Positions 1-48,296 of a DNA stretch of 48,296 nt are shown here, in pieces. A program made the translations under genes and the position numbers. The notes under the pieces are model-generated. The model was not told the DNA's origin. It was given only the letters and a program-made list of their open reading frames with translations, and ran no database searches. Each line of letters opens with the position of its first letter. The first letter of the stretch is position 1. This stretch comes from Cytophagaceae bacterium (lineage in GTDB: Bacteria; Bacteroidota; Bacteroidia; Cytophagales; UBA9547): NCBI GenBank assembly GCA_027488865.1, contig JAIYAU010000045.1, forward strand, positions 1 to 48,296, in the 5' to 3' direction.

Positions 1-65
1 AACATAAGCGCTCAGCGTGCAATCCATTTGCCCACTGAAAAAAAAATCCCCTGAAGGTTGAATTA

Positions 66-305
66 TTTTCAATTATCAATTTACCGGTTACAATTGACAA
101 TTATCAATTCACAATTCTCAATTTACCATTATCAATTATCAATTCTCAATTATAGACTTTATAGAGACCTAGTAGAAAGGAAGTAGAAAGGAAGTAGAAA
201 CCTACACCGTCGGCTATAGAAAGAAAGTATATAGGCTAATTTTGGGAATAACCACCAAACCCTGTTTACAATTGACAATTGACAATTATCAATTATCAAT
301 TATCC
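66..305. repeat. AATTATCAATT low-complexity repeats
   Basis: Two blocks (about 66-153 and 265-305) are made of short variants of CAATTGACAATTATCAATT in head-to-tail order. They flank a GC-richer stretch. No open frame or RNA structure is visible. Such AT-rich strings are common between genes in this phylum; the function is unknown. The first 60 bases hold no recognisable gene, although a short open frame runs off the left edge on the minus strand. Confidence 0.6.
172..200. repeat. 11-bp tandem repeat (GTAGAAAGGAA)
   Basis: The unit GTAGAAAGGAA occurs twice in full and a third time in part, between the two AATTATCAATT blocks. It is non-coding and is a candidate variable-number locus. Confidence 0.6.
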
Positions 306-312
306 CGCCACG

Positions 313-348
313 CCTTTGGGTGCTGAATTAAACTTCAGCACTCAAAGG
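313..348 (-). terminator. Palindrome downstream of the GH9 operon
   Basis: The 15-bp arms at 313-327 and 334-348 (CCTTTGGGTGCTGAA and TTCAGCACTCAAAGG) pair with a single G-T wobble around a 6-nt loop. The palindrome lies 35 bp past the stop codon of the last GH9 gene. There is no clean T-run behind it on the minus strand, so it may be a terminator, an mRNA 3' stabiliser or a REP-like palindrome. Confidence 0.5.
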
Positions 349-382
349 ATGGGAGGATCTTAAATGTAGAAAATTGAAGGAT

Positions 383-2602
383 TTATTTGTTTAATTGTTG
401 TACCAATGCTTCAATAGCGCCAGTTACATACACTAGTGGTGCGTTCCAGTTGATGGCTATTTCATTGGTAGAATAGCTACACCAGTTATCTCTATACTTG
501 GTCGCTGGCAACTCAGAAGGGAAGGAGCAGCCTTGTTCTGGGTTGTTTTCGTTTTGTGGGCCACCCACCAATAGTCCTGGAACTGGTGCAGTTATATTAT
601 CCGCAGCGGACGGTCTATGGTGTGGATTCATGGCAGAAAAACCACCAAAGCCGGTTACAAAACTATACGTAGTGGCGTTTCTTCCTAACCAATAGTCCAG
701 GTCTGAGATGGCAGCGGTTAAATACGTCTTATCACCAGTGAGTTTATATGCCTGTAACAACACAATAGCTTGGTTGCCTATCACAGCGTTGCTTCCCCAA
801 ACAAAATCGAAACTAGCACCGATAGAAACACGATATGGTGAATTGCTATTGGCTTCTTTTCTGTAGGCACCTGCCACTTTTATGATCTGTTCTTTGATAT
901 AATTGGTGTCTGCTTTTGAAGTAAGATTCTTTTTGTGATGGGCTAAAGACATTATACCCAAGTAGGCTACGTTTGGCCAGCTTGGTACACTATAAGATTT
1001 TAACAATGGCACAGCAAAATAAAAACTATCTTGTTTGGTGGTAATGTAAAGCTCATTAGCAGCCCATACAAATTCATCTGAAGAGAATTTGTCTTCGTAT
1101 TGGCCCGTAACTACACCTTCAGGATTCTTTTCAAACAAAACATTTGGATTTTTTCTTGCCCATTTCCAAGCTTTAAGTGAGGCAGCCAGACAGCTGTCAG
1201 CAAAACCTGGTAGTTGTTTATCATATTTTTTAAAGATTCTAGACGCAGTGGCCATTACTGCCGCGAAGTCCAAGGCAGCAGGAGCGCCTTTGCCAATTAC
1301 CATTCTTTGATCTGAATGCTGATGTGGCATAACCTTACCTTCAAAATTGGCTGCAGTTAATTTATGATATACAAAACCTTCTTTTGGTTCTTGCATGGTT
1401 AACATCCAACGTAAGTTCCAAAGCGTTTCATCTAACAAATCAGGAATCGCATTTTTTGATTCTGGAATATTTAAATTGATGGTGTCATAGTGTGCCGAAA
1501 AATGCTCATACAAAGCCAACAAAGAATAAGTGCTTATACCAGAGTTTACAATATATTTGCCATAGTCCCCAGCATCGTACCAGCCTTTGGATGATGAAAT
1601 AATGGTGCCTGTTGGTCTAAGTTCAGATGCCGCAGAGGCATGTACCATTACTTTATCATCTGGATGCCCCATAGGTCTCTTCCAAACACCGGCATATTTT
1701 TCCTCAAGATCCATAGCGGTTCGTTGGTAATAATACCCTTTTATTGCTGCTTTATTTAGGGTATGATGCACTTTATTTTTAATGCTAAAAGGCAATGATC
1801 TTCCCATGCTGTCGATTAACAGGATATAATTGCCTTCTGTAGTAAAGGCACTAAAGTCTGCTATGGACACGTTTTCCTCTGAATATTCCCATTTTTGAGC
1901 AGCAGATAAAGTTCCTGTATACACTACTTGATAATTCGGTAAAGTGGCGATTTTAAAGGAAGGATTTTTAGGGTCTTTTACAATGGCAATTTTTGGTAGT
2001 GCTGGATAAAAACCTAATTGGTTAAGTCTAATATTAGAAGAAAGAGGGTAGGGGTTAGGGTCTCCATTGGTAGGCCCACCTACACCAATTACTAAGTCAT
2101 CAAAGTATATAATGCCCATTAGATCAGCCTCCACAGGTTGGAAATAAAAAGTTATTTTTGAAATCTTCTTACTATCTACATCTGCTATTTTGGGTTTAGC
2201 TTGTTTAAATTTTCCTGCAAAATCAAACTCAAATGGTGTGGTAATGTTGTCACCTTTGATATCTATCTCCACCGGACTCAAATTGGTAATATTTCCAGCT
2301 ATGTCCGTTAATTCAATTTTGAGTTTACAATCTGCACCGCTTTTGATTCTAAGGGATATTTTTGCATTACTGCTTAAATCAATAGCTGGCACGTTTAAAC
2401 TCAAATTATCTTGAGCAAGCCCTGCGTTAATACCAATTTTTAAACGATTATTAACTTCCTGAATATCATATTTTGGTGTACTTTTCCAGGTTTCGGCTAA
2501 CATGCCATCATTAAAATTATCAGAAATACCAGTTTGGGCAAAAATGTGCGTTATACATGAAAGACAAAAGAGTATCGGAGCTATTTTAGCAAGCATCTTC
2601 AT
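383..2602 (-). CDS. Glycoside hydrolase family 9 endoglucanase (no T9SS tail)
   Basis: This is a secreted beta-1,4-glucanase of family GH9 (739 aa), acting on cellulose or related glucans by inversion. A Sec signal peptide (residues 1-22, ending FAQ) is followed by a carbohydrate-binding-like beta-sandwich (about 25-175), a CelD-type N-terminal Ig-like domain (about 190-275, RLNQLGFYP) and an (alpha/alpha)6 catalytic barrel (about 280-735). The catalytic motifs are intact: GWYDAGDYGKY (340-350, with D343 and D346), HHRPSAAD (661-668) and CSYSTNEIAINWNAP with the proton donor E714. It stops right after the barrel, so unlike its neighbour it lacks the T9SS sorting domain and may stay periplasmic or leave another way. 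It lies 29 bp downstream of the second GH9 gene and is almost certainly co-transcribed with it. Exact substrate preference cannot be read from the sequence. Confidence 0.93.
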   Translation of the reverse strand: MKMLAKIAPILFCLSCITHIFAQTGISDNFNDGMLAETWKSTPKYDIQEVNNRLKIGINAGLAQDNLSLNVPAIDLSSNAKISLRIKSGADCKLKIELTDIAGNITNLSPVEIDIKGDNITTPFEFDFAGKFKQAKPKIADVDSKKISKITFYFQPVEADLMGIIYFDDLVIGVGGPTNGDPNPYPLSSNIRLNQLGFYPALPKIAIVKDPKNPSFKIATLPNYQVVYTGTLSAAQKWEYSEENVSIADFSAFTTEGNYILLIDSMGRSLPFSIKNKVHHTLNKAAIKGYYYQRTAMDLEEKYAGVWKRPMGHPDDKVMVHASAASELRPTGTIISSSKGWYDAGDYGKYIVNSGISTYSLLALYEHFSAHYDTINLNIPESKNAIPDLLDETLWNLRWMLTMQEPKEGFVYHKLTAANFEGKVMPHQHSDQRMVIGKGAPAALDFAAVMATASRIFKKYDKQLPGFADSCLAASLKAWKWARKNPNVLFEKNPEGVVTGQYEDKFSSDEFVWAANELYITTKQDSFYFAVPLLKSYSVPSWPNVAYLGIMSLAHHKKNLTSKADTNYIKEQIIKVAGAYRKEANSNSPYRVSIGASFDFVWGSNAVIGNQAIVLLQAYKLTGDKTYLTAAISDLDYWLGRNATTYSFVTGFGGFSAMNPHHRPSAADNITAPVPGLLVGGPQNENNPEQGCSFPSELPATKYRDNWCSYSTNEIAINWNAPLVYVTGAIEALVQQLNK

Positions 2603-2631
2603 AAAAAGGGTAAAATTTAATCTGTGAATAA

Positions 2632-5154
2632 TTATTGATTTATTTTAATTAGTTTCTCTACTCTTACGGCTTCTTGCCCATAAAGACTAACAAAATACAT
2701 TCCATTGGGCAATATTTTGGAAATAATGTTTTCTCCAATGCTTGCTGGAACGCTGTAAACTACTTGGCCATCGATGGTACGTATCTCAATTTTCTTTAAA
2801 GTATTGTCTTTTGACAAAATAGTTAATTTGTCGCTAAAAGGATTAGGATAGATACTTACATTTTCTGCAAGCAACTCATCCTCAACGCCAACAACCCCTG
2901 GTAAAATAGGATCAAAACTAAAGGCCTCAATTTTATAACCAGATTCTACAGCTTCAAGAGCACCAGCTAAATAACTAAATGGAGCGTTCCAGTTAATAGC
3001 CACCTCGTTGGTCGAATAACTACACCAATCATCAAAATACGTTTTAGCCACAAAGGTGCTCGGATAACTTTCTGCACCACAATCGCTCACGGCATTTCTA
3101 GTGGGCCCACCAGCTAGAAGTCCTGGTATTGGCTCAAAAACAGGATCAGCCGCAGATATTCTATGATGAAGAAAACCAGGCGACTTACTGCCTTGTCCCG
3201 TTATAAAACAATAGTCTGTTGCATTTCTACCTAAAACATAATCTAGATTGGCCAATGCAGCAAATAGATAAGTGGAGTCTTTGGTAATTCTGAAAGCTTG
3301 TAAAAGTAACATTCCTTGGTTGGAGGCATGTCCATTACTTCCCCAACTAAAATCTCCATTGCTTTGCCCCATTGCCACACCATAAGCAGAACTGTTATAT
3401 TGTGCTCTTAAACTGTTGGCCATGGTCAACAATCTGTTTTTGATGGTAGTAGTATCTGCGATGGAGGTAAGAGATTTTAAATAATTGTTAAGTGTATATA
3501 TACCTAATGCCCTAGTATTGTTCCAACCGGGTACGGAAATAGAACTAGGTAAGCCACCTATGGTATAAAAACTATCCAATTTGGTGGTAACGTACAACTC
3601 ATGTGCCGCCCATTGAAACTCATCACTAAAAGTACCATCGCCATATTCTCCAGTGTTAATAGCTGGATTACTTAGTTGACTTTGAATGTACTGTATATTT
3701 GGATTTTTTCTAGCCCAAACCCACGCTGCAATAGCTTTTGTAATTAAGGTATCCGAAAGTCCAGGGAGTTGATTTTTGTTTTTGTAGGCAACACGAGCAG
3801 CTTGTGCCATTACAGCTGCAAAATTTAGCGCAGAGGAAGTGGTTTTTTTAACAGCATAACGCGTTTGATTGTCAGCATTTGGCATATCGATACCTGTAAA
3901 ATCGGCATCGGTTATTTTAAAATACACGCCATTGTCAGAAGGATCTTGGGTGGTAAGGAGCCATCTTACTTGCCATAAACACTCATCCAACAAGTCTGGT
4001 AAATCATTTTTGCTCTCAGGAATAAAAGTGTTTACGGTGTCATAGTATTGCGAAAAATGCTCATACAAGGCCAACATGGTATAAGTGGAAATACCCGAAT
4101 TGATTACATATTTGTTATAGTCTCCTGCATCATACCATCCTTTAGAAGAATTAAACTTAAATCCTGTTGGTCGTTTGGTGGTAGCTGCTGAATTGTGTAC
4201 TTCCACGACTTTGTCCGCATGACCCAATGCTCTTGGCCATTTGCCAGCCCATGGCTGCACAATGGCCGATGAAGCCCTTTGGTAATAAAAACTCTTGATA
4301 CTTGCTTTGGCTACTTGGTGATGCACGTCTGGCTTGATCTCAAACAAATAAGAATATCCAATTTCAGGGATGGTGAGATAGTATTTGCCGATCGTTTTAA
4401 AAGCAGTGAAATCTGCTTTTCGCACGGTTTCACCAGAAAATGACCAACCAGTAGCTGCACCTAAAACACCCGTAAATACCGTATCAAGTTTATTTTCTTT
4501 AACAATATAAAAATTACCTGCATTTGCCGAAACAGCTATGGCCAATTTGGGCGCTTGAGGATAGTAACCTACTTGGTTTAATCTTATGGCTAAATCAGTT
4601 GGTTTAAAGTTGGCATTAGAGCCTATTTTGATGTCGTCAATGTTAAAACTTCCCGTGAATTGCGTTCCCATGCCCGGGTTTACAAAAAACACCAGCCTTC
4701 TGATGGTGGTTGGTGATACTGTGGCAGTAGATGGAAAACTTTGTGAAAACCTTCCTGCAAAATTAAAGGAATACTCTTTATAAGTTGTGGAACTTGAAGC
4801 ATCTATATAGGTGGGAGTAGCGTTGGTTGCTCTGCCATTCGCATCTTCCATATCAACACGCAACCTTAATCCCTCAGAATTTTTTATTCTTAAAGTCATA
4901 TAAGGTGCATTGGAAACATCAATTTGGCTAAATGTATAAGTATAAATTTGATAGCTATTAGGACTTGTGATACCCCCAGCCGCTGTTACAGTTACAGTTT
5001 GCTCATTATTTGTTTCAGAAAGAGCATAATAGGTAGAGCCCGTCCAGCCTGTAGTCACATTATCATTAAAATCTTCTGTGAGGCCTGTTTGAGCAATGGC
5101 CAAACTGGTAACCAACAAGAATAATTTGGTAAAGAAGTAGAAGTGTTTGTACAT
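2632..5154 (-). CDS. Glycoside hydrolase family 9 endoglucanase with T9SS sorting domain
   Basis: This is a secreted GH9 endoglucanase (840 aa) and a paralogue of the downstream gene, with the same domain order: signal peptide (1-21), beta-sandwich (about 25-180), CelD_N Ig-like domain (RLNQVGYYP, about 190-275) and (alpha/alpha)6 barrel (about 280-740). Active-site motifs are present: GWYDAGDYNKY (339-349, D342 and D345), HHRISAAD (663-670) and CSYSTNEVAINWNAP with E717. It adds a C-terminal type A T9SS sorting domain (about 765-840, VSIYPNPFSDKLTI), so it should be exported across the outer membrane and anchored or released at the surface. It is the first gene of a two-gene operon. It faces the SDR gene across a 196-bp divergent spacer that holds Bacteroidota-type promoter boxes. 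Confidence 0.94.
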   Translation of the reverse strand: MYKHFYFFTKLFLLVTSLAIAQTGLTEDFNDNVTTGWTGSTYYALSETNNEQTVTVTAAGGITSPNSYQIYTYTFSQIDVSNAPYMTLRIKNSEGLRLRVDMEDANGRATNATPTYIDASSSTTYKEYSFNFAGRFSQSFPSTATVSPTTIRRLVFFVNPGMGTQFTGSFNIDDIKIGSNANFKPTDLAIRLNQVGYYPQAPKLAIAVSANAGNFYIVKENKLDTVFTGVLGAATGWSFSGETVRKADFTAFKTIGKYYLTIPEIGYSYLFEIKPDVHHQVAKASIKSFYYQRASSAIVQPWAGKWPRALGHADKVVEVHNSAATTKRPTGFKFNSSKGWYDAGDYNKYVINSGISTYTMLALYEHFSQYYDTVNTFIPESKNDLPDLLDECLWQVRWLLTTQDPSDNGVYFKITDADFTGIDMPNADNQTRYAVKKTTSSALNFAAVMAQAARVAYKNKNQLPGLSDTLITKAIAAWVWARKNPNIQYIQSQLSNPAINTGEYGDGTFSDEFQWAAHELYVTTKLDSFYTIGGLPSSISVPGWNNTRALGIYTLNNYLKSLTSIADTTTIKNRLLTMANSLRAQYNSSAYGVAMGQSNGDFSWGSNGHASNQGMLLLQAFRITKDSTYLFAALANLDYVLGRNATDYCFITGQGSKSPGFLHHRISAADPVFEPIPGLLAGGPTRNAVSDCGAESYPSTFVAKTYFDDWCSYSTNEVAINWNAPFSYLAGALEAVESGYKIEAFSFDPILPGVVGVEDELLAENVSIYPNPFSDKLTILSKDNTLKKIEIRTIDGQVVYSVPASIGENIISKILPNGMYFVSLYGQEAVRVEKLIKINQ

Positions 5155-5191
5155 TGTTAATGGTATTTAAAGAAGTTTTATTTGCAAATTT

Positions 5192-5219
5192 CAAATATAA
5201 AAACGGTAATTCAAAGATA
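5192..5219 (-). promoter_or_regulatory. Candidate -7 boxes for the GH9 operon
   Basis: Read on the minus strand, TATCTTTG (5212-5219) and TATATTTG (5192-5199) both match the Bacteroidota -7 consensus TAnnTTTG, 40-65 bp before the GH9 start. No clear -33 TTTG lies at the ideal distance, so which box is used is uncertain. Confidence 0.4.
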
Positions 5220-5350
5220 TTTGTTCGAATAAATTTTATAATATATTGTATTTCAATAAATTATATAATTACACTTGGCGCATTACTAACACGCAAGTTT
5301 TTATAATACATTCATAATTCGTTATTATCTTGTGCGCGTTAATCTTGCTC

Positions 5351-6172
5351 ATGGCGCATCAATCACAAACAAAAAAAATTGGAGTTTTAGGCTGTGGATG
5401 GCTAGGGTTGCCTTTATCCATAAGTTTTATTTCAAAAGGTTATTTGGTTAAAGGCAGTACCACCTCTCCCGACAAATTGAATGTATTAAGAGGGGTGGCT
5501 ATTCAACCATTTTTGATTGATTTAGAAAAAGATAAAATAGAGGAGATTTTTCAAACGTTTTTTGATGTGGACGTCCTTTTAATTTGTATTCCTCCAGGGA
5601 AAAAAAGTCCCGAGAATCAATATTACTTGCACATTTCAAAAATAATTGACTTCGTGCCAGTCAATTGTAAGGTAATTTTTATTAGTTCAACATCGGTATA
5701 TCACTCTGAAAATAAAATAGTGGTAGAGTCAGACATAAACAATTGGTTGGAATCGGCCCATCCTAAAATAGCCAAAGTAGAAGATCTGATTAAAAGTTCA
5801 TTTAAAAGATATGTGATACTTCGCTGCGGTGGACTTACAGGATATGATAGGAACTTAGGTAAATATTTTGCAGGAAAAACACAATTAAAAGAAGGCCATT
5901 GCCCAGTTAATCTTATTCATAGAGACGACGTTATTAATATTATTCAACATCTGGTTGATTTTAATGTTGATAATGAGGTAATTAACATTTGTGCTCCTTT
6001 ACATCCATTAAAAAAATCATTTTATACACAGCTTTGCGAAAGATTTAATATGCCGTTACCATCATTTGTTGAAAATGATGAATCAGCTTTTAAAATAGTA
6101 AGTGTGGATAAACTTGTTGATAAACTAGGTTATAGGTTTATTTATGAAGATCCTTATCTCTTTGATTATTAG
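5351..6172 (+). CDS. Atypical SDR / YeeZ-like NAD(P)-binding protein
   Basis: This 273-aa soluble protein has a Rossmann fold beginning IGVLGCGWLGLPL (residues 10-22), the glycine-rich dinucleotide-binding loop seen in YeeZ-type members of the extended SDR (epimerase) family. The beta4 strand motif FISSTSVY is present, but I see no YxxxK catalytic pair where a classical SDR has it, so it may be a divergent reductase or a non-catalytic binder. The frame is open back to a TTG at 5330. I chose ATG 5351 because the extra residues are not family-like and ATG is preferred here. It is a single gene, divergent from the GH9 operon. The substrate is unknown. Confidence 0.8.
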   Translation: MAHQSQTKKIGVLGCGWLGLPLSISFISKGYLVKGSTTSPDKLNVLRGVAIQPFLIDLEKDKIEEIFQTFFDVDVLLICIPPGKKSPENQYYLHISKIIDFVPVNCKVIFISSTSVYHSENKIVVESDINNWLESAHPKIAKVEDLIKSSFKRYVILRCGGLTGYDRNLGKYFAGKTQLKEGHCPVNLIHRDDVINIIQHLVDFNVDNEVINICAPLHPLKKSFYTQLCERFNMPLPSFVENDESAFKIVSVDKLVDKLGYRFIYEDPYLFDY

Positions 6173-6239
6173 ATTTATAGATTCAATATTATTTTAAAGT
6201 TAAATTTATATTAATTAAAATGGTTGATTATAGATAGAA

Positions 6240-6290
6240 TATAACATTATGGTTACAACCACTTAACATCTAATTCGTATTAATGTTATA
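6240..6290. repeat. 10-bp perfect inverted repeat upstream of the 6317 gene
   Basis: The arms TATAACATTA (6240-6249) and TAATGTTATA (6281-6290) are perfect complements 31 bp apart. They lie 26 bp before the ATG of the next gene and about 70 bp after the SDR stop. They could be a weak terminator for the SDR gene or an operator for the unknown gene. A chance match is possible in such AT-rich DNA. Confidence 0.4.
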
Positions 6291-6316
6291 AGTTTACACA
6301 ACTAAACATTAGCGTC

Positions 6317-6796
6317 ATGAACACAGTAAATCTTGAGAAAAAATTGAATGAGATTTGTGAGGCAATTGTTAAAGAAAATCGCCTTTCAGCTACCTACCAG
6401 CCTCTATTAATTAAATGTGTTCACGCTGCTTTGAGGAATTCAACCTTAAAAGAATACAACCAAGAGAATCTAAATGAATATGTTAGGGCTATTCGTAGTG
6501 CCTCTGACAGATATGTTGAGAATAAATTATTAGATTCTATTTATTATGAATTTGCTTGGCAAATATGTAATAAAACCATTATTCCAGTTTTACATGCCGA
6601 GTTTATTGCCAAAAACTACATGCCTATAATTCTGCAGGAAGTTTGTAATGAAATAAATGGTCAATTTATGGAGAATTGGTTGGAATATCTTGGAATAGAT
6701 TATAACAACACGATGGCAAAGAAAAGAACTGATTTGTTTAAAGATTCTAAAAGAGAGTTTTACGAATCATTTAGCAACTTCAAAATGGTTGCTTAA
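6317..6796 (+). CDS. Hypothetical helical protein
   Basis: I do not recognise this 159-aa protein. It has no signal peptide or membrane segment and looks almost wholly alpha-helical, with mixed charge (many K, E and N) and scattered cysteines (residues 14, 35 and others). Codon use resembles neighbouring genes and the frame is clean, so it is likely a real cytoplasmic protein. It stands alone, with 144 bp upstream carrying an inverted repeat and 223 AT-rich bp downstream before the TonB receptor. No function is assigned. Confidence 0.6.
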   Translation: MNTVNLEKKLNEICEAIVKENRLSATYQPLLIKCVHAALRNSTLKEYNQENLNEYVRAIRSASDRYVENKLLDSIYYEFAWQICNKTIIPVLHAEFIAKNYMPIILQEVCNEINGQFMENWLEYLGIDYNNTMAKKRTDLFKDSKREFYESFSNFKMVA

Positions 6797-7019
6797 ATCT
6801 TCGATTCTTCCATTCAATAATAAGAATTTTCACATTACAAATTAAGTTTTTTAAACAAACGGTATTCGTTAAACGTATTATTTGGTTCATTTCTTGGACT
6901 GTTTGGCCACTAATATTGATAGTTTGACCTGTATATTAATAATGTAATCTAATATTTATTATTTTTAATAACTTCTATTGTTTTTAAAACGTAGTTGTTT
7001 TCAATATTAATTTTTAGTT

Positions 7020-9221
7020 ATGAAACTTTTTTATACCCTACTTTTGTGTTTCACATGCTCATGTGTTTTTGCACAATCAGATCAAGAATTATCCAAGTTA
7101 GATTCAAATTCGCTGTTTCAATTAAGTCTTGAGGATTTAATGAATGTTAAAATAGTTTCAGCTTCACGTAAATCAGAGTCAGTTTTTGACGCTCCTGTTT
7201 CTTCATTTGTGATAACTAAACAAGATATTGCTGTGTCCGGAGCTTTGTCTATCGCAGAGGCACTTAAGCTTTGTCCAGGTGTTATTGTTAGAGAATATTC
7301 CCCTGGATCTTATGATGTATCTATTAGAGGTGGTGCCGATGGACTGCCTACCTACACCTATACGGTCAACAATACTACCATTTTGACTATGATAGACAAT
7401 AGACCGATATTTAATAATTTTCAAGGTGGCACTTTTTGGGCTAATTTACCAATTACCTTGGTAGATGTAGAACGAATAGAAATAGTACTTGGAGCATCTT
7501 CTCCTTTGTATGGTCCTAATGCCGTAAGTGGTGTAGTAAATATAATTACCAAGAAATTTGATAAAAAGGGTGTTAATTTAAATACCAATGTACAATATGG
7601 CATCAATAATTCTGTAGTAGCCAATATGCTTACAGGATATAAGTTTTCTGACAAATTGGATGTGGGAGCTAGCGTAAATGCCATTAGTAGACAACGCACT
7701 GATATAGACTATTATGATATCGAAGGTGCAACTTTTGTGTCAGATATTAATAAGATATCAAATCTTACAGTTAGTAGTAATCCAAATGTTTTTTATACTG
7801 GTGCGGCCAACAAAGGACATGAGCAAACAGGTGCCAATTTTTATCTTAATTATAATCCTACCAGTAAGGTGAAATTACTCACCAATTTAGGATACAATAG
7901 ATCTCAAAATTTAACGGCATTTAATAACACCGAGACCCAACTTACACATTTTAATAATGAAGGTGCACACGCCTATTTAAAAGGAGATCTCTATAATTTT
8001 ACTATCCAAGCATCATATATAAAAGGAAGACAAGGGTATGGAGGAAATAATCCTCCTTATAAATATGATTATAACACCACCGATTTATATATTGATTATA
8101 ATATAAATGTTAGCAAAAATCTTACCATAAAACCTGCACTATCTTTTCAACAAGCTAACATCGATGACAAAAAGTATACTATTGATTTGTCGCGAATAGG
8201 GGCATTTAACGGTGCTGCCGAAATGAATAATTATGCAGCTTCACTTAAAGCTGATTGGTCACTAGAAAAATTAAGATTTATTGCTGCAGGTCGTATTGAT
8301 AAATTTACTTATCCTGATAAATTTTATCCATCTTATCAGTTTATTATCAATTACAAACCTACTACTAATGATAACCTCAGGCTAATAGCTGGTTTGGCCT
8401 ATCAAGGGTCTTTCATAGGAACTACAGCTACCAATTTTAGGAATTCTGTTAAGAAGTTGCCAATTGCGCCAGGATTTACCATTGACAACTCTATTTTTGT
8501 AAAAGGATCTGAAAATCTGAAACTGCTTCAAAATAGAATGTACGAAATTGGTTATCGTAAAAATTTCTCAAGCCTAGTTTATGCTGACTTATCGGTGACT
8601 AGACAACAATTTGACAATTTTTATTCATATATTTTAAATGCACCAATTTTTGACAATTTGGTGAATCCTACGGTGGCTTCTACCACCATCAAATTTGAAA
8701 ATATTGATTTAAAAGCAGTACAACATTCAGTTACGCTATCTGTTAGTACCTCCTTATTGGATTCTAAGCTAACTTTAAAACCAAATATTACTTTTCAACA
8801 AACGGACATAAAAAATTATAGTCCTAATTACGCACAGGATACTAATATTTTTAGTAATACGGTAAAGACCTATAAAAATATTGGCTTTAAAACCACCCCT
8901 TCTTGGTACGGAGGGTTGCTTGCGAGTTATAAAATTAACAGCAAGTTCACGGTTGCAACTCAGTTTTATGGATTTACTGAATATCAACAAACTACCAATG
9001 CCTTAACGAATAATGAACCAACAGATGAAATTATAACCACTAATCCTAATACACTGATAAATAACAAGTTATTGGTTAACTTAACCTTGCATTACAAAGT
9101 AATAGAAAAACTGACCGTTTTCTTAAATGGAAGAAATCTACTAAATAACTTTTCAAGAGAAGGTTTTGGAACTGATAAGATTGGTACTCAGTTGTTTGTA
9201 GGTGCCAATTTTGAGTATTAA
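7020..9221 (+). CDS. TonB-dependent receptor
   Basis: This 733-aa outer-membrane gated channel has a signal peptide (1-19, ending FAQ), a short conserved linker LSLEDLMNVK (35-44), a plug domain (about 50-180, with VVNIITKKF at its end) and a 22-strand beta-barrel ending in the aromatic FVGANFEY. Families with this layout bind siderophores, cobalamin or small organic ligands and import them using TonB-ExbBD energy. There is no N-terminal carboxypeptidase-like domain and no SusD partner next door, so it is not a SusC-type glycan importer. The ligand cannot be told. It converges on the WD40 gene with a 115-bp gap. Confidence 0.9.
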   Translation: MKLFYTLLLCFTCSCVFAQSDQELSKLDSNSLFQLSLEDLMNVKIVSASRKSESVFDAPVSSFVITKQDIAVSGALSIAEALKLCPGVIVREYSPGSYDVSIRGGADGLPTYTYTVNNTTILTMIDNRPIFNNFQGGTFWANLPITLVDVERIEIVLGASSPLYGPNAVSGVVNIITKKFDKKGVNLNTNVQYGINNSVVANMLTGYKFSDKLDVGASVNAISRQRTDIDYYDIEGATFVSDINKISNLTVSSNPNVFYTGAANKGHEQTGANFYLNYNPTSKVKLLTNLGYNRSQNLTAFNNTETQLTHFNNEGAHAYLKGDLYNFTIQASYIKGRQGYGGNNPPYKYDYNTTDLYIDYNINVSKNLTIKPALSFQQANIDDKKYTIDLSRIGAFNGAAEMNNYAASLKADWSLEKLRFIAAGRIDKFTYPDKFYPSYQFIINYKPTTNDNLRLIAGLAYQGSFIGTTATNFRNSVKKLPIAPGFTIDNSIFVKGSENLKLLQNRMYEIGYRKNFSSLVYADLSVTRQQFDNFYSYILNAPIFDNLVNPTVASTTIKFENIDLKAVQHSVTLSVSTSLLDSKLTLKPNITFQQTDIKNYSPNYAQDTNIFSNTVKTYKNIGFKTTPSWYGGLLASYKINSKFTVATQFYGFTEYQQTTNALTNNEPTDEIITTNPNTLINNKLLVNLTLHYKVIEKLTVFLNGRNLLNNFSREGFGTDKIGTQLFVGANFEY

Positions 9222-9336
9222 AAGCTATTTCAGTTCTAAGATTTGTGTATTGAAATTGGATTTTAATACAGTTAGTTTGGTGAACAAATTAAGTAGTTAT
9301 GAAAACAATACATTTAATTTGCTCATAAAACATAGG

Positions 9337-10254
9337 TTATTTATCCATTTGCAATTCCCAAATGGAAATACTCCGGTCATCACTACATGAAATTAGCTTA
9401 TTATCTTGTTTAAGCCAAAGTATTTTATTCACTGATGTACCATGGCCAGCATATCTGCCTTTGTCTATTACTTTTAATAGTTGTAGATCTTCACTTTGCC
9501 ATATTTTAATAGATTTATCCATACTGCAGCTTGCAAAATACGTTCCGTCTGGACTTGTATCGATATTGTTTATTGCAAAAAGATGCGCTGGGACTTGGTT
9601 CACAGGCATGTAATTGCCTTTTACATCCCATTCTTTCAGTTTGGCGTCTCTGCTACCTGAAAGTAAAAAATTCCCATCCATGGAGTATTTTACGGTAAAA
9701 ACTGAATTAGTGTGGGCTTCAAACGTATTTAGTTCTTTAAATTTATACAAATCAATAATTCTTATGTGATTATCACTATACCCAACAGCCAAATGGCCTT
9801 GCTCTTGGTTAACATCTAGACATCGTGCACTTTTGGTACTCAAGTTGATGGACTCCACCAACTGAAATGTAAACAAATCGACTAAATGAACCTGCCCATC
9901 CCCACAGGCTATGTACAAATAATTGTTAGCTGCTTTTATATCATAAATGGCTTCTTTGGTAATTCCCAAAGATTTAATCTCTTGATTAGTTGAAAGGTCA
10001 ATTAAATGAATGCCATCATAGTTATGTCCGATTACCAAATAATTAAGGCTGGGAATATGACAAAGTGCATAAACTGAGTTATTTACTTTAGCTATAAGTT
10101 TACCTTGGTCAGGCTCATCAAGATTCCACTTTACCACCATTCCATCACCAGCGGCTGAATAAAAACATTTTGGATTGTTGTCCTTCTCTAAGGTGTATAC
10201 ACAATCTGAATGACCACCAAATGTTCCTACTTTATTTACTATTATTTTAGGCAT
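9337..10254 (-). CDS. WD40 repeat protein
   Basis: This 305-aa protein has no signal peptide and is predicted to be a cytoplasmic seven-bladed beta-propeller. Typical GH...WD-type units are visible, for example GHSDCVYTLE at the start, AHTNSVFTVKYSMDGNFLL with LKEWD, and IKIW and ISIWEL near the C-terminus. Such propellers are protein-interaction scaffolds. The gene is divergent from the phosphopantetheinyl transferase gene over 97 bp. On the minus strand a TAACTTTG box (10274-10281) fits a -7 promoter element. The partner is unknown. Confidence 0.88.
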   Translation of the reverse strand: MPKIIVNKVGTFGGHSDCVYTLEKDNNPKCFYSAAGDGMVVKWNLDEPDQGKLIAKVNNSVYALCHIPSLNYLVIGHNYDGIHLIDLSTNQEIKSLGITKEAIYDIKAANNYLYIACGDGQVHLVDLFTFQLVESINLSTKSARCLDVNQEQGHLAVGYSDNHIRIIDLYKFKELNTFEAHTNSVFTVKYSMDGNFLLSGSRDAKLKEWDVKGNYMPVNQVPAHLFAINNIDTSPDGTYFASCSMDKSIKIWQSEDLQLLKVIDKGRYAGHGTSVNKILWLKQDNKLISCSDDRSISIWELQMDK

Positions 10255-10351
10255 GTTTTATTTAATTAACACACAAAGTTAACCCAAAATACAAAAGTTA
10301 CGTTAGACAAAACACGTTATGAAATAAAACGGCAATAAAGTAGACCCTAAT

Positions 10352-10987
10352 ATGGCATTTATTATAAAGGAAATAGTGGGTGAAACTTCTCAATGGGCTT
10401 TATGGAAAGTAGAAGAAACGATTGAGGATCTACAGCAAAACTTAATATTTAGTCCGTTTGATTTTGTAGAGTTTGCTCAAATAACCCACGATACCAGAAA
10501 ACTTGAGTGGCTGGCAGCCAGAAAAGCCATGCAATCACTAGTGCAAGATGCAGGTTATCAATATAAAGGAATTGTAAAAGAAGCTAATGGTAAATCATTT
10601 TTGCACGAAAACAAATTGGAAATATCTATTTCTCACACCAAAGGATATGCTGCTGTTATGATAAATTCTTTGAAAGAGGCTGGGATAGATATTGAATTAT
10701 TAAAAGATAAAATAGAGAAAATAGCCTTTAAATTTATTTCCAAGGAAGAGTTTAAATTTATTCAAAAAGACAAATATAAATTAACGGTTTCATGGTGTGC
10801 AAAAGAAGCCATTTATAAGTATTTGGGTATGCCTGGGGTGTCCTTTATAGAACATATTATTTTAGATGATTTTCAAATTCGTGATAAAGGCCTACTTACG
10901 GCAAAAGTAGTTCACCCAGATCTAAAAGAATCCGTAACTTTGGAATACATTTTGCAACACAATTACGCAATTGCATATACACTTTAA
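10352..10987 (+). CDS. 4'-phosphopantetheinyl transferase superfamily protein
   Basis: This enzyme transfers the phosphopantetheine arm from coenzyme A to a serine of acyl or peptidyl carrier proteins, activating them. The 211-aa length is typical of Sfp-like enzymes. The metal-binding and catalytic signatures are GIDIE (111-115) and WCAKEAIYK (148-156), with ISISHTKGYA (91-100) upstream, which matches the family's SxSHt element. No carrier-protein or synthase gene is in the window, so its target lies elsewhere. It is followed after 4 bp by the redoxin gene, suggesting co-transcription. Confidence 0.93.
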   Translation: MAFIIKEIVGETSQWALWKVEETIEDLQQNLIFSPFDFVEFAQITHDTRKLEWLAARKAMQSLVQDAGYQYKGIVKEANGKSFLHENKLEISISHTKGYAAVMINSLKEAGIDIELLKDKIEKIAFKFISKEEFKFIQKDKYKLTVSWCAKEAIYKYLGMPGVSFIEHIILDDFQIRDKGLLTAKVVHPDLKESVTLEYILQHNYAIAYTL

Positions 10988-10991
10988 ATCA

Positions 10992-11558
10992 ATGATGTTA
11001 ATACGAACTTATTTTTGGGTCATGTTATTTTCTATTGGAGTTACGCTAGGGCAAACTTCAGTAGATGATTTTAAACTCACCGATGCCATAACAGGAAAAG
11101 AAGTATCGCTGAACACATTCAATGATAAAAAGGCTGTTGTACTTATTTTTATGAGTGTTGATTGTCCTTATGGTCAATTTTACGCAAAACGAATAACGAA
11201 GCTGATCAATAAATTTCCGGAAATGGCATTTGTACTTATAAACCCTAATAACAGCATCAACAACAATAATGCTGCCATGTCGTCATTTGTACAGAAAAAT
11301 GGATTAAAATGTACATTTTTAAAAGATGAAGCGCTGAAAGTTGCGAATAGCCTCGGAATTAGTAAAATACCTGAATGTTTTCTAATTGATGTCAAAAATG
11401 GAAATAAATTGATATATCAAGGTGCTATTGATGACAGCCCACAACTCGAAGAAGATGTTTCAAAAAACTACCTAGAAACGGTGCTCTCAAACTTTGGCAA
11501 TAATAAACCAGCTACTTACTCCAAAACCCAAGCCGTAGGCTGCCCTGCTAAGTTCTAA
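10992..11558 (+). CDS. Secreted redoxin (AhpC/TSA- or thioredoxin-like) protein
   Basis: This 188-aa thioredoxin-fold protein has a signal peptide (1-20, LGQ). The core has MSVDCPYG with C58 at the position of the CxxC motif, but only one cysteine there, as in one-cysteine peroxiredoxin-like redoxins; a second cysteine lies in the C-terminal GCPAKF (C184). The cis-proline region ISKIPECFLID is present. It probably reduces peroxides or handles thiols in the periplasm, but the partner is unknown. The frame is open from a TTG at 10971 that overlaps the transferase gene. ATG 10992 is chosen because it gives a normal signal peptide and a 4-bp gap. Confidence 0.85.
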   Translation: MMLIRTYFWVMLFSIGVTLGQTSVDDFKLTDAITGKEVSLNTFNDKKAVVLIFMSVDCPYGQFYAKRITKLINKFPEMAFVLINPNNSINNNNAAMSSFVQKNGLKCTFLKDEALKVANSLGISKIPECFLIDVKNGNKLIYQGAIDDSPQLEEDVSKNYLETVLSNFGNNKPATYSKTQAVGCPAKF

Positions 11559-11562
11559 AATA

Positions 11563-13632
11563 CTAAAATTTATACAGCAATTTTATTGTAAATTCACGTG
11601 AAAGTCCTGGTATTGGGCTTCTTATACCAGAAGATGGTAAGCCACTTGTGGTTACAGCTGAAGCGTCAAAAGTGGTGTAGGGTGCTACATATTCAAGCTT
11701 TTGATCAAAAATATCATAACATCCCAATCCTATTTCCATTTCTTTACTGATGAAATTTTTAAAGGTTATAAAGGTATTAACTAGTGTTTTAGATCCAAAA
11801 GTTTGCATATAGCCTGTATTGTCAGTGTTGTTAAATACATCATGAGAGTATTTTTTACTTAAATGGTTAATACTAGCATTTATATCAAGCCATTTACATA
11901 CATTATAGTTGGCAACTAAATTATACTTTTCAGGAGAAAATCCCATGGTCGCATTGGTTGGATTGGCCGAAGAAGGATTTTGAAACCATTTTTTGTCCAC
12001 TTCAAATTCAGCTATGTTCGAATTAGCGTTAATTCTGTAAATAGAGAAATTAGCAAAAATTTGTAGTTTTTTTACGCGGTATTTGGCTTCTACTTCTATG
12101 CCATGAGTGCCTATTATATCACCATTTTGATATCCTCCTGTTAAATTAATAGGATTATATTGGTAGATTAAAATATCTTTAATTGAAGTATAAAATGCAT
12201 TGGCTGTAACAATTAAATTTGAAGAAAGTTGATAACCTGTTTCAATTTCAAAAGTGGTTGTTTTTTCAGGTTTTATTTCTTTAAAGCTAATATTGGCGAT
12301 GTATGGTGTTCTAAAGGCTTGTGCAGCAAGTGTTTTAATATGAAATTTATTGATAACAATAGTATAGCCAAATCTAGGTACAAATGCGTTAAACCCAAGA
12401 CTATGATGGTCATACCTAAATCCAGCAGTAATATTTCCAATCTTTGATTGATAAATACCTTGAGCATACCCTGAAAAGTTGTTATATGATACTGTTTCGG
12501 TATTATTAGGAGAAAAAAGCCTAGTTTTACTTGGGTCTGGGCCATAGATTACATTTTTTCCAAAATCATTAAATACCTGGGAACCAATAACAAAGTTCAA
12601 ATTATCTGTTGGGTCATATATGGCTTCCAGTCTAAATAATTGTCTATTCACGTAACGATTGTAATAGAATCCGTCAGAGATGGTATCCAATTCGGCCCAA
12701 GGTTTATTGTGCCTAAATTGATATAAGGGAATAACTTTTAGTTTATCATTGATTTTTAAATTGTATTTTAGATTGGCAGCGTAGGTATTATAATAATTGG
12801 GTACTGCTTGTTTATCATATTGATATTCTCTGTTATAAATGGTATGCCTATCAACCAAAAAGTTAAAGCTCAGTTGTTTATAATCTAATCCACCACTAAA
12901 CACTGTATTCAAGAGTTCTGAATTTCCTTTCATGTCATATGTTTGACTTGGATCATAATAATTCTTTTGTTGACCGATGCTTCGTCTGGTTTCTGCATTA
13001 TAAAAATTGAAGTAGGTTTTAAAATCACCTTTGTCCTTGCCCACAGATAAACTTGCTTGTGCCCTTCCAAATTCCTTATCCAATTGGCCATACATGGCAG
13101 AAACTTGTCCTCCGTTTTGTTCCCAACGTTTACTAGTGATGTTGATAACGGCTGTTTCAGAGGTGCCACCATATACAGCTGAACCAGGGCCACGTATTAT
13201 TTCTATTTTTTTAATATTATCAACTGAATAATGCCCCCCAAAAGGAACCGTTCCGTACAATAAATCATTCACTTCAATGCCATCCCAAAATATCGCCGCC
13301 TTACCTTCACTTGCCCAAATACCCCTTACACCTAATCCTACATAATTTTGTATATCGGAAGCAAAATCAAAGCCAGGTACTAATCTAAAAACATCCATTA
13401 AGTCTCTGGCACCAATTGATTTTATATCTTCTTCTGTAATTACAGTGATTACCCCTGGTGATTCCCTAAGCGTCATTTCTTTGCGAGAGGCTACCGATAC
13501 TTTTAAATTCATCAACTCCTCTAGTGATAATTCAAACATTTCAGGTGATACAGGACTTGCCAAAGAATCTTGGGCAATGCTAGCATGATTTAATAAAAAA
13601 ATTAATAAAAAAGTGGATAATAAAAGTTTCAT
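11563..13632 (-). CDS. TonB-dependent receptor
   Basis: This 689-aa outer-membrane receptor has a signal peptide (1-21, SIAQ), the linker FELSLEELMNLKV (33-45), a plug (about 50-175, GLGVRGI and IIRGPGSAVYGG) and a beta-barrel ending REFTIKLLYKF. The plug RGPGS motif is canonical. I prefer ATG at 13632 over an upstream in-frame start at 13665, because the extra 11 residues do not belong to the signal peptide. The gene ends 4 bp from the stop of the redoxin gene on the other strand (tail to tail). A good -33/-7 promoter lies upstream. The ligand is unknown; the layout is that of a siderophore or vitamin receptor rather than SusC. Confidence 0.92.
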   Translation of the reverse strand: MKLLLSTFLLIFLLNHASIAQDSLASPVSPEMFELSLEELMNLKVSVASRKEMTLRESPGVITVITEEDIKSIGARDLMDVFRLVPGFDFASDIQNYVGLGVRGIWASEGKAAIFWDGIEVNDLLYGTVPFGGHYSVDNIKKIEIIRGPGSAVYGGTSETAVINITSKRWEQNGGQVSAMYGQLDKEFGRAQASLSVGKDKGDFKTYFNFYNAETRRSIGQQKNYYDPSQTYDMKGNSELLNTVFSGGLDYKQLSFNFLVDRHTIYNREYQYDKQAVPNYYNTYAANLKYNLKINDKLKVIPLYQFRHNKPWAELDTISDGFYYNRYVNRQLFRLEAIYDPTDNLNFVIGSQVFNDFGKNVIYGPDPSKTRLFSPNNTETVSYNNFSGYAQGIYQSKIGNITAGFRYDHHSLGFNAFVPRFGYTIVINKFHIKTLAAQAFRTPYIANISFKEIKPEKTTTFEIETGYQLSSNLIVTANAFYTSIKDILIYQYNPINLTGGYQNGDIIGTHGIEVEAKYRVKKLQIFANFSIYRINANSNIAEFEVDKKWFQNPSSANPTNATMGFSPEKYNLVANYNVCKWLDINASINHLSKKYSHDVFNNTDNTGYMQTFGSKTLVNTFITFKNFISKEMEIGLGCYDIFDQKLEYVAPYTTFDASAVTTSGLPSSGIRSPIPGLSREFTIKLLYKF

Positions 13633-13654
13633 ATAAAAGGCGTTTAGGACTAAC

Positions 13655-13686
13655 CAAAAATACAAATTATCAAATGTTTAAACAAA
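13655..13686 (-). promoter_or_regulatory. Bacteroidota -33/-7 promoter of the TonB receptor
   Basis: On the minus strand TTTG (13683-13686) is followed after 20 bp by TATTTTTG (13655-13662), matching TTTG-N19-21-TAnnTTTG. It lies 23 bp before the chosen ATG at 13632, supporting that start. Confidence 0.55.
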
Positions 13687-13734
13687 AAATGTGAATAATA
13701 TTCGATACAAATTAATATTTTGTGGGTTTAGCTG

Positions 13735-13742
13735 TATCTTTG
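13735..13742 (+). promoter_or_regulatory. -7 promoter box of rlmN
   Basis: TATCTTTG directly followed by CAAC is a perfect TAnnTTTG box, 17 bp before the rlmN ATG. A matching -33 element is not obvious. Confidence 0.5.
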
Positions 13743-13758
13743 CAACACATTGTAAGTA

Positions 13759-14796
13759 ATGGATAAAAAGGATATTAGAACAATTCAAATTGCGGGCTTA
13801 AAAGAGTTTCTACAGGCCAATGGTGAAAAGCCCTTTAAAGCAAAACAGGTAGCTGAATGGTTATGGAAAAAATCAGCTTATACGTTTGAAGAAATGAGTA
13901 ATTTGTCTATTGCAACCAGAAAATTACTGAATGATAATTTTGTTATTAATACACTTTCAATCCATAAACAACAACGCAGTAACGACGGCACAATAAAATC
14001 AGCTTTTAAACTCTACGATAATAACATCGTAGAAGGAGTGCTCATACCAGTTGAAGATAGAATGACGGCCTGTATTTCCTCACAAGTGGGCTGTTCACTT
14101 ACCTGTAAGTTTTGTGCGACTGGCTATATGGATCGAAAACGTAACCTGGAGGCTTTTGAAATATATGATCAAGTGGTGGCCATTAAAAAGCAGGCAGAGG
14201 AGCAATTTAATATGCCGCTTACCAACATTGTATATATGGGCATGGGAGAACCTCTGCTAAACTACGCCAATACCTTAAAATCTGTAGAATTTATTACATC
14301 GGAAGATGGGTTGGGCATGTCGCCAAAAAGAATTACCGTTTCTACTGCTGGCATAGCAAAAATGATTATGAAATTGGGTGATGACGGGGTTAAATTTAAC
14401 TTGGCATTGTCGTTGCATGCAGCCAACGACGTTAAACGAAATCAGATTATGCCCATTAACGAAACTAATAGTCTGCCAGCGCTCAAAGAAGCTTTAAAAT
14501 ATTTTTATGATAAAACTGGTACACATGTTACCTATGAGTACATTTTGTTTTACAATTTTAATGATTCCATTGAAGATGCGCGGGAGCTATATGAGTTTTC
14601 GAAGGTAATTCCTTGCAAAATTAATATTATTGAGTATAATCCAATTGCTGAAGCAAGCTATATTAATACCAACCAAGACACCTTAGAGCAGTTTAGCAAA
14701 TTCCTTGAAAACAAAAATGTGGTGGTGAATGTACGTAGAAGTAGAGGCAAGGACATAGACGCTGCTTGTGGTCAATTGGCCATAAAAGAAAAGTAA
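13759..14796 (+). CDS. rlmN: Dual-specificity RNA methyltransferase RlmN
   Basis: This radical-SAM enzyme methylates C2 of A2503 in 23S rRNA and of A37 in a subset of tRNAs, improving decoding accuracy. At 345 aa it has the usual length. It has the N-terminal HhH-like accessory domain (about 1-95), the [4Fe-4S] cluster motif CX3CX2C (C112, C116 and C119 in GCSLTCKFCATG), the SAM-binding MGMGEPL, and the C-terminal resolving cysteine in DAACGQ (C337), the pair of the methyl-carrying cysteine C119/C337 system. It is a single gene with its own -7 box, and highly conserved, so it is an anchor for phylogeny. Confidence 0.97.
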   Translation: MDKKDIRTIQIAGLKEFLQANGEKPFKAKQVAEWLWKKSAYTFEEMSNLSIATRKLLNDNFVINTLSIHKQQRSNDGTIKSAFKLYDNNIVEGVLIPVEDRMTACISSQVGCSLTCKFCATGYMDRKRNLEAFEIYDQVVAIKKQAEEQFNMPLTNIVYMGMGEPLLNYANTLKSVEFITSEDGLGMSPKRITVSTAGIAKMIMKLGDDGVKFNLALSLHAANDVKRNQIMPINETNSLPALKEALKYFYDKTGTHVTYEYILFYNFNDSIEDARELYEFSKVIPCKINIIEYNPIAEASYINTNQDTLEQFSKFLENKNVVVNVRRSRGKDIDAACGQLAIKEK

Positions 14797-14932
14797 AAAA
14801 CCTATAAATATTACATTAGTTATAATTTATACTACATTTTTTGATATTAGTGTATCTTTATTTACAACTTTACGTTTAAGCACTTATCTATATTAATGTT
14901 TCCTTTCTGCAATTATTAAATAATCCTCTTCC

Positions 14933-15235
14933 ATGAAATCAATCTACATTTATATACTTCCTTTATTCATATTTTCATTTTCAAGTTATGCATTTGACAA
15001 ATGTAAGGGCGAAGAATCAAATGGAATAAAAAGTGGTAAATGGGTTTGTTTTTATGACGCTGGCGGGCTTAAAGAAGAAGGCGAATACAGGTCTGGCAAA
15101 AAAGAAGGATATTGGAAATTGTATCACGACAACGGAATCCTTGCCGCAGAAGGTAATTACGAAAATTCGCAAGAAAAAGGAAACTGGAAGTTTTATGATG
15201 ATAACGGTAAAATGATATTTGAACAAAACTACTAA
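14933..15235 (+). CDS. Small secreted MORN/YwqK-like repeat protein
   Basis: This 100-aa protein has a signal peptide (about 1-20) followed by three or so copies of a beta-hairpin unit of the type GxWxxYxxxGxLxxEGxY (GKWVCFYDAGGLKEEGEY, GYWKLYHDNGILAAEGNY, GNWKFYDDNGKMIFEQNY). This is the toastrack fold annotated as 'YwqK antitoxin component', but a secreted 100-aa form has no proven toxin link and none is adjacent. A TATCTTTA box at 14853-14860 is a possible promoter, leaving a leader of about 65 nt. The role is unknown. Confidence 0.75.
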   Translation: MKSIYIYILPLFIFSFSSYAFDKCKGEESNGIKSGKWVCFYDAGGLKEEGEYRSGKKEGYWKLYHDNGILAAEGNYENSQEKGNWKFYDDNGKMIFEQNY

Positions 15236-15340
15236 TTTCAGAACCACAGTGAGTTAGTTATTATATCCAACAATTAATATTGATTGTTTGTATATTCAAC
15301 CAAAAAAGCGTCTCACAATTAATTATTTAATCAAAACAGT

Positions 15341-15973
15341 TTACACTATTTCATTCGGTAATACCCCTGGTTTAGCATAGGTTAGTCGGCCGATCTGCTC
15401 AGTTTTGAAATAAGCATCCAAACCACAGCTCACAAGTATATCTTGTTCAGTTAGTTTAACAAAACCATCTGGTGAAACTATTTCTTGAGGTATTTCGACT
15501 TGTTGTATGCTACCAATAATAAGTATTGTTCCATTAAGTTCAATTTCGATTGTTTGTTCAAGTTTCATCCCAATTTTTACTACAGCTTCTTGTACAAAAG
15601 GGGCAGGAAAAGGGGAATTAAAAATTGGTGTCAAGCCAACTTCGCCAAACTCAGACACGTTGCTTTGATATCTCGCTGAGGTTTGATGTGCTTGTTTATA
15701 ATAATTATTACTTATATAGTTGAGCGTGTAATACTTTGTTTCCAAAATGTTTTGAAGAGTATCTTTTGGCACCTTATTAGGTCTGCTAATTAGTCCAAAT
15801 AGGGCAGGATTAGCCCCAAGATGAATAAGTGAGTTGAAAATGGCCAGATTCGGTATTTCGTTGGCACCAATGGTGCCTACCAATACAGCTTGTCTAAAAC
15901 CCGCCAATGAATTTACGAAAGATGTTCTATATCGTTTATCTTGTTGCTCTATGTCGTCTATAGAAATGTGCAT
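15341..15973 (-). CDS. Flavin reductase family protein (DIM6/NTAB)
   Basis: This 210-aa split-barrel flavoprotein resembles the FMN-binding flavin reductases that use NAD(P)H to make reduced flavin. Family features include the N-terminal Y-rich region leading to FRQAVLVGT, the substrate/FMN loop NLAIFNSLIHLGANP, the strand FGLISRP and the C-terminal GRLTYAKPG. It is the third gene of a minus-strand operon, 44 bp after the photolyase-like gene, so its likely job is to supply or maintain reduced flavin for that protein. The electron donor cannot be told from the sequence. Confidence 0.88.
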   Translation of the reverse strand: MHISIDDIEQQDKRYRTSFVNSLAGFRQAVLVGTIGANEIPNLAIFNSLIHLGANPALFGLISRPNKVPKDTLQNILETKYYTLNYISNNYYKQAHQTSARYQSNVSEFGEVGLTPIFNSPFPAPFVQEAVVKIGMKLEQTIEIELNGTILIIGSIQQVEIPQEIVSPDGFVKLTEQDILVSCGLDAYFKTEQIGRLTYAKPGVLPNEIV

Positions 15974-16017
15974 ACAGTTAATGAGATTATGTGGTAAATT
16001 ATATTTTTAGTAAAGTC

Positions 16018-17112
16018 TTAATTGTTTTTGAATGATTTAACAAGTACCTTCCAATAGGCAAAAAAGGAAGGATAATAACCTACCACTTGTTCACTCAGCC
16101 AAGTGCGTGGTTCTTGTACTCCGGTATAATGCCTGTTTAATGGATGTTCCTTAAAATACACCTTTGAAGGATTATACTCTCGAATCAATTGATCAAAGGC
16201 ACCGACATACACTTGAATAGCAGGAATATTGGCGGAAAGTTCAAGAAAAAATTGAAAACACTTTTCGCTTATGGGATATGCTTCAAATATTTCTGGCTCT
16301 ATTAACAATATTCTATTGGCCTGTTCATTTTTATGCCATTGAGTATCTAGATTATAGTAATTATAGATAAAGGTAGGCAGATTATTATCTACTACAATTG
16401 CTTTTTTTGTTGGCAAGGTTGTTTTTAAAGAAATTAATTCTGTTTTCTGAAGTGTTTGTGGTCGAGCCATTGAGGCTAATGATTCATATGATTGATTGAG
16501 GTAGTTATCCAAAAGTGGAGTATTAGTGTATTTACTTATATTTTCATAGTTGGCATAATATTTTTTGGAGCTATTTAATCCTGCTACCCATTGCCAACTG
16601 CATGCATTACTTGCCCAGTCGCCATCTAAGAGATGGTAATACATCCATTTTGCCGGCAAAAGCCAATCAAATTGTGCTATGTTGCACACTAAACTGGCCA
16701 CATATAATCTATTATGATTATGCATATAGCCTGTTTGATACAGATCATTAATGGCTTGATCTATAGCCAATAAATCGGTTTGTGCATGAACAACAGCTTT
16801 AGGAATGCCCAATGTATTTGCACGTTCTAAGCTATTTTTAATCGGTAGGTTAATGTTCTTTTCTTGCCAAATTCGCTGAAAATAGTCCCTCCAAGCAAGT
16901 TGTTTAGCAAATGGTTCTGTTTGATTGAAATTGTAACCTTTATCTAAGACATGTTGAAGAATTTGCTTTGTAGATATTACTCCCCTTGATACGTACGGAG
17001 ATAAATAATTTACTGCACCGTTGGTATAATTTCTAGTTTGAGCATAGGCAATAGGGTCAATACCATCAAGCTTAGCTATTATTTGAGAATAGTCTGTTGG
17101 AAAAAAGGACAT
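16018..17112 (-). CDS. Photolyase/cryptochrome-like FAD-binding protein, inverted domain order
   Basis: Residues 1-200 of this 364-aa protein match the C-terminal, FAD-binding helical domain of DNA photolyases and cryptochromes: LSPYVSRGVIS (37-47), WRDYF (74-78), MHNHNRLYVASLV (130-142), DGDWASNACSWQW (163-175) and a final YANYE. Canonical photolyases begin with an alpha/beta antenna domain, absent here. Instead a C-terminal part (about 235-364; NRILLIEPEIFEAYP, KEHPLNRHY, GYYPSFFAYWK) looks like an alpha/beta domain, so the protein resembles a circular permutation of a photolyase. The WQW tryptophans suggest the electron-transfer chain is kept. The role is DNA repair or blue-light signalling. 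It follows TIGR03643 with a 1-base overlap. Confidence 0.82.
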   Translation of the reverse strand: MSFFPTDYSQIIAKLDGIDPIAYAQTRNYTNGAVNYLSPYVSRGVISTKQILQHVLDKGYNFNQTEPFAKQLAWRDYFQRIWQEKNINLPIKNSLERANTLGIPKAVVHAQTDLLAIDQAINDLYQTGYMHNHNRLYVASLVCNIAQFDWLLPAKWMYYHLLDGDWASNACSWQWVAGLNSSKKYYANYENISKYTNTPLLDNYLNQSYESLASMARPQTLQKTELISLKTTLPTKKAIVVDNNLPTFIYNYYNLDTQWHKNEQANRILLIEPEIFEAYPISEKCFQFFLELSANIPAIQVYVGAFDQLIREYNPSKVYFKEHPLNRHYTGVQEPRTWLSEQVVGYYPSFFAYWKVLVKSFKNN

Positions 17113-17372
17113 TAACGTTTACTTATTTTGTTATTTGATATGGAACGTTGGCGGGTACATTTAAATCTGGTAATCTCATCAGATCGTTTATTTAAATGTT
17201 TTAAACTTGTTTTGCTATTTACGCGCGCTCGCCACCTATTAAAACTTGACCTTTTTAGAGTCCTGCGCATAAGTTCTATCACCTCCGCTTCGGTTAAATC
17301 AAACTGTACTTTAATGGCTTCAAATGGAGTTCTATCTTCCCAGGCCATCTCTATAATTCTATCAATATCCAT
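17112..17372 (-). CDS. TIGR03643 (DUF2805) family protein
   Basis: This 86-aa basic protein matches the TIGR03643/DUF2805 family by its opening MDIDRIIEMAWEDRTPFEAI (1-20) and the following LTEAEVIELMR. This is a short helix-turn-helix-like family typically found next to photolyase or cryptochrome genes in Bacteroidota and some Cyanobacteria. It is rich in Arg and Lys, so nucleic-acid binding is plausible but unproved. Its stop overlaps the start of the photolyase-like gene by one base, so the two are translationally coupled. It is the first gene of the operon. Confidence 0.88.
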   Translation of the reverse strand: MDIDRIIEMAWEDRTPFEAIKVQFDLTEAEVIELMRRTLKRSSFNRWRARVNSKTSLKHLNKRSDEITRFKCTRQRSISNNKISKR

Positions 17373-17661
17373 GGGCTCATAACTATTAAGGAAGCCATAA
17401 GGTTATTAATTTGTGCTAAAAGTTATTGATTATTCGCCTCTTATTTTGTGGTGTATGGTCAAAAAAGAAGATAATAAACTGCGTAAGTTAGTTTGGAAAG
17501 AGTTTTTTCAATGCCACAAGAGCATATACTGTTATAGACCTAAATATATTCAATCCTATTGAGCCACGAAAGCTGTATAACCAACATCAAAGGATTTGAC
17601 CAAATTATTACGCTACTTGACAAATTGGATTAATACATAAGCACGCTCGTTCACAAGTAAT
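17373..17661. other. Non-coding spacer with a degenerate short ORF
   Basis: This 289-bp stretch lies between the photolyase operon and the lipoprotein gene. An ATG frame of 35 codons (17455-17562, MVKKEDNKLRKLVWKEF...) has no recognisable family. The sequence looks like decayed gene remains. No terminator, RNA or repeat was recognised. Confidence 0.4.
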
Positions 17662-18102
17662 ATGAAAAAAAATACGACACTAGGTTTTATCCTAACATTT
17701 TTATTATTCGGACTGTTTTTGTCAGCTTGTTACGTCAAGAAAGGTAATGTTTCGGACAACTCTGACAGATCAGAAAGCTTTGTGGACTTCTACCAGAAAT
17801 TCACTACTGACTCTTTGTTCCAGCTTGACAGAGTTGAATTTCCGGTTCATGGTCGCTACATGGACAATGAACTAGCAGGAACAACTGAAAGTGACAGTAC
17901 CACCTGGACAAGACAGAACTGGACAATTATTCATGCTATAAAACAAAAAGATTTAAGCAATTTGAGAATTTCGAAAAACATTTCAGACAGTTTAGTAATT
18001 ATAAAGACAGAAGGAATTGACTTCAGCTTTATATTTGAAGAAACGTATAAAAGTAAGGATGGAAAATGGTATTTAACAAACCTGACAGACTTGTCTTTGT
18101 AG
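17662..18102 (+). CDS. DUF4348-like lipoprotein
   Basis: This 146-aa protein has a lipoprotein signal peptide ending in the lipobox LSAC (C23), so it is anchored in a membrane on the periplasmic side. The mature part starts with FVDFYQKFTTDSLFQLDRVEFP, a pattern that fits the DUF4348 family of Bacteroidota lipoproteins, followed by an NTF2-like alpha+beta fold (IIHAIKQKDLSNL, then FSFIFEETYKSKDGKWYLT). The function is unknown. It sits in a small accessory stretch with an unknown gene downstream. Confidence 0.75.
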   Translation: MKKNTTLGFILTFLLFGLFLSACYVKKGNVSDNSDRSESFVDFYQKFTTDSLFQLDRVEFPVHGRYMDNELAGTTESDSTTWTRQNWTIIHAIKQKDLSNLRISKNISDSLVIIKTEGIDFSFIFEETYKSKDGKWYLTNLTDLSL

Positions 18103-18320
18103 AAATACCTGTGGCCAAAAAACGTTAAAACAAATGCGGGGTTACCTGTTCGTTGAAACATGAGAAATCTTTTCCTACATTTGTGCTGGCAGGCAGTTTA
18201 AAAGTGGTTTATTCCCGCACTTGTTATTGCGTCAGCCTTTGGCCGAAATGCTTCTCCGCAAAAACGATTTTAAACAACTAAAATAATCTACAACCGTTTG
18301 GTTTCTTACCCGAATTTCTA
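18103..18320. other. GC-richer spacer with an inverted repeat
   Basis: This 218-bp stretch between two accessory genes contains TGCGGG (about 18134) and its complement CCCGCA (about 18212) some 75 bp apart, next to GTGCTGGCAGGCAGTTTAAA. Its composition differs from flanking DNA. Similar stretches recur between cassette-like orphan genes in Bacteroidota, but only one copy is in this window, so a role as a recombination site cannot be supported here. Confidence 0.35.
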
Positions 18321-18686
18321 ATGAAATACCTATCTGAAATTGAAATTAGAACACTAATTAACCTTGGAAAGACTTTGGAAATCTTTCTGGGGCCTCAAAT
18401 TGACAACAATGAGATAATAAACTGGTTAAGTTTGACAAAAAACAAGGCAGGAGAAGTTGAATTATCAACACATTCGGTTTTTGATGACGGAGATATCGAC
18501 AATCTTGATATTTATTCATTTGAACTAGTTGACCCTGACGAAGATTATCAAACAAAAGAGTTTTCAACAGTGGACGAAGCAATGACATATATAAGAGAAT
18601 TTCATAAGCTAACTGACCTGAGATTTTTAAATCAAGGTGTGATACAAGACGAATACAAAAAATTAAAAGAAAAAGATAAGAAGTGA
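18321..18686 (+). CDS. Hypothetical acidic protein
   Basis: I do not recognise this 121-aa soluble protein. It has no signal peptide. The N-terminal half is helical, the middle is strongly acidic (DDGDIDNLDIYSF, DPDEDYQTKEF), and the C-terminus is a basic tail (KKLKEKDKK). A small acidic protein beside a GC-shifted spacer could be an immunity or anti-defence factor, but nothing proves it. It follows the lipoprotein gene on the same strand, 218 bp apart. Confidence 0.6.
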   Translation: MKYLSEIEIRTLINLGKTLEIFLGPQIDNNEIINWLSLTKNKAGEVELSTHSVFDDGDIDNLDIYSFELVDPDEDYQTKEFSTVDEAMTYIREFHKLTDLRFLNQGVIQDEYKKLKEKDKK

Positions 18687-18888
18687 AGGTGTTTTAACTG
18701 GTCTAGAAATAACATCAAAACTAGCATAGTTTGCAAAAAACAATCTTTCTTTTAATAATAATTAGCTTATTTTTCGGTCTTAATTGAACTGTCTTACCTT
18801 TATTGGCACTAAAAATATAAGCTCTAATACTTTTATTAAGGCCTTTAATTGAATAATAAATAACTTTACTTTACTTACTATTTCAATT

Positions 18889-19665
18889 CTATTTTTGATC
18901 TTGATTTATTAAAAATGGCGTTTTACCATCTGTTATAATGATTTTACTATTTGGTGATTTTGATAACTCCATAAATGCCTCAATACTTCTAATCTTGATG
19001 ATCTCATTCGTTAGCCCTTCTGAAATAATTTTCTGAGCATCACTTGTACCTTTGGCCTCTATTATTTTTCTATCCGCTTCTAGTTTAGCCTGCTTAAGTG
19101 TGAACTCCATTCTCATTACATCTTGCTCGGCTTGTAATTTTTGCTCAATAGAACTCGCCAAGCCTGAAGGTAATTGAATACTTTTCATCAAGACGGCATC
19201 AATTTGAATGCCCTGGGCTGCAAGCGTTTCCATCATTTTTGACCTTATGGCCTTTTCAATTTCAGATCTCAAACCTGAATGTAAGTCTTTGGCATAATAT
19301 TGTGCACAAATATCTGCTGAAGCTGAGCGAAATACATTCGCAATTATTGTCTCAAACTTTAAGCCAATATTTTGAATTATAGTTGGCACCTGATCTTGAT
19401 TTAGCTTGTATAATATCGAAATCTGTGAATTAATACTTAATCCCTCTTTACTAGGGAGGCTAAGTGTTAGCTCAAGATTGTTAGTTTGAACCGAAACCCT
19501 AATTACACGCGAAACAAATGGATTATGGAATACAGGACCTTGAAGGTGAATCTTATTGGACAGTCTTCCTAAAGTTTGTTTGACCCCAACTTCACCCGGA
19601 CGAACAATTTTGCAACTTGCAAGCAAAAACGAAGAACCCAAAACTAGTAATATGTAATTTTTCAT
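18889..19665 (-). CDS. Prohibitin/SPFH (Band 7) family lipoprotein
   Basis: This 258-aa SPFH-domain protein has a lipoprotein signal peptide with lipobox LASC (C18), so a lipid anchor replaces the usual N-terminal membrane helix. The Band 7 core (about 22-190) contains RPGEVGVKQTLGRL, RVIRVSVQTN and FRSASADICAQYYAKDL. A coiled-coil region rich in A, E and K follows (EQKLQAEQDVMRMEFTLKQ). SPFH proteins form membrane-bound rings that organise proteases or lipid domains. The gene is monocistronic; its neighbour, the giant T9SS gene, is separated by a terminator. Confidence 0.88.
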   Translation of the reverse strand: MKNYILLVLGSSFLLASCKIVRPGEVGVKQTLGRLSNKIHLQGPVFHNPFVSRVIRVSVQTNNLELTLSLPSKEGLSINSQISILYKLNQDQVPTIIQNIGLKFETIIANVFRSASADICAQYYAKDLHSGLRSEIEKAIRSKMMETLAAQGIQIDAVLMKSIQLPSGLASSIEQKLQAEQDVMRMEFTLKQAKLEADRKIIEAKGTSDAQKIISEGLTNEIIKIRSIEAFMELSKSPNSKIIITDGKTPFLINQDQK

Positions 19666-19780
19666 AATTAAATTTACTTTTTAACGTTTCATTGTTTGTA
19701 TCAGGCCAATCAAATTCTAGAATTGGATCTTTGAATGGCTTTTCTATAATTGAATAATTCCTACTAGCTTGATTTTTCCT

Positions 19781-19822
19781 AAAAACACCTCAAACCATCT
19801 ACTGAATATAAATGGTTTGAGG
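19781..19822 (-). terminator. Intrinsic terminator of the giant T9SS gene
   Basis: The perfect 11-bp arms CCTCAAACCAT (19788-19798) and ATGGTTTGAGG (19812-19822) enclose a 13-nt loop. On the minus strand they are followed by GTGTTTTT. The hairpin lies 13 bp after the stop of the 2581-aa gene. Confidence 0.8.
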
Positions 19823-19834
19823 TTGGATAATTTA

Positions 19835-22800
19835 TCAATACTTTAATAAAGCCCTTTCTACAATTCCTTTGTTTGAAATTATTTGTAAAATATAAACTCC
19901 TGAAGGCTTATTACTTAAATCTATTTCCGTTGTGTTTCCTGCAATTTTTTCAGATAATAAAACAACACCCAGATTATTAAATACTTTAACTTCTACATCT
20001 TTCAAAGATAAGTTGATGATGAATCTACCTTCACTTGGATTTGGATAAATCACCAAAGATAAATTTTCTAAAATTTGTGGTTTTAAATCAGTTACCTTTT
20101 CACATATTCCTATTGATTTCTTTTTTTCATCAATACAAAAGGATTCTGTAAGATTAGAATTTAGAGTACCAATAGTAAATATTTTGGTGGTATCACTTTT
20201 GTAGCCAACTAGATCTGCTATTATTTTATAATCTCCTGTTGGTAGACTAGTAAAAGAGAAGGTACCATTTTCGTCAGTAGTGGTATACCCAACAATTTCT
20301 TTATTGGCATTTATCAAAAACAAGTCAATTCCCTCAAAGTTGGCGTTCACCTTTGCATTAGCGATTACGCCATTTTTGACATTTCCAATAACACTTCCTG
20401 TTCCGGGACTCAAAGCTTTTATTGCTATAGCCTTCACATTAATATTGTTGATTTTTAATTGTGGACAGCCATTTAAAGTGACATTTTTCGACAACTGATA
20501 TTGATAGGTGGATTCGAAATAAGTAGGGACTACTCCACAATTTTTTCCACAAGAATATTTTAACTTGTAGCTACCTGGATCTAACTTACTAAATGAATAC
20601 ATTCCATTGCTTATTAGCGAGGTGTCCAGCGTTGAAATTACAGAATCTTTAATTTGGTAAAGGTAAACTTCTCCAGTGCTTACAAGTATGTTGTTATTGC
20701 TAACTGATCCGCTTAAGGTGGTTTTGTAAGAAGCATCTTTAACAAACAGATTTAGTACAATGGTACTATCGCAGCCTAGTTTGTTCAACTTTTTAGCAAA
20801 ATACCTTCCTGTAGATGTGTAGTCAATAGTATTGAATTTGTACTTACTGCCAGCACAAATTGTATCACTAATAAACGTACTATCGGATCTTAATACTTGA
20901 CCGCCAATATCAAATAAATAAATTGGATTAGCAGCATCATTACTCACTAGGTAAAACGAGGCTTCATAAGAACCCGCGGTATCTGTTTTTAAAGCAACAT
21001 TCACTTGAATTGAGTCTTTTGGTTTTATCAAATTAGCTAGTGTATCTAATATGGTAAATGCACTCTTGTTTTGAACTAAATTGGTAAATCGCAACCTTAA
21101 TGTGTCAGTTCCAATATTTTTGATTTGGAATGATTTTATAACATTAGGTGATTTTTGACAAAGCACACCAAAATTGGTATTGTCCAAATCAGAAGTAGTA
21201 ATGTCTTTGTTTGCAATAATTCTTCTATTACCACGTACTTCGAGTCTTGGGAATCCTTTGCTTACGGTAGAATCATTGTTATCTAAGTTGTTTAATACAT
21301 ATCCTGCTGGTTTGGTACAAGAAATTGAGTCTATTGAAGGATTTCCAAGCGTATCACCATCAATATCCTTATACCAAACTTGATTAGGACGTAGTGTTGC
21401 GTTGTTGTCATCACAATCTAAATTGGTTGGTATTTTCCCTGTTGTAGTGTAGCTATTTCCTGCTACAAAATTTGAGGTAGCTCCTGTTTTGGCAAATCCA
21501 TTCATGGTTAAAGCCCTGTTATTGGACGTTTTGTCTAAAATAGAAGCTACTGTCGTATTATCACCTCCAGCTATACCTTGGTTAAAATTGTAATAATTTA
21601 CTAGATTAGATTCAGTACCAATTAACTGCTTGTTCATGTTAGCGACTATTTCACTTGCTGATAGTGACCTATTCCATACTTTAAAGTCTTCTAAAGAACC
21701 CTTAAAATAAAGCAAAGTTTTTTGATAAGCACCTAAATAAGTAGCTGTATTAGGAACCAAATGATTGACTAAAGTGCTTGTAGCTATTACTCCATTGATA
21801 TATAATGTAGAAGTACCATTACCTTTTGTAAAGGCAATATGTGTCCATTTTCCTAATTCTGGCGAAACATTGCTAGGATAGTCAGCAACGCCCATAAAGG
21901 AAAAGGCATATTTGCCAGATGAATTTATTAAAACAGCTACTCCTTGACTATGCCCATTTACAAATATTAATTGATTATTTCCACCATCCCATTTTGACCA
22001 GATTTCAAAAGAATAGTTGTCTGTTCCAGTAATTAATGGTGCAGAAGATGACAAATGGTCATTAATACCATCAAAATTTAAAGCGTTGGTTACAGTGGTG
22101 GTGGTTCCAACTATAGAATCTATTTTATTTACTTCTTCTACTGTTTTAAATCCAACTGGTCTAGTACATTGAGTAATAGACGTACCATCCGTAAATTTGT
22201 CGTTATCTGCATCTTTTAACCAAAGTGTGTTTGGTTTCTCTGTTGCATCATTATCATCACAATCTCCAATTAATGATTTTAAAGCATAGGCGGGTTTAAA
22301 ACCAACTGAATCTTTGCAGCCAATATAATTTACTCCGTCACTTATTAAATCATTGTCAGCATCTTTATACCAAAGTTGATCTTTGTATTGATTTGGGTCT
22401 GAATCGTTACAATCTCCGCCAAAAGTTTGATAACTATTATTTATTCCACCTGGAGAAATAAAATTAGAAGTAGCGCCATTTTTTGTGAAATTCACCAGCG
22501 TTCCTTGGTTGTTATTGCCACTATCGTCGATTAAAGAAGTAATGGCCGTGTTATTACCACCTGGTAATCCTTGGTTAAAATGGTAATTCCCTACTAAACC
22601 TGAGGTGACACCATTAATTTCTTTGTTATAATTGGCCAAAATTTCTTGTGGTGTTCTTATTTTATTCCAAAGTCGAACTTCATCCATAGAACCATTGAAG
22701 GTATTACAGGCACAAGTTAGTGGACTTTGGCGACCAATATTTACAGGACCATTGTCACTCGTAAGGCTAACGGCACCAGTATAAGTAGGTCCCACTTGTA

Positions 22801-25800
22801 CACCATTTTGGAAGAATTTAACTTGATTTTGACTTACACTATAGCTCAATGCCACATGTGTCCAAGTATTTAAAGGAATGGTCATGGGATTATATATCCA
22901 AACGAGATTTCTATAAATGCCCATTCCAGAGGTGTTATTTGGATTATGAGAAAACAAATATCTATAATCTCCTTTATCAACTATCGAGTTGTTTAAAGCA
23001 TCAGATGGATTTATCCATGCTTCAATTGTAAACTCATTTTGGATGTCTAGGCTATTGTTAACATCAGGAATATTAACATAATTAGAGCCCGATTGATTGA
23101 AGTTTAAAGCTTGACCTGTAGTAGAGACTATGGTTACGTTTACTGTATCAACATACGTCCTGGTGGTTTTTACTGTGGTAGATACTCCTCCAGGATTTAT
23201 AAAATTAGAATTGGCACCCGTACGCGCCACGTTGGTAAAATTCAAGTAATGTTGACTTGATGTTTTATTTATGACCTTTGTTATGCTTGTATTAACTCCA
23301 CCAGCTGTACCTTGGTTAAAATTGTAATATGCAATAAGATTTGGCTCATTACCCGTTAATTCTTTGTCTTTTGAAGCATTTATTTGCGTAACAGTACGAG
23401 GAGTATTCCAAAAACGAATTTCATCTACAGCACCATTAAAATGAAACCTCGCACCTAGATTTACTAAGTTGGGATAAATATTAAAACCAGTTCCTACCAT
23501 AAGATAAGATGAAGACAAAGCACTAATATTTACATTATTAGTAAGACTAGCTTGTCCGTTAACGTACAAAGTCCAGGTACCAGCATTTCTAGTAAGTGCC
23601 ACATGAGTCCATTGGTTTACAGGTGCAGTGATTGATCCATCATACTGACCTACACTACCTAGAATGATGCCAATTTTACCAGCGGCGCTTAATGCAATTC
23701 CATAACCGTTAGCAAATCCATTATATACAATTATTTGTTCTTTTATACTAGCAGAAGTAAGTCCATTCCATTTGAACCAAGCTTCTATGGTTAGATTATC
23801 GGTCAAATTTGAAACATTTCCAACTTCCAAATAATCATCTTGTCCATCTAAACTTAATGCTAATCCATTTGTTGAAGGTACTTCTACATTGATGGTGTCG
23901 GTGGATGTTACTAAACGAGCAGCATTAACATAACCAGCAGGTTTTTCACACTGAGTTAAGAAAGCGCTACCATCTGAATACCCATCTCCATCACTATCTT
24001 TAAACCATTTAGTAGTTGGGTTTGAATCAGGGTCATTGTCATTACAATCCCTATTATCATTTACATATCCAACGGGTTGTTTACAATAAGATATGCTCAC
24101 ATTAGGATTACCAAAACCATCTTTGTCAATGTCTTGGTACCAGGTTATAACTCCCACGGAACTACCTGGTTTTATGGAAGCATTGTTATCATCACAATCA
24201 CCACTTAGAGAAATTAAGTCGTCAGAGGACTTATAATTAACTGGTTTAGAGCAACCTTTAAGTGAAATTCCGTCACCATGATTGTCGTTGTCAGCATCTT
24301 TATACCAAATGTATGGATCTTTTATTGATGCATTATTGTCGTTACAGTCAAATATTGTATCTGATAATTCGGTGGTTAATTTATAATTGACAGGTCTTGA
24401 ACATTGTTTTAGTTTGGTACCATCGCTTACTAAATCGTTATCAGCATCTTTATACCAAGTTGTTGCAGGACTAATTGCGCTGATTGCGTCATTACAATCT
24501 TTTGCCGTAGAAGCTAAAGAAGTAATAAGTTTATATCCCGATAATGCTATACAGCCTATAGATGAAACGCTGTCTGTATATCCGTCATTATCAGCATCCT
24601 TGTACCAAATGGTATTTGGGTTTACCGTTGCTAAAGCATCATTACAATCAGTGTTATTAGTTACATATCCGCTAGGAATCGAACAATCTTTTATACTTAA
24701 ATTAGGGTTACCGAACCCATCTCCATCAGCGTCTCTGTAATATAAATTCCCTGAAATTGCCCCCGATTTTATATTGACATTGTTGTCGTCGCAATCCCAG
24801 CCATTTTGTATTTGAGCAGCTGTTTTGTAAGTGCTTGGAGGGGTTAAACTACAAAATGTGGTTAAGCTAGAAGCATATCCATCACCATCTGCATCAATAT
24901 AATATGATACAGCTGTATTGATATTAGGATCTTGATCATTACAGTCCCTGCCTTTATATCGTTTACTGGTGCCAGTACAACCTTGAGCGCATACCCAATT
25001 ACAACTAGGAGCACATTGATAACCTACAGTCCTATTGTTAGCATCGAAAACTACGGGGCTATAGGGTGAATATCCGTCACCATCATCGTCTCGTAACCAA
25101 ATTGTAGTGTTGAAATTACCGTTAACATCTGCTAAGGATGGAGAAACACAAGCGCTTGAGATTGATGCACTGTTGTCATCGCAGTCACCAGAAGCTCCTT
25201 GAATTAATTCCGAAGAAAGTTTATAATTCGTAGGTCTTGCACATTGGTATAAAACTGTTCCATCGGTTAAATTATCGTTATCGCTGTCTTTGAACCAAAC
25301 GCTATTTGGATTAATCTTGTTATTCGAGTCATCACAATCAGTGTTGTTGGCAACATACCCAGAAGGAGCAGGACATTGGGTTAGTGAAACTGAAGGATTG
25401 CCAAAACCATCCCCATCGGCATCTCTATACCAAACAGCTGTAGCTGCGCCTGGGTTAAAAGCGGCATTGTTATCATTACAATCTCCAGAAATTGCAATTA
25501 ATTCTCCCGCCCTTTTATAACCAGCAAAAGAACATCCAACTCTAAAAATAGCAGTTATACCACTACTATATCCATCATTGTCCAAATCTTGGTACCAAGT
25601 ATTATTCGGAAAAATAGCAGCATTGTTATCATTACAGTCAAAAGAATTTGGATCAGTTAATTCACTTGCTTTTTTAGCTCCTAGAGGTCGTTCACATCCA
25701 CCCCCGTAAATAGTTTTATCACTTGGGGAGCCATCATTATCTGCATCAAAATACCACGTTTGCCAAGATTTTACACCTGCATTATTATCATCACAATCTC

Positions 25801-27580
25801 CTGTACTACTAGAATATCCAGCAGGTGCAAAAGAAACGGCTGGGCAAATTATCGTATAAATACTAGATCCTACGCCATCACGATCATTATCAACATAATA
25901 ACCAGATCCTCCTTTAACATTAGCATTGTTATCGTCGCAGTCGTTTTGATTCCACATACCATCCCTAGGATGAACTTTGCCAACTGGAGTAGTCCAACCA
26001 TCTCCCACTTCAATTACAATGGGTTGATTTAAATCTTTAGGCCATTTATCGCCATCTTTATCTTCATATATTTTCTCTGTATAATAAACAGCAGGGTTAT
26101 TGTCATTTACATCAATAAGATTTGATCTTAACACTGATGGATGAATCCTAGTTGTATATCCTACAGGTGGCTCACCTCCTGAACAGAATAGCATATTACT
26201 TTTAGGTACACCATCTCCATCTGCATCCAAGTAAATGGTATAACTATTAAATACATTAGCATCATTGTCATTACAATCAAAAACCTTGGCACCGTATGCC
26301 TTTAATACTACTTTAAATAACTCAATGGTTGAATATCCAGCAGGAGGAGAACATGAACTTACAGAATCATAACCTAAAGCTGGGTAGCCATCACGGTCTG
26401 CATCTTTGTAGTACATTCTGCTTTGATTATATAAAGAATTGTTATCGTCGCAATCCAAACCTTTGTTTTCGCTAATTTTTATATAGCCTGGAGCAAAATA
26501 AATATCTTCTCCAAATCCGCTAAAACAGGCGTTAACGGGCGTTAAGCTACCGGCGAAGCCATCATAATCAGCATCAACTAATGCTGGCATTTTACCTTTG
26601 GATAAATAATCTTTATCATCACAATCTTCGCCTCTTGAGCGTGAACCATCGGGTAAATAACCAGCAGGGGTTTGATCTCCATAACATAGGGTATAAGGGC
26701 CTATTAAATAAAAATCTTTATCATCGTCTTTATAAAATTTTCCCGTTCTGTAAACAGAAAAATTATTATCATCACAATCAATCTCTTTAAATTGATCAGT
26801 AAATCCGGCAGGAGCCACAGAAACGCAACTTCTAACTCCCGCACCTTCACTTCTATAAGTGTCGCCGTCCTTATCTGGATAGAGTGTACGCTCTTGATAG
26901 ATATTTGCATCATTGTCGTTACAGTCGCCTAAGATAAACGCTACATATGGCTTATTATTTATTGGTTCACCGATATGATACCAACCAGCAGCAGGTTTAG
27001 AGCAACTTTTTTGGCTTGCTGTAAAAAATCCATCCCTATCTTGGTCAAAATACCAAACAGTTTCTGGATTAATATAAGGATTGCTATCGTCACAATCACC
27101 TAGGCCTTTTAGTTCCCACTGCCATCTTTTGCTGCCATAAAAAACAGAGCCATAATAAAATGACCTTTTTTGCGCTTCGGCTACCCATTCACCAGTTCTA
27201 CATTCATATAATTTGAGTGCCTCAGCACCACAGTTTACACATTGGTCTTCACGCTTCCAAGTTGCTCTATAGTATCCATCTCCATCACTATCTAGGTAAA
27301 AAACTGTCTTAGAATTGATATTTGGATTAGAATCGTCACAATCCCTAGTATCTTGTACACATCTAGGACCTGTATTTCCATTCGCTATATAGGCAGCTTC
27401 AAGTCCAGTACAATAGGCACACGAGTTATCAACGGGTTTGTTAAGGTTACCCTCATTGTCACCATCTGCGTCAACATACCATGAAAATTCTGCTGGGAAA
27501 AGACATTGGGCGGTAATCTCATTACGATTTAAGAAAATGGACAGAAATGCAAGTAGAGAAATTAGGTATACTTTTTTCAT
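19835..27580 (-). CDS. Giant T9SS-exported protein with MopE/TSP3-like calcium repeats and LamG domains
   Basis: This is a 2581-aa surface or secreted protein. After a signal peptide (1-24) there is a long array of units, each with a DxDxDGxx loop (WYKDADNDGYTDG) and DC[DN]DNNxxI, the thrombospondin-3/Cu-binding MopE type; I count 23 canonical DC[DN]D units plus two degenerate ones (DVNDNN, LDNNDS). The array is interrupted by three LamG/concanavalin-like domains (about 1237-1420, 1490-1690 and 1832-2027). Then come a choice-of-anchor/ASPM-like Ig domain (about 2150), a TICAGxxYxF...GCDS unit, two carboxypeptidase-regulatory-like domains and a T9SS tail (about 2510-2581, YPNPSEGRF). The aspartate loops should bind calcium and stiffen the stalk, while LamG domains suggest glycan or matrix binding, so an adhesin is the best guess. 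Adjacent repeats differ too much for an assembly artefact. Confidence 0.9.
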   Translation of the reverse strand: MKKVYLISLLAFLSIFLNRNEITAQCLFPAEFSWYVDADGDNEGNLNKPVDNSCAYCTGLEAAYIANGNTGPRCVQDTRDCDDSNPNINSKTVFYLDSDGDGYYRATWKREDQCVNCGAEALKLYECRTGEWVAEAQKRSFYYGSVFYGSKRWQWELKGLGDCDDSNPYINPETVWYFDQDRDGFFTASQKSCSKPAAGWYHIGEPINNKPYVAFILGDCNDNDANIYQERTLYPDKDGDTYRSEGAGVRSCVSVAPAGFTDQFKEIDCDDNNFSVYRTGKFYKDDDKDFYLIGPYTLCYGDQTPAGYLPDGSRSRGEDCDDKDYLSKGKMPALVDADYDGFAGSLTPVNACFSGFGEDIYFAPGYIKISENKGLDCDDNNSLYNQSRMYYKDADRDGYPALGYDSVSSCSPPAGYSTIELFKVVLKAYGAKVFDCNDNDANVFNSYTIYLDADGDGVPKSNMLFCSGGEPPVGYTTRIHPSVLRSNLIDVNDNNPAVYYTEKIYEDKDGDKWPKDLNQPIVIEVGDGWTTPVGKVHPRDGMWNQNDCDDNNANVKGGSGYYVDNDRDGVGSSIYTIICPAVSFAPAGYSSSTGDCDDNNAGVKSWQTWYFDADNDGSPSDKTIYGGGCERPLGAKKASELTDPNSFDCNDNNAAIFPNNTWYQDLDNDGYSSGITAIFRVGCSFAGYKRAGELIAISGDCNDNNAAFNPGAATAVWYRDADGDGFGNPSVSLTQCPAPSGYVANNTDCDDSNNKINPNSVWFKDSDNDNLTDGTVLYQCARPTNYKLSSELIQGASGDCDDNSASISSACVSPSLADVNGNFNTTIWLRDDDGDGYSPYSPVVFDANNRTVGYQCAPSCNWVCAQGCTGTSKRYKGRDCNDQDPNINTAVSYYIDADGDGYASSLTTFCSLTPPSTYKTAAQIQNGWDCDDNNVNIKSGAISGNLYYRDADGDGFGNPNLSIKDCSIPSGYVTNNTDCNDALATVNPNTIWYKDADNDGYTDSVSSIGCIALSGYKLITSLASTAKDCNDAISAISPATTWYKDADNDLVSDGTKLKQCSRPVNYKLTTELSDTIFDCNDNNASIKDPYIWYKDADNDNHGDGISLKGCSKPVNYKSSDDLISLSGDCDDNNASIKPGSSVGVITWYQDIDKDGFGNPNVSISYCKQPVGYVNDNRDCNDNDPDSNPTTKWFKDSDGDGYSDGSAFLTQCEKPAGYVNAARLVTSTDTINVEVPSTNGLALSLDGQDDYLEVGNVSNLTDNLTIEAWFKWNGLTSASIKEQIIVYNGFANGYGIALSAAGKIGIILGSVGQYDGSITAPVNQWTHVALTRNAGTWTLYVNGQASLTNNVNISALSSSYLMVGTGFNIYPNLVNLGARFHFNGAVDEIRFWNTPRTVTQINASKDKELTGNEPNLIAYYNFNQGTAGGVNTSITKVINKTSSQHYLNFTNVARTGANSNFINPGGVSTTVKTTRTYVDTVNVTIVSTTGQALNFNQSGSNYVNIPDVNNSLDIQNEFTIEAWINPSDALNNSIVDKGDYRYLFSHNPNNTSGMGIYRNLVWIYNPMTIPLNTWTHVALSYSVSQNQVKFFQNGVQVGPTYTGAVSLTSDNGPVNIGRQSPLTCACNTFNGSMDEVRLWNKIRTPQEILANYNKEINGVTSGLVGNYHFNQGLPGGNNTAITSLIDDSGNNNQGTLVNFTKNGATSNFISPGGINNSYQTFGGDCNDSDPNQYKDQLWYKDADNDLISDGVNYIGCKDSVGFKPAYALKSLIGDCDDNDATEKPNTLWLKDADNDKFTDGTSITQCTRPVGFKTVEEVNKIDSIVGTTTTVTNALNFDGINDHLSSSAPLITGTDNYSFEIWSKWDGGNNQLIFVNGHSQGVAVLINSSGKYAFSFMGVADYPSNVSPELGKWTHIAFTKGNGTSTLYINGVIATSTLVNHLVPNTATYLGAYQKTLLYFKGSLEDFKVWNRSLSASEIVANMNKQLIGTESNLVNYYNFNQGIAGGDNTTVASILDKTSNNRALTMNGFAKTGATSNFVAGNSYTTTGKIPTNLDCDDNNATLRPNQVWYKDIDGDTLGNPSIDSISCTKPAGYVLNNLDNNDSTVSKGFPRLEVRGNRRIIANKDITTSDLDNTNFGVLCQKSPNVIKSFQIKNIGTDTLRLRFTNLVQNKSAFTILDTLANLIKPKDSIQVNVALKTDTAGSYEASFYLVSNDAANPIYLFDIGGQVLRSDSTFISDTICAGSKYKFNTIDYTSTGRYFAKKLNKLGCDSTIVLNLFVKDASYKTTLSGSVSNNNILVSTGEVYLYQIKDSVISTLDTSLISNGMYSFSKLDPGSYKLKYSCGKNCGVVPTYFESTYQYQLSKNVTLNGCPQLKINNINVKAIAIKALSPGTGSVIGNVKNGVIANAKVNANFEGIDLFLINANKEIVGYTTTDENGTFSFTSLPTGDYKIIADLVGYKSDTTKIFTIGTLNSNLTESFCIDEKKKSIGICEKVTDLKPQILENLSLVIYPNPSEGRFIINLSLKDVEVKVFNNLGVVLLSEKIAGNTTEIDLSNKPSGVYILQIISNKGIVERALLKY

Positions 27581-27849
27581 TTTTAAGGTTTGTTTAGTAC
27601 TTAATTTGAAGATCTCATAATTTTAAATAAATAGTTATGGATCTTTAGATTGTTAAATATTTTTTAATTTGATTAAGAAAGAATTGGACATCAACTGAAT
27701 AACTGTTAATTACTAATAAAGTTAAGGTGAATTTTTCATTTTAAACTATTTATGGCTGAACCTCTTTCATATACTCGATTGTTGATTTTTATATTAAGAC
27801 CAAATCATCAATTATTCAAGTGAATTTATATAATTAAGTTAAAGAATCA

Positions 27850-27948
27850 TTTCCGTCGTCGCTGGTGTTTAGCCCCACAATTTATTTTGAATACTTATTG
27901 TCTTCCATGGCCTGTGGATCACTGTACTAGAAATAAACGGCGGGAACA
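27850..27948. repeat. Mosaic repeat, A-type with short inverted ends
   Basis: It starts TTTCCGTCGTCGCTGGTG, then TTTAGCCCCAC and ATTTTGAAT, as in the A-type repeats at 28832, 39718, 43801 and 47859. The right end reads AAACGGCGGGAA, whose complement TTCCCGCCGTTT matches the A-type head, so the two ends form inverted repeats about 99 bp apart. Confidence 0.6.
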
Positions 27949-28117
27949 AAATTAGATTTAACAAAGATTACCAAATACAGAATTGTATATAAAGCATAAA
28001 ACAAAACCTCAAAATACAGTCTATCCTACGGTCATCATCCAATAGTACTCCAAGCATCATCCGATAACCATATAATAGGACAATTCCTAGAGATTGAAAT
28101 TCGAAATTTTATTTCCT

Positions 28118-28169
28118 CGGTAGGTGTCCCACCTGCCGAAAATTGTTGGCTGGTGGGGACACCAGCCAA
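28118..28169. repeat. Double-hairpin repeat (B-type), copy 1
   Basis: Hairpin one (28118-28138) pairs CGGTAGGTG with CACCTGCCG around TCC with one G-T wobble. Hairpin two (28146-28169) pairs TTGGCTGGTG with CACCAGCCAA perfectly around GGGA. The same pair of hairpins, with the same spacer CGAAAATTG, occurs at 43894-43944, so this is a dispersed palindromic element. Confidence 0.75.
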
Positions 28170-28208
28170 GGTTATGAGAAACCTCTCTTCAAGTACCCAA
28201 TCAATAAA

Positions 28209-28293
28209 TCCTCCTCCTCCGTGGACTGTGGCTGACGTGGCTTACATGAAATTAACTTTTCGTTCTGTGAGCCACAGACCGAGTAAATAGGGT
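28209..28293. repeat. D-type palindromic element, copy at 28.2 kb
   Basis: It begins CCTCCTCCTCCGTGG and has paired arms CTGTGGCT and AGCCACAG around a conserved centre, GAAATTAACTTTTC. Arms differ in sequence but pair as in the copies at 31745 and 35337. Confidence 0.65.
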
Positions 28294-28308
28294 GTTGGTG
28301 GCTGATTT

Positions 28309-28776
28309 TTATTCTGTTGTTAAATTAATTTTTGTTCCATCTGGCAAGTCTTTTGTTTGTTCACAAATTTGTCCAGTTAATTGAAAATGTACACTAATGT
28401 CTACTGGTTCAATATTTTCAAATATATATTCTCCGCCTAGAATTGGATTTATTTTGAAACTAAAAACTTCTGTTTCACCAAGTTTTATACCTGAGTTTTC
28501 AATGTCCTCATGTAGCCAACTTAAAAACCAATTGTCAAAATTTTCAGCAACTTTTAGTTGAACTTTGAAGTCTTCAATATCATTTGCAACTTTAGTTAAT
28601 TTGCCTACACTTGTGTCAAGCCAATTTACTTCTCCAGAAGGTCCAGATAGAAAAAGGTCTCCGAAAATAGTTACTAATATAACTTCTCTTTGGTCTGCAA
28701 TTAACCATTGCCATGCTTCACAAATGTCTGCGAGATCAATTTTAGATTTGTCTTTGAGTAATTCTTGAAAGTTCAT
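28309..28776 (-). CDS. Tdi1-type T6SS immunity-domain / DUF1851 protein
   Basis: This 155-aa protein is similar to the DUF1851/Tdi1 family: WQWLIAD (22-28), VTIFGDLFL (35-43) and VNWLDTSVGKLTKVA (50-64) are the recognisable strings. The family includes immunity proteins against type VI secretion toxins, but many members are orphan and SMI1/KNR4-like. No toxin or T6SS gene is nearby, so a general cytoplasmic role is as likely. I chose ATG 28776; the frame is open upstream to a TTG at 28797. Repeat elements sit on both sides, which fits a mobile or accessory gene. Confidence 0.7.
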   Translation of the reverse strand: MNFQELLKDKSKIDLADICEAWQWLIADQREVILVTIFGDLFLSGPSGEVNWLDTSVGKLTKVANDIEDFKVQLKVAENFDNWFLSWLHEDIENSGIKLGETEVFSFKINPILGGEYIFENIEPVDISVHFQLTGQICEQTKDLPDGTKINLTTE

Positions 28777-28831
28777 GTTTTGTTTTTTTAATGTCAAGTT
28801 GCAAAAAGTCTCTTGAGTATACTTATTTTAA

Positions 28832-28937
28832 GTTTCCACCATTGCTGGTGTTTAGCCCAACGAGTAATTTTGAGGTCTTTTCCGCCGTTGATTTACCTAA
28901 CAAAAATCTGCATAATGAACCAACATTCCAAATGTAC
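28832..28937. repeat. Mosaic repeat (A then E module)
   Basis: An A-type head (TTTCCACCATTGCTGGTG, then TTTAGCCCAAC) is followed by the E module TAACAAAAATCTGCATAATG, then ACCAACATTCCAAATGTA. The same order occurs at 39718 and 47859. Confidence 0.7.
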
Positions 28938-29069
28938 CTTCTGATAAAAATACTGCTCCAACAATCAGTCGGATCAGGATTGTTGTTTTTAAATTGTCTG
29001 TATTTATTATTCTTTTAAGCATAAGTTTAAAAGTTTAAAAACTTATTGCAATCTTAAGTCGATATTGAA

Positions 29070-29210
29070 GGAGTCACTAGCAATTTACCCTTAACAAAAA
29101 TCTGCATAATGTACCAACATTCCAAATGTATCAAGGCCTGTTAAAAACGAAATTAGAATGCGAATTTGTTACAAAGTTCCTAAAACGTTTTGGGTACGGA
29201 AGTGAACTTA
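29070..29210. repeat. Mosaic repeat (E then C module)
   Basis: The E module TTAACAAAAATCTGCATAAT (from 29091) leads, through CAAGGCCTGTTAAAAACGAA, into the C module AAAACGTTTTGGGTACGGAA, then GTGAACTT. It is cut off just before the second arm of the C hairpin. It ends 12 bp before the 3' end of the next gene. Confidence 0.7.
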
Positions 29211-29221
29211 AATCTTGAAAT

Positions 29222-31546
29222 TTATTCTTTGACTAACCTCGACGGACAACCATTTACCAAAAGCAAATATATACCGTTTGGTAGGTCGATGGTATTAATT
29301 TGCATAAGGTTTTTAGAATCGCTAAGTAAGCTTTCGAAACTTAGTGTACCAATACTATTGTAAATTTTAACATGCGATAAAGTTGTGTTTTGGTTTGAAA
29401 TCGTCACATATTGGCTAGCTGGGTTGGGATATATCACTGTGCCAGTTTTGCAATCAGTATCAATGGTATAAGTATCTTGCTCTATAAAAGTAATTGATTT
29501 CTGAGGAATATCTCGATAATAAACATCATTGGCTGTGCATACAAACATCTTACCATTCTGCCCTTCTCCAAAACCAATGATCTTAAGAGAATCATTTATT
29601 CCAGTTAGTTTCAGTTTATCCCAATTGTCGCCAAGGTTAAAAGAATAATACATTTCTATGGTATTGTTGGCAGCATATATAAAGTAACAGTTGCCAGATA
29701 GGTCATCAGAAAAAGTGCCTTGGTTTATATGATCCGGATGCAATCCATCCATGTTAATGTTGACAAACCCTTTGGAGGTTATACGATAGGTGGCAGATCT
29801 GTCATAAGTAGTAAAAAAACGAGTGTTGATGGAGGTAAACAACTCACTTCTTATTGGCGTAGCGGTGTCATCGTAGGGTACATCGTGCCAAGATTTTCCA
29901 TTTATGCTCCATTTATAATCAATAGCTTGGCTGTTTTCTTTAATTTTGCAATACAACGTATCTTGGTTAGAAAAAATACTAAAACTCCAACTATTTGCAA
30001 AATCATCAAGGTTAAAAACTTTGGTAGGTCCTTTGCCTAATTCCTTTGTAAACAAATCTGTGCAGTAGCCTGTGCCACCTGTTCCACAATATCGGATTGT
30101 TATACCATAATAATAACCTTTGCTGTAACTAAAACTTACATAGTTATCAGGTATAAAAGTTCTATCTTCAAAATAGGCTAAATCGTTAATTAAAGTATCC
30201 TTCGATTTACCTATCACATAATAGCCGAGGCCTACTGGATTTTGATAAGCTGCCATCCAACCATATTTGCCTCCTATATATCGGAAAGCGATAGGCGATG
30301 CTGGTATTAGTGTTTCTTGATTGATCCAAGTGGCACCATTATTTTTACTAAATTTATTATTTACTTGCAAGAGGTTGTCCTTCACATTAAATTGGGAAAT
30401 TTCATCAAAACCTCTAATAGAATAATTTTGCCACGTTTTTCCTTTGTTATCCGAAAACCAACATTTTGTGGAATCAAGTTGGTCTGGTCCAAAATAATCT
30501 AAGGTGTACCATTTGTTTTTAAACTCGAACACAGCACTAGGTGAAACACGAAGGCTATCATCAGAAGAAAAGAAATTTTTCCAAGTATTACCAGCGTCAT
30601 CACTTCTAAAATATTTACCTGCTCCCAATACATGAAGTAGCCATGAAGAATCAGGCAAGAGGGATACTGCTGATTTATAATTTGGATCACGATAAAGACC
30701 TACGCTAGAATAACCTTTGGGCAATGTCATATAATCACTTTGAAGTGTTTTTGTATTAACCCTTTTAAATGGAATTGAATCTTTAAATGGATCTTTTTCT
30801 GAACATTGCCAATCAGCAGCATAATTGCATTCATAATTATGTTGGGTAATCATGTAATTAGGTAAATCAACCCTTGCACTAATCTCCTGAATAACATCGC
30901 TGGGGGGATTAGTGTCATAGTAATAATCCAATTGATCAGTTAATAGCGTTACGGTAGGTGGGCCAATTTTTTCATACTTAAATACTTCCAATCCTCGCTC
31001 AACTACAAATCCTTTGGTATTTCCTATAGTTTTATATTTTCCTACTTTATTAACATTTGTCTCGTGCACTTTTACCCAATCACTTGTACTTTTATCATAA
31101 TAATATAAGGCACTCTTAAAAAATATATCAAACATAGGAGGAAACGTTGGATTTGTAAATCCTGCATCTACAAGAACATTGGCCACCAAGGTATCGTTTA
31201 TGATAGAAAGAGCAACTGAATATGGAGAATCAGTAAACATAAAAGAATAGTTTTTAAACGTTCCATCTAAAGAAAGAAACCCATAAGAGCACACAATCTT
31301 ATCGCCGAAGATAAAAAGTGGTTTGGTGTTGCTATTAAAATCGCCAGTTTTTACAAAGTTTTGCCCATCTACAGAATAAGCGATTATGTTAGAAAACAAC
31401 ACCAAGGTGTCTTTGCTGGCCAAAAACTTGGTGGTTTTGGGTATATAATAATCCTTAGGGGTGTTTCTTAGCTTTTGCCAAACAGTGTTTTGGGCTAAAA
31501 TAAGTTGATAGAACAAAACCGAAAAAATAATAAAAAATCGATACAT
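29222..31546 (-). CDS. T9SS-exported protein with BNR/sialidase-like repeats
   Basis: This is a 774-aa secreted protein. After the signal peptide (1-18) it contains Asp-box-type units (S-x-D-x-G-x-T-W): SDDAGNTWKNF, SDNKGKTWQNY, FSKNNGATWINQ and YSFNLGDNWDKL, spread over a predicted beta-propeller, and ends in a T9SS sorting domain (about 695-774, VIYPNPASQYVTI). This layout fits a propeller adhesin, a sialidase-like enzyme or a photosystem-assembly-like (BNR) protein. I see no sialidase catalytic triad, so hydrolase activity is not supported. It stands alone, with a -33/-7 promoter at 31567-31596. Confidence 0.85.
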   Translation of the reverse strand: MYRFFIIFSVLFYQLILAQNTVWQKLRNTPKDYYIPKTTKFLASKDTLVLFSNIIAYSVDGQNFVKTGDFNSNTKPLFIFGDKIVCSYGFLSLDGTFKNYSFMFTDSPYSVALSIINDTLVANVLVDAGFTNPTFPPMFDIFFKSALYYYDKSTSDWVKVHETNVNKVGKYKTIGNTKGFVVERGLEVFKYEKIGPPTVTLLTDQLDYYYDTNPPSDVIQEISARVDLPNYMITQHNYECNYAADWQCSEKDPFKDSIPFKRVNTKTLQSDYMTLPKGYSSVGLYRDPNYKSAVSLLPDSSWLLHVLGAGKYFRSDDAGNTWKNFFSSDDSLRVSPSAVFEFKNKWYTLDYFGPDQLDSTKCWFSDNKGKTWQNYSIRGFDEISQFNVKDNLLQVNNKFSKNNGATWINQETLIPASPIAFRYIGGKYGWMAAYQNPVGLGYYVIGKSKDTLINDLAYFEDRTFIPDNYVSFSYSKGYYYGITIRYCGTGGTGYCTDLFTKELGKGPTKVFNLDDFANSWSFSIFSNQDTLYCKIKENSQAIDYKWSINGKSWHDVPYDDTATPIRSELFTSINTRFFTTYDRSATYRITSKGFVNINMDGLHPDHINQGTFSDDLSGNCYFIYAANNTIEMYYSFNLGDNWDKLKLTGINDSLKIIGFGEGQNGKMFVCTANDVYYRDIPQKSITFIEQDTYTIDTDCKTGTVIYPNPASQYVTISNQNTTLSHVKIYNSIGTLSFESLLSDSKNLMQINTIDLPNGIYLLLVNGCPSRLVKE

Positions 31547-31566
31547 AGCCTGTTTACTTTAGTCCA

Positions 31567-31596
31567 TAAAGGTAGAAATAATAATTTGATAATCAA
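31567..31596 (-). promoter_or_regulatory. Promoter of the BNR protein gene
   Basis: On the minus strand TTG (31594-31596) is followed after 19 bp by TACCTTTA (31567-31574), close to TTTG-N19-TAnnTTTG, 21 bp before the ATG. Confidence 0.5.
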
Positions 31597-31626
31597 TTTA
31601 TTAATTTAAAAGAGACCAACAAATCC

Positions 31627-31742
31627 TAACTTTTAGTTATGTGTGCAACAGACTCTGGAAACAGGTACGAAAGTAATCTTCCATACGAGTATTCAAAACA
31701 ATAAAATTAAATTTTACTAATCCGTTTAAATATTAATCTGTT
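31627..31742. repeat. Direct repeat, left copy (flanks DUF4013 segment)
   Basis: This 116-bp stretch (starting TAACTTTTAGTTATG) is repeated, about 90% identical by eye, in the same orientation at 32621-32739. Shared text includes CAACAGACTCTGGAAACAGG and, near the end, AAAATTAAATTTTACTAATC. The right copy covers the last codons of the NHL gene, so this copy carries a remnant of that gene. Confidence 0.8.
31707..31742 (-). pseudogene. Remnant of a T9SS gene 3' end
   Basis: Read on the minus strand, these 36 bases encode NRLIFKRISKI and a stop, identical to the last 11 residues of the NHL/T9SS protein (32704-34404). No gene body is attached upstream, so this is a duplicated gene tail within the direct repeat. 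Confidence 0.75.
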
Positions 31743-31744
31743 CC

Positions 31745-31833
31745 CTCCTCTACGGCCTGTGGCACACTGAATATTACTTTTCATTATGTGCCACAAACGG
31801 TTGAAACGGGTACAGAAGTAAACTTCTGTATCC
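31745..31833. repeat. D/C palindromic element at 31.7 kb
   Basis: It begins CTCCTCTACGG. Hairpin one pairs TGTGGCACA (31758-31766) with TGTGCCACA (31787-31795), perfectly. Hairpin two (31808-31833) pairs GGGTACAGAAG with CTTCTGTATCC around TAAA. Relative to the 38.3-kb copy, CGG/CCG in the stem has become CAG/CTG, a compensatory change. Confidence 0.7.
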
Positions 31834-31869
31834 TCTCACCCTATGGCGTCTCGATTACGCCAAAGAGGT

Positions 31870-32517
31870 TTATACACGATGCGAATTTTCTTCTTCACTA
31901 CTCAACTCTCCTAGTTTAAATTTTTGGCTAAACACCGTGGCAAAACTAAACCCTGCCGATTGCCAAAACCAAACGCTAGTGAACAAAAACCCTACTCCTA
32001 CCAACAACAATCCTAAAAAAGATGCCAACAAAAGTATGCTTACAATCGCCCAAGCTTTCCAATAAGCCTTGCCTCCTTGAAAAACCCTCGAAAAAGCCTT
32101 CACCGGATTGTAAATTTCAGTGATATCAAAACTAACACAATAGTGAGACATATAGCCAGGTATAGCTACCGTCGCAATTAGAAATAAAATACCAGCGAAA
32201 AAATAAAACATCCAAATATCAAAGTGTCGTGCCAATACAAAAAAACCTATAGACGGAAGGTAATAGTACACCATTCCAGACCAAGTAATGAACCCATGTT
32301 TGAGCAACAACCATGGGCGACCCCATGAAGGCCAAGGGGATAGACCTTGCTGCATTCGGTGTACAATCATTATACGATGCCCCATATTCATCAGCCAACC
32401 AATAAAGAGCAAAAACATCAGAAGGCCGCCAATAATAAGATCACGACGTGCCTCCTTATTTTGAATAGGAAATATAATGGAATTTCTTAAATTGAGTTTG
32501 GAATGTATTGATATCAA
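31870..32517 (-). CDS. DUF4013 family membrane protein
   Basis: This protein of about 215 aa has three or four hydrophobic segments (LIIGGLLMFLLFIGWLMNM; YYLPSIGFFVL; YFFAGILFLIATVAI; AIVSILLLASFLGLLLVGVG), resembling DUF4013, a family of integral membrane proteins of unknown function. The short motif LSPWPSWGRPW is characteristic. No in-frame ATG precedes the first membrane segment; the frame is open to a TTG at 32556. I chose TTG 32517, which gives MISIHSKLNLRNSIIFP, but the start is uncertain. The gene lies between two ~118-bp direct repeats, with a D/C element on the left. Confidence 0.7.
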   Translation of the reverse strand: MISIHSKLNLRNSIIFPIQNKEARRDLIIGGLLMFLLFIGWLMNMGHRIMIVHRMQQGLSPWPSWGRPWLLLKHGFITWSGMVYYYLPSIGFFVLARHFDIWMFYFFAGILFLIATVAIPGYMSHYCVSFDITEIYNPVKAFSRVFQGGKAYWKAWAIVSILLLASFLGLLLVGVGFLFTSVWFWQSAGFSFATVFSQKFKLGELSSEEENSHRV

Positions 32518-32620
32518 GTTGTTTTCAGTTAACAAATTACTTGTTGTAATGTACAAAAATATAATTTTCGCCCTTCATGTGCAATAAACCTTCCTCCATG
32601 TCCTGTGGTACACAGGACGT

Positions 32621-32739
32621 TAACTTTTAGTTATGTTTGCAACAGACTCTGGAAACAGGTACAGAAATAATCTTCCGTACCAGCAGAAATCAAAACAATA
32701 AAATTAAATTTTACTAATCCGTTTGAATATTAATCTGTT
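32621..32739. repeat. Direct repeat, right copy (overlaps NHL gene 3' end)
   Basis: Partner of 31627-31742. The first 83 bp lie downstream of the NHL gene and the last 36 bp are its final codons. Before it, at 32591-32620, a partial D element (CTTCCTCCATGTCCTGTGG) continues leftwards. Confidence 0.8.
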
Positions 32740-34404
32740 ACCAATTTGAATTTCAATAACGTATAGACCAATTGCCAACGAGCTGATATCAACTTTTCTG
32801 TTTTCTGATTCCATTATTAATAATCCGTATTGGTTGTACACTCTGACTCGCTTATTCTTGTCACCTCCTATAGAAATCTCTGTGGTGGCGGGGTTGGGAT
32901 AAACATCGATATCATCTTTTTGAAAGTTTTGGTTGTTTTCTGAGGTGACCTCTTTGCCTTTTACATATAATTCTAAAGATGCACTCACAGGCAAATAAAA
33001 GATATTCCCAAGATGACCAAATGATAGTGTAACTGGTCCCTCAGATTTGAAAAATACAGTATTGTTTTGAAAAACAGCTACTTCTGGGTCGGAGGTGTAA
33101 TAAAGGCCATATTCTTCACTACTCAATCTTAGATCGGTAAAACCAAACTTTTTGTCGGTGACTAAAAAGGTATCCATTGGTAAAACAAATCCAGAAATTT
33201 TTTGTAGCAATCGTGTTATAGTCACATTTTTTGCGCCCGATGTAATTGTTCTGCAAGCATTAGAAACGGTCACTTTATAATTGCCTACATCCATCAATGA
33301 TACATTTGGAACCATCAATTTGGAACTAGATTCACTAAATAGCCAACCATCTTTTGTCCATTTAATAGTCTGATAATCGCCCGATATTTGGGCTCTTAGT
33401 TTAAGCGTGTCTTTTGCGTTGTAGGCTTTATCACCTATTATATCCACCTCCAACATCGTGTTCAAGGTCACTATTTGTATACGGTTGTTATTGTATTCTG
33501 AAACGAGGAGTTGATTTTTCTCTTGGTCTAAATACAGTGCCATGGGGTCATCAAATGAACCTAATTGTGCTCCGTTGCCTCCCCATGCCTCAGAAAAAGC
33601 GTATCCATTTCCATCGAAGTAAAAAACCTGAAGGCGATGGTTGCCATAATCCGATACGATCAGATGGTTGCCATTGGCAACTACGTGCGCGGGAAACTGG
33701 AATAGGCCATTTGTTAACCCATTTCCACCAAAGCTTCTAAAAAATTCCATTTGGTTTCCATTTATTTTTAGAACCACTATTCTGGAATTGCTTTTGTCGG
33801 CGATGATTAACTTGTCTTCTGAAATGCTAAGACCAGCTGGTTGGTTTAATTGATTCAAAGCTGCACCCTGGTTGCCACCATAAAAACCGATAGGCGTAAA
33901 GTTGTTGCCTTCAAAAGTAAATGCTTGTATTCGATGGTTTTGTGATTCGGCAACAAACACCTTGTTTCCCTTTACCGCTATTCCTGCTGGAAAACGGAAT
34001 TGCCCCAAGCCGTTACCACTGGATCCAAAAGATGTAATGTAGGATAAATTTCTGCCGTCAAATGCGAGTACGCTCACTCTGTCGTTGCCATATTCCGAAA
34101 CGTATATCCTTCCAAGCGAATCAGCAGCCAAGTATTGTGGATTTCTAAACTCTCCTGGTCTGGCACCATAAATGCCAAAAGTCGAAATATGGGTAATACT
34201 GCTTCCACTTTGCTCCAACACTTTAATTTGGGCATTGGATGATTCTACTACCAAAATGGCATTACCTATCTTCAGCAACCCTACAGGTCTGTACAGTTCA
34301 GCCCAAGAATTTCCATAGGCTGAATTTACACTAAATGAACATTGGCCAAAACTTCCATATGCAAGACCTAGGATGAAAATTGGCAAAGCAAAAATCCCCT
34401 TCAT
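32704..34404 (-). CDS. NHL-repeat propeller protein with T9SS sorting domain
   Basis: This is a 566-aa secreted protein. After the signal peptide (1-20) there are about six NHL repeats (for example FGSSGNGLGQFRFPAGIAV, FGGNGLTNGLFQFP, WGGNGAQLGSFDDP; each followed by a V/I-xxSExxNxRIQ strand), forming a six-bladed beta-propeller (about 20-310). An Ig-like domain (about 325-395, VGNYKVTVSNAC), a linker and a T9SS sorting domain (about 490-566, VYPNPATTEISIGG) follow. NHL propellers bind proteins or RNA; here an extracellular adhesive or scaffolding role is likely. It is divergent from the LuxR-type gene over 100 bp, with its own promoter. Confidence 0.9.
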   Translation of the reverse strand: MKGIFALPIFILGLAYGSFGQCSFSVNSAYGNSWAELYRPVGLLKIGNAILVVESSNAQIKVLEQSGSSITHISTFGIYGARPGEFRNPQYLAADSLGRIYVSEYGNDRVSVLAFDGRNLSYITSFGSSGNGLGQFRFPAGIAVKGNKVFVAESQNHRIQAFTFEGNNFTPIGFYGGNQGAALNQLNQPAGLSISEDKLIIADKSNSRIVVLKINGNQMEFFRSFGGNGLTNGLFQFPAHVVANGNHLIVSDYGNHRLQVFYFDGNGYAFSEAWGGNGAQLGSFDDPMALYLDQEKNQLLVSEYNNNRIQIVTLNTMLEVDIIGDKAYNAKDTLKLRAQISGDYQTIKWTKDGWLFSESSSKLMVPNVSLMDVGNYKVTVSNACRTITSGAKNVTITRLLQKISGFVLPMDTFLVTDKKFGFTDLRLSSEEYGLYYTSDPEVAVFQNNTVFFKSEGPVTLSFGHLGNIFYLPVSASLELYVKGKEVTSENNQNFQKDDIDVYPNPATTEISIGGDKNKRVRVYNQYGLLIMESENRKVDISSLAIGLYVIEIQIGNRLIFKRISKI

Positions 34405-34432
34405 ATTTGTATTTTTATTAAATTTACCTAGA

Positions 34433-34463
34433 CAAAATTAGGGTTGTAAGGAGTATACCGCAA
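34433..34463 (-). promoter_or_regulatory. Promoter of the NHL gene
   Basis: On the minus strand TTG (34461-34463) is followed after 20 bp by TAATTTTG (34433-34440), a full Bacteroidota consensus, 28 bp before the ATG. The intergenic space is shared with the divergent regulator gene, which may act on it. Confidence 0.55.
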
Positions 34464-34504
34464 TAGAACAAAAGGACTATTTTAAAGTCATAAAAGGGTA
34501 AATA

Positions 34505-35329
34505 ATGGACACAGAAAACAGCAAAATTCTAGTGAAACCTTCAAACTTGTTTGCGTATAGCGCCGATTTGCAATCCAATGAGCCTCAAGAGTACGCACAT
34601 ATTTTGGAGCAACTCATCAACACACATCCGGTGATAAAAGTGATGTCGGAATTTAATCCTTTGGCATTTTATATTTTTAGTTATTTGGATTTAACTGTAA
34701 AATATGTTTCCAAGAATATTTTTGGGTCTTTGTTCCGAGTGCCTGAAGCGGAAATTGTTAAACATTTTCAAGAGCAAGGCATGCGATACACCTTCAGTAG
34801 AATGCATCCAAGTGATTTAAAGATATTGACAGAAGATTGTTTTAGATTGGCAGAAGAAATCTTAAAAGATATTCCCATTTCTCTAAGAGATAAGATTAGA
34901 TATAGCAACAACTATCGCGCGCTGCGGGGCGACAATACCTATGGTAAGTTTTTGTCTCAATTTTGTGTGGTGCCAGATATTCAAACAGGTTATCCACTAA
35001 TTGGCATAGGAACGATAACCGACATCACCGACCAAAAGATAGATAACCGAATAATTTTTAAGGCCGAATTTTATGATGAACTCCATGGACACAGGGAAGT
35101 TGTCAAAGAGTTTTGGCCAGAAGACGATTTGTTCCATAAATTATCTGATCGCGAGATAGAAGTGGCAATAATGCTGGCGCAGGGGAAAAAAACTGAAGAA
35201 ATTGCTGAAAAATTGTTCTTAAGCCCCTATACCGTACGTGCACACAAACGGAATATTTTTGAAAAAACTGGAGTGCACAAAGCCACTGAACTTGCCACCA
35301 TTGTGGGAAAAATGGGTTTGATATTATAG
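34505..35329 (+). CDS. LuxR-type transcriptional regulator with PAS-like sensor
   Basis: This is a 274-aa DNA-binding protein. The N-terminal 200 residues look like a degenerate PAS-type sensor (NPLAFYIFSYLDLTVKYVSKN; FCVVPDIQTGYPLIGIGTITDITD), and the C-terminus holds a LuxR/GerE helix-turn-helix (about 211-268): LSDREIEVAIMLAQGKKTEE, then LFLSPYTVRAHKRNIFEKTG. It is not a response regulator, as no phospho-acceptor domain is seen. It faces the NHL gene and lies just before a D/C element and the TonB receptor. The ligand is unknown. Confidence 0.85.
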   Translation: MDTENSKILVKPSNLFAYSADLQSNEPQEYAHILEQLINTHPVIKVMSEFNPLAFYIFSYLDLTVKYVSKNIFGSLFRVPEAEIVKHFQEQGMRYTFSRMHPSDLKILTEDCFRLAEEILKDIPISLRDKIRYSNNYRALRGDNTYGKFLSQFCVVPDIQTGYPLIGIGTITDITDQKIDNRIIFKAEFYDELHGHREVVKEFWPEDDLFHKLSDREIEVAIMLAQGKKTEEIAEKLFLSPYTVRAHKRNIFEKTGVHKATELATIVGKMGLIL

Positions 35330-35336
35330 TTTGGAT

Positions 35337-35444
35337 CTCCTCTATGGCGCACAGGAAATTAACTTTTCTTTCTGTGTGCTATAGACAGTGGAAATAGTTC
35401 CTAAAACGTTTTGGGTACTGAAGTGAACTTCCGCACCAGAGGAG
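35337..35444. repeat. Full D/C palindromic element with 7-bp inverted ends
   Basis: This is the most complete copy. Its ends are CTCCTCT (35337-35343) and AGAGGAG (35438-35444), perfect inverted repeats. Inside, GCGCACAG pairs with CTGTGTGC around a conserved AAATTAACTTTTC centre, then AAAACGTTTTGGGTACTGAAG leads to the second hairpin with CTTCCGCACC. The unit is 108 bp and starts 8 bp after the regulator stop. Confidence 0.8.
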
Positions 35445-35600
35445 GTCACCAACAACTTCCCCCTTCCCCTTAACAAAAATCTTCATAATGATCCATTATT
35501 TCCAAATGTATCAACACCTGTTTCAAACGACGTTGGACTGCAAATTCTGAATTGAGTTCAGAATACGTTTTGGGAATAAAAGTGAACATTCGCGTAACCT
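35445..35600. repeat. Mosaic repeat (E then degenerate C module)
   Basis: GTCACCAACAACTTCCCC is followed by TTAACAAAAATCTTCATAAT and TTCCAAATGTATCAACACC (E module), then ACGTTTTGGGAATAAAAGTG (eroded C module). It sits directly after the full D/C element, so modules are joined in tandem. Confidence 0.65.
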
Positions 35601-35646
35601 TCAAGAACTATCAATCGTAATAAATTTGAATTTCATTTTTCCACTA

Positions 35647-38175
35647 ATGACTACTTTTAATTCCAAGATAATCACACTTGTATTATCATCAATTATTGCG
35701 ATTAAATCTGTTGCACAAATAGAAACCGACAGTTCAACAGCAATCCAACAAAATACAGAAATTAATAAAGATTCATCAATTTTTGAGCTTTCATTGGAGG
35801 ATCTTTTAAATATTGAAGTAACTATTGGTAGCAATACAAGTGCAAAGAAGTCAAATATTCCTGTTAGTCTTTCAACAATTTCTGAGGAAGATATTCAACG
35901 TTCGGGAGCAAGAAATCTTTATGATCTAATAGAAATTTACGTACCAGGTGCAACTTGGCTTACTCATGGCGAAGGACCAAAATTAGGTATGCGAGGCATA
36001 ATATCAGATAGAAACAATAAATTTATATTGAGACTAAATGGTGTTTTGATGAATCAAAAAGCTCATGTTGGTATGGTATCGGAACTAGAAAACTGGGATT
36101 TAAATGATATTTTCAAAATTGATATCATTCGAGGCCCTGGTTCTGTCACATACGGTCCTGGCGCTATAGGAGGAATTATTGACATTACAACCAAAGATGC
36201 TGACAATTCGGAAGGTACTAAATTATATACAAACTTTGTAAGTAAATACAATTCTAAGGGAACTGCCATTAGCCATTCTTTTAAAACTGATAAATTTAAA
36301 ATTTATGCCTACGGAAGTATTCAGCAAACTCAAGGCTATGCACCTGAAGCTTATATTGTGAATAGTAGTTATAAATCTGGATATGTTGGTAAAGACTTTG
36401 GTGCAAATACCGCTCCTGTAAATACATATTTTGCTGATTTTAAAGAAATACCTCAATATAAAGCTCATATTCAAGGTTCAGTTGCGAATGGATGGAATTT
36501 TTTTGTAAGGTATACAAGTTCTGGAAGCACATTAGGTGGTAATAGTTCTCAAGTAAAATTTCAAGAAGGGTTTCTTCCCTTGATTCCCAATACTGATCCA
36601 ACTAAATTACCAACTGGAGGAGGTGCATTACTCTCAACCAATTTTGAAAATGGTTCTCAAGCAGACAACAAACATTTTACAAGCTCAATATATAAACTTT
36701 TTGAGATCAACAAGAAATTGAATATAACAACAAGAGCAAGTTATGATAATGAGACGCAAGCTAGATTTAGAGGTACTTCTACATATAAATATGACACTAA
36801 ACTTTCAGAAGCGGATAATAACCGAAATTTAAGCTATGCAAGCAGAGAGAATTTGAGACAATGGAATCATAGGTTTTCGGAAAAAGAAATTTCTTTAGAA
36901 CTTTTAACAAATTATAAACTAAATAATTTTATTGAGATTGCACTTGGGTCGACATATTGCTACAATTCTTGGGGAGCAAGATGGGGAGAGGACCAAAGCA
37001 AATTTAGAATGGGCGAAACAAATTCTGCTGGAGGAATACCTACGAATATTTTAAATGACACAACCTCTGAAGCCTTTGGGATTGGAGCTACTAGTTCTAA
37101 CCGTAATTTGGGACTTGTTGCTAAAAAGGATGCAATTTTTGTGGGTAATGGATGGAATACATCTACAATTTCCTTTTATGGCGACCTGAAATTTGATATT
37201 CATAAATATTTAAAAGTTTTGCTATCTGGCAGATATGATAAAGACACTTATTCTAGACAATTATTCTCACCTAGAATCGCATTAGTTTCTGAGCTTAATG
37301 AAAGAAACGTTTTAAAACTAATAACACAACAGTCGTTTAGGATGAATACTGCAACACAATTATTCTTGCAGAATTTATCAAAAACCTCCTCTGCCCCCGA
37401 AAAACTACAAGGTGTCGAACTTATATTCAACAGAATCCAAAATAAAAATTTGAATATCAACTTGTCTTCATATTATAATCAAATAGATTTATTAGGTTGG
37501 AATTCTGCCAAAGCTCAGGTAGAAAATCTAGGAGTACATAAATTAATTGGCTCTGAATTAGAAGTCTTATTTAAGGCTAATAAGCTAATGATAGGTTTCA
37601 GCCATGCGTTCAACTCTCAGATTGACTGGAAATTAAATGATAGTATTCGTGCCGCCGGAGCGAGTTACTCAGATTATAGACAAACTTTAACTTATTCAGA
37701 TGACAACAATGTTCAACAATCAGTAACTTTAAGAAGTACAGGAAATAGTTTGAATAACTTATCAACCAATGTTACAAAATTATACACCAACTATTCCCTT
37801 TCTTCCAAAATAATTCTTCATTTTGACACAAGGGTATTTTGGGACTTTAATGGAGGAAAGGATGGCTTGAAAATGTTAGAAAATGCGGCCAATGAATTGC
37901 CTAGTACATCGTCGGCTCAGAAAAATAGGATGATGAGTACAATTAATGATGCTAAGAATAGAAATGCTTATGAGACAGATATTAGAACAAACATATCTAT
38001 TACTTATAAACCAATTTCAAAATTAGAAATTATTCTTTATTGCATGAATGTAACCAATTTTAATAATAATAAGAGATACAATCTTGATGCTGGCAATATT
38101 CAACTTTATCCAAGTAGATTAGCATATGTTGTAGAACCAAGGGCTTATGGGATTAAAATCAAATATAATCTTTAG
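35647..38175 (+). CDS. TonB-dependent receptor
   Basis: This outer-membrane receptor (842 aa from ATG 35647; the frame is open to a TTG at 35626) has a signal peptide (1-23, SVAQ), the linker FELSLEDLLNIEV (46-58), a plug (about 65-195, with GVLMNQKAHVG and IIRGPGSVTYGPGAIGG) and a beta-barrel ending GIKIKYNL. The N-terminal linker matches those of the two receptors at 7.0 and 11.6 kb, suggesting one receptor subfamily. No SusD or transporter gene follows, and the ligand is unknown. Just downstream is an E/C mosaic repeat and then the convergent LRR gene. Confidence 0.92.
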   Translation: MTTFNSKIITLVLSSIIAIKSVAQIETDSSTAIQQNTEINKDSSIFELSLEDLLNIEVTIGSNTSAKKSNIPVSLSTISEEDIQRSGARNLYDLIEIYVPGATWLTHGEGPKLGMRGIISDRNNKFILRLNGVLMNQKAHVGMVSELENWDLNDIFKIDIIRGPGSVTYGPGAIGGIIDITTKDADNSEGTKLYTNFVSKYNSKGTAISHSFKTDKFKIYAYGSIQQTQGYAPEAYIVNSSYKSGYVGKDFGANTAPVNTYFADFKEIPQYKAHIQGSVANGWNFFVRYTSSGSTLGGNSSQVKFQEGFLPLIPNTDPTKLPTGGGALLSTNFENGSQADNKHFTSSIYKLFEINKKLNITTRASYDNETQARFRGTSTYKYDTKLSEADNNRNLSYASRENLRQWNHRFSEKEISLELLTNYKLNNFIEIALGSTYCYNSWGARWGEDQSKFRMGETNSAGGIPTNILNDTTSEAFGIGATSSNRNLGLVAKKDAIFVGNGWNTSTISFYGDLKFDIHKYLKVLLSGRYDKDTYSRQLFSPRIALVSELNERNVLKLITQQSFRMNTATQLFLQNLSKTSSAPEKLQGVELIFNRIQNKNLNINLSSYYNQIDLLGWNSAKAQVENLGVHKLIGSELEVLFKANKLMIGFSHAFNSQIDWKLNDSIRAAGASYSDYRQTLTYSDDNNVQQSVTLRSTGNSLNNLSTNVTKLYTNYSLSSKIILHFDTRVFWDFNGGKDGLKMLENAANELPSTSSAQKNRMMSTINDAKNRNAYETDIRTNISITYKPISKLEIILYCMNVTNFNNNKRYNLDAGNIQLYPSRLAYVVEPRAYGIKIKYNL

Positions 38176-38180
38176 TGAAT

Positions 38181-38326
38181 TTTCCTTTACTTAACAAAAA
38201 TCTGCAAATCGAGCCAACATTCCAATTATAACAACTGATGTCTCAAAAGGTATTGGAATGCAAATTCGGGACTAAGTTCCTAATACGTTTTGGGTACGGA
38301 AGTGAACTTCCGCACCAGAGGGAGGA
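38181..38326. repeat. Mosaic repeat (E then C module)
   Basis: TTAACAAAAATCTGCAAATC and CCAACATTCCAATTATAACA (E module), then TTCCTAATACGTTTTGGGTA. The C hairpin (38293-38316) pairs GGTACGGAAG with CTTCCGCACC around TGAA with one mismatch, and is followed by AGAGGGAGG, an imperfect form of the right end of the D/C element. Confidence 0.75.
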
Positions 38327-38346
38327 CTTTTATGATTTTTACCACT

Positions 38347-38368
38347 TAAAAAAAATCATTTTTTTAAT
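38347..38368. terminator. A/T-rich convergent hairpin
   Basis: TTAAAAAAA and TTTTTTTAA form an inverted repeat around ATCA between the convergent ends of the TonB receptor and the LRR gene. It is weak, but could act as a bidirectional terminator. Confidence 0.35.
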
Positions 38369-38410
38369 TATCCTAATATTTGGTTCAGACATTCTGATTC
38401 TCAATTAACA

Positions 38411-39601
38411 TTACTCTAATATAGTTTTTAAACTACTTCCGTCGGTATGTTTAATAATTACAAAACCTTTGTGATTTCTATTAACCGACTGACCATTTGT
38501 ATTATAAATAGCTTGAATCGTTTTTTCAATTATAGTAGAATTTTCATCAATTCCTGTAACACAAGTTTCGCTATAGCTCGCCCAAGCATCTTTGTACCAA
38601 GCAGTTTTGTCTTGAGAGATTAATGCTGTAATGCAAAATAAATCATTGTTATTGTTGCAATATAAATCAACCAAGCTTGTATTTTGTGTTAAGTCAAGTT
38701 TTGTGAATTTAGTGTTGTTACAAGCCAATTTTGCTAAAAGTGTATTTTTGCTAAGGTCTAAACTAGTTGCTTGTATTTTATCACAATTTAAGTCGGTTAA
38801 GGCAAGGTTGTTAGTTAAATTTAAACTTGTAAGTAAGTTTCCATTGGTAACCAATTTTGTTAAACTTGTGTTTTGATTCAAATTTAAGCTCGTTAATTGA
38901 TTGTCATTACTGTACAATTCAGATAAAGCAATGTTGTTACTTACATCTAAACTTGTTAATTTATTAGTATAACAATCAAGCAATTTTAACGCTGCATTAT
39001 TACTAAGATTCAAACTTGTAAGTTTGTTATCTCCTATATATAAGCCTGTTAATGCTGTGTTATTATTCACAGTCAAATTGCTTAAGAGATTATTGTAACA
39101 ATATAATTGAGATAATGCAGTACTGTTTGAGGCATCAAAACTTGTCAATTGATTATATGAAAAATCAAGCTTTGTTAAAGAGTTATTGTTACTAATCGAT
39201 AAACTAGTCAATTTATTTTGAGAACAATTTATAAAAGTTAACGCTGTATTTTGAGTTAAATCTAAGCTTGTAATTTTGTTTTGAGAACAGTTGAGAGAAG
39301 TAAGAGCTTTGTTTTGACTCAAATCTAAACTTGTTAAACTGTTTCCATAACAATCTAATCGAGTTAAATTCACAAACGCTTCAATTCCTTCTAATGAGCT
39401 TATATTTTTGTTATAAGCATAAATTGTAAATTTGAATGAGGCAGCTTCTTCCAAGGATATTTCACCATCAGCAATTGTATTTATTCCAGCGTGTGCCAAT
39501 AAAAACCCTTTAAAGTTAGCATCAGGGATGTTTACATTTTCTGCTATTGAAACGACTGATGTTAATATACAAGTAATTAAAACGAGTAGGGGTTTTTTCA
39601 T
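38411..39601 (-). CDS. Secreted leucine-rich-repeat protein
   Basis: This 396-aa protein has a signal peptide (1-20) and about 13 LRR units of 21 residues with the consensus LTxLxCxxNxLTSLDLSxN (for example LTSLDLSQNKALTSLNCSQN). Such LRR proteins bind proteins or cell surfaces. The tail after about residue 325 (IQAIYNTNGQSVNRNHKGFV) resembles a short Bacteroidota C-terminal segment; it is not a recognisable T9SS domain, so its export route is open. ATG 39601 was chosen over an upstream in-frame start at 39637, because the signal peptide then begins normally (MKKPLLVL). Confidence 0.85.
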   Translation of the reverse strand: MKKPLLVLITCILTSVVSIAENVNIPDANFKGFLLAHAGINTIADGEISLEEAASFKFTIYAYNKNISSLEGIEAFVNLTRLDCYGNSLTSLDLSQNKALTSLNCSQNKITSLDLTQNTALTFINCSQNKLTSLSISNNNSLTKLDFSYNQLTSFDASNSTALSQLYCYNNLLSNLTVNNNTALTGLYIGDNKLTSLNLSNNAALKLLDCYTNKLTSLDVSNNIALSELYSNDNQLTSLNLNQNTSLTKLVTNGNLLTSLNLTNNLALTDLNCDKIQATSLDLSKNTLLAKLACNNTKFTKLDLTQNTSLVDLYCNNNNDLFCITALISQDKTAWYKDAWASYSETCVTGIDENSTIIEKTIQAIYNTNGQSVNRNHKGFVIIKHTDGSSLKTILE

Positions 39602-39638
39602 AAGATTGAAATTATTTTCTAGAGAATAAAATTTCACA

Positions 39639-39667
39639 CAAGATACGTTTTATTCTACTTTCACAAA
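39639..39667 (-). promoter_or_regulatory. Promoter of the LRR gene
   Basis: On the minus strand TTTG (39664-39667), 18 bp, then TATCTTG (39639-39645) followed by TGTG. The same TATCTTGTG box occurs before the BspA-LRR gene at 43.7 kb, so the two genes may share control. It lies 38 bp before the ATG. Confidence 0.55.
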
Positions 39668-39717
39668 GTATAAAAACCACGCATTTTGTCATTCCGAGGC
39701 ATGAGAAATCTTATCAT

Positions 39718-39907
39718 TTTCCGTCGTTGCTAGTGTTTAGCCCCACAAGGCATTCTGAAGTCCTATTTCACTTACGGTGCGTCACCAACAACTTTACCTT
39801 TACCTAACAAAAATCTGCATAACGGGTCAACATTTCAAATGTAACAAGGCCTACTTCTTAATAGCAGGCAGATGACCATGGGTAATGCAACTTGAATTAA
39901 TTGTTGG
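39718..39907. repeat. Mosaic repeat (A, E and F modules)
   Basis: The A-type head TTTCCGTCGTTGCTAGTG, then TTTAGCCCCACAAGGCATTC, is followed by GCGTCACCAACAACTTTACC, the E module TAACAAAAATCTGCATAACG, then the F module GCAGATGACCATGGGTAATG, which recurs at 43954. This 190-bp copy is the longest ordered one in the window. Confidence 0.75.
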
Positions 39908-39970
39908 AGAGATGAGACATAGAGATGAAACAAATAGACCAACCTTTTTATCTATTAGTTTTAAAATAAC

Positions 39971-40008
39971 AAAAAAATCCGTAGGGTCTAAGACCTTGCG
40001 GATTTTTT
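39971..40008 (-). terminator. Terminator of the BspA-LRR gene
   Basis: The 18-bp arms (AAAAAATCCGTAGGGTCT and AGACCTTGCGGATTTTTT) pair with two G-T wobbles, followed by T-runs on both strands. It lies 27 bp past the stop of the 1221-aa gene; it may act bidirectionally. Confidence 0.8.
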
Positions 40009-40034
40009 GTATTCTACTTTTTTAAGTATACTCG

Positions 40035-43000
40035 CTAATACTTCATCAATTTTTGAAAATAAACTTGACTATTTCTTATGATTTTGAACACATAAACACC
40101 TGCAGATACATTTTCTGTTGAAATAATATTTTGCATGGTATTTAATATTGTTTTTTGCACTATGTTTCCTTGTAAATCAAGAATTTCAAGTCTTGAATTC
40201 TCATCAAAATCAATTAAACCCACATTTACACTATTTGCAAAAGGATTAGGATAAACACTAATGTTGTTTTGAGTTGAAACATCAACCAATTGAGATACGA
40301 TTCCTATTCTAAATTCTTTCCAAACTGCTGCATTTGAATAGGTTGTTGTACTGCCTGATGGAACAAATAAATTTACATTGGCAATATTTACCCCTTCAAA
40401 AACTGACGAATTGATAGCCAACGGAGTATTCCAATTTACTTTTACATCGGTTAAACCAACACAAAAAGCAAAAGCACTATCGCCAATTGCAACTACAGAA
40501 TCTGGAATTTCAATTACAGCAAGGCTATCACAACCTTCAAATGCATGTTTGCCAATGGTTTTTAAAGAGCTTAATGTATCTGCAACTGAAATTCTTGCAA
40601 TTGTGATGGTTTTATTTGAAAACGTAACCGATTTAAGTCCTTTATTACCATAAAATGCACTATCGGCAATGGCAGTAACTTTGTAAGTTTGTCCATTATA
40701 AACCACAGTACTTGGAATGTTTACATTACCTGTTGCGGTAGGGTTTTTACTTACAACGGCAGTATTGCCACTTGTAAACTGAAAATTGATACCATTTACT
40801 GTAAATTTATCATTTTCAACAATTGGGAAATCTTTCCAAACAAGAGCTGCAGCATATACACTACTTCTACCATAAGGCACATATAATTTTGCATTTACTT
40901 TATCTACCAAATTAAATACATTGGCATTGATAGTAAGTGGAGTAAAGCAATTTACATAAATAGTATTGAGTTGGCTACAAAGTGCAAATGCAGAAGTACC
41001 GATAGAAGTAACAGTACTAGGAATTGAAACTGTAATTAAGCTACTACATTTATAAAATACTGCACTAGCTAAGGTAGTAACTCCACTAGGTATATTCATG
41101 GCTTGTAAAGAAGTACAATAACCAAATGAAAACAAACCAATACTAGTCACTGAATTAGGAATAGAAACTGAAACTAAATTTGAACAGTTCATAAAAGTAC
41201 GAATTCCTAATTTAGTAATTGTACTTGGAATCACCACCTTAGTAAGTTCTATACAATTAAAAAAGGCACTGTCTTTAATTTCAGTTACGGTGTAGTTTTT
41301 TGATAGGAAAGTGAATGAATTAGGAATGATTGCCTCTCCAACAAAATTTGTATTAATACCGACAGTTAAGGTATTGGTTCCATTGAAGTTGTACAAAATA
41401 CCCTCATAAGTGATAGAAGTTAAAACAGCAGCATTAAAATCTTTCCAAACATTAGCTGATGCATAAAGACTTTTTGAAGCATCAGGGACATAAAGATTTA
41501 CAGAAGACAAAGTGATGTTTTTAAACACATTAGCATTTAAAGCAATTGGAGTAGTCCATTCTGCAAATACTGAACTTATGTTTGCATCTCCAAAAGCAGA
41601 ATCTCCAATGCTGGTAATAGAACTAGGGAATGTTATAGCTGATATATTGGTGGTATTGAATGCATATTTACCAATGGTAGTTAATCCATTAGGTAGGGTA
41701 ATTTGATTTATCCCTACACAAAACCAAAAAGCACCATCGCCAATACTTTTCAACGAAGTAGGCAAATTAATTTTAGAAATGTAAGTGTTTTTAAAGGCAT
41801 ACTTTCCTATGCTAGTAATGCCATTAGGCAAAGTAATTGCATTTATAAAAGTTCCGGTAAATGCACTATCTGCAATTTGTTTCACCGTATAAGTTTTGCC
41901 AAAATAAATGATTGAACTTGGTATTACAGCAGCACCCGAAAAAGTATTATGTCTTTTCACTTCTACTTCTGTGGCGTTTATAGCACCATAATTAATACCC
42001 TCTATGGTAAAAAATGCAGGATTTGGAATGTTGAAAAATTTCCATGGAGCAGTTGTTTTATATGCTTGAATTGATTGTGCAGGTACATTTAAGATTACAT
42101 TACCTTTATCTAAACCATTAAACAAGTTTAGATCTACCACCAATGGTACTACACTGTTCACCGTAATCGATTGTAAACTGGTACAATTATTAAATGCAGT
42201 TGGTTCTATAGTAGTTACAGAAGCAGGTATTTCAATTGTAGTAATTCCTGAATATTCAAATGCATTGTTGCTGATTAATTGCAAACTGCTTGATAATGTA
42301 ACAGTTGTTAGTTTAGTACAATAGCTAAATACACCTTCATTTAACTTTGTAACAGTGTTGGGTAAGGCAATAGTTCTTAAATTAGAACAATATCTAAATA
42401 CTCCTCCATTTAACTCTGTAACAGTGTTGGGTAAGGCAATAGTTTGTAAATTAGAACAATATCTAAAAGCATCAATACCTATTGTTTTTAAAGTGTTTGA
42501 TAAATTAACAGTTGTTAAAGCAGTACAATTTGCGAATACTTCACTTCCAATTTCAGTTATTGAATTTGGTATTGTGATTGACTTTAATTCTCTGCATTGA
42601 TTAAAAGCTCTATCTGGCAAACGTGTTAAAGAATTTGACAATGTGACTCTTCCTAAAGAATTACAATTTTGGAATACACTTTTTCCAATTGTTTTAACAG
42701 AGTTTGGAATTACAATGGAAGATAAAGAAGTGCTCATAAATGCTGAGTCTCCAATACTTTCTAAGGTATTGGATAATGTAACACTTGCAAGATACTGACC
42801 ATATGAAAAAGCATTTGCCTCTATTGACTTCACCGAGTTTGGAATGGTGACGCTTGTTACAAAAGGGGCATTACCCAATGAATTTTTCGCTACAGAAGTA
42901 ACAGTATAGGTAATATTATTTCTTGTTATGGTAGCAGGGATAGTAACTTTGGTAATATCAAAAGTATAAACACCCACAAATTTTACAGTAGAATTGGTAG

Positions 43001-43697
43001 TGGTAATATAGTTATAATCGCCAAAAGTAAAGGGCTCCTTACTAAATATTTTAAAATCCGTCCAAATAGGAATGGTATCATAAGCCAATTCGCTATTGCC
43101 TGGAACAAAAAGTTCTATTAAACTTCTATTTAAACCGGCAAATACACTCGCATCGATTAAAGGAGGTTTAGCCATACGTGCATTGATAGTTAAAATACCA
43201 GTACAGTTAGCAAATGCATTTTTTCCTATGAGTGAAGCATTTAAATTTATACTTTTTAACTGATCACACCCTATAAAGGCATTTTCTTTTATTGCACCCA
43301 CGTTGGAAAGATTAATATTGGTTAAATTCAAGCAATATGCAAAAGTATTTTCTTGAATTACGCTAACAGAATTGAAATCGATTACTTCTTTTAAACCTGT
43401 ACATGTAAAAAAGGCCGCTTTCCCAATGCTAGTTATATTTGAAGGTATTTTGATAGAGGTGATTTTTATATTTCCATAAAAAGCACTATCCACAATAGCA
43501 GAAACAAAATAGGGCACATTTACACTATCTCTAACTACATCCGTAATGATTGCATCGCCACTAAAATTGGGATTTTTTGAAACAACTGCTTGATTTTGCC
43601 CCACGATTTTGTATTTCAGACCTCCGCTGGTGAAGGTTTGTGCATTTGCAAATCCTAACAATAAGGATAAAATGCTGGCTAGTAAAATTTTCTTCAT
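40035..43697 (-). CDS. BspA-type leucine-rich-repeat surface protein with T9SS domain
   Basis: This 1220-aa secreted protein has a signal peptide (1-20, FANAQ) and many LRR_5 (BspA/TpLRR) units of about 23 residues (for example SVTIPNSVKSIEANAFSYG, ITTIEIPASVTTIEPTAFNN). These are arranged in five blocks, each closed by a linker of the type LFVPSGSxxxYxxAxVWKxF and followed by a small beta domain starting ITYEGILYNF or FTVNGINFQF. It ends with a T9SS domain (about 1150-1220, SVYPNPFANSVNVG). BspA proteins mediate adhesion. ATG 43697 is chosen because the signal peptide then starts MKKILLA. Confidence 0.9.
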   Translation of the reverse strand: MKKILLASILSLLLGFANAQTFTSGGLKYKIVGQNQAVVSKNPNFSGDAIITDVVRDSVNVPYFVSAIVDSAFYGNIKITSIKIPSNITSIGKAAFFTCTGLKEVIDFNSVSVIQENTFAYCLNLTNINLSNVGAIKENAFIGCDQLKSINLNASLIGKNAFANCTGILTINARMAKPPLIDASVFAGLNRSLIELFVPGNSELAYDTIPIWTDFKIFSKEPFTFGDYNYITTTNSTVKFVGVYTFDITKVTIPATITRNNITYTVTSVAKNSLGNAPFVTSVTIPNSVKSIEANAFSYGQYLASVTLSNTLESIGDSAFMSTSLSSIVIPNSVKTIGKSVFQNCNSLGRVTLSNSLTRLPDRAFNQCRELKSITIPNSITEIGSEVFANCTALTTVNLSNTLKTIGIDAFRYCSNLQTIALPNTVTELNGGVFRYCSNLRTIALPNTVTKLNEGVFSYCTKLTTVTLSSSLQLISNNAFEYSGITTIEIPASVTTIEPTAFNNCTSLQSITVNSVVPLVVDLNLFNGLDKGNVILNVPAQSIQAYKTTAPWKFFNIPNPAFFTIEGINYGAINATEVEVKRHNTFSGAAVIPSSIIYFGKTYTVKQIADSAFTGTFINAITLPNGITSIGKYAFKNTYISKINLPTSLKSIGDGAFWFCVGINQITLPNGLTTIGKYAFNTTNISAITFPSSITSIGDSAFGDANISSVFAEWTTPIALNANVFKNITLSSVNLYVPDASKSLYASANVWKDFNAAVLTSITYEGILYNFNGTNTLTVGINTNFVGEAIIPNSFTFLSKNYTVTEIKDSAFFNCIELTKVVIPSTITKLGIRTFMNCSNLVSVSIPNSVTSIGLFSFGYCTSLQAMNIPSGVTTLASAVFYKCSSLITVSIPSTVTSIGTSAFALCSQLNTIYVNCFTPLTINANVFNLVDKVNAKLYVPYGRSSVYAAALVWKDFPIVENDKFTVNGINFQFTSGNTAVVSKNPTATGNVNIPSTVVYNGQTYKVTAIADSAFYGNKGLKSVTFSNKTITIARISVADTLSSLKTIGKHAFEGCDSLAVIEIPDSVVAIGDSAFAFCVGLTDVKVNWNTPLAINSSVFEGVNIANVNLFVPSGSTTTYSNAAVWKEFRIGIVSQLVDVSTQNNISVYPNPFANSVNVGLIDFDENSRLEILDLQGNIVQKTILNTMQNIISTENVSAGVYVFKIIRNSQVYFQKLMKY
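42351..42488. repeat. 69-bp recent tandem duplication in the BspA-LRR gene
   Basis: Two LRR units encoded at 42351-42419 and 42420-42488 are nearly identical in DNA (shared TGTTGGGTAAGGCAATAGTT), while other units are much diverged. The unit length of 69 bp keeps the frame, so this looks like recent expansion by slippage or recombination. Confidence 0.7.
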
Positions 43698-43711
43698 TTT
43701 TGTTTTTTGCA

Positions 43712-43742
43712 CAAGATAATAGTGAAATATTGTATGAACAAA
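43712..43742 (-). promoter_or_regulatory. Promoter of the BspA-LRR gene
   Basis: On the minus strand TTTG (43739-43742), 20 bp, then TATCTTG (43712-43718) plus TG. It places the transcript start about 8 nt before the ATG at 43697, supporting that start and a very short leader. Confidence 0.5.
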
Positions 43743-43800
43743 TAATCAAGATAAAAATCCTTTAAATCTTCTTAGTCGCGCAAGGATTACCTTCTGCCTT

Positions 43801-44060
43801 TTTCTGTAGTTGCTGGGGTTTAGCTCCATCAGTCATTCTGAAGTCGCGAATTGCTGCAGTTTTCCCTCATTTTTAAGGAGGGGTTATTACTTTGGTAAGT
43901 GTTCCACCTACCGAAAATTGTTGGCTGTTGGGGACACCAGCCAAGGTTATGAAGCAGATGACTATAGGTAATGCAACTTATAATAGTTGTTGGTGACGCC
44001 CGTTAAGTTCAATAGATATTCAGATTGAATTGTGGGCTAAACGTCAATAACGGTGGGAAA
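43801..44060. repeat. 260-bp MITE-like element with inverted A-type ends
   Basis: The left end (43801-43842, TTTCTGTAGTTGCTGGGG, then TTTAGCTCC) and right end (44018-44060, read in reverse TTTCCCACCGTTATTGACG, then TTTAGCCCAC) are inverted repeats, about 70% identical by eye. Inside lie a B double hairpin (43894-43944) and an F module (GCAGATGACTATAGGTAATG at 43954). No ORF fits, so if mobile it is non-autonomous. Confidence 0.7.
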
Positions 44061-44092
44061 CAATAACAAAAAAATGCAATTAACAAAAGCTA

Positions 44093-44131
44093 AACAAAAA
44101 TAGGGGCCTCTCAGAATGTCTGAGACGCCCC
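44093..44131 (-). terminator. Terminator of the Fn3-like gene
   Basis: Arms GGGGCCTCTCAGA (44103-44115) and TCTGAGACGCCCC (44119-44131) pair with one mismatch around ATG. On the minus strand they are followed by TATTTTTG, giving a normal intrinsic terminator 6 bp past the stop. Confidence 0.82.
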
Positions 44132-44137
44132 ATTATG

Positions 44138-46897
44138 TTAAGGATTCGTTTTAAACGATTTTACTTCGGAGTAATAGGTATTAATACCAATTTCATTGGT
44201 CGCATACAACCTTACAAAGTAGGTAGTATTTGGTGTAAGCAGACCAACAGACATTACTATACTTACTGGCGTTATTTTATTGGTTAAATCATACTCAATT
44301 CTAGTAGAACCAATAAAATCTGGCCTTAAACTATATTGCAATCCTGCCGTTTGTAACTTGTTTAAAGCACCTGAAATTGTTTTATACCCATCATCACTCA
44401 CAGATGCGATTACATTTACCGTACTGGAGGTGATAGTCGATACGGTAACAGGAGAAAAAACAACAGGATTTGGTTTTGTATAAAAAGAACTTTGAGGAGA
44501 ATATAGTACACCTCCTGCGGAAACACAATATGATCTTATATAGTACAATGTTCCTGCAAGCAAGTTTTTTAGTGTGTCTTGACCATCAAAAACACCAGAA
44601 AACACTTTTTTGGTTTGTAATGAGATATCTGGCAATGGAAAAGTACTATAAACTACCCCTTGTTCTGTGAAAATTTGCGTCTTTTTAAAATTCACAAGAT
44701 GGCTAGTTTTACTATCAGGGAATAATAACAGTTCTATACCTGTACTAGTAGGTAGTGTAAAGAATGTAGATATGGGTCCTAATTCTGTACCTATACTGTT
44801 TTTGGCGTAGGCTCTTACAAAATATTTGGTATTGCTAGCAAGCCCTGTAAGGTTACAAAAGAAATCCTCTGAGCCAACATTTAATGTATTAACCACCTTG
44901 GGGCTATTTATATCTAGCGTAATATTAGCAGAAGCATATAAAATACCAGACTCTACAATTGGCCTTCCACCAGCGTCGATAGTTGCAGACACTTTTGCGC
45001 CATTGAAAGAAACATCGGAAATTGTGCAACCTTTTACGATAAGAGGTAGGGTAGAGGTCGTAGTTATTGCCCCATAGGCAGTGCCTGTACTATTAACCGC
45101 ATAAGACCTGACATAATAAGTAGTACCGGGATTTAAACCTGTAATTGTAGCAGAATAACTTCCTATTCCCGATCCCGAGCCCACGGTTGGTCCACTATTA
45201 GCATTTAACAAGGCTAGATCTGTATTATACTGAAAGCCCCTAGCAGTTACGGTGGAACCTCCTCCATTAACAACGCCCCCATTAAGGGTAAGATTGTCTA
45301 TACCACGCGCAGAAACTCCTGGATTACTAGCAATTGCAGCTAACCCAATAGGCACACCTAAAAATTGTGTAATTATAATATTGTTATCGTCCTGAGTGTT
45401 CGAAGCATTTATTAAAACGGTAAGCGTTTTATCTGAAGAAATGGCAATTTTACCCTTATAAATTCCTAAACCATTGGTAGATACAAAAGGTAAAGATACA
45501 TTGTAGGTATTAAAATCAGGATAAGGAAGTGAAAACGATCCAGCATCTACTAAGGATTGGAAACCTACTTTAGTAATGGCTTGTCCTCCGTCTCCAGTAA
45601 TCTGAAAAGTGAAATAACAAGTGTCAGCATTTCTTGATTGAGAAATTAATTTTCCTTCTGGATTCCCTGGCCCTAATAAAACACTATCCGGCTCTGTGTA
45701 ACGGATCCCAACAGGATTTAAAATAAAACCAGTAATATAATAATTAGTATTACCCGATGCTTTTTTATATTCTACTGCATAACCATTATTTAAAAAATCG
45801 GTGGTCTGTACTATGGTATCTGCATTATCTGCATTAGGATTTTTTATGGTTTTACTTAAGCAGTAGCCAACCTTTACTGGATTTTTTAACAAAGCTTGTT
45901 CTGTAAACTCAATCCCACCAAAATCTACATTCTTGAGATTCAAAAACAATGAATTTGGTGTAGGACTAAACACATTCTGACTAAGATCAAGGCTTCCATT
46001 TCCTTTAATGATAGGTAATAGTAAAGAATCCAAATTTCCAAGTGTTTCACCACCAGTATATTTGACATAAGCGCGAACGAAAATTTTATTGACCGGATAG
46101 ACCAAACTATTAATCAACACCCCGAAGGAATTAACAGAATCTTGACTCACAACTTTAGAGGCACCGTCAGCAGCAGGATCTACAATAGGTTGAAAATTAA
46201 AATAAACACCTCTTTCAGTTATAACCCTACCACCAGCATTACTAATAACACCTCCAGAAAGTACAGATCCACTTTGGTTACTTGCAAGTGGTGCTACAAA
46301 GTTGTATGGCTTAACGGTGGTTAAAACTGGAGTAGTCGGATTTAATGTAGTAAATGTTTGTACAGGTCCATAAGCAACACCAGCGAAATTAAGAACATAG
46401 GCTCTTGCATAATACAGCGTACCTGCTTTCAAATTAATAAGTGAAACAGAAAAAGCATTAGAACTCGAAGTGCTCACCGTTTTAGTACCAGGAATAGTTG
46501 GATTGGCAAAAACACCATAGACGACGCCTTTTTCAATCACAAAGCCACCGACATTGGTAATTAATCCTCCGACCACAGCGCTTGTTTGACCTATTCCACT
46601 TATTGCTGGTGGTGTACCAAAAGTAGCCAAAACAGATGGCATGAATCTTTTGCGATAGCCAATACTATCCACTTCAGCTGTAGCAAACTTATAATTTGGC
46701 TTTGTTGAAGAATTTGAATACACCAATAAAGTATCTGCGCCCTTTTTAAGCGGCTTTTTTACAGCGATGCTGTCTACACTTTTAGTTAACAACTTGATGG
46801 TGACGAACGATTTTTTATAAATATACGTAGTGTCTTGCGCTTGCAATGAACCTCCGACAAATATGAATATGGCAAATATTAAAATTAAATTTCTCAT
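44138..46897 (-). CDS. Secreted protein with fibronectin-III-like repeats
   Basis: This is a 919-aa protein. A signal peptide (1-20, LQAQ) is followed by a short N-terminal domain (about 25-90) and then about seven Fn3-like units, each of the Bacteroidota type 'T...GG.V...G.V.E.GVVY...PN......L..L.AGTLYYARAY..N..G.AYG....F.T' (for example GTLYYARAYVLNFAGVAYGP, GTTYYVRSYAVNSTGTAYGA). It ends at an Fn3 unit with no T9SS domain. Its start overlaps the stop of the upstream 169-aa T9SS gene by one base, so they form one translation-coupled operon, and export may rely on the partner. An extracellular structural role is likely. Confidence 0.82.
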   Translation of the reverse strand: MRNLILIFAIFIFVGGSLQAQDTTYIYKKSFVTIKLLTKSVDSIAVKKPLKKGADTLLVYSNSSTKPNYKFATAEVDSIGYRKRFMPSVLATFGTPPAISGIGQTSAVVGGLITNVGGFVIEKGVVYGVFANPTIPGTKTVSTSSSNAFSVSLINLKAGTLYYARAYVLNFAGVAYGPVQTFTTLNPTTPVLTTVKPYNFVAPLASNQSGSVLSGGVISNAGGRVITERGVYFNFQPIVDPAADGASKVVSQDSVNSFGVLINSLVYPVNKIFVRAYVKYTGGETLGNLDSLLLPIIKGNGSLDLSQNVFSPTPNSLFLNLKNVDFGGIEFTEQALLKNPVKVGYCLSKTIKNPNADNADTIVQTTDFLNNGYAVEYKKASGNTNYYITGFILNPVGIRYTEPDSVLLGPGNPEGKLISQSRNADTCYFTFQITGDGGQAITKVGFQSLVDAGSFSLPYPDFNTYNVSLPFVSTNGLGIYKGKIAISSDKTLTVLINASNTQDDNNIIITQFLGVPIGLAAIASNPGVSARGIDNLTLNGGVVNGGGSTVTARGFQYNTDLALLNANSGPTVGSGSGIGSYSATITGLNPGTTYYVRSYAVNSTGTAYGAITTTSTLPLIVKGCTISDVSFNGAKVSATIDAGGRPIVESGILYASANITLDINSPKVVNTLNVGSEDFFCNLTGLASNTKYFVRAYAKNSIGTELGPISTFFTLPTSTGIELLLFPDSKTSHLVNFKKTQIFTEQGVVYSTFPLPDISLQTKKVFSGVFDGQDTLKNLLAGTLYYIRSYCVSAGGVLYSPQSSFYTKPNPVVFSPVTVSTITSSTVNVIASVSDDGYKTISGALNKLQTAGLQYSLRPDFIGSTRIEYDLTNKITPVSIVMSVGLLTPNTTYFVRLYATNEIGINTYYSEVKSFKTNP

Positions 46898-47406
46898 TAT
46901 AGTTTGATTAGTTTTAAGGTTTCTACTTTATTAACAGATTTTATACGTACTAGATAAGTACCTGATTTATAGCTAGCAGCATTAGGTAGCTCATAAGTAT
47001 TTACACCAGCAATGGCAGGTATTATTTCTTTATGTACTATCATTCCATCTGTTTTAAATACCTCAATATTAACCATACTTGCCACGGACAATTCAAAAGA
47101 AACATGAAGATAATCTGCAAAAGGGTTTGGGTATGTTTCATAACTAGAAATTGGCTCTTCCACAATGCTGGTTACTTTATCCACCAACGCAAATCTTCCA
47201 ATCTCTTCAAAACTATAGTCGATTTTTGTGCCATTGGTATTGTTCAATGACAAACCACCCTCTGGAAATGTTATTTTCTGAATGGTATTAACGTCATAGA
47301 CATTTTGTCCTCCACCATTTAAGCTGATCACCAGATTTGATTGGGAATAAAGGTATGGCATACATGTTATTAAGATGCCAAGAATAAGTAAAGATTTTTT
47401 TTTCAT
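46897..47406 (-). CDS. Small T9SS sorting-domain protein
   Basis: This is a 169-aa secreted protein: signal peptide (1-20), a short beta domain (VISLNGGGQNVYDVNTIQKI and FPEGGLSLNNTNGTKIDYSF, similar to the repeated element at the N-terminus of the downstream protein) and a T9SS type A domain (about 95-169, TYPNPFADYLHVSF). There is little room for an enzyme, so it may be a cell-surface adaptor that works with the Fn3 protein. It is the first gene of the two-gene operon. Confidence 0.78.
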   Translation of the reverse strand: MKKKSLLILGILITCMPYLYSQSNLVISLNGGGQNVYDVNTIQKITFPEGGLSLNNTNGTKIDYSFEEIGRFALVDKVTSIVEEPISSYETYPNPFADYLHVSFELSVASMVNIEVFKTDGMIVHKEIIPAIAGVNTYELPNAASYKSGTYLVRIKSVNKVETLKLIKL

Positions 47407-47858
47407 TTGATTAATTTAGAGGTTATTGTTTTTAATTAATTACATTAATGACTCAGATTGGTTTTCTACAAAATAGATTGAAAATCACATTCCAAATATT
47501 AATAAAGGTTAGACAAGGAATAAAGATAGAGATACTTTAGAAATAAAGAATAGATTTCGCAGCATAAGTTTTGCCCAAATTCTAATCTTTGTTGTTAAAA
47601 CTTAGCTACCCTATAAATTCTCTATAAAGGCCCTAGCTTACCAACATGCTTTGAATTTTGTGCAAAAGTTGGATACTGAAAGAAAAAAGCTGGTAAAAAA
47701 ATTAGATAAATTCTAGAAAGCTTAATTGATAGGAACATAATTTAGGATTTAGAAAATGAAGTTAAGCTTAATAAATATAACCAATCTAACTATTAGACAC
47801 AGCCTTACTATTCCTCGACCTAGACTCAATAATATTTTGATGATAATTTAATTTCTGA
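47407..47858. other. AT-rich spacer without a gene
   Basis: This 452-bp AT-rich stretch shows no supported gene, repeat or hairpin. It presumably holds the promoter of the 46.9-47.4-kb operon, but I see no good -33/-7 pair. Confidence 0.5.
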
Positions 47859-48000
47859 ATTTCCGCCGTTGCTGGTGTTTAGCACCACTAATAATTCTAA
47901 AGTATTAATGCTTTTGGCGGGGCGTCACAAGCAACTTCCCTTTTCCTTAACATTAATCTGCATAACCAACCAACATTCCAGATATATCAACGGCTGTTTC
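47859..48000. repeat. Mosaic repeat (A and E modules) next to the RAYT
   Basis: ATTTCCGCCGTTGCTGGTG, then TTTAGCACCACTAATAATTC (A), a GCGTCACAAGCAACTTCCC link and TTAACATTAATCTGCATAAC (E). The A head here forms the only perfect small hairpin of the family: TGGTG (47873-47877), loop TTTAG, CACCA (47883-47887). Confidence 0.75.
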
Positions 48001-48009
48001 CCCCCTTCT

Positions 48010-48067
48010 ATCCGTAGAGTTAGCTTGCGCTCTACGGATTGTACAATGACTGTAGAGTCTCCGACTC
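48010..48067. repeat. Two REP-like hairpins downstream of the RAYT gene
   Basis: Hairpin one: ATCCGTAGAG (48010-48019) pairs perfectly with CTCTACGGAT (48030-48039). Hairpin two: GAGTC (48055-48059) pairs with GACTC (48063-48067) around TCC, preceded by GTA. They lie 13-70 bp from the stop codon of the transposase. GTAG is also the foot motif of E. coli REP hairpins recognised by TnpA-REP (known from that system; a similarity only). Confidence 0.7.
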
Positions 48068-48079
48068 GGATTCCTGCCT

Positions 48080-48295
48080 TTACACGTGCATTAGCTCCAG
48101 TAACCCCTTGCCATCGCAATAGTAATCAATGGCACTGGAATAAACATACTCCCATTCATTTCTTACGATTCCTGCACGCAATGGGTTCTCGTGAAGGTAC
48201 TTCATCTTTGACTCTAGCACCTCCGGAGAGAAACATTCTATAAGATGGTTGTCCTGTTGCCAAAACTGGTACTTTTCGTTCCGTTGGTTCTTTTG
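48080..48295 (-). CDS. REP-associated tyrosine transposase (RAYT), C-terminal part
   Basis: A frame open from the right edge and ending in TAA (48080-48082) encodes 71 residues matching the C-terminus of IS200/RAYT-type HUH tyrosine transposases (Y1 family): KYQFWQQDNHLIECFSPEV, then KMKYLHENPLRAGIVRNEWE and YVYSSAIDYYCDGKGLLEL. The Y in KYLHENPLRAG is the usual nucleophile tyrosine. The N-terminal HUH half lies outside the window. It has no start codon here, so it can be missed by start-based gene calling. It is intact as far as visible; whether it is active depends on the part that is not seen. Adjacent hairpins support the assignment. Confidence 0.85.
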   Translation of the reverse strand, partial: QKNQRNEKYQFWQQDNHLIECFSPEVLESKMKYLHENPLRAGIVRNEWEYVYSSAIDYYCDGKGLLELMHV

Positions 48296-48296
48296 C

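Follow-up and report, generated by a model that had tools for sequence, protein, structure and literature searches.

A RAYT gene at the end of the contig

The stretch of DNA analysed here, referred to as the window, is the entire contig C8 (48,296 bp), which is part of a 4.33-Mb genome assembled in 64 contigs. At its right end, a minus-strand open reading frame (48080–48295; 71 codons and a stop codon) codes for the C-terminus of a RAYT (TnpA_REP) of the subclass 2.6 type. The frame is truncated because the contig stops at that point, and the 5′ part of the gene is lost. The translation reads ...FWQQDNHLIE...KYLHENPLRAGIV...YSSAIDYYCDGKGLLELMHV and is open at the contig end. In a search with the profile NF047646 (REP-associated tyrosine transposase), the fragment obtained an E-value of 5.1e-8 and 32.9 bits, under the 80-bit cut-off, and covered profile positions 95–146 only. 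A Pfam search of the 71-aa fragment gave no match. The preliminary description of this DNA had recognised a RAYT C-terminus at the window edge, and the profile match bears this out. The nearest of the 12 named relatives found were from Bacteroidota; the best relative came from an uncultured Cytophagales MAG, with 81% identity to the fragment, and other near ones from Bacteroidetes MAGs.

The contig breaks off before the HUH half of the window copy is reached. The search for the HUH motif proposed in the preliminary description was successful in pieces of the same type on contigs C27 and C40 (left end) of the same genome, where it occurs as NHLH in the sequence WCIMSNHLHLI, and in relatives. 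All five full-length relatives (183–184 aa) contained NH[VI]H, FWQQ, Y[IL]HENP, and SS. The two of them that were tested scored 101 and 103 bits with NF047646 (cut-off 80) and also passed the cut-off of PF01797. With NF033573 (TnpA_IS200 family) they reached 34–35 bits against a cut-off of 55, which leaves them outside that family. The nearest PDB chains by sequence included ISDra2 TnpA and E. coli TnpA_REP (4er8), with weak E-values of 0.004–0.017. The structure predicted from five sequences was weak (mean pLDDT 56.7), and its top PDB matches, taken as support only, were IS200/IS605 transposases, with TnpA_REP 4er8 at rank 20.

In a wider set of 30 loci from the order, a pattern search detected [ND]HxH in 22 but not in the other 8, and SS was present near the C-terminal end in 28. 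The HuH-Y spacing was 82–84 in 18 of the 19 loci where it was measurable. The Y motif is YLHENP in the window, with Q or N at the E position in several of the wider loci. Subclass 2.6, as described by Quentin et al. (2018, PMC6006769), is characterised by NH[LIV]H, WQ, SS, YIH[QN]NP, a median HuH-Y spacing of 82, and a length of ~179 aa. The present enzymes resemble it in NH[LIV]H, WQ, SS, a length of ~180 aa, a HuH-Y spacing of 83 against the median of 82, and their occurrence in Bacteroidetes. They differ from it in the Y motif: the closest members have YLHENP or YIHENP as opposed to YIH[QN]NP, with Q or N found in other loci of the clade. By most motifs, the window RAYT fits TnpA_REP subclass 2.6 (RAYT group 5), a placement made by comparison of motifs.

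Element B, the probable end of the unit

Directly behind the stop codon lies element B (48004–48078, plus strand), a 75-nt inverted end of the RAYT unit with two hairpins. Twelve strong copies are present in the genome, and at C27 the RAYT is bordered by B on either side. Its right edge at 48078 is 1 nt short of the last base of the stop codon (48080). The outer hairpin (48010–48039, plus strand) has a 10-bp stem with 100% complementary arms, and the inner hairpin (48055–48067, plus strand) has the sequence GAGTC-TCC-GACTC. Both had been reported earlier as lying behind the stop codon, and both were confirmed as read; together they constitute B.

The pairing was analysed in an alignment of 25 copies from two genomes, made of 11 copies from the own genome (the diverged C60 copy was omitted) and 14 halves from the related genome G024. 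Pairing holds in 98.4% of the cells of the alignment, and in 99.2% for the inner stem. In the outer stem, three pairs were changed on both sides, giving 14 double-change cells, a number reached in 0 of 500 shuffles. When the partner columns were shifted by sliding, far less double change was seen. This covariation is support and not proof, because the structure came from the same sequences and the copies are related. The inner stem is nearly invariant. The tetranucleotide GTAG occurs twice in B. As an invariant tag of the element it was rejected, since GTGG, ATAG, and TTAG were found among the copies.

Copies of the unit in the genome

When the own genome was searched at the plain DNA level, copies of B were recovered (for example, at E 1.5e-121, 1.0e-48, and 1.7e-44), which makes B more than a chance feature. 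The 12 clear copies were used to build the model R1. In the own genome, R1 had 25 matches at E ≤ 10, with the same 12 above 55 bits; their E-values are low by construction, as R1 was trained on them. The order at C27 is B(+), RAYT(+), B(−), and the inverted ends are 74 nt long and 97% alike. This supports a RAYT with cognate hairpins, as claimed in the preliminary description.

At 10 of the 12 strong copies, unit sequence is present at the inner edge, starting directly at B. RAYT 3′ sequence lies on the inner side of B at seven copies (C8, C27, C50, C21, C25, C22:8395, and C61), of which the matches at C61, C22:8395, and C50 rest on 22–40 nt of DNA, that at C50 being cut by the contig end. RAYT 5′ sequence was found at three copies (C27 and, twice, C40). 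The copy at C22:9951 has no inner sequence in common with the others, and that at C60 adjoins a different RAYT. Comparison of the outer 600-nt flanks of the 12 strong copies revealed no pair matching at E ≤ 1e-3. Common inner flanks at 10 of 12 copies together with the lack of common outer flanks indicate that the unit itself spread, and not the hairpins alone. In the protein-level search with the RAYT profile, this RAYT was detected next to no more than 7 of the 12 copies.

The C27 unit is dead, with a stop and with ~91 bp missing that are present in the left piece of C40. No intact copy of exactly this RAYT was found assembled in the own genome, and its other long copies break at contig ends. 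A unit of the same kind is broken at four contig ends, namely the right ends of C8 and C50 and both ends of C40. Assemblers fail at multi-copy repeats, and contigs end there.

RAYT loci and their ends in the order

The survey of the order covered 118 genomes, which were searched with the RAYT profile (E ≤ 1e-20) and with R1 (E ≤ 1e-4, stricter filters). The RAYT clade was present in 54 genomes and B-like ends in 12. All 12 were among the 54 RAYT-positive genomes, against 0 of the 64 RAYT-negative ones (Fisher p 4.0e-5); with the own genome left out, the figures were 11/53 and 0/64 (p 8.8e-5). This association is inflated by ancestry, because the 12 genomes come from four families only, and six belong to the same family as the window. 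The remaining 42 RAYT-positive genomes had no B match, which fits one end type per RAYT and weakens the count as a test.

Inverted flanking repeats with a score of at least 18 were found at 14 of 29 RAYT loci and in 0 of 174 mismatched pairings, the other 15 loci scoring below 18. The 29 usable loci are the best loci from 30 of the 54 RAYT-positive genomes, one having been dropped for its short flank. An earlier set comprised 11 RAYT loci. Inverted repeats were present at nine of these and absent at one; the last lacked a flank. In the own genome, eight other RAYT loci, drawn from 23 profile matches, were tested, and all eight had inverted flanking repeats (best E from 2e-15 to 0.002). Their ends mostly differ in sequence, those of C28 and C46 being alike, which is consistent with the rule in the literature that each RAYT has one REP family.

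Hairpins with a stem of at least 6 bp and a 3-nt loop were counted at the 30 loci of the order. Beside the RAYT genes there were 41 in 11.65 kb, at 16 of the 30 loci, and two 11-kb control bands contained 8 and 5, at 6/30 and 4/30 loci. A loop beginning with T was considered as a recognition mark of the clade and dropped, as it occurred in 32 of the 41 hairpins beside genes and in 9 of the 13 control hairpins (p 0.71).

On contig C51 of genome G006, two places match at 97.4% over 720 bp, from inverted end to inverted end, and the adjoining 40 nt differ. Thus, dispersal of the unit with precise ends was observed both in the own genome and in G006. In the one-contig genome G044, seven loci are alike over 501–740 bp (about 86–95%), and its genus contains dozens of shorter matches covering the end region only. 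A clean empty site was not found for two G044 loci across 7 genomes of the genus (G044 included). Both loci have one flank conserved and the other not, the second locus being judged from the hit table only.

Genome G024 contains 33 B-like halves detected with R1. The eight inverted pairs examined there (for example, L184–L190) form palindromes of 135–159 nt with a short spacer, and no RAYT profile match was present within these eight stretches. Each of them is therefore an inverted pair with a short spacer and no gene, as in a REPIN. Such REPIN-like pairs were observed in G024; for the genome of the window, no pair of this kind was established. The G024 RAYT that was examined (L192) has ends related to B but different from it.

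Taken together, the gene at the window end probably belongs to an IS-like unit, in which a RAYT of the subclass 2.6 type is bounded by two inverted B ends of ~75 nt, each composed of two stem-loops. The gene, its paired ends, their co-occurrence with the clade, and the dispersed units and remnants were all directly observed. According to another explanation, the locus is a domesticated REPtron with a stationary RAYT, from which only hairpins move, and the extra RAYT pieces arose by local duplication and decay. The dead copy at C27 would be in keeping with it. However, we regard it as unlikely, because the 10 strong B copies with inner unit sequence have unmatched outer flanks, G006 has near-identical units at separate positions, complete between their two ends, and G044 has similar units, and four contig ends break inside the unit, as they do for multi-copy repeats.

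Repeat A and other features of the window

To the left of B lies repeat A (47860–48000, plus strand), which represents the left ~140 nt of a palindromic, MITE-like repeat of ~260 bp and ends where B begins. The whole palindrome is best visible at C36:398079. The model R2, built from 15 copies of A, matched the own genome 33 times at E ≤ 1e-4; 15 of these matches are the training rows, and in some cases a single copy accounts for two of them, one for each half. With stricter filters, R2 had no match in any of the 117 remaining genomes, 53 of which do have the RAYT clade. The preliminary description had noted a perfect TGGTG-TTTAG-CACCA stem here. The stem exists in the window, but among the 15 aligned A copies CACCA occurs in the window row only, the others having mostly CCCCA. 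Covariation in the longer A stem was not above that of shuffles, and RNAalifold on A2 yielded no consensus structure.

Since A stops where B begins, the insertion of the RAYT unit probably took place within or next to an older copy of A. At C60:10.8–11.6 kb (L057, L007), a RAYT has its own 33-nt perfect inverted ends, with a fragment of A (30 nt, E 0.002) abutting one side and a B-like element the other, so that the repeats are nested. At C25:4480–6435 (L098, L099, L126), two A copies in the same orientation lie 1.7 kb apart with matching surroundings, which suggests a tandem duplication.

The preliminary description supposed that the enzyme may mobilise the intergenic elements between 27.8 and 48.0 kb. 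This is not supported, although, for the A/E modules, several contacts between A and RAYT genes speak in its favour. In the window, A ends directly before B, a fragment of A abuts the C60 unit, and an A copy lies directly behind the RAYT at C40:153010. Moreover, 4 of the 33 A matches are no more than 2 kb away from a RAYT (22 positions considered), where 0.52 are expected if A matches are placed uniformly (p 0.0017). Yet 23 of the 33 have another A match within 5 kb, in some cases the second half of a single copy, and the nearness to RAYTs can be accounted for by islands rich in repeats. Since A is near RAYTs but is also clustered with itself, a link from the enzyme to A is not supported. Furthermore, A could not be aligned with B and, with the stricter filters, was not found in the other 53 RAYT-positive genomes. 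A as an end of the window RAYT was likewise not supported, as none of the RAYTs tested has A at both ends. We therefore consider mobilisation of the A/E modules by this RAYT very unlikely; A is probably a separate MITE-like family that is not part of the RAYT unit. The two kinds of repeat also differ in their distribution across the order. B-like ends were found in genomes with the RAYT clade and in none of the 64 that lack it; A was found in the own genome only (1/118).

Two near-perfect hairpins are present at 28117–28171 and 43921–43944 (TTGGCTGGTGTCCCCACCAGCCAA and a neighbour). Over 25 nt, the first is weakly similar (E 0.002) to an inverted end bounding the RAYTs at C28:85266 and C46:16456, and the second was likened to the C28/C46 end by pattern. 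They are possibly REPs of this other RAYT lineage. Of the features between 27.8 and 48.0 kb, these two hairpins look more like ends of a different lineage, with the weak similarity just given. Between 29222 and 47406, the window codes for a number of large proteins that carry Por_Secre_tail sorting domains and leucine-rich repeats of the BspA type; repeat-rich intergenic regions separate them. An Rfam search over 27500–48296 gave one match, to the trpB motif RF04312 at 39918–40013. It is below the gathering threshold (34 bits against 59) and is probably due to chance.

Comparison with known systems and proposed mechanism

The RAYT at the window end is of a known kind; what distinguishes it is the evidence that the whole unit is mobile, with composite hairpin ends. 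No publication describing this unit was recognised in a search conducted at the level of listings and mostly outside the subscription literature. For subclass 2.6, which occurs mostly in Bacteroidetes, the flanking structures are reported to be atypical and to lack the GT[AG]G consensus (PMC6006769). The present unit is similarly flanked by atypical secondary structures with copies elsewhere, and it differs in that GTAG is present in B, though not invariant, and in being multi-copy. The REPtron of Nunvar et al. (2010, PMC2817692) likewise has its gene between inverted hairpin repeats that occur elsewhere in the genome; in our case, the ends are ~75 nt long with two hairpins each, and gene-bearing units are dispersed. 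In the TIRtrons, or TIRYTs, of Di Nocera et al. (2013, PMC3733652), a RAYT-like gene lies between long terminal inverted repeats (TIRs), some of which are self-complementary, and the TIRs may form moderate repeat families. The ends described here differ from those TIRs, as far as a comparison by description goes, in being paired hairpins. The inverted pairs of B-like ends in G024, with a short spacer and a length of 135–159 nt, are like REPINs (PMC8049555), except that each half has two hairpins. RAYTs have been described as single-copy, vertically inherited, domesticated transposases (PMC8049555), and REPtrons as not seeming to move as a unit (PMC6006769).

The proposal that B is a transcription terminator or an RNA-stability hairpin of the RAYT mRNA, and not a transposition end, would suit its conserved stems directly behind the stop codon, but it is most improbable, given that an inverted copy of the element precedes the gene at C27, that gene-free inverted pairs occur in G024, and that the copies are dispersed.

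For the IS-like unit, a mechanism can be proposed by analogy with the IS200/IS605 TnpA and E. coli TnpA_REP enzymes, from which we infer cleavage, the choice of strand, and the action of the enzyme on B. Each end has a 10-bp outer stem-loop and a small inner stem-loop adjoining the gene, and the RAYT enzyme probably binds these hairpins in single-stranded DNA. The Y1 tyrosine would then cut, and the segment between two ends would move. If this segment contains the gene, the whole unit would spread. If the gene is lost, two joined ends would be left as a REPIN-like palindrome of ~150 nt, such as those seen in the related genome.

We give an even chance to the broader view that RAYTs of the subclass 2.6 type in this order are live IS-like units with lineage-specific ends, several of them composite with an outer and an inner hairpin, which spread both as whole units and as gene-less REPIN-like palindromes. 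If this is true, these RAYTs would be a present-day intermediate between IS200/IS605 and the domesticated REP systems. In a clade where the unit, solo ends, and gene-free dimers coexist, the origin of REP systems from insertion sequences could be watched, and one-contig genomes such as G044 would be the place to see them arise.
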